Of a DNA stretch of 64,000 nucleotides, positions 1-64,000 are shown piece by piece. The stretch is from assembly GCA_014896455.1 (NCBI GenBank), contig JADBKJ010000012.1:1-64000 (forward strand). Reading direction: 5' to 3'. How positions within the stretch are numbered: position 1 is the first letter of the stretch; every line of letters begins with the position of its first letter. A program made the translations under genes and the position numbers. Origin of the DNA: Thermoanaerobacter sp. (GTDB lineage: Bacteria; Bacillota; Thermoanaerobacteria; Thermoanaerobacterales; Thermoanaerobacteraceae). The notes beneath the pieces were generated by a model. The model saw only the letters and a list, made by a program, of their open reading frames with translations. It ran no database searches and was not told where the DNA came from.

Positions 1-1
1 G

Positions 2-97
2 GCCAATAAATGTACAGACAATGGCAACAAAAAACTCGGCAATTTTGTAAAGTTAGGGAGAGAAGATGTCATTAATATCTATAAATTAGCAAAGTAG
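2..97 (+). CDS. C-terminal end of an unidentified protein (cut by window edge)
   Basis: The second plus-strand frame is open from the first base to a TAG at 95-97 and encodes 31 residues ending LGREDVINIYKLAK. The composition is Lys/Asn/Ile rich like the rest of the genome, and a strong hairpin follows nine bases after the stop, so this looks like a real gene end. No family can be named from 31 residues. The rest of the gene lies left of the window. Confidence 0.5.
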   Translation, partial: ANKCTDNGNKKLGNFVKLGREDVINIYKLAK

Positions 98-105
98 AAT
101 TTCTA

Positions 106-131
106 AAAGTCAGTCATTATTGACTGACTTT
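106..131 (+). terminator. Perfect 11-bp hairpin after the partial gene
   Basis: AAAGTCAGTCA (106-116), a TTAT loop, then TGACTGACTTT (121-131): a perfect inverted repeat just downstream of the stop at 97. The T tract is only three bases because the repeat element begins at once (CAGTTTGTTGAC from 132). This is probably the original terminator, interrupted or abutted by the element. Confidence 0.6.
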
Positions 132-395
132 CAGTTTGTTGACAAAGTTAAAAAATATTCAAAGGAGATATTTTGCATCGTCACTCCGATGTTCCAAAGC
201 GACAAAACTAAACTCGACTTTCGGGTTCCGGCAGGGTACCGGGCACAATCGACGTCCTGTCTCAGGTGCCCGCCTCCGCCCTCCTTGGCTTCGGCCCTGC
301 CTCCACCCTCAGTCTCGCTAAGTTTTGTTGCCGCTTTGTCACAAGTCGCACCGATTGCAAAATATCTCCTTTACGAAAGTTTGTCTACAGTCTGA
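132..395. repeat. Repeat element A: MITE-like, terminal inverted repeats, GC-rich core
   Basis: The left end (132-178) reads CAGTTTGTTGACAAAG and continues to AAAGGAGATATTTTGCA. The right end (352-395), on the other strand, reads CAGACTGTAGACAAAC and continues to the same AAAGGAGATATTTTGCA. A second inverted pair lies inside (CAAAGCG at 195-201, CGCTTTG at 332-338). The core is strikingly GC-rich: I count 42 of 60 G/C at 241-300 in an AT-rich genome. A small hairpin (AATGATT/AATCATT, 396-413) follows the right end. The same ends recur at 21647-21904 and, shorter, at 50141-50240. There is no transposase inside, so if mobile it is non-autonomous. Open frames across the core lack a ribosome site and are not called. 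Confidence 0.75.
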
Positions 396-510
396 AATGA
401 TTACAAAATCATTACAATTTCTTAACTTTATTAGTAATTACACATATTGTATCGGTTAAATGGATTAGTTTTTTGAGTTTTAGGAAAAATAAAAAAGGGA
501 GGTGGCACCC

Positions 511-690
511 GTGACTAATATAAATTGCACAGCCGATTGTATTTATCAAAAAGAAGGGAAATGCACTTTATCTGACCTCTCACAAATGATAAAGAACAAT
601 AGTTTTGTTGATGATAACTACAATAAAGACAATTTAAATAGTAAAAACATGAAAATAAATTGTGCTTATTATGTTCCAGTAAAAAAATAG
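511..690 (+). CDS. Small cysteine-rich protein, DUF1540-like
   Basis: About 59 residues. GTG at 511 is preferred because GGGAGG (497-502) lies 8 nt upstream; the in-frame GTG at 502 overlaps that ribosome site. Cysteines follow a C-x3-C-x8-C pattern near the N-terminus (INCTADCIYQKEGKC) with a further Cys near the C-terminus (INCAYYVP). This fits the DUF1540 family, found often in clostridia and probably metal-binding; the function is unknown. It is a monocistronic plus-strand gene, convergent with the peptide transporter and sharing a bidirectional terminator with it. Family assignment rests on the Cys spacing only. Confidence 0.65.
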   Translation: MTNINCTADCIYQKEGKCTLSDLSQMIKNNSFVDDNYNKDNLNSKNMKINCAYYVPVKK

Positions 691-726
691 CAACAACATA
701 GCTGCTAAAAAATTCCTATTTTATTA

Positions 727-755
727 AAAAAGGCACCCACTGAGAGTGCCTTTTT
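727..755. terminator. Bidirectional intrinsic terminator
   Basis: AAAAAGGCAC (727-736) and GTGCCTTTTT (746-755) form a 10-bp stem with a 9-base loop. Run of T on both strands. It serves the small plus-strand gene and the opp operon, whose last stop codon (754-756) overlaps the stem. Confidence 0.9.
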
Positions 756-1716
756 ATTTATTAAAAAGATGACAAGCAACAAAATGGCTGCTACCTACTT
801 CTTTAAGGGGTGGAGTTTGTTCTTTACAAATATCCATCGCATATTTGCATCTCGTTCTAAATCTACAACCAGATGGAGGATTTATTGGGCTTGGCACATC
901 GCCTTCAAGTATTATCCTTTCTCTTTTTCTCTCTACTTTAGGGTCAGGTATAGGCACAGCTGACAAAAGTGCCTGAGTATAAGGATGGAGGGGATTAGAA
1001 TAAAGCTCGGCGCTACTAGTCATTTCCACAATCATTCCTAAATACATTACAGCAACCTTATCACTTATATGCCTTACCATACTCAAGTCATGAGCAATAA
1101 ATAAGTAAGTAAGGCCTTTTTCTTGTTGCAAATTCATCAAAAGATTTACAATCTGAGCTTGTATAGAAACGTCTAAAGCAGATATAGGCTCGTCAGCTAT
1201 AATAAATTCTGGCTCTATAGCCATTGCCCTCGCTATACCAATTCTTTGTCTCTGACCACCTGAAAATTCGTGCGGAAATCTATTAGCGTGTTCTCTATTT
1301 AACCCTACCATCTCTAAAAGTTGATATATTCTTTCCATTCTTTCTTTTCCAGTATATAGCCCATGGATGTCAATTCCTTCACCAATGATATCCCCCACCG
1401 TCATACGAGGATTTAAAGAGGCATAGGGGTCTTGGAAAATCATTTGCGCTCTTCGGGCAAATTTCTTTCTTCCTTCGTAAGTTAGATGGTTAACTTTTTT
1501 TCCGTCGAATATTATTTCTCCTGCCGTTGGCTCATATAGTCCTATTATCGTACGACCTGTAGTAGATTTACCACACCCCGACTCTCCCACCAAACCTAAC
1601 GTTTCTCCTTTTTTAATGGTAAAGCTTACATCATCTACAGCTTTTAAAATACCGCCACTAACTTGAAAATATTTTTTTAAATTTTTAACTTCTAATAAAA
1701 CCTTGTTATCACTCAT
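754..1716 (-). CDS. oppF: Peptide/oligopeptide ABC transporter, ATP-binding protein
   Basis: 320 residues, the usual OppF/DppF length. Walker [10 protein letters not shown] at about residues 44-52, signature FSGGQRQR, Walker B FIIADEP with the D-loop SALD following, then the C-terminal oligopeptide-family extension with several Cys ([15 protein letters not shown]), which in this family can hold an iron-sulfur cluster. It is the second of the two ATPases that energise the OppBC channel at the inner face of the membrane. The start overlaps the oppD stop by 8 nt (ATGAGTGA), implying translational coupling. Last gene of the operon. Substrate (dipeptide versus longer peptide) cannot be read from sequence. 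Confidence 0.95.
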
Positions 1717-2740
1717 CTGCTGCTACCCCCATTTCGAACGGATTGGTAACTTTGGGAGCATAGGGGTGCTTAAGCCAACAAGCAACTTGATGAGTCTCTG
1801 ATTCTTTAGTCACCTCTGGCGGAGCTTCATAGCATATTTTCATAGCGTAGTCACATCTTGCTGCAAAAGGGCAACCAACAGGTGGTGCAAATAAATCAGG
1901 TGGCGTACCAATTATAGGTACAAGTCTTTCCTTGTTTTTGGCATCTAATCGTGGAACAGACCTCAACAATCCCCACGTATAAGGATGTTGTGGATGATAG
2001 AATATCTCATCTAAAGTTCCTCTTTCTATAATTTTTCCTGCATACATTACCACAACTCTATCAGCTATATCAGCAACAACTCCAAGGTCATGAGTAATGA
2101 TAATTATCGAAGTATTAAATTGTTTTTGCAAATCCTTCATCAAATCTAAAATCTGGGCTTGTATTGTAACGTCTAAAGCTGTAGTAGGTTCGTCTGCAAT
2201 TAATAATTTAGGTTTACAAGCAAGGGCAATAGCAATCATCGCCCTCTGTCTCATGCCGCCAGAAAATTCATGAGGATATTGATGAATTCTTTTTTCAGCA
2301 TTAGGGATACCGACAATATCTAACATTTCTTTAGCCCTTTTCATAGCCTCTGTTCTGGTCACATCTTCATGTTTTAAAATTACTTCAGCAATTTGATTCC
2401 CTATTGTCATTGTAGGGTTTAAAGAAGTCATAGGATCTTGGAATATCATACCAATTTTTGAACCTCTTATTGATTGCATCTCTTTATCCGTATAGTTAGT
2501 TATATCTTTTCCGTCAAATATAATTTTTCCACCCTTTAATCTTCCTGGAGGTTCAGGGTTTAGTTTCATTACAGCATGCATTGTAACAGACTTACCACAG
2601 CCAGATTCTCCAACAATCGCTAACGCTTCTCCTTTATACACTTCAAAGCTTACGCCTCTTACTGCTTTAACCTCCCCGGCATATGTGTCAAAAGAGTATT
2701 CCAGATCTTTTACTTCTAACAATACTTCCTTTTTTTCCAT
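1709..2740 (-). CDS. oppD: Peptide/oligopeptide ABC transporter, ATP-binding protein
   Basis: 343 residues. Walker A GESGCGKS at about 44-51, signature FSGGMRQR, Walker B LLIADEP followed by TTALD, and the C-terminal oligopeptide-family region with Cys residues (GCPFAARCDYAMKIC, VACW). It pairs with OppF as a heterodimeric ATPase. It lies 12 nt after oppC and overlaps oppF by 8 nt. A ribosome site is visible upstream (AGGAGG, minus strand near 2750). Confidence 0.95.
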   Translation of the reverse strand: MEKKEVLLEVKDLEYSFDTYAGEVKAVRGVSFEVYKGEALAIVGESGCGKSVTMHAVMKLNPEPPGRLKGGKIIFDGKDITNYTDKEMQSIRGSKIGMIFQDPMTSLNPTMTIGNQIAEVILKHEDVTRTEAMKRAKEMLDIVGIPNAEKRIHQYPHEFSGGMRQRAMIAIALACKPKLLIADEPTTALDVTIQAQILDLMKDLQKQFNTSIIIITHDLGVVADIADRVVVMYAGKIIERGTLDEIFYHPQHPYTWGLLRSVPRLDAKNKERLVPIIGTPPDLFAPPVGCPFAARCDYAMKICYEAPPEVTKESETHQVACWLKHPYAPKVTNPFEMGVAADE

Positions 2741-2752
2741 GTCAATTCCTCC

Positions 2753-3670
2753 TTATTTGCGCAACCTTGGGTCCAAAGCATCTCTTAAACCATCACCTAA
2801 TAAGTTGAAAGAGAGCATTGTCATACTTATGAAAAATGCCGGGAAGAACAGCTGATATGGGTACATCAAAAGAACATTGGTAGCATCATTAGCTAAAGTT
2901 CCCCAACTTGCTAAAGGAGGCTGCACGCCAAGGCCTATATAACTTAAGAATGCTTCTGTAAAAATTGCCGCAGGAACGTCAAAAGTTATAGAAACTATTA
3001 TTGGACCTAAAGTGTTTGGGATTAAGTGCTTTAAAATTATTCTTGCAGGAGAAGCACCTAAAGTCTTTGCTGCTAACACAAATTCCTGCTCTTTTAATTG
3101 CAAAACCTGTCCTCTTACAAGCCTTGCCATTCCAACCCAACCTGTTATAACCATGGCAACAATTATGGTTACAACTCCAGGTCCCATAACGAGCATGAGA
3201 AGTATAACTAGTATGAGATATGGTATGCCGTAGAGTATATCTACAATGCGCATCATTATGTTGTCGATCTGACCGCCAAAATAGCCAGAAATTCCGCCGT
3301 AGATGACACCAATTATACCATCCAGTAAAGCCGCTGCAATACCTATAGTAAGGGATATTCTCGCTCCCATCCACGTCCTCACAAATAAGTCCCTGCCAAG
3401 ATAATCCGTACCAAACCAATGCTCAGCAGATGGTGGTTTGTTTGTCATCATAAGGTTTTGGTCAGAATATTTGTAAGGTAGCATATAAGGACCTATAATC
3501 GCCATTATACCCAATAAGATAAGAAACACCAAAGATGCCATTGCAACTTTATTCATTTTAAGCCTTCTCCATGCATCTTGCCAATAAGTCATACTGGGAC
3601 GTACAATCGCTTGGCTTTCTTCAATATTAGGCCCTACTCTTTCAAATTTCTCTCTTGTAATTTCAACCAC
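2753..3670 (-). CDS. oppC: Peptide/oligopeptide ABC transporter permease
   Basis: 305 residues. There is an N-terminal cytoplasmic stretch, a first membrane helix near residues 45-70, then the OppC N-terminal and BPD transmembrane domains with about six helices. The EAA-type loop is visible around KTLGASPARIILKHLIPN, where the ATPases dock. It starts 2 nt after oppB ends. Inner-membrane half-channel with OppB. Confidence 0.94.
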   Translation of the reverse strand: MVEITREKFERVGPNIEESQAIVRPSMTYWQDAWRRLKMNKVAMASLVFLILLGIMAIIGPYMLPYKYSDQNLMMTNKPPSAEHWFGTDYLGRDLFVRTWMGARISLTIGIAAALLDGIIGVIYGGISGYFGGQIDNIMMRIVDILYGIPYLILVILLMLVMGPGVVTIIVAMVITGWVGMARLVRGQVLQLKEQEFVLAAKTLGASPARIILKHLIPNTLGPIIVSITFDVPAAIFTEAFLSYIGLGVQPPLASWGTLANDATNVLLMYPYQLFFPAFFISMTMLSFNLLGDGLRDALDPRLRK

Positions 3671-3672
3671 CG

Positions 3673-4602
3673 TTATTTACCTCCCTTAGCAAGTCTTATT
3701 CTTGGATCAATTAAACCGTATGTTATATCTACAAGGAATACTAGGAATACAAGGATAGCACTGTAGAAAATAGTCGTTCCCAATATCATAGTATAGTCGT
3801 TGTTATATATACTCTGCACAAAATATTTACCAAGACCTGGTATGCCAAATATTCTTTCAACGACAAAAGTACCTGTAACGATTCCTGCAATCAATGGTCC
3901 CAATACCGTTATTACTGGCAAAATGGCATTTCTTATCATATGCCTCCAAATAATCTCGAAAGAAGAAAGCCCTTTTGATTTGGCAGTCTTTATATAGTCC
4001 TGTCCAATTACATCAAGCATACTTGCCCTCATTAAACGAGAAATTATTGACAGTGAAGCAAAAGAAAGCGCTATTGAAGGAAGTATAGTATGAGCAAAAG
4101 TTCCCCATCCTGACACAGGAAGCCATCTTAATTTTGAAGCTATCCAATACTGCAACAAAGTAGCGATAATAAAATTAGGCACAGACCTTCCTATAATTGC
4201 CAAAATCATTGAAACATAATCCCAAAAACCATTTCTGTTTAATGCCGCTACAATTCCAAGAATCAATCCTAAAAATACTCCTAGGATTATCGATTGCATT
4301 CCTATTTGAAAAGAGGCCGGAAAACCATTTGCTATAATTTCATTTACCGTTCTATTCAAATATTTTAATGAAATGCCTAGATCCCCATGTAGTAAATTTC
4401 TTAGATAATATCCATATTGGACAATTAAAGGTTTATCCAAGTGATACTTAGCCAGCATGTTCTGTCTTATCTGCTCTGGGACTCTTTTTTCGCTTGTAAA
4501 AGGATCCCCAGGAATCATGTGCATTAAGAAAAATGTTAAAGTGACAATGACCCACAAAGTTATAATCATATACATCGTTCGTTCTAAAGTATATCTTAGC
4601 AA
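3673..4602 (-). CDS. oppB: Peptide/oligopeptide ABC transporter permease
   Basis: 309 residues, standard for OppB/DppB. The first helix is at the extreme N-terminus (YMIITLWVIVTLTFFLMHMIPGDPF, with the typical MIPGDP motif), and an EAA loop reads AKSKGLSSFEIIWRHMIRN. It forms the peptide channel with OppC. It is separated from the upstream binding-protein gene by 106 nt containing a 13-bp hairpin, which may set unequal expression of binding protein and permease. Confidence 0.94.
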   Translation of the reverse strand: MLRYTLERTMYMIITLWVIVTLTFFLMHMIPGDPFTSEKRVPEQIRQNMLAKYHLDKPLIVQYGYYLRNLLHGDLGISLKYLNRTVNEIIANGFPASFQIGMQSIILGVFLGLILGIVAALNRNGFWDYVSMILAIIGRSVPNFIIATLLQYWIASKLRWLPVSGWGTFAHTILPSIALSFASLSIISRLMRASMLDVIGQDYIKTAKSKGLSSFEIIWRHMIRNAILPVITVLGPLIAGIVTGTFVVERIFGIPGLGKYFVQSIYNNDYTMILGTTIFYSAILVFLVFLVDITYGLIDPRIRLAKGGK

Positions 4603-4640
4603 ATTTTTACACCTCCAATGGCGTTTGATGTAAATATACA

Positions 4641-4674
4641 GCGAATATATATGACCTATGCCATATATATTCGC
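4641..4674 (-). other. Intercistronic 13-bp hairpin between oppA and oppB
   Basis: GCGAATATATATG (4641-4653) and CATATATATTCGC (4662-4674) pair perfectly around an 8-base loop. There is no T tract on the minus strand, so it is more likely an mRNA-stabilising or partial attenuation structure after the binding-protein gene than a terminator. Confidence 0.7.
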
Positions 4675-4708
4675 ATTTCTTCTAAATCCTTCTTTCTTTA
4701 ATTTTTAT

Positions 4709-6358
4709 TTATTTTCCCTCAATGTAAGTCCATTTCATCTCCCAATCAGGGCCAAATGTTGGGAAGTAAAGATTCTTTACATACGGTTTTACCACATATG
4801 CCCTTGCTTGGAACCACAATGGACCAATTGGCATATCTTCCATTAAGATTTTTTCTGCTTGAATCATTTCTTCATTTCTTGCTTTTAAGTCACCATTTAC
4901 TTTTGCTTCTTCTATGAGTTTATCGTAATTTGGATTGCTGTAGAAAGCTGTGTTATTACCATTGTTTGTCTCCCACATATCAAGGAAGGTCATTGGATCG
5001 TTGTAGTCAGCCCCCCAACCAGCAAGAACTATTTGATAATCTCCTTTGTCCATCATGTCGAGTCTTACTTTAAATGCTACGCTTTGAATCTCAACTTGCA
5101 CTCCAAGAGCTTGATTCCACATTTGTTGTAAAGCTACTGCGTATTTTTTAGCAGTATCTGTATCACCAGTTAAGAACTTAATGTTGGGGAGTTTGCTAAG
5201 GCCAAGCTCTTGTAAGCCTTTTTGCAAGTATTCTTTTGCTTGTGCTACATCATTGTCTTTGAAATATCCTGGTCCAGCTTCACTCCTAAAATCTCCGTTG
5301 TAACCAGGAATTCCAGGCGGAACAATGGCTTCTGCTGGTATAGAACCATTTTTAGCAACTTCTTTTACAAAAAGCTCTCTATTTATTGAAAGAGTAAATG
5401 CCTTTCTTATATTAGCATTTTTAAATATTTTATCTTTATTATTGAATTGCAAATACCAAACAGTCGCAAGTGCATAGTTGTGATATTCAGGTGAATCTTT
5501 ATATTTATCTATATAGTCTCCAGGAATAAAGATAGAATCAAAAGCTCCCGTATCATAGTTTTGCACCAGAGAGTTATTGTCCTTTATCATACTGAAATTA
5601 ATTGTTTGAAGTTTTACATTATCTTTATCCCAATAATATGGGTTCTTTTCAAGGACAATGTTTTGTTCATGGTTCCATTCTTTTACTATAAATGGACCAC
5701 TGTATACCATATTGTTGGGGTCAGAGCCAACTTTATCTCCATATTTTTCATATATTGCTTTTTCGAGAGGCATATAAGTTACAAAAGAAGTCAATCCTAA
5801 AAATTGAGGTGCTGGTGCTTTTAAAGTAACCTGCAAAGTCTTATCATCTAAAGCCTTGACCCCTACTTGGTCAGCACTGCCTTTGCCAGAGTTATATTCT
5901 TCTGCCCCCTTAATATAGTACAACTGATAAGCGTATTGAGAACCTGTATTAGGGTCAAGAGCTCTTTTCCACGCATATTCAAAGTCATAAGCTGTTATAG
6001 GATTGCCATCACTCCATTTAGCATCTCTTAAATAGAAAGTATAGGTAAGCCCATCCTCTGATATTGTCCAATCTTTTGCAAGTCCTGAACCTTTCTCAAT
6101 CTTTCCGTCTTTATTGTATCTTACAAGTCCTTCTAGCACGTCATTTAAAATTGTAATAGAAACTTCATCTGTAGCTTTTTGAGGGTCCAGTGTTGGTGGT
6201 TCATCACCTAAATTTAAATTCAATACTTGTTCACTCTGAGTATTTGTAGAAGTTGTACTCGTAGCAGTTTTACTTTGACCACTGCAACCTGCTAGTAATG
6301 CGCTTAAAACTAATACTAGAGAAAGCAATGTTACTATAATTCTTTTGTGTTTCAACAT
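4709..6358 (-). CDS. oppA: Peptide-binding lipoprotein (OppA/DppA family), copy 2
   Basis: 549 residues. Lipoprotein signal: basic start MLKHKR, hydrophobic stretch, lipobox LLAGC (Cys near 25), then a Ser/Thr-rich linker. The mature part is a family-5 extracellular solute-binding protein with characteristic segments such as GLARDW/AKDW, DAKWSDGNPITAYDFEYAWKR and GWGADYNDPMTFL. The ribosome site AGGAGGAG is well placed. A paralog lies immediately upstream (6917-8569) and many blocks are identical, so this is a tandem duplication. It delivers peptides outside the membrane to OppBC. It may be transcribed from its own promoter (6647-6675). Confidence 0.94.
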   Translation of the reverse strand: MLKHKRIIVTLLSLVLVLSALLAGCSGQSKTATSTTSTNTQSEQVLNLNLGDEPPTLDPQKATDEVSITILNDVLEGLVRYNKDGKIEKGSGLAKDWTISEDGLTYTFYLRDAKWSDGNPITAYDFEYAWKRALDPNTGSQYAYQLYYIKGAEEYNSGKGSADQVGVKALDDKTLQVTLKAPAPQFLGLTSFVTYMPLEKAIYEKYGDKVGSDPNNMVYSGPFIVKEWNHEQNIVLEKNPYYWDKDNVKLQTINFSMIKDNNSLVQNYDTGAFDSIFIPGDYIDKYKDSPEYHNYALATVWYLQFNNKDKIFKNANIRKAFTLSINRELFVKEVAKNGSIPAEAIVPPGIPGYNGDFRSEAGPGYFKDNDVAQAKEYLQKGLQELGLSKLPNIKFLTGDTDTAKKYAVALQQMWNQALGVQVEIQSVAFKVRLDMMDKGDYQIVLAGWGADYNDPMTFLDMWETNNGNNTAFYSNPNYDKLIEEAKVNGDLKARNEEMIQAEKILMEDMPIGPLWFQARAYVVKPYVKNLYFPTFGPDWEMKWTYIEGK

Positions 6359-6443
6359 TTACATCTCCTCCTATTTTCTGTAAAATAAAATTTAAATCAA
6401 CTTGACCCCCCCAAAATATAAAAAGAGCTTTTTATATATCTTT

Positions 6444-6464
6444 ACTTCACCTCCTTAGTGAAGT
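6444..6464 (-). promoter_or_regulatory. Hairpin holding an orphan Shine-Dalgarno sequence in the oppA leader
   Basis: ACTTCAC (6444-6450) pairs with GTGAAGT (6458-6464). Read on the minus strand, the loop and one arm contain AAGGAGGTGA, a full-strength ribosome site, but no ATG/GTG/TTG follows at a useful distance. A second perfect 10-bp inverted repeat lies upstream (AAATGATATA 6493-6502, TATATCATTT 6511-6520). Together they suggest a structured leader about 280 nt long. Confidence 0.4.
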
Positions 6465-6621
6465 GGGGATTTGAAAATTGTATATTGCTTATAAATGATA
6501 TATTACATTTTATATCATTTGGCTATGATAATCAATATACAAATTTAAACACTTGAGAAAAGCTTTTCTTTATATATTTATATAATTAGACAAAAATTTA
6601 AAAAATCCTTCAATTTTTATT

Positions 6622-6650
6622 TAATGTTTAAAATTTTTTTGTAAACATTA
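6622..6650. promoter_or_regulatory. 9-bp inverted repeat over the oppA -10 region (operator candidate)
   Basis: TAATGTTTA (6622-6630) and TAAACATTA (6642-6650) are perfect inverted copies 11 bases apart. The right arm runs into the -10 hexamer of the promoter at 6647-6675, a typical position for a repressor site. The regulator is unknown. Confidence 0.45.
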
Positions 6651-6675
6651 TATCAAAATTTAAATGCGTAAACAA
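6647..6675 (-). promoter_or_regulatory. Sigma-A-type promoter of the second oppA
   Basis: On the minus strand TTGTTT, 17-bp spacer, TATAAT, with an extended -10 (TGA before TATAAT). The leader to the ATG is about 280 nt and AT-rich. Apart from the hairpins at 6444-6520 I see nothing else in the 6359-6862 gap. Confidence 0.6.
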
Positions 6676-6862
6676 AATTGCGATTTTTATTCAATTTTAT
6701 TACATTAAAGTTTTATATAATTAAATTCATCCCCTCCTGCTTTAATTATTATCCACCTTAAGCTTTTTTAAATCAAGCGAATTATTTGTATATTTTAAAC
6801 TTTTTGTTTAATTGTATTATAAGTATGTTTATTCTTAATATTTAAATTTACCGTTAAACTCT

Positions 6863-6892
6863 AAAGACCAGGCCTTTCAAGACCTGGTCTTT
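6863..6892 (-). terminator. Intrinsic terminator after first oppA copy
   Basis: AAAGACCAGG (6863-6872) pairs with CCTGGTCTTT (6883-6892), just past the stop of the upstream paralog. Partial read-through into the next oppA is possible. Confidence 0.8.
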
Positions 6893-6916
6893 ATTCCTTC
6901 TCAATTGTATTTCCCT

Positions 6917-8569
6917 TTATTTATTCTTTCCCTCAATATATGTCCATTTCCATTCGTTGTCAACACCAACTGGAAATCTTACCCAATCCTTTACATATGG
7001 TCTTTGCAGGTATGCTCTTCCTGCAAAGTAGAGAGGACCAATTGGCATGTCTTCCATCAATATCTTTTCTGCTTCATGCATTGCTTGCATTCTGACTGCA
7101 TTGTCATTTGTAGAGTTAGCCTTTTTTATGAGTTCATCGTATTTTGGATTGCTGTAGAAGGCTGTGTTGTTTCCACCACCTGTTACCCAAAGGTCCATAA
7201 ACGTCATCGGATCATTGTAGTCAGCTCCCCAACCAGCATATACTATGTCATAATCTCCTTTGTCCATCATATCAAGTCTCACCTTAAAAGCAACATTTAC
7301 AATATCAACACTTACACCCAAGTTTTTGTTCCAGAATTCTTGCAATGCCTGGGTATGTTTCTTAGCAGCATCAGTATCTCCACCTACAAATTTTATTTTT
7401 GGAAGCTTATCGATTCCCAACTCTTGCATTCCTTTTGCAAGAAGTTCTTTTGCCTTATCTACATCATTGTCTTTAAAGAAATCTCCGCCTTCTTTTCTAA
7501 ACTCGTCTTTTTCACCTGGTATCCCTGGCGGAACAAACGAAAGAGCAGGTATTGAACCATTCTTTAAAATATTATCTACAAAAGCTTTTCTATCTACTCC
7601 ATATGTGAAAGCTTTTCTCATGTTAACATTTGAGAATATTTTGCTCTTATTATTGAACTGTAAATACCATGTTATAGCCATTGCCATTTGATGAAAATTA
7701 GGATCGTCTTTGTACTTGTCAATATATTGCCCTGGTACACCTATACTATCATATTCTCCTGCTTCGTATTTTTGAACAATGGCATTTTCATCCTTTAACA
7801 TATCCATATTTATTCTTTCCAGCTTTACATTGTCTTTATCCCAGTAATTTGGATTTTTTTCAAGAACAATGTTTTGTTCATGGTTCCATTCTTTTACTAT
7901 GAATGGCCCAGAATAGACCATTGTATCTGGTGAGGAACCATATTTGTCTCCATATTTTTCAACAGCAGCTTTTTGCGCTGGCAAATATGTGATAAAAGCT
8001 GTTAACCCTAAAAATTGAGGAGCTGGTTTTTCAAGGATGACTTCCAATGTTTTATCATCAAGGGCTTTTACTCCCACATCTTCAGCTTTTGCTTCTCCAC
8101 TATTATATGCCTCAGCATTTTTAATGTAGTAAAGCATATATGCGTACTGTGAAGCTGTTTCTGGAGCAAGGGCTCTCTTCCACGCGTATTCAAAATCATG
8201 AGCAGTTATAGGAGTGCCATCACTCCATTTAGCATCTCTTAGATGGAAAACATATCTCAATCCATCATCTGAAATCTCCCAATCCAAAGCAAGTCCAGAA
8301 CCTTTTTCCACTCTGCCATCTTTATTTAGTCTAACTAGGCCTTCTAATGTAGCATTCAAAATATCAAAAGACACAACATCTGTCGCCAGTTGTGGGTCAA
8401 GGTTTGGTGGTTCTTCCCCTAAATTAATATTCAATACTTGTTCATCTGCAAGTTGAGATTCAGAAGATTTATCAGTTGGAGACGTTGATTGTTTTGAACA
8501 TCCTACAAAAAGCACTGACGATAAAATAAATAAAACAGCTAATGCTAATACTAATATTCTTTTTCTCAT
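6917..8569 (-). CDS. oppA: Peptide-binding lipoprotein (OppA/DppA family), copy 1
   Basis: 550 residues from the chosen start. ATG at 8569 (MRKRILVLAL) has AGGGGGG 7 nt upstream; an in-frame ATG 24 bases earlier has no ribosome site. Lipobox LFVGC near residue 24, then a Ser/Thr linker and the family-5 solute-binding fold. It shares long blocks with the downstream copy (EWNHEQNIVLEKNP, GWGADYNDPMTF). As the first gene of the cluster, with a terminator behind it, it may be expressed in excess over the rest. Two binding proteins feeding one transporter would broaden the peptide range; that is inference. Confidence 0.93.
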   Translation of the reverse strand: MRKRILVLALAVLFILSSVLFVGCSKQSTSPTDKSSESQLADEQVLNINLGEEPPNLDPQLATDVVSFDILNATLEGLVRLNKDGRVEKGSGLALDWEISDDGLRYVFHLRDAKWSDGTPITAHDFEYAWKRALAPETASQYAYMLYYIKNAEAYNSGEAKAEDVGVKALDDKTLEVILEKPAPQFLGLTAFITYLPAQKAAVEKYGDKYGSSPDTMVYSGPFIVKEWNHEQNIVLEKNPNYWDKDNVKLERINMDMLKDENAIVQKYEAGEYDSIGVPGQYIDKYKDDPNFHQMAMAITWYLQFNNKSKIFSNVNMRKAFTYGVDRKAFVDNILKNGSIPALSFVPPGIPGEKDEFRKEGGDFFKDNDVDKAKELLAKGMQELGIDKLPKIKFVGGDTDAAKKHTQALQEFWNKNLGVSVDIVNVAFKVRLDMMDKGDYDIVYAGWGADYNDPMTFMDLWVTGGGNNTAFYSNPKYDELIKKANSTNDNAVRMQAMHEAEKILMEDMPIGPLYFAGRAYLQRPYVKDWVRFPVGVDNEWKWTYIEGKNK

Positions 8570-8698
8570 CAAAAACCCCCCTCTTATTAACATTTTTTAA
8601 AATTTCATCTCTCTTACCTTCTATTACAATTTCATGCCTCACCCCCTTAGCCTTTATAAAAATTATCAGTAAAATTAAAATTATTTTTCTTGTCTACA

Positions 8699-8726
8699 AT
8701 TATATATATTAGATAAAATCTACAAA
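8699..8726 (-). promoter_or_regulatory. Probable promoter of the opp cluster
   Basis: On the minus strand TTTGTA, 16 bp, TATAAT, about 130 nt before the first oppA. The -35 is weak. The rest of 8570-9039 is AT-rich and I see no gene or clear structure in it. Confidence 0.4.
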
Positions 8727-9039
8727 ATTCCTTCTAAAATTTTATGAATTTTTTATTATTCTAATTGCAAATCCAAAAGAATAAAATATTATTTGACTAT
8801 TCACTAATTAGCAAAAAAATTTAGCCCTTCAACGATTAATCAATTTGTTTAGTAAAAATAAAATACGGACAAATCTAGCAAATAAGCAATATTTCAGCAA
8901 TCTCGAGAAAAAACAGCTTTAGATAATTATATCATCTAATTTTTACATATACAATATTATTTTACGAATTCAGTGAAAATTATTTAATCAATCAAATTTA
9001 CTTGTAATTGTCATTTTATTGCGAATAAAATAAAAAAAA

Positions 9040-9062
9040 TAGCCTACACTTTGTATAGGCTA
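9040..9062 (-). terminator. Terminator of gatCAB
   Basis: TAGCCTA (9040-9046) pairs with TAGGCTA (9056-9062); on the minus strand the stem is followed by eight T. It starts one base after the gatB stop codon. Confidence 0.88.
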
Positions 9063-9063
9063 C

Positions 9064-10491
9064 TTATTTCGACAATTCTTCTTTTAAGATTTGATTAGTA
9101 AGCTGAGGATTTGCTTTTCCCTTTGTCGCCTTCATAACTTGCCCTACTAAAAAGCCCATTGCTTTCTCTTTGCCGTTTTTGTAATCCTCTACTGATTTGG
9201 GATTTTCTGCTATGACTTTTTTGATAATTTCTCTTAATTCATTCTCATTAGCTATCTGTTTCAATCCTTTTTCTTCTACTACTACCTCTGGCTCTTTCCC
9301 TGTACCAAACATCTCTTCAAAAACAGTTTTAGCAATGGATCCGCTTATCACACCGTTATCAATTAATTTAAGCAACTTTGCTAACATTTGCGGCGTTACT
9401 GGTACTTCGTCTATTTCTTTTCCTGTCTCATTCATGAGGCGAGAAAATTCTCCCATAAGCCAATTGCTTACAGCCTTTGGAGAATCATATTCGAGAACGC
9501 ACTTTTCAAAAAAGTCGGCCATTTTCTTTGAAGAAGTTATAATTTTAGCATCATATTCAGGCAAACCGTACTCAGCAATAAATCTTTCTCTCTTGTGGTG
9601 TGGCATTTCAGGCAAAGACTTTCTAATTTCTTCTTTCCACTCATCTGTTACAATTATTGGAACTAAATCTGGTTCAGGGAAATACCTATAGTCATGAGCT
9701 TCCTCCTTTGTCCTCATAGGCTCAGTAATTCCTTTTGACTCATTCCATCTTCTTGTCTCTTGTACTATTGTTCCGCCTTCTTCTAAGACTTTTACCTGTC
9801 TTTTTATTTCATATTCCAACGCCTTTTGAACGGCTTTAAAAGAGTTTAAATTTTTAAGTTCTATTTTTGTCCCTAATTCAGTACTTCCCACAGGCCTCAC
9901 AGACACATTTGTATCAACTCTTAAAGAACCTTCCTGCATTTTGCAGTCAGAAACTTCGGTATACTCTAAAATGCTCTTTAATTTTGTTAAGTATTGATAA
10001 GCTTCTTCAGGTGTGGACATATCTGGTTCAGAAACTATTTCAATGAGAGGCACTCCTGCACGGTTGTAATCTACTAAAGAACCATCTGTATTTTCATGTA
10101 GCAACTTTCCAGCATCTTCTTCAATGTGGATCCTCTTTATTCCTATTTTCTTCACCTTACCATCTACTTCAATTTCTACATACCCGTTGCTGCATAAGGG
10201 AAGGTCGTATTGAGAAATCTGATAAGCTTTGGGTAAGTCAGGATAAAAGTAGTTTTTTCTGTCCATCTTGCTGAAGTTTGCAATTGTGCAATTTAAAGCA
10301 AGTCCCGCTCTTACAGCATATTCTACAACTTTTTTATTTAAAACTGGTAAAGTACCGGGAAGTCCAAGACATACCGGACATACGTGGGTATTAGGTTCAC
10401 CGCCAAATTTGGTAGTACAGCTACAAAAGATTTTGCTCTCTGTCAAAAGTTCGGCATGGACCTCTAAGCCAATCACTGCTTCGTACTTCAT
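9064..10491 (-). CDS. gatB: Asp-tRNA(Asn)/Glu-tRNA(Gln) amidotransferase subunit B
   Basis: 475 residues, full length. It starts [15 protein letters not shown], followed by the Zn-site Cys motifs ([15 protein letters not shown]), the catalytic cradle ([18 protein letters not shown]) and the C-terminal YqeY-like tail. It binds and phosphorylates misacylated tRNA for transamidation with GatA and GatC in the cytoplasm. Ribosome site TAGGAGTG upstream. Its start lies 71 nt inside the gatA reading frame, which is unusual. Confidence 0.96.
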
Positions 10492-11956
10492 TATCTTGCA
10501 CTCCTATGGCCTGTGGTTTAGCATTAAATTTGTTAGCTTGTTCAAAGGCATAGGCGACATTTAATATTTTCCCTTCTTCAAAATGTCTGCCAATTATCTG
10601 AAGTCCAACAGGTAAGCCATCTGAAAGACCACAAGGTATAGATATGCCAGGGAGCCCCGCTATGTTAACCGATACAGTGTATATATCCGCTAAGTACATG
10701 GCTAACGGGTCGTTTGCCCTTTCTCCAATTTTAAAAGCTACAGTAGGACTTGTTGGACCTATTATTACATCGCATTTTTCAAAAGCTTTTTCAAAGTCAT
10801 TTTTAATGAGAGTTCTGACCTTTAATGCTTTTTTGTAATAAGCATCATAATAGCCAGAGCTTAAAGCATAAGTCCCTAGCATTATCCTTCTCTTTACTTC
10901 TTTGCCAAATCCTTCGCTTCTCGTAACCATGTACATGTCAATCAAATCTTCATATTTTTCTGCAATATGGCCGTATCTTATGCCATCATACCTTGCAAGG
11001 TTGGAACTAGCCTCTGCCGAAGCGATTATATAATAAGCTGGAAGAGCATATTCTACATAAGGAATAGATATATCTATGATTTCTGCTCCTAAATTCTGTA
11101 AAACTTTTATGGATTCTTGTACAGTTTCTTTTACCCCTTCTTCTATTCCCTCGCCAAAAAACTCTTTAGCCACTCCTATCCTCAAACCTTTAATATCTTC
11201 TTTGAGATAAGAAGTGTAATCAGGCTTGTCTATTTTTAAAGAAGTAGAGTCTTTTGGGTCATGCCCTATAATTGTATTTAATACAATAGCACAGTCTGTA
11301 ACATCTTTTGTAAAGGGCCCAATCTGGTCAAGGGAAGAGGCAAAAGCTACAAGGCCATATCTTGACACCAATCCATAAGTAGGTTTCATCCCTACTACAC
11401 CGCATAAAGAAGCTGGTTGTCTTATAGAACCACCTGTATCTGAACCCAAAGCAAAAGCCGCCTCGTCTGCCGCTATAGCCGCTGCAGAACCACCAGAAGA
11501 CCCTCCTGGAACACGGGATAAGTCCCAAGGATTTTTTGTAGTTTTAAAAGCGGAATTTTCTGTAGAAGACCCCATTGCAAACTCGTCTAAATTGGATTTT
11601 CCTAAAATTATCACTCCTTCTTCTAGTAATTTTTCCACTACTGTGGCATTATAGGGAGGAATATAGTTTTCTAGCATCTTAGAAGAACAAGTGGTTTTTA
11701 TTCCCTCAGTAGAAATGTTGTCCTTTATTATGACAGGAATGCCTGTAAGGGCCGTGTCCTCTCCCTTTTTGATTTTCTCATCTGCCTCTTTTGCTTTTTG
11801 CAAGGCAAAATCCTCTGTAATTGTGACAAGAGCATCTATTTTAGGTTCTACTTCTTTTATTCTTTCAAGATAGGATTTTGTCACTTCCAAAGCGCTGACT
11901 TCTCTCTTTTTGAGAAGTTCTCGAAGTTCGTGAATTGTCAAACTATATAATTCCAT
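10421..11956 (-). CDS. gatA: Asp-tRNA(Asn)/Glu-tRNA(Gln) amidotransferase subunit A
   Basis: 511 residues. Amidase-signature enzyme: catalytic Lys in PVIIKDNIS, cis-Ser and nucleophile Ser in [13 protein letters not shown] and [15 protein letters not shown]. It releases ammonia from glutamine for GatB. It starts well (GAGGAGG) 12 nt after gatC. The C-terminus is about 22 residues longer than usual: the frame runs on into gatB (…[10 protein letters not shown]…REQNLL). Removing or adding one base near the gatB start would end the protein at a TAA/TGA overlapping the gatB ATG, so this is either a real extension or a small frameshift. Confidence 0.95.
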
Positions 11957-11968
11957 TTATGTACCTCC

Positions 11969-12256
11969 TCATTCTATAATCTTTGGCACTTTAAAACAGC
12001 CGTTCTCTTTATAAAGTGCATTCATCAATATTTTGTCTCTGTCCATTGAAGGCTTTACTTCGTCTTCTCTAAATACATTATAGATCGGCACTATATGAGC
12101 TGTAGGCTCTACATTTTCAGTGTCCAATTCGTTTAATTTGTTTACATAGTCGATAATTTTGCTCAGTTGCACTGTAAACTCTTCTATTTCCTCTTGCGAA
12201 AATTTGAGACGGGCCAGTTTAGCCACATGCTCAACTTCGCTCCTGCTAATAGCCAT
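11969..12256 (-). CDS. gatC: Asp-tRNA(Asn)/Glu-tRNA(Gln) amidotransferase subunit C
   Basis: 95 residues, typical. It starts MAISRSEVEHVAKLARL, the conserved GatC helix, with the PTAH motif near residue 70 that wraps around GatA. It stabilises the GatAB interface. First gene of gatCAB; ribosome site AAAGGTG. A -10-like TATAAT lies at 12287-12292. Confidence 0.95.
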   Translation of the reverse strand: MAISRSEVEHVAKLARLKFSQEEIEEFTVQLSKIIDYVNKLNELDTENVEPTAHIVPIYNVFREDEVKPSMDRDKILMNALYKENGCFKVPKIIE

Positions 12257-12286
12257 GTTACCACACCTTTCCTTTATTATTCACCT

Positions 12287-12292
12287 ATTATA
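12287..12292 (-). promoter_or_regulatory. -10 hexamer, probable gatCAB promoter
   Basis: TATAAT on the minus strand, 31 nt before the gatC ATG, in the 74-nt gap after ligA. No convincing -35 at 16-18 bp. Confidence 0.35.
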
Positions 12293-12330
12293 GTTTACCA
12301 CAAAAACATATTTTTTGAAGGATAGAGTTT

Positions 12331-16472
<4,142 letters not shown>

Positions 16473-16493
16473 TTTTTTCACTCCAATTTAGTC

Positions 16494-16520
16494 TTAAAAA
16501 AGCCCGGTTTTAATCCCGGG
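16494..16520 (-). terminator. Terminator-like hairpin between yerC and pcrA
   Basis: CCCGG (16503-16507) and CCGGG (16516-16520), followed on the minus strand by CTTTTTT. It overlaps the yerC stop codon, so it would attenuate transcription entering pcrA-ligA. Confidence 0.7.
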
Positions 16521-16812
16521 ATTCTGTTTCTAATCTATCTAATATAATTTTATATCCATTTGCTCCATAATTCAATGCCCTATTTACTCTGCTTATGGTA
16601 GCAGTACTTGCTCCTGTCTTTTCTGCAATTTCTATGTAAGTCTTCTTTTGGCGAAGCATTTTTGCAACTTCCAATCTCTGCGCTAATGCCTTTATTTCAT
16701 TTATTGTAGCAATATCTTCAAAAAACCTGTAACATTCCTCTATGTTTTTAAGTTTTAAAATGGCCTCAAATAACTGGTCTACCAGTTCATCCTTAATTTT
16801 GGATTCGTACAT
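16510..16812 (-). CDS. yerC: YerC/YecD-type TrpR-like DNA-binding protein
   Basis: 100 residues from ATG 16812 (MYESKIKDEL); AGAGGG lies 8 nt upstream, while the upstream in-frame TTG has no ribosome site. The protein is all-helical with a TrpR-like helix-turn-helix at the C-terminal half (TYIEIAEKTGASTATISRVNRALNYG). Members of this family sit next to pcrA-ligA in many Firmicutes; the ligand and targets are not established. Cytoplasmic regulator. Confidence 0.88.
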   Translation of the reverse strand: MYESKIKDELVDQLFEAILKLKNIEECYRFFEDIATINEIKALAQRLEVAKMLRQKKTYIEIAEKTGASTATISRVNRALNYGANGYKIILDRLETESRD

Positions 16813-16855
16813 AACCAATCCCTCTTTCAAAAATAATTTAATTGTTTACAAATAT

Positions 16856-16884
16856 ATTGTACTTAATACACAGACAAATTTCAA
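16856..16884 (-). promoter_or_regulatory. Sigma-A promoter of yerC-pcrA-ligA
   Basis: On the minus strand TTGAAA, 17-bp spacer, TACAAT, about 45 nt before the yerC start. Confidence 0.7.
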
Positions 16885-16913
16885 TACTTTAAAGTGATTT
16901 TTTATAACGTATA

Positions 16914-17030
16914 CAAAATCAATATGTAAGTGATATTGTAGACAAAAGAGCTGTATTTCCAATATCAGATAGTGAATTTCATGGCTTTGCTTTGCCACCC
17001 CTTAAGAAGGCAAGTAAAAGGATTGTTTAA
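16914..17030 (+). pseudogene. Possible remnant of an unidentified gene
   Basis: A short plus-strand frame closed by TAA at 17028-17030 encodes a protein-like stretch (VFPISDSEFHGFALPPLKK) but has no start codon or ribosome site of its own. It fills most of the 300-nt gap between yerC and the PTS operon. It may be the tail of a deleted gene, or chance. I could not assign a family. Confidence 0.25.
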
Positions 17031-17076
17031 AATAGCAAGAGTAGATGACAAAAATGAAAAATGATGGTATAATTAT

Positions 17077-17102
17077 AAAAAATACCACCCGGATTCCCGG
17101 GT
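17077..17102 (-). terminator. Terminator of the PTS operon
   Basis: ACCCGG (17087-17092) pairs with CCGGGT (17097-17102); on the minus strand it runs into GGTATTTTTT. It follows the IIA gene stop by about 14 nt. Confidence 0.85.
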
Positions 17103-17115
17103 AGTAAGTAGCTGC

Positions 17116-17433
17116 TTATTTTTGTCTTTTTTCTAATTGATTGACTCTTTTATAGAGTTCAATCATTCTTTTTATTAAGTTTTTTTCAGCAAGGGCTGTC
17201 ATAAGTTGGTCTTGAGCATGAATTACTAGGAAATTTGGAGCTTCACTTTGTTCTCCTTGTGTCAGCATATTTTGGTATTTATGCCCTTTATAAAACTCTT
17301 CATCTGCTTTTTCAAGATGCTTTTCAGCTTCTTCAAAGTCCCCCTTTTCGGCTGCATCCAATGCTTCATAAGCTTCCGCTCTTGCATTTCCTCCATGCAA
17401 TACTAAGTTGTATATTATTTGTTCTAAGTCCAT
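17116..17433 (-). CDS. PTS lactose/cellobiose-family IIA component
   Basis: 105 residues from ATG 17433 (MDLEQIIYNLVLHGG), with GGGAGTG upstream; the ORF extends six codons further without a ribosome site. It is a small all-helical IIA of the Lac/Cel family; the phosphorylated His is in NFLVIHAQDQLM. It passes phosphate from HPr to the IIB protein. The operon (regulator, small membrane protein, IIB, IIC, IIA) encodes a complete beta-glucoside/chitobiose/lactose-type permease; the sugar cannot be told from sequence, but no phospho-glycosidase lies alongside. Confidence 0.93.
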   Translation of the reverse strand: MDLEQIIYNLVLHGGNARAEAYEALDAAEKGDFEEAEKHLEKADEEFYKGHKYQNMLTQGEQSEAPNFLVIHAQDQLMTALAEKNLIKRMIELYKRVNQLEKRQK

Positions 17434-17454
17434 TAGTTTCACTCCCATCACAAA

Positions 17455-18771
17455 CTATTCTTGGTCTTTTACTTCTTTTTCGTTCTTTAAAAGTTGAGCT
17501 TCATACATTTTAAAGAAAGGATAGTATATAATCGCTGTTACAATTAAATTTACCAGCTGCAACAAAGCTCCTTGCCAATGGCCACCGGTAGATAAAAATC
17601 CGCTTATAAAAACTGGAACTGTAAAAGGCAATTGTATTAAAGGTCTGGGTACTAAGTTTACAGCAAAGGCAAAGTAATTTATTGTTACAACAGCTGCTGG
17701 AGCTAATATAAACGGAATAATTAGTATTGGATTTAACACAATAGGAGCACCAAAAATCAATGGTTCGTTTATATTAAATATTGCAGGTATAAGCTCAGCT
17801 CTTCCAATTGTTCTAAGTTGTGCAGAAGCAGAGAGTAAAAACATTATTGTCAAGGGCCATGTAGTACCTGAACCGCCTAAGTGGGTAAACACATGGAAGA
17901 AAGGTTCAGTTACAATACCCGGTAAAGGTAGTCCTTTTGCTGCAGCCTCTGCATTTGCAGCCAATTGAGCCATCCAGAAAGGATAAGCAATTGAGGAAAC
18001 AACATTCATACCGTGAATTCCTAATGACCACAAAAGCATCATGAGTACTATTTCAGCTAAAGCTGCAGGATAACTATTTGATGCAGCAACAAGGGGCTTA
18101 AATAAGTCAAGCACCAATTGTGGCAATGTTATATGGAAGTTTGACCATACAATCCATTCTACAATCCACGCTGACACTACCATTACAAACATAGGAACTA
18201 ATGCTAAGAAGCTCCTTACCACATAAGGTGGTACACCTTCAGGCATTTTTATTACCAAACCACTTTTGTTAAAGAATCTCACAACTATTGCTGTAATTAT
18301 ACCTATTATTATTGCTACAAACAAGCCTTGGCCGCCGAGGTAATTTAGTACATCTCCAAACGTAACTTTTGTCACATCTGTTGCAGGAAAGCTTGTTATA
18401 AAAAATGCCAACATTGAAATAATTCCTGTCATCGTCTCGTCGAGGTCCCATCGTGTAGCAAGGCTATAAGCTGTACCAAAAGCCACCATCATAGCCATTA
18501 TCCCAAAAGTAAGTTGGAAAGGTATCATGATTTGAGCTGCAATAGGTTTTACTGCTTTTGCCCATGCATGTATAGGTGCCCAATTAATTCCCTCTGGTGG
18601 ATTTGCTATAATTAAGAAAAGGGCACCAGTCAAAATCACAGGCAAAGCAAAGCTTGAAAATGCGTCTCTAATTGATTGCAAATACACATTTTGTGCTATA
18701 CGAGCAAGAACTGGCATTAAAGATTCTTCCATCCATTTCATAAACCAATTGTTTGAAAGCCTATCGTTCAT
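17455..18771 (-). CDS. PTS lactose/cellobiose-family IIC permease
   Basis: 438 residues, about ten membrane helices. Family hallmarks include AVILTGALFLIIANPP near the N-terminus and the conserved NINEPLIFGAPIVLNP loop that binds sugar. Inner-membrane sugar channel that works with the IIB and IIA proteins encoded on either side. Spacing to IIB is 12 nt. Confidence 0.94.
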   Translation of the reverse strand: MNDRLSNNWFMKWMEESLMPVLARIAQNVYLQSIRDAFSSFALPVILTGALFLIIANPPEGINWAPIHAWAKAVKPIAAQIMIPFQLTFGIMAMMVAFGTAYSLATRWDLDETMTGIISMLAFFITSFPATDVTKVTFGDVLNYLGGQGLFVAIIIGIITAIVVRFFNKSGLVIKMPEGVPPYVVRSFLALVPMFVMVVSAWIVEWIVWSNFHITLPQLVLDLFKPLVAASNSYPAALAEIVLMMLLWSLGIHGMNVVSSIAYPFWMAQLAANAEAAAKGLPLPGIVTEPFFHVFTHLGGSGTTWPLTIMFLLSASAQLRTIGRAELIPAIFNINEPLIFGAPIVLNPILIIPFILAPAAVVTINYFAFAVNLVPRPLIQLPFTVPVFISGFLSTGGHWQGALLQLVNLIVTAIIYYPFFKMYEAQLLKNEKEVKDQE

Positions 18772-18783
18772 TTTATTCCCTCC

Positions 18784-19110
18784 TTAAACTTCTTTTCCAC
18801 TTTTTTTAGCAAGCTCAATTATTTGATTTAATATTTTTTTGCCATCCATCATAGCAAAAGCCTGCATATCGACTATATCAACAGGGATGTTGTATTTAGA
18901 AGCGATTGATTCAATTTCTTTTTTGAGATGTCTTACTTGTGGTTCTAATAATGCTACATCGTATTCCTCTGCCTTCTTTTTAAACTCTCCTGTACCGCCG
19001 GCATCTACTACAACATCCAATCCTTGCTTTTTAGCTTCATCTGTTACTTTTTTAGCAAGAGCACTGGAAGTTGCTCCCCAGCTGCAGAGTATTACTCCTC
19101 TTATTGCCAT
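18784..19110 (-). CDS. PTS lactose/cellobiose-family IIB component
   Basis: 108 residues from ATG 19110 (MAIRGVILCSWGATSSAL); AAAGGAGGTG is 7 nt upstream. The phosphocysteine loop is ILCSWGATSS, matching the CxxGxSS-like P-loop of Cel/Lac IIB but with W and A in the loop. It takes phosphate from IIA and phosphorylates the sugar as it enters. Confidence 0.92.
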   Translation of the reverse strand: MAIRGVILCSWGATSSALAKKVTDEAKKQGLDVVVDAGGTGEFKKKAEEYDVALLEPQVRHLKKEIESIASKYNIPVDIVDMQAFAMMDGKKILNQIIELAKKSGKEV

Positions 19111-19132
19111 TTTTAACACCTCCTTTCAAAGA

Positions 19133-19378
19133 TTATTTTATTTTTTTCTTTTTAAGCTTTTTATGTTGTTTTTGTAGGTTGCTATCATAAAGTTGTATCA
19201 TTTTTATGACATAAGTCTGTATTGCAAACACTATTAACATAAAGGCACTTCCAAAGGCCATTATTTTTAAGCCATTAAGGAAGCTATCATGAAACATGGC
19301 ATAAAATCCTGTAGAAAACCATACTACCCCCAAAAGCAAATAAAATATTTTTCTTTGAACTCTTGATATGCTAAACAT
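19133..19378 (-). CDS. Small membrane protein inside the PTS operon
   Basis: 81 residues with two hydrophobic segments (about 10-30 FYLLLGVVWFSTGFYAMF, and 35-58 LKIMAFGSAFMLIVFAI) and a very basic tail (KQHKKLKKKKIK). It lies 13 nt after the regulator and 22 nt before IIB, so it is almost certainly co-transcribed. I do not recognise a family. An accessory role in the PTS is an inference from position. Confidence 0.7.
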   Translation of the reverse strand: MFSISRVQRKIFYLLLGVVWFSTGFYAMFHDSFLNGLKIMAFGSAFMLIVFAIQTYVIKMIQLYDSNLQKQHKKLKKKKIK

Positions 19379-19391
19379 TTTTGATCATCTC

Positions 19392-21470
19392 CTAAGTAAT
19401 TATCCTTTTTATTTCTTCGTAAAATTTTTTCAATAACACTTCTTTTATTTTTTCTTTGACCTCCTTTTGGGACTGTGCTTCGTTAAGAGTATTCACTAAA
19501 TCTTCTCTTTCAATTAAAGACATACTTAAATCTCCCAAAACTTCAATTCCTTCTCTATCACCTTCTGGTGCTACCATTAAAAAAGCTGTCCTTATCTTTT
19601 CATAATCTCCTACAAGATTTTTCATTTTTACTTTCTCTATAACTTTTCCTACAACTACTAATGGAAAATCTATATTTTCAATTGTGCAATGATATATTAC
19701 AAATCCTTTGTTTGGTAATACTATTTTACCTAAGCTTTCTCTTTTTAAAAGTCTTTCTTTTATTTGCTCCTTTTGATTTTCATTAATTAAATTTTCATCT
19801 ATCAAATTCTTAAGAATATATTCTATTATTTGAGAAGAATTTTCACCTTTTGCAGTCATGTAAGTTATGGTGTCGCATAGCTCCAAAATTCTCTTACCAT
19901 AATTGGCTATGTGTAAAGCCTCTTTTTTAAAATTGCTTTCTTCTTCTTTTATTCCATATTCCATAATAAAGTCTGTATTTAATGCCTTCTTTAGCTTTTC
20001 TACATCTTCCTTTAAAAGCAAGGGATTTACTACAACGACTTTTTTGTCTTTTATGTCAAGAGGTATTGTAGAAACAATTAAATCTATATCATCTCTTACT
20101 TTTAAATCTTTTAATTTTATGCTAGAGGTAACATCCACTATGTTTATTTGTGGAAACATCTGAAGTTTTGACATCAGCATCCTTGATGTTCCAATACCAC
20201 TAGCACATACCACCATTATGTTGTACCTTTGGGAACCCTCTTTTTTCCTCTCTAAAGCTGCACCAAAATGCATAGCAATATATCCAACTTCATCTTCTGG
20301 AATATCCATGTTTAATTTTTTCCGCAAAACATCGCAAACTCTATTGCTTTTTTCAAAAAGCAAAGGATATTTTGTTTTTATATCCTCCAACAAAGGGTTT
20401 CTTATATCAAGTCCCATCTCCAATCTGTACACTGCGGGAACTAAATGACTCTTTAAGCCATCTTCCAGAAACTCATCTTCTGAAAAACTGACATCAAAAA
20501 TTTTTTCTGCTTCCTTTATCATGTCCCGGGCAATAATCTCTATGTCTTTGTCATTGTAATTTTGAGTAGTTGACCTGTACTTTGCACCTATAAGGTGTAT
20601 TGTCACATAGCCAATCTCATCTTCAGGTATAGGTATATCCAATTCTTCTTGTAAATATTTAGCTAACTTTTTAGCAAATTTGTATTCATTAGTCTTTTTA
20701 AGTTCCTGTAAATTGTCTTCCCCCATTTCAATAGTTTCACCATTTTGAAGCCTTTTTATAGCTAAAGCAAGGTGAACGACAAGACCTAAATAGGAACTTT
20801 CTACAATTTCATAGTCAATTTGCGATTTTAATTTTAAAATTGCCTTTTCTATTTTCAACACAGTATCATAGTCAATTAAGTTTAAAAGCCTCAAATCTAT
20901 GTTTTTTTCAATATTGTTTCTTGCGAGATATCCTGTTTTTAAGAAATCAATCAAATCCGCAGTATCAAAATTCTCATACAAAAAGTTAACTATAGCTTTT
21001 CTAAAAGAGTTTTCGCTTCCCGATATATAAACGCCATAACCAGGCTTTGTTATTAAAGTTAATCCCTGTTTTTCAATCCACTTTTCCAACTCTTTAAGGT
21101 CATAACTTATTGTAGAAGTGGTAACACCAAATTTTTTGCTGAAATACTCTAATTTGGAGGGCTCATTTAGCTGCAAAAGCTCTGACAATATCATTTTTCT
21201 TCTCTCTTCTGTTTCAAGCTCTGAACGATATCCTACTATATCCAGCTTTAGCTTCTCAATATCAGCAACATTGCCTTCTATAACCAACCCATCAGTTTTA
21301 TTTACAATTTTTGAGTTGTAATTTTTAATAAATTCTTTTATAGAAGCAATTTCTCTGTATACTGTCCTTTTGCTTATATCAAATTCTTTCATAATGTCTT
21401 CCATTCTTGTATTTGAAGAGGACAGTATTTTTCTTAAAATTTGCAGCTGGCGCCCACTTAGCTTATTCAT
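19392..21470 (-). CDS. PRD-containing transcriptional regulator with PTS IIB and IIA domains (LicR/MtlR type)
   Basis: 692 residues. Order: N-terminal HTH (QLQILRKILSSSNT…SKRTVYREI, about 5-50), second Mga-like HTH (FSKKFGVTTSTISYDL, about 105-150), PRD1 and PRD2 (about 175-395, with conserved His in VVHLALAI, VTIHLIGAK, LKSHLVPA and IAMHFGAA), a galactitol-type IIB domain (NIMVVCASGIGTSRML, about 410-490) and a fructose/mannitol-type IIA domain (His in FVIYHCTIE). Phosphorylation by HPr and by the cognate PTS should set its activity. It is the first gene of the operon, with its own promoter. A degraded inverted copy of codons around 262-318 sits in repeat element B upstream. Confidence 0.94.
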   Translation of the reverse strand: MNKLSGRQLQILRKILSSSNTRMEDIMKEFDISKRTVYREIASIKEFIKNYNSKIVNKTDGLVIEGNVADIEKLKLDIVGYRSELETEERRKMILSELLQLNEPSKLEYFSKKFGVTTSTISYDLKELEKWIEKQGLTLITKPGYGVYISGSENSFRKAIVNFLYENFDTADLIDFLKTGYLARNNIEKNIDLRLLNLIDYDTVLKIEKAILKLKSQIDYEIVESSYLGLVVHLALAIKRLQNGETIEMGEDNLQELKKTNEYKFAKKLAKYLQEELDIPIPEDEIGYVTIHLIGAKYRSTTQNYNDKDIEIIARDMIKEAEKIFDVSFSEDEFLEDGLKSHLVPAVYRLEMGLDIRNPLLEDIKTKYPLLFEKSNRVCDVLRKKLNMDIPEDEVGYIAMHFGAALERKKEGSQRYNIMVVCASGIGTSRMLMSKLQMFPQINIVDVTSSIKLKDLKVRDDIDLIVSTIPLDIKDKKVVVVNPLLLKEDVEKLKKALNTDFIMEYGIKEEESNFKKEALHIANYGKRILELCDTITYMTAKGENSSQIIEYILKNLIDENLINENQKEQIKERLLKRESLGKIVLPNKGFVIYHCTIENIDFPLVVVGKVIEKVKMKNLVGDYEKIRTAFLMVAPEGDREGIEVLGDLSMSLIEREDLVNTLNEAQSQKEVKEKIKEVLLKKFYEEIKRIIT

Positions 21471-21529
21471 TTTACATCATCACTTTTCTGTGACATTAAT
21501 TTAATAATAGTATCTCTTTTTACGTCTAT

Positions 21530-21557
21530 ATTATACACCTAATCGCTAAATTAACAA
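21530..21557 (-). promoter_or_regulatory. Sigma-A promoter of the PTS operon with nearby inverted repeats
   Basis: On the minus strand TTGTTA, 16 bp, TATAAT. Just upstream lie two small inverted repeats, AGATG/CATCT at 21563-21577 and TGACA/TGTCA at 21577-21595, which may be activator sites for the PRD regulator. Confidence 0.65.
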
Positions 21558-21624
21558 GGAAAAGATGTAAATCATCTGACATTGGCATTGTGTCATATTT
21601 TTAATTGTAAAAATATATAAAATA

Positions 21625-21646
21625 AGACCTCGTCAAAGCGAGGTCT
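21625..21646 (-). terminator. Outer terminator hairpin flanking element B (copy 1)
   Basis: AGACCTCG (21625-21632) and CGAGGTCT (21639-21646) around TCAAAG; on the minus strand it is followed by TATTTTATAT. It is nearly identical to the hairpin at 21904-21927 on the other side of the element. Confidence 0.75.
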
Positions 21647-21904
21647 CAGACTGTAGACAAACTTTCGTAAAGGAGATATTTTGCAATCGGTGCGACTTGC
21701 CAAAGTGTTAGCTAATATTTACAAGAAGAATTGATATACTATACCTGAAAGATGAGATTGCCAAGTGACAATACACCCTATAGGTAAAAGTACAGTCAAC
21801 TACTCAAAATTACAAATGACAAAGACATAGAGATTATTGCCCGTGGGACATGATACAAAAGGAAGTATCTCCTTTGAATATTTTTTAACTTTTTCAACAA
21901 ACTG
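21647..21904. repeat. Repeat element B, flanked by duplicated terminator hairpins
   Basis: One end (21647-21697) reads CAGACTGTAGACAAACTTTC and then AAAGGAGATATTTTGCAATC, matching the right end of element A base for base for about 50 nt. The other end, on the minus strand (21904 downwards), reads CAGTTTGTTGAAAAAG and then AAAAAATATTCAAAGGAGAT, matching the left end of element A. The interior is different: it is a degraded piece of the adjacent PTS regulator gene. Both sides carry the same terminator hairpin with a one-base difference. This element and the hairpins fill the gap between the PTS regulator promoter and the spoVB-like gene. Confidence 0.8.
21702..21866 (+). pseudogene. Captured, indel-ridden fragment of the PTS regulator gene
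   Basis: About 165 bases align by eye to the coding strand of the PRD regulator (reverse complement of about 20515-20679), for example ATTTACAAGAAGAATT, GTGACAATACACC, TCAACTACTCAAAATTACAA and AAAGACATAGAGATTATTGC. The differences are mostly one-base insertions or deletions, often in short runs (GAA to GAAA, GGA to GA, CAATG to CAAATG), so no frame survives. The copy is inverted relative to its source 1 kb away. Confidence 0.85.
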
Positions 21905-21927
21905 AGACCTCATCAAAGCGAGGTCTC
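21904..21927 (-). terminator. Inner terminator hairpin flanking element B (copy 2)
   Basis: GAGACCTC (21904-21911) and GAGGTCTC (21920-21927). It differs from the copy at 21625-21646 by one base in the loop-proximal stem. It has no T tract on the minus strand because element sequence follows directly. Confidence 0.7.
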
Positions 21928-21950
21928 AGACTGTTGACAAAGTTAAAAAA
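21927..21950. repeat. Solitary element end next to the spoVB-like gene terminator
   Basis: CAGACTGTTGACAAAG followed by TTAAAAAA: an end of the same family, with no body attached, lying between hairpin copy 2 and the spoVB-like gene terminator. Confidence 0.65.
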
Positions 21951-21971
21951 CCTCAGGAAAATCCTTGGGCT
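21945..21971 (-). terminator. Terminator of the spoVB-like gene
   Basis: On the minus strand CCCAAGGA, TTT loop, TCCTGAGG, then TTTTTT. The stem has one mismatch and one wobble pair. Confidence 0.75.
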
Positions 21972-22001
21972 TAGTTTTATTTTTATTATATACTATAATT
22001 G

Positions 22002-23558
22002 TTAATTTTTAAACAAAATTATTTTTCTTAAATCCTCAATATAAGGTAGTTTCAGCGCAGAGCAAAGCAGTAAATAGGCAGGAATTCCCGTAAAAATTGA
22101 TAAAAAAATATTTATCCACATATTAACATTAATTGTTAACAATTTACTGTGGATAATTATAACAATTATTCCCATAATTGTTGATGCTGTTATCGGTTTT
22201 ATAAACCAATTTAAATAGTCTATTCTTAATCCTGTCATTTTTATGACCTCAAACATATTTAGCATTAAAATAAGAGCATCGGCAAATATAAAGCTGTATA
22301 TATATCCAAAAAGTCTAAGTTGTGGCATGGCGGTTAAATAATACATACCTATAATACAGACTCCCAACCATATAATAGAATTTTTTAAAACCACATTTTG
22401 TTTTCCCAATCCATGGAGAATGCTAGCCACCACTGCTTCTAAAAATGCGAATATACTTCCCATGGAAATCGCTCTCACAAAAGCCCCAACTCCTGGGGAA
22501 GAAGGATATAAAAGCTGAGAAATTTGCTCAGGAAGAGCTAAAAATAAAATTATAGCAGGAAAAGCTACTAAAGTAGTATAGCCAATTGCTTGGTTAATTC
22601 TAAGTCTTACGGTATCCCACTTTTTTAGAGCAGCTGCTTCAGAAACTGCAGGAAGTACAGTAGTGGAAAGACTTGAAGTTATAACTGCTGGCATGTAAGC
22701 AAGAGGTAATGCCATACCCAACATTTTGCCAAATTCAGCCATCGCTTCACTGTGAGTGAGACCTGAGACAACAAGTCTTGAAGGAATTATTAAAGATTCC
22801 GCTAAATCCAACACATTTACAATTAATTTTGAAAAAGTTATAGGTATGGAAGTAATCACTATCGTTTTTACTATAGAAAAAGCATCCCATTCTTTTCCAT
22901 CATAAGGTATTTCTCTGTTTATAATTTTTACTTCCCTTTTGTAAAAAAGTATGTACATAAGAAAACTGACAATTTCACCTGCAGATATGCCAAATATAGC
23001 TATCGCTACTAAATATTCAAGTGTAGCTCCTGTAAAAAGCTGTATTAAATATAAAGTTGTTGATACCCGTACTATCTGTTCAACAATTTCTGAAACTGAA
23101 GCAGGTATCATATTTATGACTCCTTGAAAAAAACCCTTAAACACTGATGAAGAAGCAACAATGATAAGCACCGGTGCAAAAATGAGAATTGATAAAAGTG
23201 CTCTCGGTTCGTGAAGTAACTTTTCAGCTACGTACTTAGCATTAAAAAATAGCAACGAAGAAATGATAAAAGCAATTATCAATACTAACAAAAAAGTAAT
23301 TTTTAAAATTTTAAACAAGTTTTTTTTGTTTCCTTTTGCTCTTTCTTCTGAAATAAAGCGAGAAGTGACAGCCATCGTACCAGAGGTTAAAAAAGTTATT
23401 GAAACAAAATATATAGGAAGAACTAATTGATAAATACCCGTACCTTCCGGGCCTAACATATTTGATAAAATTATTCTAAAGATAAATCCAATGCCTCTGT
23501 CTATAATATTGGCAATAGTTAATATAAAAGCACCGCGAATAAAAGACCTATTGTACAT
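22002..23558 (-). CDS. SpoVB/MurJ-like polysaccharide flippase (MVF/MATE-like)
   Basis: 518 residues from ATG 23558 (MYNRSFIRGAFIL); GTGAGGTG is 7 nt upstream, while three earlier codons overlap it. About 14 membrane helices; the start pattern NRSFIRGAFILTIANIIDRGIGF and RIILSNMLGPEGTGIYQL is typical of the SpoVB/YtgP branch. It probably flips lipid-linked cell wall or spore cortex precursors across the membrane. Monocistronic, with a strong promoter and a long leader containing an intrinsic terminator, so probably attenuated. Which paralog (SpoVB, YkvU, YtgP) cannot be decided here. Confidence 0.85.
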   Translation of the reverse strand: MYNRSFIRGAFILTIANIIDRGIGFIFRIILSNMLGPEGTGIYQLVLPIYFVSITFLTSGTMAVTSRFISEERAKGNKKNLFKILKITFLLVLIIAFIISSLLFFNAKYVAEKLLHEPRALLSILIFAPVLIIVASSSVFKGFFQGVINMIPASVSEIVEQIVRVSTTLYLIQLFTGATLEYLVAIAIFGISAGEIVSFLMYILFYKREVKIINREIPYDGKEWDAFSIVKTIVITSIPITFSKLIVNVLDLAESLIIPSRLVVSGLTHSEAMAEFGKMLGMALPLAYMPAVITSSLSTTVLPAVSEAAALKKWDTVRLRINQAIGYTTLVAFPAIILFLALPEQISQLLYPSSPGVGAFVRAISMGSIFAFLEAVVASILHGLGKQNVVLKNSIIWLGVCIIGMYYLTAMPQLRLFGYIYSFIFADALILMLNMFEVIKMTGLRIDYLNWFIKPITASTIMGIIVIIIHSKLLTINVNMWINIFLSIFTGIPAYLLLCSALKLPYIEDLRKIILFKN

Positions 23559-23603
23559 AAACAACACCTCACAATAGTTTATTCGCAGTGCTTTTTATAT
23601 ATG

Positions 23604-23625
23604 AAAAAAACCGGCAGTATGCCGG
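23604..23625 (-). terminator. Strong intrinsic terminator inside the leader
   Basis: CCGGCA (23611-23616), loop GTA, TGCCGG (23620-23625), then seven T on the minus strand. It lies between promoter and start codon, so it must be read through for the flippase to be made. Confidence 0.88.
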
Positions 23626-23751
23626 CAGTAAAGGGGGATTAGGGGGAGAAATTTTTAAGTACATAAAATTGAGGGGGGTAAGATTTACACATTCCTAAGG
23701 CTTCCTCTCACCTATTGGCAGAGGTGATAAATTCACATTACCTCTCTTCCG
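23605..23751 (-). ncRNA. Candidate structured leader RNA upstream of the spoVB-like gene
   Basis: The promoter at 23758-23786 would start a transcript near 23751 that runs about 145 nt into a strong terminator (23604-23625) 50 nt before the ribosome site. The first part holds a hairpin (AGAGG and CCTCT around 23711-23744), then GGTGAGAGGAAGCC and three C-rich tracts opposite it. I checked the sequence against the riboswitch consensuses I know (SAM, TPP, FMN, lysine, glycine, cobalamin, c-di-GMP I/II, T-box, preQ1, ZTP, fluoride) and none fits. It could be a leader with attenuation or a free small RNA. Confidence 0.45.
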
Positions 23752-23757
23752 ACAAAT

Positions 23758-23786
23758 ATTATGCATCATTTGATGAAAAATGTCAA
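23758..23786 (-). promoter_or_regulatory. Strong sigma-A promoter of the spoVB-like leader
   Basis: On the minus strand TTGACA, 17-bp spacer, CATAAT. Confidence 0.8.
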
Positions 23787-23822
23787 GATTTTATTTAAAT
23801 ATTTTTTTACATGAAATTTTTC

Positions 23823-23870
23823 CTGCAGTTTTGTAAAATTATTAATCACTGCAAATAGATAAAACTGCAG
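23823..23870. other. 10-bp inverted repeat after the amidohydrolase gene
   Basis: CTGCAGTTTT (23823-23832) and AAAACTGCAG (23861-23870) are exact inverted copies around a 28-base AT-rich loop. It may be a weak transcription end for murI-amidohydrolase; there is no other terminator there. Confidence 0.4.
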
Positions 23871-23958
23871 TAAACCTTTTTCGTATGTTTTAAAAGAATA
23901 TTTATAAATAAATCCCCGTCATTTTTTCCAAATATTTTTTAATCCTTCAAAAAATTTT

Positions 23959-25131
23959 TTAACCATTTGTGTTTAAATATTTTAAAACTGTAGAGACGTG
24001 TACAGCAAGGCCAATTTTAATACACTCCTCATCGACATTAAATTGATTGTTATGTATAGGTTTATCTATTCCTTTTTCTTTATTGCCACACCCTAATTTA
24101 TAAAAACTACCAGGGACTTTTTGCAAGAAATAAGCGAAATCTTCTACTCCCATTGTTGGTGCCACTTCTATTACATTGCCTTCCCCTAGCAGAGGAAAAG
24201 CAGTTTCTTTTATGAGGTCTGTCATACCTTTGTGATTTACAAGGCAAGGATACCCTATCGTTCTTTTAAATTCTACTTCTCCTCCCATAGCTTTTGCTGT
24301 GTTATCGCAAATCTTCTCCACCATCTCAACTATCTCGTCTCTTTTTTCTTCTTCCATCATTCTTATAATTCCAGACATCTTCACTTTGTTCGCTATTATA
24401 TTTCGTGCGTATCCTCCTTCAATAGTACCAATAGTTAGCACTATAGGACTTAGTGGGTTAGCTTTTCTACTAACGACTGTTTGGAGTATATTTACAATAT
24501 TAGCAGCAATAACTATGGCATCCACCGATTTGTGAGGCTCAGCCCCATGACTGCTTTTGCCTTTTACAATTATATCAATCATGTCAGAAGAAGCATAAGC
24601 CTTTCCATAGGTTATCCCTATTTGCCCTACTTGAAGTTCTGGGTCTACATGTAGTCCTATTATAGCATCAACTTTAGGATTTTCTAAAACTCCTTCTTCA
24701 ATCATCGGAAGAGCTCCCCCCGTTGTTTCTTCCGCTGGTTGAAATATAAACTTAACATTTCCCTTTAACTTATCTTTCATATTTGCCAAAAGTTTAGCAG
24801 TACCAAGAAGTATAGCTGTATGAATATCATGCCCACAAGCATGCATTCTTCCTGGAATCTGCGATGCATATTCTACATCATTTTCTTCATGAATTGGAAG
24901 AGCGTCCATATCTGCTCTTATAGCTATCGTCTTACTTCCATTGCCTTTAAGGGTACCAACAACTCCAGTTTTAGCAATTCTCTTTACTTCAATCCCTAAA
25001 TTTTTTAAATAATCATAAACAATTTCAGAAGTTTTTGTTTCTTCAAAACCTAATTCAGGGTACATGTGGATTTTTCGCCTTAATTCTATTACTTCTTTTT
25101 CTATTTTTTCAGCCTCTTTGAGAATATTCAT
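23959..25131 (-). CDS. M20D-family amidohydrolase/peptidase
   Basis: 390 residues from ATG 25131 (MNILKEAEKIEKEV); AGGTGG is upstream, and the in-frame GTG four codons earlier overlaps it. Metal-binding segments HACGHDIHTAILLG and FQPAEETTGGALPMIEEG, plus GLHVDPE and PTMGVEDFAYF, are those of hippurate hydrolase, N-acetyl-amino-acid deacylase and thermostable carboxypeptidase (CpsA type). It hydrolyses an N-acyl or peptide bond next to a carboxylate in the cytoplasm. It follows murI by 19 nt. The exact substrate is unknown. Confidence 0.92.
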   Translation of the reverse strand: MNILKEAEKIEKEVIELRRKIHMYPELGFEETKTSEIVYDYLKNLGIEVKRIAKTGVVGTLKGNGSKTIAIRADMDALPIHEENDVEYASQIPGRMHACGHDIHTAILLGTAKLLANMKDKLKGNVKFIFQPAEETTGGALPMIEEGVLENPKVDAIIGLHVDPELQVGQIGITYGKAYASSDMIDIIVKGKSSHGAEPHKSVDAIVIAANIVNILQTVVSRKANPLSPIVLTIGTIEGGYARNIIANKVKMSGIIRMMEEEKRDEIVEMVEKICDNTAKAMGGEVEFKRTIGYPCLVNHKGMTDLIKETAFPLLGEGNVIEVAPTMGVEDFAYFLQKVPGSFYKLGCGNKEKGIDKPIHNNQFNVDEECIKIGLAVHVSTVLKYLNTNG

Positions 25132-25150
25132 CCTAAATCCCACCTGTTTT

Positions 25151-25945
25151 TTAATATTTTTCTATGTCTACATGCAAAACATTCTCAATTTTCTCGCCTA
25201 ATAGCATTTCTGCCGTTTTGATAAAATTATCTTTATCTCCACTTACAAAAAATTCTGCCTTACCCCTGATTTGAGAATTTAATAAATCTTTCTTTAATAA
25301 ATAATCTTTTACATCATAGCCTAATTTAATTGCAGGGTCTACTATTTTTACATTTTCACCCATTATCTCTTCTATAACTGAAGCCATTAAAGGATAATGG
25401 GTACAACCTAAAACAAGAGTATCTATATCTTTTTCTTTCAATTCTTTTAAACACTTGCTAGCAGTTTCATAGGTTATTGGCGAATTATATAGCCCTTTTT
25501 CAATAAGTGGGACAAACTCAGGACATGCCTTTTGGTAAACTTCAATATTTTTATCAATAATTTTTATATTCTTTTCATAGCTTTTGCTTTCAACAGTTCT
25601 TGTAGTTGCAATAACACCTATTTTTTTATTTATAGTGTATAGGACAGCGCTCTCTACCCCTGCTTTTAAAACATCAAAAAGAACCACATCATATTCGCTT
25701 TTATTTATAACTGCACAAGTAGTATTACAAGCTATTACTACAGCTTTTACTCTTTGCTCTCTCATAAAATTTAAAATCTGTTTTGCAAATTTTTTTATCT
25801 CTTCTTCACTTCTATCGCCATAGGGAACTCTTTTTGTATCACCAAAGTAAATATAGTCTTCTCCTGGTAAAACCTCAACAAGTCTTTTTAGTACTGTAAG
25901 TCCTCCTACTCCCGAGTCAAAAACACCTATTGGTCTTGAGTCCAT
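25151..25945 (-). CDS. murI: Glutamate racemase
   Basis: 264 residues. It starts MDSRPIGVFDSGVGGLTVL; the two catalytic Cys are in AVVIACNTTCAV and LVLGCTHYPL. It converts L- to D-glutamate for peptidoglycan. Ribosome site GGGTGTGGTGA; a -10 with extended TG motif lies at 26001-26006. Cytoplasmic; first gene of a two-gene unit with the amidohydrolase. Confidence 0.96.
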   Translation of the reverse strand: MDSRPIGVFDSGVGGLTVLKRLVEVLPGEDYIYFGDTKRVPYGDRSEEEIKKFAKQILNFMREQRVKAVVIACNTTCAVINKSEYDVVLFDVLKAGVESAVLYTINKKIGVIATTRTVESKSYEKNIKIIDKNIEVYQKACPEFVPLIEKGLYNSPITYETASKCLKELKEKDIDTLVLGCTHYPLMASVIEEIMGENVKIVDPAIKLGYDVKDYLLKKDLLNSQIRGKAEFFVSGDKDNFIKTAEMLLGEKIENVLHVDIEKY

Positions 25946-26000
25946 TTCACCACACCCTAATAAAAATTTAAGCCAATTAATTATTCACACCATGGTATTT

Positions 26001-26006
26001 ATTATA
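26001..26006 (-). promoter_or_regulatory. Extended -10 of the murI promoter
   Basis: TGATATAAT on the minus strand, 55 nt before murI; the -35 is poor (TTTAAT at 16 bp). Confidence 0.45.
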
Positions 26007-26024
26007 TCATAACTTTAAACCGAT

Positions 26025-26049
26025 TAAAAACGCCAGGTTTACACCTGGC
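26025..26049 (-). terminator. Terminator of the purine operon
   Basis: GCCAGG (26032-26037) and CCTGGC (26044-26049) with TTTTTAAT after it on the minus strand. The purD stop codon lies in the loop. Confidence 0.88.
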
Positions 26050-27298
26050 TTACCAAAGCAACATCTTTTCTATAGTACATCCCTTTAAAGCTTATTTTTT
26101 TAATTTCTCTATAAACTTTTTCTCTCGCTTCTTCATATGAATCCCCTATTGAGGTAACAGCAAACACCCTTCCTCCTGATGCGACAATTTTAGCATCTTT
26201 TAATACTGTCCCTGCATGATATACAAATGCCTCTTTTACTTTTTCTAACCCTGTTATCTCAAAACCAGTCTGATATTCCCATGGGTAACCGTTTGATACC
26301 GCAACGACACATACAGCCTTTTTGTCTTCCCATTCAATTTTTATTTTATCTAGTTTTCCTTCTATGGTAGCTTCCATTATATCAATAAGGTCTGTTTTTA
26401 AAAGAGGCAGTACAACTTGTGTTTCAGGGTCCCCAAATCTTGCATTAAATTCTAAAACCTTAGGCCCTTCTTTTGTAAGCATTAAACCTGCGTATAACAC
26501 TCCTTTATATACAATGCCTTCTTTTTGAAGTGCCTTTACCACTGGTTTTAAAATGCTTTCCATCACTTCTTTTAAAGTTTCTTCCTCAAGATAAGGATTT
26601 GGTGCAATGCTTCCCATACCTCCAGTGTTAGGACCTTTGTCTCCTTCATAGATCTTTTTATAATCCATAGCAGAAACCATAGGTAAAATATTTTCTCCGT
26701 CTGTAAATGCGAATACTGACGCTTCTTTTCCAAAAAGCATCTCTTCTATTATTATGATATCTCCTGATGCACCAAATATCCTTTTTTTCATCATTAAGTC
26801 TAGAGCTTCTTTTGCTTCTATAAAGTCTTTTACAATAAACACTCCTTTACCCTGTGCCAGTCCATCTGCTTTTATCACAGCAGGATACCATGTCTCTTTT
26901 AAAAATTTCAAAGCCTCCTGATATTTGTCAAAGGCTTTAAACCTTCCAGTAGGAATATTGTATTTAGAAAGAAGCTGTTTAGTAAAATATTTGCTTCCCT
27001 CAATAGCCGCAGCACTTTTATTAGGCCCAAAGATTTTAAGCCCTACTTTCTCAAATTCATCCACAATACCTTGTACCAGTGGCATCTCTGGCCCTACAAC
27101 TGTTAAATCAATGTTATTTTTAATGGCAAATTCTTTAAGCTTTTCAATATCTCCAATTTTTATGTCAACACATTCTGCTAAAAGCCCTATGCCAGCATTA
27201 CCAGGAGCACAGTAGATTTTATCCACTTTAGGACTTTGTGAAAGTTTGTGAACAATTGCATGTTCTCTTCCTCCGCCCCCTATGACTAAAACCTTCAT
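26039..27298 (-). CDS. purD: Phosphoribosylamine-glycine ligase
   Basis: 419 residues from ATG 27298 (MKVLVIGGGGREHAI), with GAGGAGG 7 nt upstream; five further upstream codons are not needed. ATP-grasp enzyme for the second step of purine synthesis (GAR formation); hallmarks include VIKADGLAQGKGV and EFNARFGDPETQ. Last gene of the pur operon, 11 nt after purH. Confidence 0.97.
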   Translation of the reverse strand: MKVLVIGGGGREHAIVHKLSQSPKVDKIYCAPGNAGIGLLAECVDIKIGDIEKLKEFAIKNNIDLTVVGPEMPLVQGIVDEFEKVGLKIFGPNKSAAAIEGSKYFTKQLLSKYNIPTGRFKAFDKYQEALKFLKETWYPAVIKADGLAQGKGVFIVKDFIEAKEALDLMMKKRIFGASGDIIIIEEMLFGKEASVFAFTDGENILPMVSAMDYKKIYEGDKGPNTGGMGSIAPNPYLEEETLKEVMESILKPVVKALQKEGIVYKGVLYAGLMLTKEGPKVLEFNARFGDPETQVVLPLLKTDLIDIMEATIEGKLDKIKIEWEDKKAVCVVAVSNGYPWEYQTGFEITGLEKVKEAFVYHAGTVLKDAKIVASGGRVFAVTSIGDSYEEAREKVYREIKKISFKGMYYRKDVALVSQV

Positions 27299-27309
27299 AC
27301 AATTCCTCC

Positions 27310-28836
27310 TCAATGTTTAAAGTGCCTTATGCCTGTGAATATCATTGATATACCGCCTTTGTCTGCAGCTTCAATTGATAAAGCATCGTTTTGTGAGCCG
27401 CCTGGTTGGATTATGGCAGTTATACCAGCCTTTGAAGCCGCTTCCACAACATCTGGAAATGGGAAAAAGGCATCTGATGCAAGGACACTTCCCTTTGCTT
27501 TTTCGCCTGCTTGTTTGATTGCTTGTTCTGTCGGCCATATCCTGTTGACTTGTCCCACGCCAATACCTACTGTAGCTCCATCTTTTGCTAAAACAATCCC
27601 ATTGGATTTTACGTGCTTTACTACCTTCCAGGCAAACCTTAAATCTTCCCTCTCTTTTTGAGTAGGTGATTTTTTAGTAACTACTTTCAAATTATTCTCA
27701 TCTAAATCTATTTCATCTTTTTCTTGTACTAAAAGTCCGCCTTCTACTTTCTTTAAATCATATTCTTTTTCATATCCTTCTTTTAACCTCAATATCCTTA
27801 AGTTTTTCTTTTTCTTTAAAATCTCTAAGGCCCCTTCTTCAAAGTCTGGAGCAATTACTATTTCTAAGAATATTTTTATAAGTTCTTCAGCTGTTTTAAC
27901 ATCCACAGTTCTATTTAATGCTACAATTCCCCCAAAAATAGAAACAGGGTCACTCTCATAAGCTTTTAAGTAAGCATTGTATATATTATCTGCAATAGCT
28001 ACTCCACAAGGATTTGTGTGTTTTACAGCAACTGCTGCAGGCTCTTTAAATTCTCTTAAGAGCTCTATTGCCGCATTTGCATCGTTTATATTGTTAAAAG
28101 AGAGCTCTTTGCCGTGAAGCTTAACACATTCTGCAATACCATAGGCTTTAATAGGATTTTTGTAAAAAGCCGCCTTTTGATGAGGATTTTCACCATATCT
28201 CATGTCTTGAGCTTTTTCATAGGCAAAGGCCACAACTTCTGGAAACTCTATGTTATTTTTTTGTATCAAATAGTTGTATATCAAAGAATCGTAAAGGGCT
28301 GTATGTCCAAAAGCTTTTGCTGCCAGATAAAATCTCGTCTCTTCTTTTGTATTGCCATATTGTTTTATTTCTTCAATGACTGTATCATAATCCTTTGGAT
28401 CTACAAGAATAGTCACATATTTGTAGTTTTTAGCTGCAGCCCTTATCATTGAAGGACCGCCAATGTCTATATTTTCTATCGCTTCTTCTAAAGTCACATT
28501 TTCTTTTAGGATTGTCTCTTTAAAAGGATATAAATTTATGACAACTATATCTATTGGCTCAATGCCATGTTCTTTTAAAGCTTTAATGTGCTCTTCATTG
28601 TCTCTTATTGCAAGAAGCCCTCCATGAATTTTAGGATGAAGCGTCTTTACTCTACCATCCATAATTTCAGGGAAACCTGTTATGTCTGATACCTTTACTA
28701 CACTTACTCTATTTTCTTTAAGAAGATTATAAGTCCCACCTGTTGATATTATTTCATATTCTAATTCATTAAGCTTTTTGGCAAATTCCACTATGCCTTC
28801 TTTTTTTGAAACGCTTATTAACGCTTTTTTGGCCAT
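27310..28836 (-). CDS. purH: Bifunctional AICAR transformylase/IMP cyclohydrolase
   Basis: 508 residues. The N-terminal MGS-like cyclohydrolase domain ([24 protein letters not shown]) precedes the AICARFT domain with KHTNPCGVA and the C-terminal SDAFFPFPD and IQPGGSQND. It catalyses the last two steps to IMP. Good ribosome site AAGGAGG. Confidence 0.97.
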
Positions 28837-28871
28837 AGAATTGCCTCCTTCTTACAGTTTTATAATCCCTT

Positions 28872-29486
28872 TTAAAACTTTAATATTTTCACTTTTTTAC
28901 CTTCGACTTTTAACTTCCCTTCTGTAAAAAGCTTAACTGCATAAGGTAAAACTTTGTGTTCTACTTCCAGCACTTTTTTAGCAATGGTCTCTGGCGTATC
29001 CTCTTCATCGATTTTCACAACTTCTTGAAAAATAATAGGCCCAGTATCAGCACCACTATCCACAAAGTGAACGGTACAGCCGGTGTATTTTACTCCGTAT
29101 TCATAGACCGCCTGATGTACCTTCATTCCATAAAATCCTTTGCCACAAAAGGCAGGAATAAGTGAGGGATGTATATTTATTATCCTGTTTTCAAATCTTT
29201 CTACAATTTCTCCACTGAGAATTGTCAAAAAACCTGCAAGAATTATTCCATCCGGATCCAATTTTTCAAGAAGCTTTAATAACTCTCTTTGAAAATTTTC
29301 TTTCAATTCTTTTTTGGGAAGGCAGTAAGTAGCAATTCCGTGTTTTTTTGCCCTTTCAAGAGCATAAGCTCCTTTTTTATCGCTAATGACTGCAATTATC
29401 CTGGCATTGATATATCCTGCTTCAATGGCATCAATTATTGACTGCAAGTCAGTCCCGTTACCTGATGCCATCACCACAAGGTTCAT
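28872..29486 (-). CDS. purN: Phosphoribosylglycinamide formyltransferase
   Basis: 204 residues. SGNGTDLQSIIDA at the N-terminus, the catalytic region LAGFLTILS, the conserved NIHPSLIPAF with active His, and HFVDSGADTGPII. It adds a formyl group to GAR from 10-formyl-THF. It overlaps purM by 4 nt (ATGA), indicating coupling. Confidence 0.97.
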   Translation of the reverse strand: MNLVVMASGNGTDLQSIIDAIEAGYINARIIAVISDKKGAYALERAKKHGIATYCLPKKELKENFQRELLKLLEKLDPDGIILAGFLTILSGEIVERFENRIINIHPSLIPAFCGKGFYGMKVHQAVYEYGVKYTGCTVHFVDSGADTGPIIFQEVVKIDEEDTPETIAKKVLEVEHKVLPYAVKLFTEGKLKVEGKKVKILKF

Positions 29487-30493
29487 AAAATTACACCGCC
29501 TTCGCCTTCTACTATCTCTCCTATTACATGAGCTTTTTCACCCATGCCATTTAATTTTTCTAAAGCCTTATCTACATCAGATGAGTCTACTATAACTACC
29601 ATGCCAATCCCCATATTAAAAGTACGATACATTTCTCTTTCTTCAATATCTCCCAATCTTTGAATTAATTCAAAAATAGCTGGAATTTCCCAACTTCCTT
29701 TATTTATTTTTGCATCTATACTTTTTCTTAGTATTCTTGGAATATTATCAATAAAACCTCCCCCGGTAATATGAGCCATCGCTTTAATTTTTAACCCTTT
29801 TAAAGCCTCTATTGACTTGACATATATTTTTGTAGGAGTAAGGAGTGCATCTCCTAAATCCATCCCAAGCTCTGGTATAAAGTCTTTTACTGAAAAATTG
29901 TTTTTCTCAAAAAACACTTTCCTCACTAAAGAATAGCCATTGCTGTGAATTCCAGAAGAGACAAGCCCAATTATGGCATCTCCTTCTTTTATTGATTTTG
30001 TATCAATCAGCTCTTCTTTTTCTGCAATTCCTACACAAAAGCCTGCTAAATCGTACTCTCCTTCTTTATAAAAACCTGGAAGTTCTGCTGTTTCTCCTCC
30101 TATCAAAGCACAACCGGCTATTTTACAACCCTCTGCTATTCCTTTGATTACTTCTACTGCAGTCTTACTTTTTAACTTTCCAGTAGCAAAATAGTCAAGA
30201 AAAAACAAAGGCTTAGCACCAGTTACAATAATATCATTTACACACATAGCTACAAGGTCTATTCCTACAGTATCGTGTTTGTCCATCATAAAGGCTATTT
30301 TAAGTTTTGTCCCAACTCCATCAGTGCTTGACACGATTACAGGGTTTTTGTAATTTTTTATCTCAAAAAGAGCTGCAAATCCCCCAATGCCTTCCAAAAC
30401 ATTATCTGTCAAAGTCTTTTTTGCAATAGGTTTTATCATTTCCACCAGTTTATTGCCTTCATCTATATTTACCCCAGCATCTTTATAATTCAT
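29483..30493 (-). CDS. purM: Phosphoribosylformylglycinamidine cyclo-ligase (AIR synthetase)
   Basis: 336 residues from ATG 30493 (MNYKDAGVNIDEGN); TAGGTG is 7 nt upstream. An ATG two codons earlier is equally in frame but too close to the ribosome site. Signature VSSTDGVGTKLK and the PurM-like second half with MAHITGGGF. It closes the imidazole ring of AIR. Confidence 0.96.
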   Translation of the reverse strand: MNYKDAGVNIDEGNKLVEMIKPIAKKTLTDNVLEGIGGFAALFEIKNYKNPVIVSSTDGVGTKLKIAFMMDKHDTVGIDLVAMCVNDIIVTGAKPLFFLDYFATGKLKSKTAVEVIKGIAEGCKIAGCALIGGETAELPGFYKEGEYDLAGFCVGIAEKEELIDTKSIKEGDAIIGLVSSGIHSNGYSLVRKVFFEKNNFSVKDFIPELGMDLGDALLTPTKIYVKSIEALKGLKIKAMAHITGGGFIDNIPRILRKSIDAKINKGSWEIPAIFELIQRLGDIEEREMYRTFNMGIGMVVIVDSSDVDKALEKLNGMGEKAHVIGEIVEGEGGVIL

Positions 30494-30510
30494 AATCATA
30501 CACCTACTTT

Positions 30511-31908
30511 TTATTTTTTCTCAAAAAGATACTTGCTTCCTTCTTTTGAAACATACATAGGATAGTTGCCATCAAAGCAACCTGTGCAAATAGATTTAAG
30601 TCCTACACTTTTTATAAGCCCTTCAATACTTAAAAACTGTAGGCTGTCAGCTCCTATTAATTTGCACATCTCTTCAACTGACATCCTTGCTCCTATCAAT
30701 TCTTTTTTTGTCGGAGTATCAATTCCAAAGTAGCAGGAATATTTAACAGGAGGCGAACTTATCCTCACATGAACCTCTTTTGCTCTTCCATTTTTTAGTA
30801 GACTTACTAATCTTTTCATAGTAGTACCTCTAACAATTGAGTCATCTATTAAAACTATCCTCTTGCCTTGAACCAATTCTTTTAAGACATTTAGCTTTAT
30901 CCTCACACCTGTCTCTCTATCCCTTTGGTCGGGAGCAATAAAAGTCCTTCCAATGTATTTATTTTTTATAAGTCCCTCACCCATTGGTATTCCTGTTTTG
31001 AGAGAGTAACCTCTTGCAGCGGCAATGCCTGAATCTGGAACTGGTACTACCAAGTCTGCATCTACAGGTGCTTCTTCAGCTAATCTTTTGCCCATCTCCA
31101 ATCGTGTAAAATAAACACTTTTTCCATTTATGACACTGTCAGGTCTAGCAAAATAGATGTATTCGAAAACACAAGGCATCTTTTTTTCTTCTACTTCTAA
31201 CTTAACAGACTCTATACCTTTTCCATCAATTATAACTATTTCACCTGCTTTTACATCTCGTATCAATTCTGCTCCTATTACGTCAAAAGCACAAGATTCA
31301 GAAGATAAGAAATAAGTGTCATCTTTTTTACCTATACAAAGAGGCCTTATACTGTTTACATCTCTTATCCCTATTAATTTATTGTCTGTTAAAATCACCA
31401 AAGCGTATGAACCTTTTATTTGTTTTATTGTTTCCAAAAGGGCTTCTATTAAGCCCTTTTGGAAATTCTTTGCAATTAAATGAAGAATTATTTCACTATC
31501 AGTTGTAGTTTGAAATATTCTGCCGTCCTCCTCCAATTGGCCTCTTAGCTCTTCTGCGTTTATCAAATTGCCATTATGGGCAAGAGCCATATATTCATTC
31601 TTAAAATTAGCAACGAGGGGTTGAGCATTTATAATGTCATTGCTGCCTGTAGTAGAATACCTTACATGGCCTATCCCCATTTTCCCCTCTAATGTCTTTA
31701 AATTTTCTTTATTAAAGACCTCGCTGACAAGTCCCAACCCCTTAATACAATTTATTTTTTCGCCATCATAAATAGCTATACCTGAACTTTCCTGCCCTCT
31801 GTGCTGCAAGGCTTGTAAGCCATAATAGATATATGAAGTAACTGAAGTGGACAAACTAAAGGCACCAAAGACACCACATTCCTCTTTTAATTTCTCTCCA
31901 TTTCCCAT
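30511..31908 (-). CDS. purF: Amidophosphoribosyltransferase
   Basis: 465 residues. A 10-residue propeptide precedes the N-terminal nucleophile Cys (EECGVFGAF). Glutaminase domain ([12 protein letters not shown]) then PRTase domain with the PRPP loop [12 protein letters not shown]. The C-terminal Cys pattern ([21 protein letters not shown]) is that of the B. subtilis-type enzyme, which carries a 4Fe-4S cluster. It catalyses the committed step, consuming PRPP, the ligand sensed by the upstream riboswitch. It overlaps purL by 22 nt. Confidence 0.97.
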
Positions 31909-34088
31909 TTTATTCTCCCTCTCCAGCTTTCCTCTAAGACTTCTAAAGGAAGATCTATTATTTTTTTACCATTTACATCAATTACAATATCTTTACCCTC
32001 TACAACTCCTACTTTTTGCGCTGGAACTTGGTATTCATAAGCTATTTTTAACACTTCATCTACTTTTTCAGGACTTACAGTAATTAATGCTCTCGATTGA
32101 GATTCAGAGAACAACTCTATATCTGCTCTCAGAGAAGTTTGTAGCGAAATTTTTGCACCTTTTTTGCCTGCAATTGCACTTTCAACCAAGGCAGCCGCAA
32201 AACCGCCCTCTGATATGTCATGAGAAGAGTTAATTAAGCCTTCATCAATAAGTTTTAGCACCAATTCTTGCAATCTTTTTCCCTCTTCCAAGTCTATTTG
32301 AGGTGGTTGCCCTTTTACCATTCCAAAGCAAACTTTAAGATACTCACTTCCTCCAATCTCTCCTTTATTCTCACCTAAAATTATAATTACATCTCCTTCT
32401 TTTTTAAAGTCCATTGTACAAATTTTTGATACATCCTCTATAAGGCCTGCCATTCCTATTACAGGAGTAGGATAAATGGCCTCTCCCTCATTTTCATTGT
32501 AAAGACTGACATTTCCGCTTACCACAGGGATTTGAAGTGTTTCACAGGCTTTAGCTATTCCAAATATAGAATTTTTTAACTGCCAATATATTTCTTTCTT
32601 TTCTGGATTGCCAAAATTCAAACAATCTGTAACCCCTATAGGCTTAGCACCAACCATGCAAAGATTTCGAGCTGCCTCTGCTACAGCAATTTGAGAGCCT
32701 ATATAGGGATCTAAATAACAATATCTACCATTGCAATCCGTTGTCAATGCAACAGCTTTTTTTGTACCTTTTATCCTCACAACAGCCGCATCCATTCCTG
32801 GAGTTACTACTGTGTCTGTCCTCACCATGTAATCATATTGACTGTATATCCATTCTTTACTTGCAATATTTAAAGAAGAAATTACATCTTTTAGAGTTTT
32901 ATTCATATCCTCTGGAGGTTTTATTTCATTTATATCCAACTTATTGACATCTTCTTGCCATTTAGGCACTTCTTCCTCTCTCACATATTGTGGAGCATCT
33001 TCCGTTAAAGACTTGGCTGGAACTTCCACAACTACTTTTCCATCTTTAATCACTCTTATCATTCCATCATCAGTGATTTTCCCTATTGTGGCGGCATTCA
33101 GTCCCCACTTTTTAAATATCTTTTGCACATCTTCTTCCTTGCCCTTCTCTACTACAACCAACATCCTCTCTTGAGATTCAGAAAGCATTATTTCATAAGG
33201 TGTCATTCCCTCTTCTCTCAAAGGCACTTTATCAAGGTCAATCTCCATTCCAACTCCACCGCGGGAAGCCATCTCGCAAGAAGAAGAGGTAAGACCTGCC
33301 GCTCCCATATCTTGTATAGCAACTACGGCATCTGTTTCAAAAAGTTCTAAACAAGCCTCCAAAAGCAGTTTTTCCATAAATGGGTCGCCAACTTGAACAG
33401 AAGGCCTTTTTTCTTCTGATTCCTCGCTTAACTCCTGAGAAGCAAAGCTTGCACCTCCAATACCGTCTCTCCCCGTAGTAGCCCCTACTATCATAACAGG
33501 GTTACCTATACCTTTTGCTATCCCTTTTTTTATCTTGTCTTTTTCCACTATTCCTACACACATCGCATTTACTAAAGGATTCCCTTTGTAACCTTCTTCA
33601 AAATAGGTATCTCCACCCACTGTAGGAATTCCTATGCAATTTCCATAATCCGCTATACCGGCTACCACGTTTTCAATGAGATATTTAGTCCTTTTATCAT
33701 CAGGAATTCCAAATCTCAAAGAATCCAAAAGAGCAATTGGCCTTGCCCCCATTGTGAATATATCTCTTATTATTCCTCCAACACCTGTGGCTGCTCCTTG
33801 ATAGGGTTCAATTGCGGAAGGGTGGTTATGGCTTTCTATCTTCATCACAACTGCCAGATTATCTCCAATATCCAATACTCCTGCATTTTCTCCCGGCCCT
33901 TGTATTACTCTTCCGCCTTTTGTAGGTAGATATTTTAAAAGAGGTTTAGAGTTTTTATAGGAACAATGTTCAGACCACATAACACTATACATACCTAATT
34001 CAGTTATATTAGGCTCTCTTCCTAATATCGAAATAATCTTCTCATACTCCTCATCAGTAAGTCCTAATTCTCTCCATATTTTATTCAT
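31887..34088 (-). CDS. purL: Phosphoribosylformylglycinamidine synthase subunit PurL (small type)
   Basis: 733 residues, the length of the Bacillus-type small PurL that works with separate PurS and PurQ. Visible segments: [56 protein letters not shown] and [16 protein letters not shown]. It makes FGAM. The 3' end overlaps purF in another frame. Confidence 0.97.
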
Positions 34089-34090
34089 CC

Positions 34091-34765
34091 TTAAACCCCG
34101 CCTTTTACAAAATTATCCACTATTGACCCTAAGATATGAAGCCCGTCAGTATTACCCAGCAAGGAGTCATAAGCTCTCTCTGGATGAGGCATCATTCCTA
34201 AAACATTTCCTTTTTTATTTATAACTCCGGCTATTCTCTCAACAGAGCCGTTGATATTTTCTTTGTACCTAAAAACAATTTGATTGTTTTCTTTTAGTTC
34301 TTTTAAAGTTTTGTCATCTACATAATAATTGCCTTCCCCATGAGCAATTGGAAGTAAAATCTCCTGCCCTTTTTTAAGCCTTGTAGTAAAAGGAGTTTCG
34401 TCATTTTCAACTATTACACTGACAGTCTTGCAGATAAATTTCAGACCTTCATTTTTTCTCAAAGCTCCCGGCAAAAGCCCTGCTTCTGTAAGTATCTGAA
34501 ATCCGTTGCATATGCCTATAATAAATTTTCCTTTTTCTGCTTCTTCTCTGACAGCCTCCATGACAGGCGAAAACCTAGCAATAGCTCCTGCCCTCAAATA
34601 ATCACCATAAGAAAATCCTCCTGGTAACATTATAACATCGTACTTACTCAAATTTTTTTCTTGATGCCACACATATTCTACTTCTTCCCCAAGCCCATCT
34701 TTAACAGCATAATAGCAGTCCACATCGCAATTGGACCCTGGAAAAACTATAACAGCAAATTTCAT
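34091..34765 (-). CDS. purQ: Phosphoribosylformylglycinamidine synthase glutaminase subunit
   Basis: 224 residues. Class I glutamine amidotransferase; nucleophile Cys in [11 protein letters not shown], with HPERAYD near the C-terminus. It supplies ammonia to PurL. Tightly packed between purS (2-nt gap) and purL (2-nt gap). Confidence 0.97.
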
Positions 34766-34767
34766 CT

Positions 34768-35016
34768 TTATCCCTCCACAATTTCAAAGGTGTAATCTTC
34801 AATAATTGGGTTTGTCAGTATCCTTTTGCACATCTCATCTACTTTGTCCTTTAGGAGGGATAAATCGCCATCCTCAAAAGTTAATTCTATATATTTCCCA
34901 ACCCGCACCTCTTTTACTTCTTCGTATCCTAATGAGTGCAAAGCTCCCTTTACTGCTTTTCCTTGAGGGTCAAGTATTCCTTTTTTTAAAGTTATATAGA
35001 CTTTCGCAATTAGCAC
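34768..35016 (-). CDS. purS: Phosphoribosylformylglycinamidine synthase subunit PurS
   Basis: 82 residues from GTG 35016 (GTG CTA ATT GCG AAA); GGAGGT, overlapping the purC end, lies 7 nt upstream. A longer frame starting with TTG would overlap purC and its own ribosome site. Small ferredoxin-like protein ([22 protein letters not shown]) that bridges PurQ and PurL. Confidence 0.94.
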
Positions 35017-35017
35017 T

Positions 35018-35725
35018 TTACATACCTCCAAGTCTTTTCAAAATTTCTAAATATGCTTCTTCTACTTTTCCCAAATCCTTTCTAAATCTATCTTTATCAA
35101 GTTTTTCCATAGTGTTTTTATCCCAAAATCTGCAAGTATCGGGAGAAATTTCGTCAGCTAATAGTATTCCTTCATTACTTTTGCCAAATTCTAATTTAAA
35201 ATCTACCAAGATGATGTCTTTAGATAAAAAATATTCTGACAAAATTTTGTTGACTTTAAAGGTCATTCCTGTCATAATTTCAACCTCTTCTTTGGTGGCT
35301 AATTCGAGAGCTTGTATGTGATATTCATTAATCATTGGGTCTTTCAATTCGTCATTTTTATATGAGAATTCTAATACAGGCGTTTTAAACTTTAGTCCTT
35401 CTTCAAGACCTAATCTTTTACAAATACTTCCTGCTGCGTAATTTCTCATGATTACTTCTAAAGGGAAAATCTCAACCTTTTTAACCAACATTTCCCTGTC
35501 ACTAAGTTTTTTCACATAATGGGTGGGTACATTATTTTTTTCTAATAATGCAAATAAAATTGCAGAAACTTTATTATTTACTATGCCTTTTTCGGCAATT
35601 GTACCTTTCTTTAAACCATTAAAAGCAGTTGCATCATCTTTGTATTCGATGATATAAAAATTCTCTTCATCTGTCTTATAAACTTTTTTAGCTTTTCCTT
35701 CATAAAGCAATTCTCTTTTTTCCAT
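35018..35725 (-). CDS. purC: SAICAR synthetase
   Basis: 235 residues. It starts [16 protein letters not shown], with the conserved [12 protein letters not shown]-like stretch ([20 protein letters not shown]), [10 protein letters not shown] and [13 protein letters not shown]. It joins aspartate to CAIR. Ribosome site GGAGGGAGGAG. No purK is present in the operon and purB is not in this window. Confidence 0.97.
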
Positions 35726-35748
35726 ATTTATCTCCTCCCTCCAATCTC

Positions 35749-36216
35749 TTAATTGTTTAACACTTCTTCAGCCATTTTCTCCCTATAATCAGCTAAGGCT
35801 TCCTTCAAATAGGTATATTTCAAAGAAAGAATATGACAAGCTAAAAGTGCTGCATTTTCTGCTCCATCTATGGCTACTGTTGCAACAGGCACACCTTTGG
35901 GCATTTGAACAATTGATAAAAGGGAGTCAAGACCGTCTAAAGTAGAAGACTTTATTGGAAGACCGATAACGGGCAAGAGTGTATAAGAAGCAATAACACC
36001 AGGCAGATGGGCAGCTTTTCCAGCAGCTGCGATGATTATATCATAATATTTATCTGCATTTACAGCAAACTCTTGTGTTTCAAAGGGAGTTCTATGGGCA
36101 GACAGCACTTTAACATCATAGGAAATTTCAAATTCTTCAAGAATTTTTGTGCATCTTTCAACCACAGGCAAATCAGATTTGCTGCCAACTACTATTGCAA
36201 CTTTAGGCATTTTCAA
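35749..36216 (-). CDS. purE: N5-carboxyaminoimidazole ribonucleotide mutase
   Basis: 155 residues. [16 protein letters not shown], the conserved SAHRTPF, and [26 protein letters not shown] are diagnostic of class I PurE. TTG at 36216 has AGGAGG 6 nt upstream, while the ATG two codons on is 12 nt away, so TTG is the likelier start. First pur gene; only 51 nt separate it from the permease and no promoter is visible, so it is probably co-transcribed with the permease. Confidence 0.95.
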
Positions 36217-36248
36217 TAATAACCTCCTATCTGTTTTAATTTTATAAA

Positions 36249-36270
36249 TAAGAGGGGAAAACCCCTCTTA
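36249..36270 (-). terminator. Leaky terminator between permease and purE
   Basis: TAAGAGGGG (36249-36257) and CCCCTCTTA (36262-36270), overlapping the permease stop codon. On the minus strand the T tract is interrupted (TTATTTATAAAATT), so partial read-through into the pur genes is expected. Confidence 0.7.
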
Positions 36271-37602
36271 TCTCAAAACAAAATTTATTGTAAAGGCAGC
36301 AGCAATTACATACATCATCCAGTGTATCTCTTTAGCTTTGCCCGATAATAATTTAACCAATGTATAAGAAATAAATCCCAAGCCCAATCCTGTGGCAATG
36401 CTGTAAGTCAAAGGCATTCCTATTATAGTAATAAAAGCAGGAAAAGCTTCTGTAAAATCTTCAAAGTTTATGTGAACTATCTCTGTCATCATCAAAGCTC
36501 CAACTATTATTAAAGCCGGCGCCGTAGCAAATGCTGGAACTAGCCTTACCAAAGGAGCTATGAAAAGTGCTAGCAGGAAAAACACTGCTACTGTAATGCC
36601 TGTCAATCCAGTTTTTCCTCCTTCTGCAATGCCAGCAGCACTTTCAATGTAAGAAGTCACAGTACATGTCCCTAAAACTGGCGAAATCATCGTCCCAACA
36701 GAGTCAGAGATAAAAGCCCTTCCTAAAGCTTTAGGTTCACCTTTTTCTCCTAGCAATCCTGCTTTCTTAAGAAGCCCCATCAAAGTCCCCATGTTGTCAA
36801 AAAGTTCAACTATTGTGAAAGTGAAAATTATGTTTAAAAGTCCGTAATGAAAAGCCCCTATAATATCAAGTTTGCCAAATGTGGGAGCAAGACTCGGTAT
36901 GTGAAGGCTTATCACATCGCCTATCCCCTTAGGAAGAGGTGAAACGCCAAGTATCATAGATACCATAGTAGTAGTTAGAATTGATATTATGAGAGCTCCT
37001 TTTATGCCTCTAGATATCAGAACAGCTGCCAGTATAAGTCCAAAAATAGAAAGAAGAGTCTCGGGCTTTAAAATATGCCCAAAAGCCACCAAAGTAGCAT
37101 CAGATTTTACAACTATCCCCGCATTTATAAGTCCTATAAAAGCTATGAAAAGTCCTATTCCTACAGGAATAGCTGACCTTAGTGAAGGAGGAACAGCTTC
37201 TATTATCCAGCTTCTTATCTTAGTGACAGTGAGAACCAAAAAGACAACTCCTGAAAAAAACACCGCTCCTAGCGCTACAGTCCAGTGCAGTCCAAACTGC
37301 TTAACTACTGTATAGGTAAAAAAAGCATTCAATCCCATGCCTGGCGCAACAGCAATAGGATAATTTGCTAGAAGAGCCATAAGAGTTGTAGCAATTGCCG
37401 AAGACCATATGGTGGCAGCAATAGCAGCCTCTTTTGGAATTCCGGCTTCGCTTAAAATCTGTGGGTTTACAAATATTATATAAGCTAAAGTGATAAAAGT
37501 AGTAGCACCTGCTAAAACTTCTGTCTTAAAATCTGTGTTTCTCTCTCTTAATTTAAACAATCTTTCAATTAGTCCGTTTTGTAAATTTGTTTTGTCTTTC
37601 AT
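36268..37602 (-). CDS. pbuG: Guanine/hypoxanthine/adenine permease (AzgA/PbuG family)
   Basis: 444 residues with about 12-14 membrane helices. Family marks: TDFKTEVLAGATTFITLAYIIFVNP at the N-terminus, VAPGMGLNAFFTY, and TCTVTSYIESAAGIAEGGKTGLT. It is an NCS2-related proton-coupled purine uptake protein. It sits directly behind the tandem guanine-PRPP riboswitch and ahead of the pur genes, so uptake and synthesis share one control region. Ribosome site AAAGGAGG. The preferred base cannot be read from sequence. Confidence 0.93.
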   Translation of the reverse strand: MKDKTNLQNGLIERLFKLRERNTDFKTEVLAGATTFITLAYIIFVNPQILSEAGIPKEAAIAATIWSSAIATTLMALLANYPIAVAPGMGLNAFFTYTVVKQFGLHWTVALGAVFFSGVVFLVLTVTKIRSWIIEAVPPSLRSAIPVGIGLFIAFIGLINAGIVVKSDATLVAFGHILKPETLLSIFGLILAAVLISRGIKGALIISILTTTMVSMILGVSPLPKGIGDVISLHIPSLAPTFGKLDIIGAFHYGLLNIIFTFTIVELFDNMGTLMGLLKKAGLLGEKGEPKALGRAFISDSVGTMISPVLGTCTVTSYIESAAGIAEGGKTGLTGITVAVFFLLALFIAPLVRLVPAFATAPALIIVGALMMTEIVHINFEDFTEAFPAFITIIGMPLTYSIATGLGLGFISYTLVKLLSGKAKEIHWMMYVIAAAFTINFVLR

Positions 37603-37631
37603 TAGTTTTCCTCCTTTTTTAATTTCTAGAA

Positions 37632-37679
37632 AAAAAATAAACCCGGCAGGAATAGAGTGAAACCTATCCTCCCGGGCTT
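37632..37679 (-). terminator. Riboswitch expression-platform terminator
   Basis: On the minus strand CCCGGGAGGATAGG pairs with CTATTCCTGCCGGG (stem 37642-37676, one bulge) and runs into TTATTTTTTTT. Its 5' arm is the last conserved part of the PRPP aptamer (AAAAGCCCGGGAG), so ligand binding competes with termination. Confidence 0.85.
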
Positions 37680-37766
37680 TTATCCCTTAGGTGTAGTATA
37701 TGAAAACCCATATACCTGTACCGCTCGGTCCAAACACCTATAAACTAGGCTGGAACCCTAGGTACA
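37660..37766 (-). promoter_or_regulatory. PRPP riboswitch aptamer (ykkC subtype 2b)
   Basis: On the minus strand the ykkC core is clear: CTAGGGTTCC, then GGACCGAGCGGTAC, then ACACCTAAGGGATAAAAG and CCCGGGAG. The subtype (PRPP rather than guanidine or ppGpp) is inferred from purine context and from the adjoining guanine aptamer, an arrangement described for tandem guanine-PRPP riboswitches. PRPP should turn the downstream genes on. Confidence 0.88.
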
Positions 37767-37770
37767 CTTT

Positions 37771-37841
37771 CACTCATAGTCGAACAATTTACGGTTGTTC
37801 GGTAGAGACTCTCGAGCCATATTCTCGAGATTATATGAGTG
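37771..37841 (-). promoter_or_regulatory. Guanine riboswitch aptamer (first of the tandem)
   Basis: On the minus strand CACTCATATAATC opens P1 and ACTATGAGTG closes it. The core has ATATGG, GTCTCTACC and the two loops of the purine aptamer (CCGTAAA). A C at the specificity position (TTCGACTATGAG) predicts guanine/hypoxanthine. It lies four bases upstream of the PRPP aptamer. Confidence 0.95.
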
Positions 37842-37867
37842 TTTTTTTATTCAATTGTCACACTTAT

Positions 37868-37896
37868 ATCTTATCAACTTTTTTAATATTAGTCAA
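37868..37896 (-). promoter_or_regulatory. Promoter of the riboswitch-permease-pur unit
   Basis: On the minus strand TTGACT, 17-bp spacer, TAAGAT, placing the transcript start near 37861, about 20 nt before the guanine aptamer. No PurR box was looked for systematically, and none is obvious. Confidence 0.75.
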
Positions 37897-38025
37897 CATT
37901 ATTTACGAATTTTTTTATAAAAAATTAAGTTAATGTTCGGATTTTTATTCCCACTCTGTGATTAAGTCTTTTTTTAGTACGGTTATTTTCATTCATTGTT
38001 TGTATTTTCTATAGTGTCAATAATA

Positions 38026-38334
38026 TCATTTTATGACTTTGCTTAAATCCATTTTAGCATATATAACCCTGTGAATCTCAACAACCTGTTCTTTAACCAC
38101 ATAGAACACTAAATAGCTTTTTACAGGTAATACTCTATATTCATTTTCAAGGGATTTTTCAGTATAATATACCCTGCACGAATATGGGAACTGTTCAAGC
38201 CTGGATATGGATTCATCCAGGGCATTTAATAAATCCATTGCTGCCTTTGGTGCTTTTAACTCATCTGCAATATAAGATACAATACTAGATAAGTCTTTAC
38301 TTGCCAAAGGCAGGTATCTAATTTCATACTTCAT
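38026..38334 (-). CDS. RelE/ParE-family toxin
   Basis: 102 residues. RelE/ParE fold pattern: IRYLPLASKDLSSIVSYIADEL, then RLEQFPYSCRVYY and the C-terminal strand pair YRVLPVKSYLVFYVV and EIHRVIYAKMDL. Acts as an mRNA interferase or gyrase poison; which one is not evident. It overlaps its antitoxin gene by 11 nt. The pair sits in a 1.3-kb island between pbuG and guaA next to a recombinase remnant. Confidence 0.9.
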   Translation of the reverse strand: MKYEIRYLPLASKDLSSIVSYIADELKAPKAAMDLLNALDESISRLEQFPYSCRVYYTEKSLENEYRVLPVKSYLVFYVVKEQVVEIHRVIYAKMDLSKVIK

Positions 38335-38611
38335 CAGATTCCACCTTATCCGTTAACCTTGCCCTTAATTCATCAAAAACTTCTTTATGGGAATATCTCT
38401 TATCAGTTGTTTTGGCTTCCAGTTCCGCTTCCTTCAGCTTAAAGTAAATTTCACTTTCAAACAGTTTCCGTTCGTAAGCTTCCATACTCATAACAACCAT
38501 ATCACCATAACCATTCTTGGTCAAAAATACAGGTTCCCCTGTTTCATGAACTATCCTTGATATATCGGCAAAATTATTTCTCAAATCTGAGACTGGTCTA
38601 ATATGTGGCAT
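38324..38611 (-). CDS. Phd/YefM-family antitoxin
   Basis: 95 residues. It starts MPHIRPVSDLRNNFADI, with EPVFLTKNGYGDMVVMSMEAYE, the classic Phd/YefM DNA-binding fold, and an acidic, flexible C-terminal tail that should bind the toxin. Ribosome site AGAGGTGA. It probably represses its own promoter through the inverted repeat at 38633-38665. Confidence 0.92.
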   Translation of the reverse strand: MPHIRPVSDLRNNFADISRIVHETGEPVFLTKNGYGDMVVMSMEAYERKLFESEIYFKLKEAELEAKTTDKRYSHKEVFDELRARLTDKVESDEV

Positions 38612-38632
38612 ACAATTATCACCTCTTTATTA

Positions 38633-38671
38633 GTTTAGCATAATTTTATCATAATTATGCTAAACTATCAA
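38633..38671 (-). promoter_or_regulatory. Toxin-antitoxin promoter with embedded operator
   Basis: On the minus strand TTGATA (38666-38671), 17 bp, TAAAAT (38643-38648). A perfect 13-bp inverted repeat, GTTTAGCATAATT (38633-38645) and AATTATGCTAAAC (38653-38665), covers the spacer and -10, so bound antitoxin would block RNA polymerase. Confidence 0.82.
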
Positions 38672-38718
38672 CGGTATTTTGTTCAATTGGCTTTATGTTA
38701 GATGAAAGGAATGATATA

Positions 38719-38863
38719 ATGCCTGTTTACAAAGATGAAAAAACGTGGTACTTGGTATAGTCAAACATATTTGAAAACAGTGAATAATCAGCTTTCAGCT
38801 ATCTTTAATTTTGCAATGAAATATTATAAGCTTACTTCCAATCCTGCAAGGATAGTTTTATAA
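38719..38863 (+). pseudogene. Remnant of a tyrosine recombinase (phage-type integrase)
   Basis: ATG at 38719 opens MPVYKDEKTWYLV and stops at 38758. In another frame (38762-38863) follows YLKTVNNQLSAIFNFAMKYY then KLTSNPARIVL and a TAA. Both pieces match the N-terminal arm-binding start and the core-binding SAM-like domain of integrases (compare MPVYKDE…WY and NQLSAIFNYA…NPA). The middle and the whole catalytic domain are gone, so it is an internally deleted, frameshifted scar. Confidence 0.8.
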
Positions 38864-38873
38864 AACATGAAGT

Positions 38874-38910
38874 CTATAAACCTTTTAATATAAAGGCTTA
38901 TAGAGTTTTT
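38874..38910 (+). terminator. Hairpin with T tract after the recombinase remnant
   Basis: CTATAAACCTTT (38874-38885) and AAAGGCTTATAG (38892-38903), one mismatch, then GAGTTTTT on the plus strand. It also lies just past the guaA stop and may serve both strands. Confidence 0.6.
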
Positions 38911-38915
38911 CTTCA

Positions 38916-40454
38916 CTATTCCCACTCTATGGTAGCTGGTGGTTTTGAAGTAATATCGTAAAGCACTCTGTTTACTCCTGGCACTTCATTAGTAATGCTT
39001 GTAGATATGCTCTCCAAAATTTCATAAGGAAGCTTTGTCCAATCCGCCGTCATCCCATCGTAGCTATCTACTACCCTCAAAATTATCGCATAGGCGTAAG
39101 TCCTTTCATCTCCCATAACTCCAACACTTTTTATGCCAGGCAAAATCGCAAAAGATTGCCATACTTTATTGTACCAGCCAAACTTTTTCATTTCCCTTAA
39201 AACTATGCTGTCAGCTTGTCTCAAAATTTCTAACTTTTCTTCTGTAACTTCTCCAAGAATCCTGACTGCAAGGCCTGGTCCAGGGAAAGGCTGCCTATAT
39301 AATATCTCCTCAGGGATTCCTAATTCTTTTCCTACTTGCCTTACTTCATCTTTAAAAAGCATCCTCAAAGGTTCAATAAGTTCAAAACCTATATTTTCGG
39401 GCAAACCTCCAACATTGTGGTGACTTTTAATAGTAGAAGACACGCCATTGCCACTTTCTATTACATCAGGATACAAAGTACCTTGCACCAAAAATTTCAC
39501 ATCTCCTATCTTTAAGGCCTCTTCTTTAAAAACTTCTATAAAAACATTACCAATAATTTTTCTCTTTTCTTCTGGATCCGTAACCCCTTTAAGGCGGGAC
39601 AAAAATCTATCCCTTGCATCTACCCGAATTATGTTCATGTCATAATTTTTTCTAAAGGTTTCAATAACCATATCTCCTTCATTTTTCCTTAAAAGCCCTG
39701 TATCAACAAAAATGCACACCAATTGGTCGTGAATGGCTCTGTCTACTAAAACAGCAGCAACTGAAGAATCTACACCACCAGACAGAGCACATACAGCTTT
39801 GTGTTTTCCAACTTTCGCTTTTATTTCCTTTACTGTCTGCTCAATCAAAGAATCCATTGTCCAATCTGCCGCACAATCACATACTTCAAAGAGGAAATTT
39901 CTTATAATCTCTGTCCCTCTATGAGTGTGTGAAACTTCAGGGTGGAATTGAACCGCATACAACTTCTTCTCTACATTCGCAATCGCTGCAATAGGGCAAT
40001 TATCAGTAGAAGCTACTACCTTAAAATCTGGAGGAGGAAGTTCTATTTGATCAGTATGGCTCATCCAAACAATAGTGTCTCTTTCTATGCCTTTAAACAA
40101 AGGAATAGTATTGTTTAATACAATTTCTGTCTTGCCGTATTCCTTTACAGGGGCTGGAGCCACTTTTCCGCCTAAAAGCTCTGTCATAAGCTGTGCTCCA
40201 TAACATATCCCTAATACAGGATAGCCCAATTCAAAAATTTCTTTATCACACTTAGGAGCATTTTGTACGTAGACACTGGCTGGTCCTCCAGAAAGCACAA
40301 TTCCCTTTGGCTCTTTTTTTTGTATTTCCTCTGGAGAAATATTGTAAGGAACAATTTCACAAAAGACATTTGCTTCCCTTATTCTTCTAGCAATTAATTG
40401 GGTATACTGCCCTCCAAAATCTAAAATAAGCACTACTTCACGTTTAATCCCCAT
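38916..40454 (-). CDS. guaA: GMP synthase (glutamine-hydrolysing)
   Basis: 512 residues. Class I amidotransferase domain ([17 protein letters not shown], nucleophile Cys in [18 protein letters not shown]), ATP-pyrophosphatase domain ([12 protein letters not shown]) and dimerisation domain ending KPPATIEWE. Converts XMP to GMP. It follows guaB by 17 nt, with AGAGGAGG upstream. Confidence 0.98.
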
Positions 40455-40471
40455 TAAAAAATCCTCCTCTT

Positions 40472-41929
<1,458 letters not shown>

Positions 41930-42030
41930 TTACATCTCCCTTTTAGTATTATTATAACACACTCAACAAATAAAATCTTTGCTAAATAATTAGATTACTT
42001 CAAAACTTTACAGCTTATACACTTGAATAA

Positions 42031-42062
42031 ATTAAAGACCTGAGGGCAGAATTTCCTCAGGC
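42031..42062 (-). terminator. Terminator of the guaB riboswitch
   Basis: CCTGAGG (42039-42045) and CCTCAGG (42055-42061), then TCTTTAATTTATT on the minus strand. It lies between aptamer and guaB. Confidence 0.82.
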
Positions 42063-42082
42063 CAAAACAAATGGCAAATCCC

Positions 42083-42152
42083 GCCCATAGTAAAGCAGTT
42101 TACGGCTGCTTTGTAGAAACTCCCGTGCCATATCCACAGGATTATATGGACT
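42083..42152 (-). promoter_or_regulatory. Guanine riboswitch controlling guaBA
   Basis: On the minus strand GTCCATATAATCC opens and ACTATGGGC closes P1. The core shows GGATATGGCA, AGTTTCTAC, and P3 loop CCGTAAA. The C before TATGGG at the specificity position (…TTTACTATGGG) indicates guanine rather than adenine. Guanine should favour the terminator at 42031-42062 and shut off guaBA. Confidence 0.94.
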
Positions 42153-42193
42153 TTCTTAAAAAGTTATTAATTTGTCTAAATAATTTATTATTC

Positions 42194-42222
42194 AATATAT
42201 CAAATTTACATGTCTCTGTCAA
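42194..42222 (-). promoter_or_regulatory. Promoter of guaBA
   Basis: On the minus strand TTGACA, 17-bp spacer, TATATT, about 40 nt before the aptamer. The rest of 42223-42347 is AT-rich, with a small GGGG/CCCC hairpin at 42300-42310 and nothing else I can name. Confidence 0.82.
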
Positions 42223-42347
42223 CAGCACAAAAAATACAATTCAACTTCTTAATTGTAATGAACTACAACGAGTTATCCTTTATCCCTCCAGCTAGTTTTG
42301 GGGTTGCCCCTTAACTATATAAAATTTTCCAAAAGAAAATAATCAAA

Positions 42348-42369
42348 TGACCCCCCAAAAGGGAGGTCA
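42348..42369 (-). terminator. Terminator after tRNA-Arg
   Basis: TGACCCCCC (42348-42356) and GGGAGGTCA (42361-42369), one mismatch; on the minus strand TTTGATTATTTTC follows. Confidence 0.65.
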
Positions 42370-42420
42370 AATTTTTATATTGTCATTTGATTTTCATTTT
42401 AAGAAGTTTTATCATGAAAC

Positions 42421-42497
42421 TGGTGCGCCCGAGAGGACTCGAACCTCCGACACGCAGTTTAGGAAACTGCTGCTCTATCCTGCTGAGCTACGGGCGC
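42421..42497 (-). tRNA. tRNA-Arg, anticodon CCU
   Basis: On the minus strand the acceptor is GCGCCCG/CGGGCGC with encoded CCA end (42421-42423). D arm TAGCTCAG…GAGC, anticodon stem GCAGT/ACTGC around TTCCTAA (anticodon CCT), T arm GTTCGAGTC. It reads AGG codons. 77 nt including CCA. Confidence 0.97.
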
Positions 42498-42517
42498 TTA
42501 ATATTTATTACAGAAGT

Positions 42518-42546
42518 ATTTTATCAGACAATCGCAAAAGTGTCAA
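42518..42546 (-). promoter_or_regulatory. Promoter of tRNA-Arg
   Basis: On the minus strand TTGACA, 17-bp spacer, TAAAAT, about 20 nt before the tRNA. Confidence 0.82.
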
Positions 42547-42561
42547 GTTTAGAAAGCTTAA

Positions 42562-42591
42562 AAAAAGGCTGAGCTCAAGCTCAGCCTTTTT
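42562..42591 (-). terminator. Terminator of groESL
   Basis: AAAAAGGCTGAGCT and AGCTCAGCCTTTTT form a long perfect stem directly after the groEL stop, with a T run on both strands. Confidence 0.92.
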
Positions 42592-42593
42592 GA

Positions 42594-44225
<1,632 letters not shown>

Positions 44226-44233
44226 CTACCTCC

Positions 44234-44518
44234 TTATTCGATAATTGCTAGAATATCACTTTCTCTTAAAAGTAAATATTCTTCACCATCTAATTTAACT
44301 TCTGTCCCAGCATACTTGGAGAAGATTACTCTATCACCGACTTTAACTTCTAATTCTACCTTTTTGCCGTCTATGTATTCCCCTGTTCCTACTGCAACTA
44401 CTTCACCTTGTTGTGGTTTTTCTTTTGCTGTACCAGGTAGAATGACTCCACCTTTTGTAACTTCTTCTGCCTGGATTACTTTGACCACAACCCTGTCTCC
44501 GAGCGGTTTTAATCTCAT
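44234..44518 (-). CDS. groES: Co-chaperonin GroES
   Basis: 94 residues from ATG 44518 ([19 protein letters not shown]), with GGAGGAGGG upstream; the longer frame has no support. Mobile loop [15 protein letters not shown] and roof region are intact. Lid of the GroEL chamber. Confidence 0.97.
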
Positions 44519-44544
44519 ACTCTTTATCCCTCCTCCTTCATTTG

Positions 44545-44571
44545 TTAGCACTCAACTTATGTGAGTGCTAA
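44545..44571. promoter_or_regulatory. CIRCE operator (HrcA-binding site)
   Basis: TTAGCACTC (44545-44553), 9-base spacer, GAGTGCTAA (44563-44571): a perfect CIRCE element between promoter and groES. Confidence 0.98.
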
Positions 44572-44582
44572 TCCCAATCTCT

Positions 44583-44611
44583 ATATTAATTTAAGTGGTA
44601 AAACATATCAA
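44583..44611 (-). promoter_or_regulatory. Promoter of groESL
   Basis: On the minus strand TTGATA, 17-bp spacer, TAATAT, ending 11 nt before CIRCE. Confidence 0.72.
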
Positions 44612-44753
44612 ACCTTATTATAGCCAATTTTAGGCCATATAATCTGATTATTTATGATTTTGCCCAAATATTATGATTTTATGCCATTATTTATCGATTT
44701 AGACTATGTTTCTGTATTTTGTATTTAAAAATAAAAAAATACAGGGAAAATAT

Positions 44754-45728
44754 TTATTCCCCTTTACCTTCAGATTTGACTAATCCTTGTTGCTTAAGAT
44801 AATTAATCATATTATACATATACTGCTGCTGTTCCTTTGTCAACATAGATTTTAGATTGTCCATAATTGCTACCTGTTGGTCAGATAATCCTTGGGGTAA
44901 TAAATTATTTTCTTCTTTCTCTAATTGTTCCTCTGCTTCTTTTTTATTGGTATCTAAAATTTTATCTCCTTCTTCTATTTCCGATATTTCCCCTTTATCT
45001 TCTATTCTTTCTATTTCCTCTTTATTTTCTTCTGCTTTTTGCTCTTCTTCCTCCATATTCCTAGTAGAAGATTGTAATTGTTTTTTCTCCTCTTTCATGC
45101 TGTTCATAATACCCTCTGCTTTGTTTAATACTTCCAACAATTTTATATTCTTTGCCAGCTTATCAGTTTCTTCTAACTTTTCTTCAGGAATTATAGGCCT
45201 TAGGGCCTCATAAATATCAATTATTTTGTCGAAAATATTGTCTTTATCTTTTTCTTTTGAATATTTCTCCATTTTTTCTTGCAAATTCTTCAACGCTTCA
45301 TGAAATTTTAAAAACTTATCTATCACAATTTTTTTATCTTCCGTTATGTAGGGTTTTATCGCTTTCAAAATTCCTATTTTATCTACTCCTATTTTTTCTG
45401 CCACTTCAATTTCTTCTTCTGAAAGGCTCATCAATTTTTTTTGTATTTCAATTATTTCGGCTGTTTTAGAGAAAATATCTACATAATATTGGTCTCTCTT
45501 GTTTAAATAAGGCTTTATGCTACCTACAAAATCTTTTCCCTTTGTTATCACTTCGTACACATCTATTGAAGTTTTTTTATTTTCCTGCGGTGAAGATAAT
45601 TCATCTTTATCTTTTTCTGTAACTTCTTCTTTTTCTTTTTCCTTTTCTATACCCATTACCTGAAATCTCACAAATACTACTATCAAAAGTTCTACAGCAA
45701 GTATTTTTAATAAAATCTCCTTTTGCAA
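44754..45728 (-). CDS. Membrane-anchored, highly charged repeat protein of unknown function
   Basis: 324 residues from TTG 45728 (AGGGGG 8 nt upstream). One N-terminal hydrophobic segment (ILLKILAVELLIVVFVRF) suggests an uncleaved anchor. The rest is Lys/Glu-rich helix. Three loosely repeated modules are visible, each starting IKPYL/IKPYI/LRPII (about residues 70, 122 and 167) and continuing into a helix with EIQKKLM, NLQEKM or VLNKAEGIMNSM. Next come an acidic linker and a C-terminal segment (SDQQVAIMDNLKSMLTKEQQQYMYNMINYLKQQ). No family is recognised. It lies beside a cluster of tiny hydrophobic proteins, possibly sporulation-related by context only. A weak hairpin (44744-44762) followed by T on the minus strand may end transcription. 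Confidence 0.7.
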   Translation of the reverse strand: MQKEILLKILAVELLIVVFVRFQVMGIEKEKEKEEVTEKDKDELSSPQENKKTSIDVYEVITKGKDFVGSIKPYLNKRDQYYVDIFSKTAEIIEIQKKLMSLSEEEIEVAEKIGVDKIGILKAIKPYITEDKKIVIDKFLKFHEALKNLQEKMEKYSKEKDKDNIFDKIIDIYEALRPIIPEEKLEETDKLAKNIKLLEVLNKAEGIMNSMKEEKKQLQSSTRNMEEEEQKAEENKEEIERIEDKGEISEIEEGDKILDTNKKEAEEQLEKEENNLLPQGLSDQQVAIMDNLKSMLTKEQQQYMYNMINYLKQQGLVKSEGKGE

Positions 45729-45810
45729 AACAAATTCCCCCTATTTTTAATCTCTTACTAAATATATGTAAGGGGCTAGTCTATTATTATAGACCACCCC
45801 TATTTTTTAT

Positions 45811-45922
45811 CTAATTTTTTTCCAAAATAATTATCCCCGGAACAAATAGAAGTATTAAAATTATTATTATGAAAAATCCAAAACCATACTGCAACAAAAC
45901 CTGTTTCTTTTTCTTCTGGCAT
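45811..45922 (-). pseudogene. Frameshifted tiny hydrophobic protein, paralog of 46487-46597
   Basis: ATG at 45922 has GAAGGAAG upstream and opens MPEEKETGFVAVWFWIF. The frame then leaves the hydrophobic segment, which continues one frame over as FIIIILILLFVPGIIILEKN and a TAG at 45811-45813. Removing one base from the run of five T (plus-strand A at 45872-45876) gives a 36-residue protein closely like the intact paralog (MPVDKSGAGFGWFW…LLFVPG). It is a one-base lesion, a sequencing error, or less likely a programmed slip. Confidence 0.75.
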
Positions 45923-46000
45923 AAATACTATCTTCCTTCAAATAGGTAAATGGTAGTAAAATAAAGCTTTTTATATTTAGCTAATATATAATACGTAATT

Positions 46001-46195
46001 TTAAGAATTTGTGTTGCCAAAATTAATGCCTGTTAATGACCACAAAAATCGCTTTGCTTTTTTTCGCGGTTTTTCTTCCTGCAAGATTACAAGTATTAAA
46101 AAGAAAAATAGTAGACTTTCAAGCTCAAATCTTACATCCAACAGCAAAGTTAAAATTACAAAAAAGAAGAGCAATGTATCTCCAGAAAAAGACAT
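46001..46195 (-). CDS. Small hydrophobic protein with repeated LLFFF motif (copy 1)
   Basis: 64 residues; ATG with GGAGTGA upstream. Two copies of a short hydrophobic motif, DTLLFFFVILTLL and ESLLFFFLILVIL, separated by a charged turn, then a basic tail. A paralog (46267-46452) has the same double motif. Such tiny hydrophobic proteins recur in spore-formers, but I know no function. The plus-strand frames here are shadows. Confidence 0.7.
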   Translation of the reverse strand: MSFSGDTLLFFFVILTLLLDVRFELESLLFFFLILVILQEEKPRKKAKRFLWSLTGINFGNTNS

Positions 46196-46234
46196 ATATT
46201 ATCACTCCACACGCATCAAATTTTTTAAGTAAAC

Positions 46235-46260
46235 AGGGCTCTATCGCAGGATAGAGCCCT
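46235..46260 (-). terminator. Hairpin after LLFFF copy 2
   Basis: AGGGCTCTATC (46235-46245) and GATAGAGCCCT (46250-46260), perfect 11 bp, loop GCAG. On the minus strand it is followed by GTTTACTT, a poor T tract; on the plus strand TTTAAAATT follows. Confidence 0.75.
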
Positions 46261-46266
46261 TTAAAA

Positions 46267-46452
46267 TTACTTGAGTTCATTGAAAAACCAGCCTAATCCG
46301 CCATCCATTATTATTACAAGGAGTATGAAGAAGAACAGCAATGTCTCTAAAGACCATGTTACATTAAGCCAGCCTCCACCAAGCGCTAATACAAGTATCA
46401 AGAAGAAAAACAACAAATTGCTTTCGCCAAAAACTGAACTTGTTCCTGCCAT
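46267..46452 (-). CDS. Small hydrophobic protein with repeated LLFFF motif (copy 2)
   Basis: 61 residues; ATG with AAAGGGGG upstream. Repeated motif SNLLFFFLILVLALGGG and ETLLFFFILLVIIMDGG, each shaped like a half-membrane helix ending in a glycine turn. Paralog of 46001-46195. Function unknown; probably membrane-associated or self-assembling. Confidence 0.75.
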   Translation of the reverse strand: MAGTSSVFGESNLLFFFLILVLALGGGWLNVTWSLETLLFFFILLVIIMDGGLGWFFNELK

Positions 46453-46486
46453 ATTGATCCCCCTTTAAGCAATTTTTAACACCTAA

Positions 46487-46597
46487 TCAAGCCTTTGGTT
46501 CTTCAACAATGAAACCTGGAACAAACAAGAGGATTAAAAGTATTATGATTATAATCCAAAACCACCCAAATCCTGCTCCGCTTTTATCTACTGGCAT
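46487..46597 (-). CDS. Tiny single-helix membrane protein (YjcZ-like in style)
   Basis: 36 residues: MPVDKSGAGFGWFW, then a run of Ile/Leu, then LLFVPGFIVEEPKA. GAAAGGAGG lies 8 nt before the ATG. One hydrophobic helix preceded by Gly/aromatic residues, as in the small YjcZ-type sporulation proteins; the family link is by appearance only. It is the first of a row of small minus-strand genes, divergent from the subtilisin gene. A small hairpin (AGGTCT/AGACCT) lies upstream around 46637-46652. Confidence 0.65.
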   Translation of the reverse strand: MPVDKSGAGFGWFWIIIIILLILLFVPGFIVEEPKA

Positions 46598-46758
46598 AAA
46601 TATTTTCCTCCTTTCAAGCTTCAACCTTTTTATATGGAGGTCTTTTCAGACCTACTACATAATATGACATAACTTCATATGGTGACACTTTTTAAATTTC
46701 CACTAACAAATTTTTATATTTCACATATTGTGTTAATAGCATGAAAGGAGGTAAGCTA

Positions 46759-47997
46759 ATGAATTTAATTCCTATATTTGCTTTTTCAAAAATCGCAAAA
46801 GAAATTTATGTAACAAACAAAATTGACAAAAGACTTTTATATAAAGCTATGTACTTGAGAAGCGAATGTGTTCCAGTGATTTTATATTCCCACCTTCCTT
46901 ATGAGGTCTTAAAAAAAAGAGTTGAAAAATTAGGTGGCAGCATAAAATTTGAACTGCCGATTATAAAAGCTTGGTCAGTGAATTTGCCCTGTGACAAATT
47001 AAAAAATTTTGCAGCACTAAAAGGAGTTCATTTCATAGCAGAAGATTCAACTGTGAAGCTTCAGCTTAACATCGCTACACAAGAAATTGCCTCTCGAAAA
47101 GTCAACGATTTAGGCTATACAGGAAAAGGAGTAACAATTGCCTTTTTAGATACAGGAATATATCCTCATCCTGATTTTACCAAACCAAAAAATCGCATAG
47201 TGGTATTTCACGATGTAGTAAACGGAAAAAAACAGCCTTATGACGACAACGGCCACGGCACTCACGTAGCTGGAGATGCAGCAGGAAATGGATACACTTC
47301 TAATGGAAAATACAAAGGAGTAGCCCCTGAAGCTAATATAGTAGCAGTAAAAGTATTAGATGCTTATGGTAGAGGCTTGTCCTCTGACATATTAGCGGGG
47401 ATGCAATGGGTTTTAGACAATAAAGACAAATACAATATACGAATAGTTTCCCTATCAATAGGAGAAACGCCCTCTCTCCCTACTTTCCTTGATCCTTTAG
47501 TAAGGGGAGTTGATACTTTATGGAAAAATGGCTTAGTAGTAACAGTAGCAGCAGGAAATTCCGGACCTAATTACAATACAATAACTTCTCCGGGTACCAG
47601 TAAAAATGCAATAACAGTGGGAGCAGTGGATGACAAAAGAACTTCTGATATAAGCGATGATGAAATAGCTCAATTTTCTGGAAGAGGCTCACCTTATCTA
47701 TACAAACCAGACGTAGTAGCTCCAGGAGTAAAAATAATCTCAACTGCTTCAGGAAATGTACCTTTTGGAGCAGATGAAATAATGATAAATAAGGCCTACA
47801 GAAGCGCTACAGGAACTTCTATGGCAACTCCAATCGTAGCAGGTGCAGCAGCACTACTCCTTGAAAAAAATCCTAATTTGACTAATGTACAAATAAAAAA
47901 TATTTTAAAATCGACAGCAGTAAAAATTGACGATGCAGGATTATGGACACAAGGAAGTGGAATGATAAATATAGAAGAAGCTTTAAAAAAAGCATGA
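46759..47997 (+). CDS. Subtilisin-like serine protease, AprX type
   Basis: 412 residues from ATG 46759 (MNLIPIFAFSK), with AAAGGAGG upstream; the ATG six codons earlier precedes that ribosome site. Catalytic Asp131 (FLDTG), His166 (NGHGTHVAG), Asn267 (AAGNSGP) and Ser354 (GTSMATP). There is a 100-residue N-terminal prodomain-like region and no signal peptide, which fits AprX-type intracellular or spore-associated subtilisins. Divergent from the small hydrophobic genes; a CACATATTGT block precedes it and also precedes the DUF1540-like gene at 511. Confidence 0.93.
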   Translation: MNLIPIFAFSKIAKEIYVTNKIDKRLLYKAMYLRSECVPVILYSHLPYEVLKKRVEKLGGSIKFELPIIKAWSVNLPCDKLKNFAALKGVHFIAEDSTVKLQLNIATQEIASRKVNDLGYTGKGVTIAFLDTGIYPHPDFTKPKNRIVVFHDVVNGKKQPYDDNGHGTHVAGDAAGNGYTSNGKYKGVAPEANIVAVKVLDAYGRGLSSDILAGMQWVLDNKDKYNIRIVSLSIGETPSLPTFLDPLVRGVDTLWKNGLVVTVAAGNSGPNYNTITSPGTSKNAITVGAVDDKRTSDISDDEIAQFSGRGSPYLYKPDVVAPGVKIISTASGNVPFGADEIMINKAYRSATGTSMATPIVAGAAALLLEKNPNLTNVQIKNILKSTAVKIDDAGLWTQGSGMINIEEALKKA

Positions 47998-48013
47998 GGG
48001 GCTAGCCCCCTCA
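47995..48013. terminator. Bidirectional terminator between the convergent protease and HutP-like genes
   Basis: TGAGGGG (47995-48001) and CCCCTCA (48007-48013). It overlaps the stop codons of both convergent genes; on the minus strand TGCTTTTTTT follows. Confidence 0.8.
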
Positions 48014-48424
48014 TTTTAACGACCTATGTCCTAGTCCAATTGCCACTTCATTTAAGTTTAGCATCCCTACAGCAAAAAACACACAAACACAAAGATGCTC
48101 ATCAGCATAGGCAATGCCTATTTTTCCACCTACATTAAGTCCCATAGCTTTGTTCATGACTTGTATAGCAGCTTCATGCGCAGCTCCTGCTACAGCTCCT
48201 TCTGCAGCGTGTGTGTCTTCTATAATTCCTTCTCTTTTAGCCGCTACTACCGCTCTTTCAATAATTTTAGATATAGAATTTACGTATTCTCCACCATAGT
48301 CAACAGCTGCAACTTTTACTCCTTGTTGCCAATATTTGTTTTTTAGTATTTCTTCCTCTTCCCTTGTACACATAGCCATTTTTATTGCAATTCTTGCCAC
48401 ATCAATGCTTTTCATTGGCTTCAT
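48011..48424 (-). CDS. HutP family protein
   Basis: 137 residues from ATG 48424 (MKPMKSIDVARIAIKMA), with AGGCGG 7 nt upstream. The family pattern is clear: an early helix with MAMCTREEEE, then THAAEGAVAGAAHEAAIQVMNKA, GGKIGIAYADEHLCVCVFFAVGMLNLNEVAIGLGHRSL. In B. subtilis HutP is a histidine-activated RNA-binding antiterminator. No hut gene is near, so here the target is unknown and the ligand need not be histidine. Confidence 0.85.
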   Translation of the reverse strand: MKPMKSIDVARIAIKMAMCTREEEEILKNKYWQQGVKVAAVDYGGEYVNSISKIIERAVVAAKREGIIEDTHAAEGAVAGAAHEAAIQVMNKAMGLNVGGKIGIAYADEHLCVCVFFAVGMLNLNEVAIGLGHRSLK

Positions 48425-48435
48425 ATTCACACCGC

Positions 48436-49131
48436 CTAAAATCCTTTTATCATGTTTAGTAAAATCTGATAAAAAATAGGTATAAAAATAGCTGGCAACA
48501 AATTCCCCACTTTTATATTCTTAATCTCCAACATATTCAAAGAAATCGCAAATATCAATACTCCTCCTACAGCTGTCATGTCATCAATTACCGGCTTTAT
48601 TAAAAGCCCTTGCAAAAAGGAAGCTCCCAGGGTAATAGAACCTTGGTATAAAAAAACAGAAATGGCTGAAAAAATCACTCCAACTCCAAAAGTAGAAGCA
48701 AAAATTATAGAGGATATACCATCTAACACAGATTTAGCAAAAAGTATGCTGTGGTCTCCTGATAACCCTTCTTTTAATGAACCAACTATAGCCATTGCCC
48801 CTACACAGTACACCAAACTCGCCGTAACAAATCCCTTGCTTATAGTAGAACCGTTGTCTTTACTCAATTTCCTTTGAAGAGTATCGCCTAACCTATTGAG
48901 AGATCCTTCTATATCAAGAGCCTCTCCTATCACTCCCCCTATCACTAAACTCATAATAACCAACATAAGGTTATTAAACTGAAGACCACTGGAAATTCCT
49001 ATAATTGCCACACTTAAAGCCACACCCTGCATAACTATATTTTTAAACCTATCTGGAATCCCTACCTTAAGAAGAGTTCCAATCGTCCCTCCGACGATTA
49101 TCGCGATTGAATTTACGATTGTTCCCAGCAT
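48436..49131 (-). CDS. DUF554 family membrane protein
   Basis: 231 residues with about six to seven membrane helices. Starts MLGTIVNSIAIIVGGTIGTLLK, with GGVIGEALDIEGSLNRLGD and VGVIFSAISVFLYQGSITL, all typical of DUF554 (YdfK-like). Transport function is presumed, not shown. It ends 5 nt before the HutP-like gene and starts directly after the glycosylase stop, so the three form one unit. Confidence 0.88.
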   Translation of the reverse strand: MLGTIVNSIAIIVGGTIGTLLKVGIPDRFKNIVMQGVALSVAIIGISSGLQFNNLMLVIMSLVIGGVIGEALDIEGSLNRLGDTLQRKLSKDNGSTISKGFVTASLVYCVGAMAIVGSLKEGLSGDHSILFAKSVLDGISSIIFASTFGVGVIFSAISVFLYQGSITLGASFLQGLLIKPVIDDMTAVGGVLIFAISLNMLEIKNIKVGNLLPAIFIPIFYQILLNMIKGF

Positions 49132-50025
49132 TTACTTCTTCCCTTCCCCAAATATTTTCTTCCCCATCTCTCTCCCATAGTAGAACAAATACTGTTGAGC
49201 AAAACCAGAGAGGTCTCCAAATTTGTCAATAGCAAAAAGCTGAATTTCTACAGGGGTACCCTCCCTTTTCAGGTAAAGATGCTCAACTATTCTCTTTATC
49301 CAAACATCAGTGGGGAAAGTATCATACCGCCCAATAGAGTAGAGAATTACACAATCGGCAACTTTAGGTCCCACACCATTTATAGTCATCAAAATATCCC
49401 TTATTTCACTGGTACTGTATTCATGCAATTTTAAAAGGTTGATCTCACCCGAAAAGACTTTGGAAGCAGCATCAAAAATGTACTTTGCCCTAAAACCGCA
49501 TCTTGTCTTTGCAATAGTTTCTACATCGTACATCACAAGCTCTTCAGGTTTTGGAAAAGTGTAATAAATCTTACCTTTATACTCTATTGGATTCCCAAAG
49601 CTAGTCGCCAAATTTTCTATTACCTTTTTTATTTGGGGGATTCTGTTGTTTTGAGAAACTATGAAAGAAACCAATGTCTCCCACGTATCTTGTTTTAAAA
49701 TCCTAATCCCTTGCCCAAATTTAATCGCTTCTTTGAGAACAGGGTCCTTTGACAGACTTTCCTTTATTTGCCTGTAATCTCTGCCTAAGTCAAAGTAATC
49801 GAACCATATATCGTAAAAATCGGTCAAACTGGTATTATCAATGATTAGCGTGTCCCCTTCCAACTTTACATTTACAACTCTGTCATACGCTACCCCTGTA
49901 TAACTTCCATCCTCTTCCTCATTCCATCTAAAGCACTGGCCACTTTCAAAAGTTTCTTTAAGATTAAAATCTGCAATCCCCCTTACAATCACCTTTGTCC
50001 CCTTTTCTTCCACACTATATCTCAT
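49132..50025 (-). CDS. ogg: 8-oxoguanine DNA glycosylase (OGG family)
   Basis: 297 residues from ATG 50025 (MRYSVEEKGTK); GGTGA lies 5 nt upstream, while the ATG five codons earlier has no ribosome site. An N-terminal OGG-N domain (FNLKETFESGQCFRW) precedes the HhH-GPD domain with catalytic Lys in INGVGPKVADC and Asp in FPTDVWIKRI. Removes 8-oxoG from DNA and nicks the strand. Clostridial OGG enzymes of this type are known. Confidence 0.92.
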   Translation of the reverse strand: MRYSVEEKGTKVIVRGIADFNLKETFESGQCFRWNEEEDGSYTGVAYDRVVNVKLEGDTLIIDNTSLTDFYDIWFDYFDLGRDYRQIKESLSKDPVLKEAIKFGQGIRILKQDTWETLVSFIVSQNNRIPQIKKVIENLATSFGNPIEYKGKIYYTFPKPEELVMYDVETIAKTRCGFRAKYIFDAASKVFSGEINLLKLHEYSTSEIRDILMTINGVGPKVADCVILYSIGRYDTFPTDVWIKRIVEHLYLKREGTPVEIQLFAIDKFGDLSGFAQQYLFYYGREMGKKIFGEGKK

Positions 50026-50112
50026 TCTCCTCACCCACATAAGTTTATATTCATTTACTACCTATCATATTTCTCCGTCCTGTTATTTATTATTATATAA
50101 TTTTTTTGGTAC

Positions 50113-50140
50113 AAAAAAAAGCCGAAAAGCGGCTTTTTTT
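50113..50140. terminator. Terminator hairpin flanking element C (copy 1)
   Basis: AAAAAAAAGCCG and CGGCTTTTTTTT around AAAAG: strong on both strands. Nearly the same hairpin recurs on the other side of the element at 50240-50260. Confidence 0.85.
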
Positions 50141-50240
50141 TGTTGACAAAATCCTTCTTATTTAAGTGGCATTTTGTGTTAATGCTCCAGAGTTGCATTT
50201 ACACACAAAATGCCACTTCTTTAGTTTGTTAACAGTCTGA
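50141..50240. repeat. Repeat element C, short form with a long internal hairpin
   Basis: The left end TGTTGACAAAATCC abuts the T run of hairpin copy 1; the right end, on the minus strand, reads CAGACTGTTAACAAAC, the family end. Between them AAGTGGCATTTTGTG and CACAAAATGCCACTT are exact inverted copies, with a further AATGC/GCATT pair in the loop, so the whole element folds into one hairpin. There is no coding capacity. Terminator hairpins with a one-base difference lie on both sides. Confidence 0.75.
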
Positions 50241-50260
50241 AGCCGAAAACCGGCTTTTTT
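50240..50260 (-). terminator. Terminator hairpin flanking element C (copy 2), gdhA side
   Basis: AAGCCG (50240-50245), AAAAC loop, CGGCTT (50251-50256) and further T on the plus strand. It differs from copy 1 by one loop base. It lies just past the stop of the gdhA fragment. Confidence 0.75.
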
Positions 50261-50262
50261 GT

Positions 50263-50478
50263 TTAATACCATCCCTTTGCTTTCATGGCCTCTGCAAGCC
50301 TCTTTATAGAGAGCATATAAGCAGCTGTTCTCATATTGACATTATACTGACGGCTTATTTCATATACACTATTAAAAGCATCAACCATTAATTGTTCCTC
50401 TCTTTTTAAAACTTCTTCTTCTGTCCAATAAAAACCATAAAGATTTTGGACCCATTCAAAATATGAAACAGTAACTCC
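50263..50478 (-). pseudogene. gdhA: Truncated 3' end of glutamate dehydrogenase
   Basis: On the minus strand 72 codons read [20 protein letters not shown], then a helix EEVLKREEQLMVDAFNSVYE and MRTAAYMLSIKRLAEAMKAKGWY and TAA. This is the conserved C-terminus of hexameric Glu dehydrogenase. The next upstream codon breaks the match (CAT instead of the expected Gly), exactly where the gcvPA ATG begins on the other strand. The catalytic and NAD-binding domains are missing, so it cannot be functional. Confidence 0.88.
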
Positions 50479-51822
50479 ATGTTTCCTTACCTTCCTGCCT
50501 CCTCCAATGACGAAAAAGAAATGCTAAAAACGATAGGAAAAAATTCTATAGAAGAACTGTTTGAAAATATACCTCAAGAAGTTCGCTTAAAAAGGCCTTT
50601 AAATTTGGGTAAGCCCATGTCAGAAATAGAGCTTACAGCTCACATAAAGAAATACGCTAAAGAAAATAAAAACCTTGAAGAGCTGACAAGTTTTTTAGGC
50701 GCTGGAGTATATGACCATTACATTCCTTCTGTGGTAAAGCACATAATATCTCGTTCTGAATTCTACACGGCCTACACTCCTTACCAGCCAGAAATAAGCC
50801 AAGGAACACTACAAGCTATCTTTGAGTACCAGACAATGATTACAAACCTTACAGGAATGGAAGTCACAAACGCTTCAATGTACGACGGAGCAACAGCCTG
50901 CGCAGAAGCTGCAATTATGGCTTGTGAAAATACAAAAAGGAAGTCTATAATAGTTTCAAAAACTGTAAATCCAGAAACGCGAAAAGTTTTAAAGACTTAT
51001 ATGCATTTTAGAGATATCCAAGTAATTGAAATAGACGATAATGAAGGAGTAACAGATTTAGAAAAATTAAAAGCGGAAATTGGGACTAACACTGCGGCAG
51101 TAATTGTACAGTATCCTAATTTCATGGGAATCATCGAAGACCTGCAAGAAATTGAGAAAATAACCCATGGAAATAAAGCAATGCTCATTACTTACGTACA
51201 TCCAATACCTCTCGGCATACTTAAATCGCCAGGAGAAATTGGCGCAGATATAGCTGTAGGAGATGGTCAGTCTCTTGGCAATGGATTAAATTTTGGTGGC
51301 CCTTATTTTGGTTTTTTAGCTACAACACAAAAGCTTGTGCGGAAAATGCCAGGAAGAATAGTAGGCCAGACAAAAGACGTAGATGGTAGACGTGCTTTTG
51401 TGCTTACTTTGCAAGCAAGAGAGCAACACATAAGAAGGGAAAAAGCCACTTCGAATATATGCTCAAACCACTCATTAAATGCTTTGACTGCTGCAGTGTA
51501 TCTAGCAACTATGGGCAAAAAAGGTATAAAAGAAGTAGCTTATCAGTGCACTCAAAAGGCTCATTACGCTTTTTCAATGCTTACCGCATCAGGAAAATAT
51601 AAACCTGCTTTTAACAAGCCTTTCTTTATGGAATTTGCATTAAAGACTGATGTAGATATAGACTTAATTAACAAAAAACTTTTAGAAAAGGGCATATTAG
51701 GCGGATACAACCTCCACAGAGATTACGACAAATACAAAAATACAATGTTGCTAGCCTTTACAGAAAAAAGGACAAAAGAAGAAATTGATGAGTTAAAAGC
51801 TCTGCTGGAGGTGATAGAATGA
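50479..51822 (+). CDS. gcvPA: Glycine dehydrogenase (decarboxylating) subunit 1
   Basis: 447 residues, full length for the split P-protein alpha subunit. Starts [16 protein letters not shown]; includes [37 protein letters not shown] and [14 protein letters not shown]. With subunit 2 it decarboxylates glycine in the glycine cleavage system. There is no ribosome site or promoter: the bases before the ATG are the reversed gdhA fragment, and gcvT and gcvH, which usually precede it, are absent. Expression as it stands is doubtful. Confidence 0.93.
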
Positions 51823-53273
51823 AAGAGTACAATAAATTGATATTTGAATTGTCAAAGGGAGGAAGAAAAGCTTACACTCTCCCTAGGTTGGATGTAGAAG
51901 AAAAACCTTTAGAAGACATACTTCCGCAACAAATGATGAGAAAAGAAGAAATAGAGCTTCCCGAAATAAGTGAAGTAGACATAGTAAGACATTACACCCT
52001 TTTGTCAAATAAAAACTACGGCGTCGATACGGGTTTTTATCCATTAGGTTCTTGTACTATGAAGTACAATCCTAAAATAAATGAAGACATGGCATCTCTT
52101 GTCGGTTTTACAGCTCTACATCCCTACCAACCAGTAGAAACTGTGCAAGGCGCTTTGAAACTCATGTATGAATTAGAAAATATGCTCTCTGAAATAACTG
52201 GAATGGACAAATTTTCATTACAGCCTGCTGCAGGTGCCCACGGAGAATTGACAGGACTCATGATAATTAAGGCCTATCACGAGCACAGAAATGACAAAAA
52301 ACGCAAAAAAATAATCGTGCCAGACTCTGCTCATGGTACTAACCCCGCTAGTGCATCAGTTGCAGGTTTTGACGTAATTGAAATTAAATCCAACAAAGAA
52401 GGAGCTATAGATTTAGAAGCCTTAAAGGCTGTTTTAAATGATGAAGTAGCAGGACTTATGCTGACAAACCCAAGTACTTTGGGGCTTTTTGAAGAGAACA
52501 TAGTAGAAATCGCAAGACTAGTACACGAAGCAGGAGGTCTTCTATACTACGATGGTGCAAATCTAAATGCTATAATGGGAATTACACGCCCTGGAGACAT
52601 GGGATTTGACGTTGTGCATCTAAATCTTCACAAGACCTTCTCTACACCTCATGGCGGTGGTGGCCCGGGTTCTGGACCTGTAGGTGTCAAAAAAGAGCTT
52701 GCCGACTTTTTGCCAGTGCCTGTAATAGAATTTAAAGACGGCATATATAGCTTAAACTATGATAGGCCGCTTTCTATTGGAAAAGTGAGAAGCTTTTATG
52801 GCAACTTCAATGTGCTTATAAAGGCTTATTCCTACATTTTAACTATGGGAGCTGAAGGACTTAAGAGAGCCAGCGAAGTAGCAGTTTTAAATGCTAATTA
52901 TCTTAAAGAAAAACTCAAAAATCACTACAAAGTCGCTGTTGACAAAGTATGCATGCATGAATTTGTTTTAGCTGGCCTTTTAGAAAAAGCCAATGATATC
53001 ACAACATTAGATGTAGCTAAAAGACTTATAGACTACGGTTTCCATCCGCCTACAATATATTTCCCATTAATTGTTGATAGCGCTATAATGGTAGAGCCTA
53101 CTGAAACAGAAAGTAAAGAAACATTAGACGCTTTCATTGAAGCAATGATTAAAATAGCAGAGGAAGCAAAAGAAAATCCGCAACTTTTAAAAGAAGCTCC
53201 GCACAACACGCCTGTAAGAAGGGTTGATGAGGTACTGGCTGCAAGAAATCCTGTTTTAAAGTGGAGCAAATAG
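51819..53273 (+). CDS. gcvPB: Glycine dehydrogenase (decarboxylating) subunit 2
   Basis: 484 residues, full length. PLP-binding Lys in [20 protein letters not shown]; also [19 protein letters not shown] and HGTNPASA. Pairs with subunit 1. Overlaps gcvPA by 4 nt (ATGA) with ribosome site GGAGGTGA inside gcvPA. Confidence 0.95.
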
Positions 53274-53301
53274 AGAGGAGCCCATTGAAAAAGCGATGGA
53301 T

Positions 53302-53333
53302 AAAAAAAAGACGGGACATACCCGTCTTTTTTT
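53302..53333. terminator. Bidirectional terminator between gcvPB and xylH
   Basis: AAAAAAAAGACGGG (53302-53315), loop ACATA, CCCGTCTTTTTTT (53321-53333). Confidence 0.93.
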
Positions 53334-54522
53334 ATCTTCCCTTGCTGCGAGTTGCAACATCAAATATAACAGCACTGGCCAAAACTATGCCGAGAATTAT
53401 ATACTGTAAAGAAATGTCAATACCCAAAAGGTTCATTCCATTAGTTAAGGTGGTCATAACAAAAGCACCTACTAACGAGTTAACAACCTTGCCAACTCCT
53501 CCCGCAGCCGACACACCTCCTATATATGCACCGGCAATGGCATACATCTCAAAAAGTGTTCCTGCAGTAGTCGTGGCTGATTGTAGACGTGAAGCAAACA
53601 ATATTCCTGATAATCCTGAAAGAAAACCCATAGATGCAAAAACTATAAGGGTAATTTTTGTTACATTAACACCACTTAAGGCAGCTGCTTCAGGATTTCC
53701 ACCTACTGCATAAATATGTCTTCCTAAAACAGTACGATTGGTAATAAAGCTGTAAATAAAAGTTACAATAAGCACAATCACAAAAGTCCATGAGATTCCT
53801 CTATAAGCAGCTAATGTAAAAGTAAGGTAAAGCAGCAGTGCTACAATAAACGCTGTCTTGATTATAAAAATATCCCATGGAAGCACATCAAATCCTCTTT
53901 TAATTTGCTTCCTTCTATTTTTAAGCGAAAAATAAATTATCAAAATTACGCCTACCACTCCTATTAGTAACGTCAATTTATGATACCCTGGGAGAAAGTT
54001 TTGGGAAAATGGCAGGTCAGGAATAAACCCATTTCCTATAGCATTAAAGCTTTTATTGGAAATAATAATGGTACCCGGACCTCTGGTAGCCAATAAAAGA
54101 GCTCCGCGATATGCTAGCCAGCCGGCCAAAGTTGCCACAAATGCTGGGATTCTTAAATAAGCAACTAGAGAGCCATTAAGCAATCCTGCCAATGTCCCCA
54201 AGATTAAAACTATTATAATAGCTGTTAAAGCGGAAAAGTGGTGAAATTCCATTAATATAGCTGCAATTGCACCCAAAAAACCTGACAAAAATCCTACTGA
54301 AAGGTCAATATGTCGTATGACAATAATTAAAGTTTCTCCAATTGCAAGAACAGCTATATATCCCGTCTGGTCCACAAGATTACTAATATTTACAGGTGAT
54401 AAAAAATCGCCGCCAGATAGGGCCGCAAAAACAGCCATTATTGCAAGAAGTGCTATAAACATAGCATAGTCTCTTACATGCTCTTTCAAAAATGACTTTA
54501 AATGCTGAATAAATTCCTTCAA
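53332..54522 (-). CDS. xylH: Xylose-type sugar ABC transporter permease
   Basis: 396 residues, long like XylH (not RbsC, about 320), with about 10-12 membrane helices. BPD_transp_2 family motifs: SGGDFLSPVNISNLVDQTGYIAVLAIGETLIIVIRHIDLSVG and AVGGNPEAAALSGVNV. Forms the channel for the XylFG system. Last gene of the operon, 14 nt after xylG. Confidence 0.92.
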   Translation of the reverse strand: MKEFIQHLKSFLKEHVRDYAMFIALLAIMAVFAALSGGDFLSPVNISNLVDQTGYIAVLAIGETLIIVIRHIDLSVGFLSGFLGAIAAILMEFHHFSALTAIIIVLILGTLAGLLNGSLVAYLRIPAFVATLAGWLAYRGALLLATRGPGTIIISNKSFNAIGNGFIPDLPFSQNFLPGYHKLTLLIGVVGVILIIYFSLKNRRKQIKRGFDVLPWDIFIIKTAFIVALLLYLTFTLAAYRGISWTFVIVLIVTFIYSFITNRTVLGRHIYAVGGNPEAAALSGVNVTKITLIVFASMGFLSGLSGILFASRLQSATTTAGTLFEMYAIAGAYIGGVSAAGGVGKVVNSLVGAFVMTTLTNGMNLLGIDISLQYIILGIVLASAVIFDVATRSKGR

Positions 54523-54536
54523 GCCTCTTACCTCCT

Positions 54537-56060
54537 TCAGCTTACAGCGTAAGCCATCACATTTTCCTGATTTGCTTCTTCTGCTTTTAATTCACCTGTA
54601 ATCCTTCCCTTGCTCATAACATAAATTCTGTCACTCATACCCAGTATCTCTGGTAGCTCAGAAGATATAAGCAATATAGCTTTCCCTTCACTCGCTAATT
54701 GCCTCATCAGCATGTATATTTCATATTTTGCCCCAACATCAATACCTCTCGTAGGTTCATCTAAGATAATAATTTCAGGTTCAGTAAAAAGCGCTTTTGC
54801 CACCAAAACCTTCTGTTGATTTCCTCCGCTCAAAGTGGACACTTTAACTTCTACATTCCGCGCTTTAATGTTGAGCTTCCTCTGAAAATCTTGAGCTACG
54901 GCAATTTCCTCTGTTTCGTCTACTACCAAACCTTTTGCCAAAGCTTTAAGGTTAGAGAGGGTTACATTTTCCCTTATTGTGTTAATGAGAATTAACCCCT
55001 TTTCTTTGCGATCTTCCGTTAAATAAAGCATTCCGTGTTTAATCGCATCTCCTGGCTTTTTAAAGTGTACTTTTTTACCCCGCAAAATTATTTCTCCTCT
55101 TATCAAATATCTATAAGGGTTGCCAAAAAGGCTAAGGCCAAGTTCTGTGCGCCCTGCGCCGACCAAGCCAAATAAACCGACTATCTCACCTTTTTTTATG
55201 TTAAGATTGACATCCTTGACCAAATAGCGACCTGTTTTATGGTCAATAGCACTCCAATTTTTAACCTCCAATGCTACCTCTTCAGAAGGTTTTGTCTCTT
55301 GGGGAGGATAGAGATTTGTTATCTCCCTCCCCACCATATAGTTTATAATCTTTTTCTCATCAACTTCCTCTGACTTACAGTCAAAGTACGCCACTGTCCG
55401 TCCATCCCGCAAAACCGTTATAGAATCTGCAACCTGAAGCACTTCTTTCAACCTGTGACTGATAAGTATTATTGTCACTCCTTGCTGTTTCAATTCCTTG
55501 AGGAGCAGAAGAAGGTTTTCACTTTCAGCCTCACTTAATGCCGACGTAGGCTCGTCTAAAATTAACACCTTAGGATTTTTTGAAAGTGCTTTCGCTATTT
55601 CGACAAGTTGCTGCATGCTCACACTTAGGTCTTTTGCCTTTGATGTTGGGTTAATATTTTCACCTTTAACTTTTGATAAAAGCTCTCGCGCTCTTTGTAT
55701 TTCCTCAAAAACGTCTATTACATTTCCTTTTTTAATTTCATTTCCTAGAAAAATATTTTCATACACTGTCATCTCGGGCACTAAGGAAAGGTCTTGATGA
55801 ATAATCGAAATCCCGGCTTTTTCGCTGTCTTTTATACCGAAAAATTTCACAGGGTAACCCTCAAGTCTTATTTCCCCTTCATATTCATCATAGGGGTATA
55901 CCCCGCTTAAAATTTTCATCAAAGTACTTTTACCAGCACCATTCTCTCCAACCAAACAGTGTATTTCATTAGGTTGCACCTTGAAATTCACATCGAATAA
56001 CACCTGTACACCCGAGAAGCTTTTACTTACGTTTACAAGCTCTATAAGCGGGGTACCCAT
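54537..56060 (-). CDS. xylG: Xylose-type sugar ABC transporter ATP-binding protein
   Basis: 507 residues with two fused ABC domains: first Walker A GENGAGKST, signature LSVSMQQ, Walker B LILDEPTSALS; second P-loop degenerate (GLVGAGRTEL), with intact LSGGNQQK and ILDEPTRGID. This one-good-site design is typical of XylG/RbsA/MglA. Lies 18 nt after the binding-protein gene. Confidence 0.93.
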   Translation of the reverse strand: MGTPLIELVNVSKSFSGVQVLFDVNFKVQPNEIHCLVGENGAGKSTLMKILSGVYPYDEYEGEIRLEGYPVKFFGIKDSEKAGISIIHQDLSLVPEMTVYENIFLGNEIKKGNVIDVFEEIQRARELLSKVKGENINPTSKAKDLSVSMQQLVEIAKALSKNPKVLILDEPTSALSEAESENLLLLLKELKQQGVTIILISHRLKEVLQVADSITVLRDGRTVAYFDCKSEEVDEKKIINYMVGREITNLYPPQETKPSEEVALEVKNWSAIDHKTGRYLVKDVNLNIKKGEIVGLFGLVGAGRTELGLSLFGNPYRYLIRGEIILRGKKVHFKKPGDAIKHGMLYLTEDRKEKGLILINTIRENVTLSNLKALAKGLVVDETEEIAVAQDFQRKLNIKARNVEVKVSTLSGGNQQKVLVAKALFTEPEIIILDEPTRGIDVGAKYEIYMLMRQLASEGKAILLISSELPEILGMSDRIYVMSKGRITGELKAEEANQENVMAYAVS

Positions 56061-56078
56061 TTCTTTACACCTCCAACA

Positions 56079-57224
56079 TTATTTAGGCCAAGTAAAATCG
56101 CTTTCTTGGTAATATCCAGAATCTATTAGAACTTGTTTTACATTATTCTTATCCACTACTTGTACAGGAGATGGTTTAGAAGGAACATCTTTTACACCAT
56201 TATTATAAGTTTTTGTAGCTTCAGGCGTTTTTCCGTCCAAATATGTCAAAGCAGCATTTATTGCATCCTTAACAAGAACCCTAACATCTTTAAAGACAGT
56301 CATGGATTGTTTGCCATCAATAATGTATTGAATAGATGGTTTTTCAGCATCTTGTCCAGTAATTACATAACTTTTAATGTCCGGATCTGCTTTAAAAGTA
56401 TCTGCTATTGACCTTGCGGTACCGTCATTAGGAGCAAGTATAAATACATTACCCTTTAAATCTTTTGTTGCCTTAGCAAGGTTTGCCTGAGCAAGGTTTT
56501 TAGCAGTATTAAAATCCCAGTTTGTAGTAATTTGTCCTATAATACTTGCCATTTCATCACGAGTTAAGTCTTTTTTATCTTTTAATGCAACTGCTTTGTC
56601 AGAATTTGCAATTACAAAAGTACCATCAGCAATCTTTGGCTGTAAAACTTCCCATGCTCCTTGGAAGAATAAGAAAGAGTTGTTATCAGATAAAGCACCA
56701 GCGTAGAGATATAGAGGATTGCCTTTACCTGTTGCATGATCAACTAAATATTGACCTTGTTCTTTACCTACCTGTACACTATCAAAAGTGACATAATAAT
56801 CTACTGCATCTGTGTTAAGTATTAACCTGTCATAAGATATAACCTTTACACCTGCTTTTTTAGCTGCCTCTGCAGAAGCTGCTGCCGCATTTGCATCATG
56901 AGGGCACAAAATAAGTACTTTTATACCTTTACTTAGCAAAGTTTCTACATTAGCTTTTTCTTTAGCAGGGTCACCTTGGCTGAAAAGAATTTCAGCAGAA
57001 TAAGGGGTATTCTTTAATGCATCCTGAAAGCGTGTCTCATCTTGAATCCATCTGGGTTCATCTTTTGTCGGTAATACAATACCAACGGCCAATTGTTTTT
57101 TCTCAGAAGTTTGCTCTGAGGAATTAGAAGTTTGTTTTGAGGAAGAAGAACAACCACCAAGAAAAGCAGATACTAACAATAGTAATGCTATTACTACTAC
57201 TATAAGTTTGCGCTTGTTACTCAT
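56079..57224 (-). CDS. xylF: Xylose-binding lipoprotein
   Basis: 381 residues. Lipoprotein signal with lipobox FLGGC near residue 25, followed by Ser-rich linker. Periplasmic-binding type I fold with XylF traits: IVLPTKDEPRWIQDE, ILCPHDANAAAASAE, KVISYDRLILNTDAVDYYVTFDSVQVG, and FILAPNDGTARSI. Captures D-xylose or a similar sugar for XylGH. Has its own leader after a terminator. Confidence 0.92.
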   Translation of the reverse strand: MSNKRKLIVVVIALLLLVSAFLGGCSSSSKQTSNSSEQTSEKKQLAVGIVLPTKDEPRWIQDETRFQDALKNTPYSAEILFSQGDPAKEKANVETLLSKGIKVLILCPHDANAAAASAEAAKKAGVKVISYDRLILNTDAVDYYVTFDSVQVGKEQGQYLVDHATGKGNPLYLYAGALSDNNSFLFFQGAWEVLQPKIADGTFVIANSDKAVALKDKKDLTRDEMASIIGQITTNWDFNTAKNLAQANLAKATKDLKGNVFILAPNDGTARSIADTFKADPDIKSYVITGQDAEKPSIQYIIDGKQSMTVFKDVRVLVKDAINAALTYLDGKTPEATKTYNNGVKDVPSKPSPVQVVDKNNVKQVLIDSGYYQESDFTWPK

Positions 57225-57337
57225 TGTACATTACCTCTCTTTTCTAAAATTTTATTTTAATAATTAATTAATTCTACCTCCCCCCTCAAATTGCCTCTGG
57301 ATCTTTTTTTGTTATCCTTTACTTTTTTGGCAACTTA

Positions 57338-57370
57338 AATTTTTTAACTCACTTATCTGTAATTTTTTAA
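57338..57370 (-). promoter_or_regulatory. Direct repeats upstream of xylFGH (response-regulator site candidate)
   Basis: TTAAAAAATT occurs twice on the minus strand (57361-57370 and 57338-57347), start to start 23 bp, between the terminator and xylF. AraC-type response regulators of the YesN group usually bind pairs of direct half-sites upstream of the promoter. I see no strong -35 or -10 downstream, which fits an activated promoter. Confidence 0.4.
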
Positions 57371-57373
57371 GAC

Positions 57374-57397
57374 AAAAAAATACAGGCTTAAAGCCTG
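57374..57397 (-). terminator. Terminator between the sensor operon and xylFGH
   Basis: CAGGCTT (57383-57389) and AAGCCTG (57391-57397); on the minus strand TATTTTTTTG follows. Confidence 0.8.
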
Positions 57398-57402
57398 AAT
57401 AA

Positions 57403-58482
57403 TCATTTAACAACATTTCTGTATACCTCATCGCGATTGTGAAAACCGTCTTTTATTACAGTATCATCTATATTAGTCTTATCAACAGCAATTGGTTCAA
57501 GAACATAATAAGGAACATAATATTTCCCATCATATATGGTATTTTTAACGTTTAATTTTTCTCCTCTCGCAAGTTTCATAGCAATTTTTGCGGTGGCTTC
57601 TGCCAATTTGTCAATAGGTTTGTACACTGTCATAGCCTGAGTTCCTTCCACTATCCTTTGACATGCAGCAAGGTCAGCATCCTGAGCTGCAACCAATACT
57701 TTTCCCGCCATTCTGTGCTCCGATAAAGCCTCTATAATTCCTCCCGCTAAAGCATCATCCCCTGCTATTACGGCATCAATTTTCACGCCCTTCTGCAGCA
57801 GTTCATCAGTAGAATTAAAAGCATATTCTGTCATCCAATTAGGTGCCCAGTCTTCTTTTACAATTTTTATGTCTCCACTTTCAATTCTGGGCTTTAGAAC
57901 ACTGTCATATCCTTCCTTTATCATTTTTGTGTTGTTATCCGTCGTAGCACCGTTTATTATGAGATAATTTCCTCTTGGCACTCTTTTCACTAAATATTCC
58001 GCCATTAGTTTTCCAACTTTTACGTTGTCAAAGGATATATAAAGGTCTACATTTGATTTTGTAACAAGCCTGTCATAGGATATCACTTTTACTCCTTCTT
58101 TTTGTGCCAATGATACCGCATAAGAGGCTTTTTCAAGGTCATTTGGAACAATGATAAGTACGTCAATTTTTTGGTCCAAAAGGTATTTCACCTGTTTTAA
58201 TTGGTCTTGGTCATCATTATTAGCATTTTGCACTAAAACCTCTGCCCCCAATTGCCGTAATTTTGCCATTACTATATCTCTATCTTTAATCCATCTTTCT
58301 TCTTTTAAGGTGCCAAGAGAAAAACCAATTTTAATTTTATGCACTTTTTTATCTAAGTTAGAGTTTACATTCTTTACCTCTCTATACGCTACTACATGCT
58401 TAACAGTCAAAAAAACTAAAACACCAAAAATAATCATAAGGACAATTGCTACTATCACTTTGATTACATATTTACTCTCCAC
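57403..58482 (-). CDS. Membrane-anchored xylose-binding sensor protein (XylFII-like)
   Basis: 359 residues from GTG 58482 (GTG GAG AGT AAA); GGGGGTG lies 6-7 nt upstream, and a GTG three codons earlier is too close to it. An N-terminal uncleaved helix (VIVAIVLMIIFGVLVFLTV, no lipobox) anchors an XylF-type binding domain closely resembling the transported XylF (KVISYDRLVTKSNVDLYISFDNVKVG). In C. beijerinckii a protein of this kind, XylFII, binds xylose and activates the LytS kinase. It overlaps the response-regulator gene by 11 nt. Confidence 0.87.
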   Translation of the reverse strand: MESKYVIKVIVAIVLMIIFGVLVFLTVKHVVAYREVKNVNSNLDKKVHKIKIGFSLGTLKEERWIKDRDIVMAKLRQLGAEVLVQNANNDDQDQLKQVKYLLDQKIDVLIIVPNDLEKASYAVSLAQKEGVKVISYDRLVTKSNVDLYISFDNVKVGKLMAEYLVKRVPRGNYLIINGATTDNNTKMIKEGYDSVLKPRIESGDIKIVKEDWAPNWMTEYAFNSTDELLQKGVKIDAVIAGDDALAGGIIEALSEHRMAGKVLVAAQDADLAACQRIVEGTQAMTVYKPIDKLAEATAKIAMKLARGEKLNVKNTIYDGKYYVPYYVLEPIAVDKTNIDDTVIKDGFHNRDEVYRNVVK

Positions 58483-60085
58483 CAACCACACCCCCTTTTT
58501 TGTAAATAGCCAATCTGTACTCTGTAGGCGTCATCCCTGTAGCTTTTTTAAATATCTTGCTAAAATAATTTGGGTCGCTGTAGCCAACCATGTAACACAC
58601 TTCTTTTATGCTTACAGTTTCATCCTCTAATAGTTCTTTGGCTTTAGTTACTCTCAAATTTGTCAAGAAATCGATAAAATTTTTTCCAGTTTGAACTTTG
58701 AAAAATTTACTAAAATAGTGGTAACTCATGTTGACTTCTTTTGCAACGTCATCCAGTGTAATGTCTTTATTGAAATTGTCCTCTATAAATCTAATTATTT
58801 TGGCCATAAAGGTATCTGTTTTTTCTTTATTGATAGTTTTTATGCTGTCGAATAGATTTTTCATAGTATTGATAAATATAAACTTTATTTTGTCAACATC
58901 GTTTATTTTTAAAATTTCTTCCAGCTCTCGGTTTTCAATAAAGTTTTCCTCCTCAGCATAATAGGAAAGATTCCTTTTAATAACACCTATTATTTCTATA
59001 AGTTTGGACTTTATTTTATCTACATCCTCTTGGTATTCTAAAACCATCCATTCGTAAATTTCATTAAATATACTGAAAGACCCTTGAAGGTCCCCAGTCA
59101 TAAGTCTATCAATAAAAAGTCTTTCTTTATTAATAGGATAAGGCTTAAATCTATTTTGTGGCATTGCAATATCATCAAAATGCACAATCAGTTCATTTTT
59201 TGCCATTTTTAATGCCATTTCTGCTTCATAATAAGACTTCAAAATATTCTCGAAACTGTAAACTCTGCCTATTCCAATCCTGTAAGGAATTTTCACTTTT
59301 TGGTTTATAGCTTCTATTATTTTCTGCGCTGTTTCTATAGAATTATTTTTAATCTCAAATGAATTTCCTCCCTCCACAGGAAAGTACACAAATAATTTGT
59401 CAATAAAGTATGGCCCTATCAAACATTTTTTAATATTTTTTACAATTGTTTTAAAATAATCATAAAAATTTTGTTTTTCTATGCTCAATTTTAGATTTTG
59501 ATCTTTGATGTTTTTACCAAAATCCTCCACTGTCACTATCATGGCATAACCACGCTTTAATTCTATTCCAAATACATCTTCATAAAAGGGTAAGTCATCA
59601 TAGGTTATACCACTAAAAAGAGTAGTATACAAAAATTGCCCTTCCAAATAAGGAATAATCTTATTGAGTTTCTCCTTTAACTCTAACTCTTTTAACATTG
59701 CCTCTCTTCTTTTTTCAATCACTTCAATAGCTTTCTTTATAGTTTCTACGACTTTATTTCTATTAAGAGGCTTTAAAAGATAATCTAACACTCCAAGGTC
59801 TATTGCCTCTTTTGCATAATTAAAATACTCGTAAGCGGTAATAATAACAAAAATTATGTCCTTATGCCTTTCTTTAATTTGCTTTATGGCTTCAATTCCA
59901 TCTATTCCTGGCATCTTTATATCCATAAAAACTACATCAGGTTTTAAAATTTCCACTTTTTCAATGGCTTCTCTTCCAGATTTAGCAAAACCAATTATAT
60001 CAGCTTTTACATCATTCTTTTCTATGATAAATTTAATTGAATCTATAACTATTTGCTCATCGTCCGCAATAAACAATTTAATCAT
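58472..60085 (-). CDS. Response regulator, YesN/AraC type
   Basis: 537 residues from ATG 60085 (MIKLFIADDEQ), with AAGGGTGA 8 nt upstream. Receiver domain with phospho-Asp near 55 (VVFMDIKMPG) and conserved Lys in LLKPLNR, a long middle region with a cyclase-like fold, and two AraC helix-turn-helix motifs at the C-terminus (LDDVAKEVNMSYHYFSKFF; IKEVCYMVGYSDPNYFSKIFKK). Expected to activate xylFGH. Overlaps the kinase gene by 8 nt. Confidence 0.92.
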   Translation of the reverse strand: MIKLFIADDEQIVIDSIKFIIEKNDVKADIIGFAKSGREAIEKVEILKPDVVFMDIKMPGIDGIEAIKQIKERHKDIIFVIITAYEYFNYAKEAIDLGVLDYLLKPLNRNKVVETIKKAIEVIEKRREAMLKELELKEKLNKIIPYLEGQFLYTTLFSGITYDDLPFYEDVFGIELKRGYAMIVTVEDFGKNIKDQNLKLSIEKQNFYDYFKTIVKNIKKCLIGPYFIDKLFVYFPVEGGNSFEIKNNSIETAQKIIEAINQKVKIPYRIGIGRVYSFENILKSYYEAEMALKMAKNELIVHFDDIAMPQNRFKPYPINKERLFIDRLMTGDLQGSFSIFNEIYEWMVLEYQEDVDKIKSKLIEIIGVIKRNLSYYAEEENFIENRELEEILKINDVDKIKFIFINTMKNLFDSIKTINKEKTDTFMAKIIRFIEDNFNKDITLDDVAKEVNMSYHYFSKFFKVQTGKNFIDFLTNLRVTKAKELLEDETVSIKEVCYMVGYSDPNYFSKIFKKATGMTPTEYRLAIYKKGGVVGGE

Positions 60086-61586
60086 TTTCTTTATCACCCT
60101 TCATTAAAGGAATTTTTAAAGTAACTTTTGTTCCTTCTCCTATTTTGCTATCTATCTCAATTACATCTTCTATAGCAGAAGTGTTATAAAAAAGTCTTAG
60201 TCTGTTTATGATATTGTGCATGCCAATACCCGTAACATGCCTTTTAGATAAATCCTCATTGTCTGCTGATAATATTGCCCTTACTTTTTCTTCACTCATT
60301 CCTATCCCATTGTCAATAACCTCTATTAAAACTTTATCATTATCCTTCTTTACCGTAAGTTTAATAAAACCTCCTTTTTCTGTATCTTCTAATCCGTGAA
60401 TAAAAGCATTTTCAACTACAGGCTGAATTATTGTACAAGGCATTTCTACATCTAAAACCCCTTCGTCTACATCTACTTTAAAATCTACTCTGTCGCCAAA
60501 TCTCGTTTTCAAAATGTACATATATGTCTTTACATTGTTTATCTCGTCTTGCAAAGTAACTGTAGTACCCAATTTTTTTAGATTATATCTAAATAGGTTT
60601 GCAACGTTTTCTATAAACTCCGAAGATTTATCTGCCCCTTCCATCATCGCTAATTGTGCAGCTGCATTTAAGGTATTAAAGAGAAAATGTGGATTTATTT
60701 GAGACTGCAAAGCCTTAAGTTCTGCCTCTTTTAAAATATTTCTCATTTTGAGATTTTGCATCTCTTGTTCTTTTAATTTTTTCTCTACTTCTGCCTGATT
60801 TTTGATTTCCCCTATATAATTTTTTATGCTTACTACCATTTTATTAAAAGCTTCTGCAAGTATATTTATCTCATCGTTTGTCTTTATAGAAAGCGGTCTT
60901 ACATCAAAATCTCCTTTTGAAACTCTTACTGCCAAATGGGAAAGGTCTATAAGAGGTTTTGTAATTCGATAAGTAAAAAATATTGCAAGAAATATGTTAA
61001 AAAGAATGGAACCTATTATCAAAAACACATTCAAATAGCTTATAAACTCCATGTTTTTTGTTATAGATGCATATTTTAAAGAGCCCTCTTGCAATTTACT
61101 GTTGAGAAGATTATTAATGTAAAGTTTTATATATTCACTTATTTTATTGGACCTCGTAAAATGAGCAATGTACTCGCTGCTTATCCTGCCTCTTTTAGCA
61201 TTTATTGCTGCGTCAGTTTCATTCAAAAGGCTTTCAATCATATTCCCTATATCCTTTAACATTAAACCATCCTGGTCATAGTTTTTTTTATTTAAAATAG
61301 CAGAGGCTTGTTCTTGAAGTTTGTTATAGAGGGTATAATAATTTAAAAGGGCGTCCGAAGATTTGGTAGATAAATACTTCTCCACTTCTGTTTCCAACAT
61401 GTTTACATCCGCATTTAAATTGTTAAGGTATATATAATCAACAAAAATTGATTTTAAACGATTTATAACTAACTTTGCATTATAATACGAATAAAAACTT
61501 GTGATACCCATTAAAATAGTGATTATGAGGTAATAAACTATCAATTTTCGCCTTATGCCCGTAAATCTCCACATATCTTTTTGCAT
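60078..61586 (-). CDS. Sensor histidine kinase, YesM/LytS type
   Basis: 502 residues. Two membrane helices (about 15-36 and 183-205) enclose a 145-residue extracellular helical domain. Then HAMP (about 206-258), coiled linker, and a His_kinase domain with phospho-His300 in QSQINPHFLFNTLNA and ATPase motifs VVENAFIHG and DNGIGM. The external domain should contact the anchored binding proteins. Ribosome site AAGGTGA is close to the ATG. Confidence 0.92.
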   Translation of the reverse strand: MQKDMWRFTGIRRKLIVYYLIITILMGITSFYSYYNAKLVINRLKSIFVDYIYLNNLNADVNMLETEVEKYLSTKSSDALLNYYTLYNKLQEQASAILNKKNYDQDGLMLKDIGNMIESLLNETDAAINAKRGRISSEYIAHFTRSNKISEYIKLYINNLLNSKLQEGSLKYASITKNMEFISYLNVFLIIGSILFNIFLAIFFTYRITKPLIDLSHLAVRVSKGDFDVRPLSIKTNDEINILAEAFNKMVVSIKNYIGEIKNQAEVEKKLKEQEMQNLKMRNILKEAELKALQSQINPHFLFNTLNAAAQLAMMEGADKSSEFIENVANLFRYNLKKLGTTVTLQDEINNVKTYMYILKTRFGDRVDFKVDVDEGVLDVEMPCTIIQPVVENAFIHGLEDTEKGGFIKLTVKKDNDKVLIEVIDNGIGMSEEKVRAILSADNEDLSKRHVTGIGMHNIINRLRLFYNTSAIEDVIEIDSKIGEGTKVTLKIPLMKGDKEND

Positions 61587-61595
61587 GCCATCACC

Positions 61596-62600
61596 TTATT
61601 CTATTGATTGTATTCTTTTGAAATATTCTTTGACATTGTCCTTAGTAATAATATTTACTCCTATATCAACAAATGTAGAAACATTATTTTTTTCTTTAAT
61701 TTCCACCATAGATTTTACACTTTCATATCCTATTCTGTAAGGGTCACTCATAACTGTACCGTATATTATTCCCTTGTCGATATACCTTAAAATATCCGCT
61801 GTATCTCCATATCCTACAATCGCTATGTCTCCCACCTTGTTAAAATCAACTATTACTTGTGCAGTACCAATGGTATCCACAGAATCTGTAGTGTAAATGG
61901 CATTTATGTTTTGTTTACTGCTTATAATTGACTGAGTAATCTCTTCTGCGCTTAAAGTACCTAATTTTGAGGTGTAAACTTTAACTACTTTCATCTGAGG
62001 ATAATCCTTTATGGCATCTAAAAAACCATTGATTTTCAAATTTTGATTTACAGTATCCAATTGATAATCATTACTGACAATTATAGCAATGTTAGCTTTC
62101 CCTTTAGTAGCTTGAATCATAAGTTTTCCTGCTTCTTCTCCTAATTGAAAACTGTTAGTACCTATAAAAGCCTGTCTTTTGCTATCTTTCGCGTCATTTT
62201 CTATTGTAATTACTGGTATACCTTCTTTATAGGCTTCTTCAATCAAGTCTACAAATTCTTTACTGTTTGAAACATGAGTTATTATACCATCAACTTTAGA
62301 CAGTATAGCAATATCCAAATATTGAAGTTCCTCTTGGATGTTATTAAATTTTGGCGCATTAAATTCAATTGCAACATTGTAACGTTTTGCAGCATCCATG
62401 GCACCCATTTTTACTTCTTTCCAAAAAGGATCTACAGAATTTTGGGCTACCATGTAAAAGTGATATTGAGGCGTTTTTGCAATGGGTTCTTCTACCTTTT
62501 GAAGCTTATATAAAAAAATGCTCAATGCTGCTATCAAAATGACCAAAATTAAAATGACCTTGTCCATTAACTTAAAAAACTTCTCATTTAACGTTTTCAT
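61596..62600 (-). CDS. Membrane-anchored ribose/galactose-type binding protein, probable co-sensor
   Basis: 334 residues. N-terminal helix (VILILVILIAALSIFLY) without lipobox, then a type I periplasmic-binding domain of the RbsB group (YHFYMVAQNSVDPFWKEVKMGAMDAAKRYNV; FIGTNSFQLGEEAGKLM; VGYGDTADIL). It is unlike the XylF pair. First gene of the sensor operon, 9 nt before the kinase. ATG 62600 has its GGGAGG 14 nt away; an ATT two codons upstream is better spaced, so the start is uncertain. Confidence 0.85.
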   Translation of the reverse strand: MKTLNEKFFKLMDKVILILVILIAALSIFLYKLQKVEEPIAKTPQYHFYMVAQNSVDPFWKEVKMGAMDAAKRYNVAIEFNAPKFNNIQEELQYLDIAILSKVDGIITHVSNSKEFVDLIEEAYKEGIPVITIENDAKDSKRQAFIGTNSFQLGEEAGKLMIQATKGKANIAIIVSNDYQLDTVNQNLKINGFLDAIKDYPQMKVVKVYTSKLGTLSAEEITQSIISSKQNINAIYTTDSVDTIGTAQVIVDFNKVGDIAIVGYGDTADILRYIDKGIIYGTVMSDPYRIGYESVKSMVEIKEKNNVSTFVDIGVNIITKDNVKEYFKRIQSIE

Positions 62601-62638
62601 AGAAATCGCTATTTCCTCCCTACGTATCCTTTACAATA

Positions 62639-62667
62639 ATAATAAAGCACTAACAAATACATACCAA
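62639..62667 (-). promoter_or_regulatory. Promoter of the sugar-sensor operon
   Basis: On the minus strand TTGGTA, 17-bp spacer, TATTAT, about 40 nt before the first sensor gene. Confidence 0.55.
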
Positions 62668-62770
62668 TTCAAAATTATTAAATAGTTGCCACATAAAATT
62701 GTCCAATCTTTTATATTCATTATATTTATTCGATAAACTTTTCAAAAATCCTTTGTTGAAAAAATGTAAA

Positions 62771-62795
62771 AATGAGGCGCAATTTGCACCTCATT
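62771..62795 (-). terminator. Terminator of the FBP aldolase/phosphatase gene
   Basis: AATGAGGCGC (62771-62780) and GCACCTCATT (62786-62795), one mismatch; on the minus strand TTTTACATTTTTT follows. Confidence 0.8.
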
Positions 62796-63879
62796 CTTCC
62801 TCCCATCTCCCTTGAAGTTTTTCAACAACATGAGGTAGGGTAGTGTATTCCAATTCCTCTAAAGGCAACCTGTGAGGCTCAAAGGGTCCCATCTTTCTTA
62901 TGTAATCGGCTATTTCTAACGCTTTTTCCCTTGCATTGTCAAAAGCAACATCTTTAAAGAAGTCCTGCGGGCCAATAAGCTTACCCTCTGCTAATTGAAA
63001 ACCAAGTGCGCATACTCTTGGAGGTCCATCAAATCTGGTAGGCACAGCATCTTCCAATGAAACAGGCATCATAGGTCCATTATGAGACCCCCTCATCCAA
63101 CCAGCAACAAGATAGGGATTAGCAAAAGGTTCCAACGCTTCACCTACTGCTGGAAGACCATTTTGGCATCTCACAATAAGTACAGGGTCATCCTTTCCTA
63201 TATACTTCCCCGCCATAAAATTCATTCTTTGAGTAGAAGACACTGCTGCAATTTCATTGTTTTTTGTATACACTCTTCGTATGCAATATCGTCCAGTCGC
63301 TCCAATAAAGACCAGCATATCATAAATATCTTCTGGAGTTTTAAATATTATTTTTTTATGCCCAATCATATCATAAACTTCAAATTTAAATCCTTGGTGC
63401 ATATTAGGGTCAATTACAAGTCCTACTGTATTAAAAGGATCTGCAAACATCTTGTAAAGTGGTAAATTCCATGCTCCTGGCTCTGTTTTATCAGCCATAA
63501 AAATTATGACAGGCTCACTTTTTCTTTCTTCAATTTCCATCTCTGCAACTCCCGGTCCTAACCCCTTTATATTGCCTGAAAATGAATCTTTCAACAAATC
63601 TTGTCCTGCACCGTACAATTTAAGTTGTTTAGCTTTCTCACTACATGTCCAAAGTGCATCCCATGCAAGTTTATGAATTTCTTCGTTATCTATTCCTTCT
63701 CTATGAGTCATTATAAGTTCAATGTCATCTCCTACTCTAGTCACATGAAAGTCAATGAGCATTTTCCCTTTTTCTTTTAAATGTTTTTTAGCGATTTCAA
63801 GAAGTTCAGGATGTACGTCTGTATGCCCTACAAAACCACCAACATCTGCTTTAATCACAGTTAAAGTTATTTTGGACAT
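62791..63879 (-). CDS. fbp: Bifunctional fructose-1,6-bisphosphate aldolase/phosphatase (class V)
   Basis: 362 residues, the length of the archaeal-type enzyme. It starts MSKITLTVIKADVGGFVGHT, with metal-binding Asp/His (D12, H19, D51, D52). Tyr226 and Lys229 in KYIGKDDP correspond by spacing to the Tyr and Schiff-base Lys of the characterised archaeal enzymes, and a late Tyr is in LEYTTLPHVVEKL. Condenses triose phosphates and dephosphorylates FBP, making gluconeogenesis one-way. Known in archaea and deep-branching or thermophilic bacteria. Ribosome site AAAAGGAGG. Confidence 0.93.
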   Translation of the reverse strand: MSKITLTVIKADVGGFVGHTDVHPELLEIAKKHLKEKGKMLIDFHVTRVGDDIELIMTHREGIDNEEIHKLAWDALWTCSEKAKQLKLYGAGQDLLKDSFSGNIKGLGPGVAEMEIEERKSEPVIIFMADKTEPGAWNLPLYKMFADPFNTVGLVIDPNMHQGFKFEVYDMIGHKKIIFKTPEDIYDMLVFIGATGRYCIRRVYTKNNEIAAVSSTQRMNFMAGKYIGKDDPVLIVRCQNGLPAVGEALEPFANPYLVAGWMRGSHNGPMMPVSLEDAVPTRFDGPPRVCALGFQLAEGKLIGPQDFFKDVAFDNAREKALEIADYIRKMGPFEPHRLPLEELEYTTLPHVVEKLQGRWEEE

Positions 63880-63945
63880 AGAATTTTCCTCCTTTTTATA
63901 TTAGTATGTTATATTTTATAATAATGATATACTATTTATACTTAT

Positions 63946-63974
63946 ATTTTAAATTATTATGTTTATTTTTTCAA
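63946..63974 (-). promoter_or_regulatory. Promoter of the FBP aldolase/phosphatase gene
   Basis: On the minus strand TTGAAA, 17-bp spacer, TAAAAT, about 65 nt before the ATG. The last 25 bases of the window hold nothing I can call. Confidence 0.6.
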
Positions 63975-64000
63975 TAGTATGTCCTATTTATTTGCAATTC

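Follow-up and report, generated by a model that had tools for sequence, protein, structure and literature searches.

In the window, a stretch of 64,000 nucleotides of Thermoanaerobacter sp. DNA, two short elements each stand between two almost identical hairpins of the kind found in intrinsic terminators. This arrangement raises the questions of whether the hairpin was duplicated as the target of insertion, was copied along with the element, or was already present twice, and of which enzyme moves such elements.

Elements of the window and their dispersed family

The hairpin at 21625–21646 (AGACCTCGTCAAAGCGAGGTCT; DNA folding z −5.4) and that at 21905–21926 (AGACCTCATCAAAGCGAGGTCT) were identical at 21 of 22 positions and abutted the two ends of a 258-bp element (21647–21904). 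A lone element end on the plus strand (CAGACTGTTGACAAAGTTAAAAAA; 21927–21950) followed, which is probably the remnant of a second element that would have inserted at the same hairpin. At the other site, hairpins recognized by sequence and DNA folding at 50119–50135 (AAGCCGAAAAGCGGCTT) and by sequence at 50240–50256 (AAGCCGAAAACCGGCTT) matched at 16 of 17 positions and abutted the ends of an element at 50136–50239. An initial sequence-only reading had claimed near-identical hairpins on both sides at 21625–21950 and at 50113–50260, together with three elements and a lone end sharing inverted ends. All of these were present in the sequence, the third element being better placed at 50136–50239 than at the 50141–50240 proposed. 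The remaining element (132–394; 263 bp) carried a terminator-like hairpin on its left (AAAGTCAGTCATTATTGACTGACTTT; 106–131) and no matching copy of it on its right. Because the window begins at base 1 of contig C4 of the draft genome (2.22 Mb, 33 contigs), and because bases 42–131 recur without change as the left flank of a copy on contig C11, the junction of this element is probably recombinant or an assembly chimera; on contig C11, the flank hairpin matching 106–131 stood duplicated on both sides of the element copy there (L031).

The shared ends were not a product of chance, since a whole-genome scan with the 15-base end (at most one mismatch) returned 200 matches, compared with three for a reversed-pattern control. 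A genome search with the feature under study gave 87 matches, and a search with the canonical copy at 132–394 gave 64 in the draft genome and 13–46 in every congener examined, a range of 13–64 across all ten genomes of the genus. In a second genus of the family, four of nine genomes had one weaker match each and the other five had none. Canonical copies were 258–268 bp long with ends CAGACTGTAGACAAA and CAGTTTGTTGACAAA, non-coding, and present in many copies with terminal inverted repeats; their ends were common to an autonomous IS1182-family element, and in both the target duplication was a whole hairpin. The elements are thus a dispersed family of approximately 260-bp miniature inverted-repeat transposable elements (MITEs), i.e., non-autonomous transposons, and the proposal of a single family was confirmed by the genome and genus searches.

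The interiors of the three elements had been described as unrelated, which holds only in part. The copy at 132–394 is a canonical MITE, and that at 21647–21904 has canonical ends around a captured interior: a gapped alignment of the segment at about 21697–21865 (minus strand) with the reverse complement of 20510–20677 showed 89% identity, and this source region lies within the minus-strand open reading frame 19392–21470 of the neighboring gene. By sequence comparison, this MITE is an instance of gene-fragment capture. The element at 50136–50239 has lost part of its interior and belongs to a second subfamily, which is frequent in genome G003 and has a full length of about 246 bp there; the outermost CAG of the window copy was mutated to TTT.

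The canonical MITE folded end to end into one long imperfect hairpin. A structured RNA within it was rejected on the basis of a covariation term of about zero and the lack of an Rfam family match. The GC-rich middle was variable, and some copies had replaced or inverted interiors; among them, L293:205–470 and L064:674–938 held one inverted and one replaced interior between normal MITE ends. In nested copies (L057, L062, L049, L032, L069, and L066), a complete MITE lay within another copy, and one hairpin duplication flanked the whole unit, as if nested units move together. Elsewhere in the window, on the minus strand at 37667–37858, a purine riboswitch was followed directly by a riboswitch of the Guanidine-I (ykkC) family; guanine–PRPP tandem riboswitches are known in Thermoanaerobacter.

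Whole hairpins as duplicated targets

Automatic pairing of element ends in the draft genome gave 69 pairs, a few of them spurious. In 45 of these, the same 16–30-bp sequence, mostly letter-perfect, stood on both sides, and this sequence was a complete hairpin (e.g., ACAGTATTAGTTACCCTAATACTGT at L041, ATCTAGCTTATCATTCCTGATAAGCTAGAT at L046, and AGGCATCTTGAACCCCTCAAGATGCCT at L059). The same strict duplication score was passed by 37 of 49 copies sampled in the complete genomes of four congeners, and several of the remaining copies showed decayed hairpin copies. MITEs and insertion sequence (IS) elements pooled together provided 105 distinct duplications of 16–33 bp (median 24). The outer six position pairs of these duplications were complementary in 85.6% of cases in frame, compared with 20–35% when the frame was slid by 1–8 bases (33–35% at one base) and 27.5% after shuffling. 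At least five of the six outer pairs were complementary in 87 of the 105 duplications, as opposed to at most six in displaced controls, and in 90 of 104 the dyad of the hairpin coincided exactly with the center of the duplication. Tracts like those of intrinsic terminators, either T-rich on the right or A-rich on the left, accompanied 93 of the 105. The duplicated target is therefore an entire hairpin, mostly an intrinsic terminator, whose two edges lie at equal distances from the dyad.

To examine the state of these sites before insertion, we joined the two flanks of 15 MITE loci with one hairpin and searched for them across the genus. At 14 of the 15 loci, a relative carried one hairpin and no element, with 93–100% junction identity in the best match; for the element at 50136–50239, the empty site was found in G003 (L234). 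The genus search found no clean empty site for the element at 21647–21904, and the orthologous terminator in G008 also abutted the end of a diverged element (L288). Terminator hairpins are common between genes, and paired hairpins might therefore arise by chance, or the elements might lie by coincidence between tandem terminators that were already there. The single hairpins of the empty orthologs, together with duplications that are locus specific and mostly letter-perfect, ruled this out, and we assign it practically no weight. The earlier suggestion that the target-site duplication is itself a whole terminator hairpin was thus borne out. The refuting condition set for it, empty orthologous sites with two terminators in tandem, did not hold, relatives without the element carrying a single hairpin. 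The alternative raised with it, a mechanism that copies the terminator along with the element, is unneeded, since the hairpins differ from locus to locus and the one at a given locus also stands in the empty ortholog.

About 20 copies in the draft genome had no duplication; most of these we tentatively ascribe to recombination or to chimeras in the assembly. About a dozen of the draft copies had recurrent foreign right flanks (CGAGAGTATTTCGTATACTCTC... and AGAGAGTATACGAAATACTCTC...) that varied in length and reached about 75 bp. Copies with such flanks and without a full duplication beside the element were L022, L026, L027:8300, L035:10697, L039:587, L044, L045:570, L050, L055, and L058. We first considered these flanks as a second mobile segment or as the result of one-ended transposition. 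Nine foreign-flank MITEs were identical over 265 bp, and the class was absent among the copies sampled in complete genomes, making chimeras the likelier source; these copies are provisionally, and probably, assembly chimeras and otherwise one-ended events.

The IS1182-family partner and related elements

The sequence-only reading had found no transposase, held that movement would need help in trans, and knew of no terminator-targeting element that fits these ends or sizes. Our search for a full-length relative with a transposase identified, in congeners, IS1182-family elements of 1560–1568 bp with ends CAGACTGTTGACAAA and CAGTTTGTTGACAAA, the same as those of the MITEs. This family does fit, full-length members with these ends being present in the genus, and a trans-acting transposase is supported at the sequence level. 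The transposase scored 497 bits to the IS1182 model NF033551 (cut-off 270). Whole-hairpin duplications of 19–32 bp flanked 11 of 13 full IS copies in congeners, the exceptions being L124, with a 6-base duplication, and L127, with none; another genus of the order (G022) had one IS copy with a whole-hairpin duplication of 16 bp.

A connection independent of the ends was provided by G008, in which three of eight IS sites were orthologous terminators occupied by MITEs in the draft genome (L133 and L046, L132 and L035:5970, and L130 and L032). The MITE and the IS have only about 16 terminal bases in common, and the draft genome contained only a decayed, frameshifted remnant of an IS1182 element of this kind and no intact transposase, so it could be argued that another transposase moves the MITEs and that their ends came to resemble those of the IS by convergence. 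Given the same ends, the same unusual duplication, the shared orthologous sites, and the co-occurrence in the genus, we consider this very unlikely. With only the decayed transposase left, the MITEs of the draft genome are probably now stranded, unless an intact IS resides in unassembled DNA.

Three IS copies (L123, L128, and L131; G006 and G008) had a transposase frame without a stop codon of its own. The frame ran on across the right inverted repeat (...FVNKL) and ended up in the target hairpin, and the C-terminus accordingly varies with the insertion site. The full-length IS also has terminator-like hairpins just inside its ends, and at L020:1003–1325 a MITE had inserted in a hairpin within a leftover IS end.

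When genomes and plasmids of bacteria as well as phages were scanned, IS1182 elements with CAG...GACAAA-type ends were seen to duplicate the whole hairpin in Oscillibacter, Christensenellaceae, Tissierellia, and other Clostridia, and likewise in Sutcliffiella, Enterococcus faecium, two Streptococcus prophages, and Rhizobium. ISEfa7 and its relatives in Enterococcus, Streptococcus, and Sutcliffiella have this type of end, and the related L321, L323, L324, and L325 duplicated the whole hairpin, whereas both ISEfa7-type copies examined (L322 and L330) were without a matching duplication. IS1182 subgroups with other ends (ggggctgtt..., ctaggagtcc..., ISCfr1, and ISSau3) belong to the same transposase family, but no whole-hairpin duplication was found in those examined (G015, G011, G029, G026, ISCfr1, S. 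fredii, and ISSau3). On the transposase tree, whose long branches leave the deep order uncertain, the trait required 2 changes, compared with 6.9 when labels were shuffled.

Group IIC introns also target terminator hairpins. They are defined by an intron RNA, a reverse transcriptase, and the absence of a target duplication, whereas the present elements are approximately 260 bp long, have inverted DNA ends, duplicate the whole hairpin, and show no orientation bias; an Rfam search of the window gave no intron match. A closer parallel is IS1272 of the IS1182 family, which inserts into terminator hairpins and removes the target stem-loop without target duplication (Furi 2016, PMC4923244; Wan 2017, PMC5678879). 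IS1272/TnSha1 and the present elements both use stem-loops, often terminators, in both orientations and without a primary sequence preference. They differ in outcome: IS1272 deletes the stem-loop, while the present elements duplicate it whole, with a hairpin on both sides and a single one in empty sites, and the IS1272 transposase is distant from the present one (28% over about a third). Whole-hairpin duplication was drawn as the hypothetical pathway b of an IS1272 model (Wan 2017, PMC5678879).

The IS1182-like element of Thermoanaerobacter kivui linked to the megatransposon TnCO-1 (PMC12056078) is probably the same IS as L123 (G006, at about 1.84 Mb), which had IS1182 ends and a hairpin as its own duplication (22 of 23 positions identical); the passages of that paper examined described neither hairpin duplication nor MITEs. 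In the literature searched, outside ISfinder and the Siguier 2015 review, we found no report of whole-hairpin duplication as an observed fact. IS1182 elements and their hairpin preference were already known, and what is new relative to that literature is a subgroup in which duplicating the whole hairpin is the rule. Some IS1182 members have long direct repeats in ISfinder, where single cases of hairpin duplication may thus already be on record.

How a whole hairpin could be duplicated

On linear DNA, a DDE transposase makes a nearly fixed stagger, and the usual duplication is correspondingly near fixed and set by the spacing of two active sites; here, the duplications ranged from 16 to 33 bp and ended at the feet of the hairpin. 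Because the stagger varies two-fold and ends at both feet, a cruciform is the simplest target. We consider it likely, judging from sequence comparison, that the MITEs are moved in trans by a subgroup of IS1182-family DDE transposases with ends CAGnnTGTnGACAAA, and that the target is an extruded cruciform. The hairpin would be extruded so that its two 5' feet lie side by side at the cruciform junction, whatever the length of the stem. The transposase would attack and join at both 5' feet, and fill-in of the two single-stranded hairpins would leave one hairpin on each side of the element. The forward U-tract would stay with the right copy and the reverse U-tract with the left, so that both flanking genes should keep a terminator and the insertion should be nearly harmless, which suggests how a bacterium tolerates dozens of copies. 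Against the cruciform reading stands a correlation of only 0.65, a moderate value, between the length of the duplication and that of the G-C bounded core.

Could a protein instead read the palindrome as a linear duplex, each subunit recognizing one arm and cutting its outer edge without extrusion? The edges lay mostly 1–4 A/T bases outside the outermost G-C pair, and their bases were biased (first A 82%, last T 82%). Such edge positions and biased bases could be sensed by a protein that reads sequence. However, no arm sequence was common to the 105 targets, AT-rich terminators of Clostridia and GC-rich terminators of Rhizobium were treated alike, and the cut spacing of about 1.5 to 3 helical turns would be hard for fixed active sites to accommodate. 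We regard such linear recognition as unlikely; the data suggest that DNA shape, rather than sequence, decides where both strands are cut.

Since most targets are terminators, and since single-stranded DNA or hairpins serve as targets for group IIC introns and IS200/IS605 elements, we also considered attack on a single-stranded hairpin, formed either on the lagging strand or, where a terminator is being transcribed, on the non-template strand. Attack on a terminator RNA complex was considered as well; in each case the second strand would be copied later. At 41 one-directional sites, the two insertion orientations relative to the terminator occurred 20 and 21 times. This lack of bias disfavors a strand-specific RNA or single-strand target and is what a two-fold symmetric target predicts; moreover, the enzyme is a DDE transposase acting with terminal inverted repeats. 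We give the single-strand alternative only a small chance of being correct.

The cruciform reading may be extended to the clade. In this proposal, on which we are evenly divided, the IS1182 transposases concerned would target the four-way junction at the 5' feet of a cruciform, and secondary structure, not enzyme geometry, would set the length of the duplication. If so, the many copies of MITEs and IS elements would record, in nature, which terminators extrude in living cells. Cruciform extrusion at terminators in cells becomes testable in this system, and the duplications represent a large, clean data set for an insertion mode that the papers found had sketched only as a possible pathway. They also place the hairpin-deleting IS1272 beside the hairpin-duplicating group, with two outcomes on one kind of target.

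One terminator varied in another respect. The loop at L041 and its orthologs (L244 and L331–L338) was inverted between species, reading TTACCC in G000 and G004 and GGGTAA in most others. Inversion of the hairpin by transposition was rejected, since G004 shares the orientation of G000 without carrying the element. The loop inversion is thus an independent polymorphism, which may itself reflect hairpin processing.
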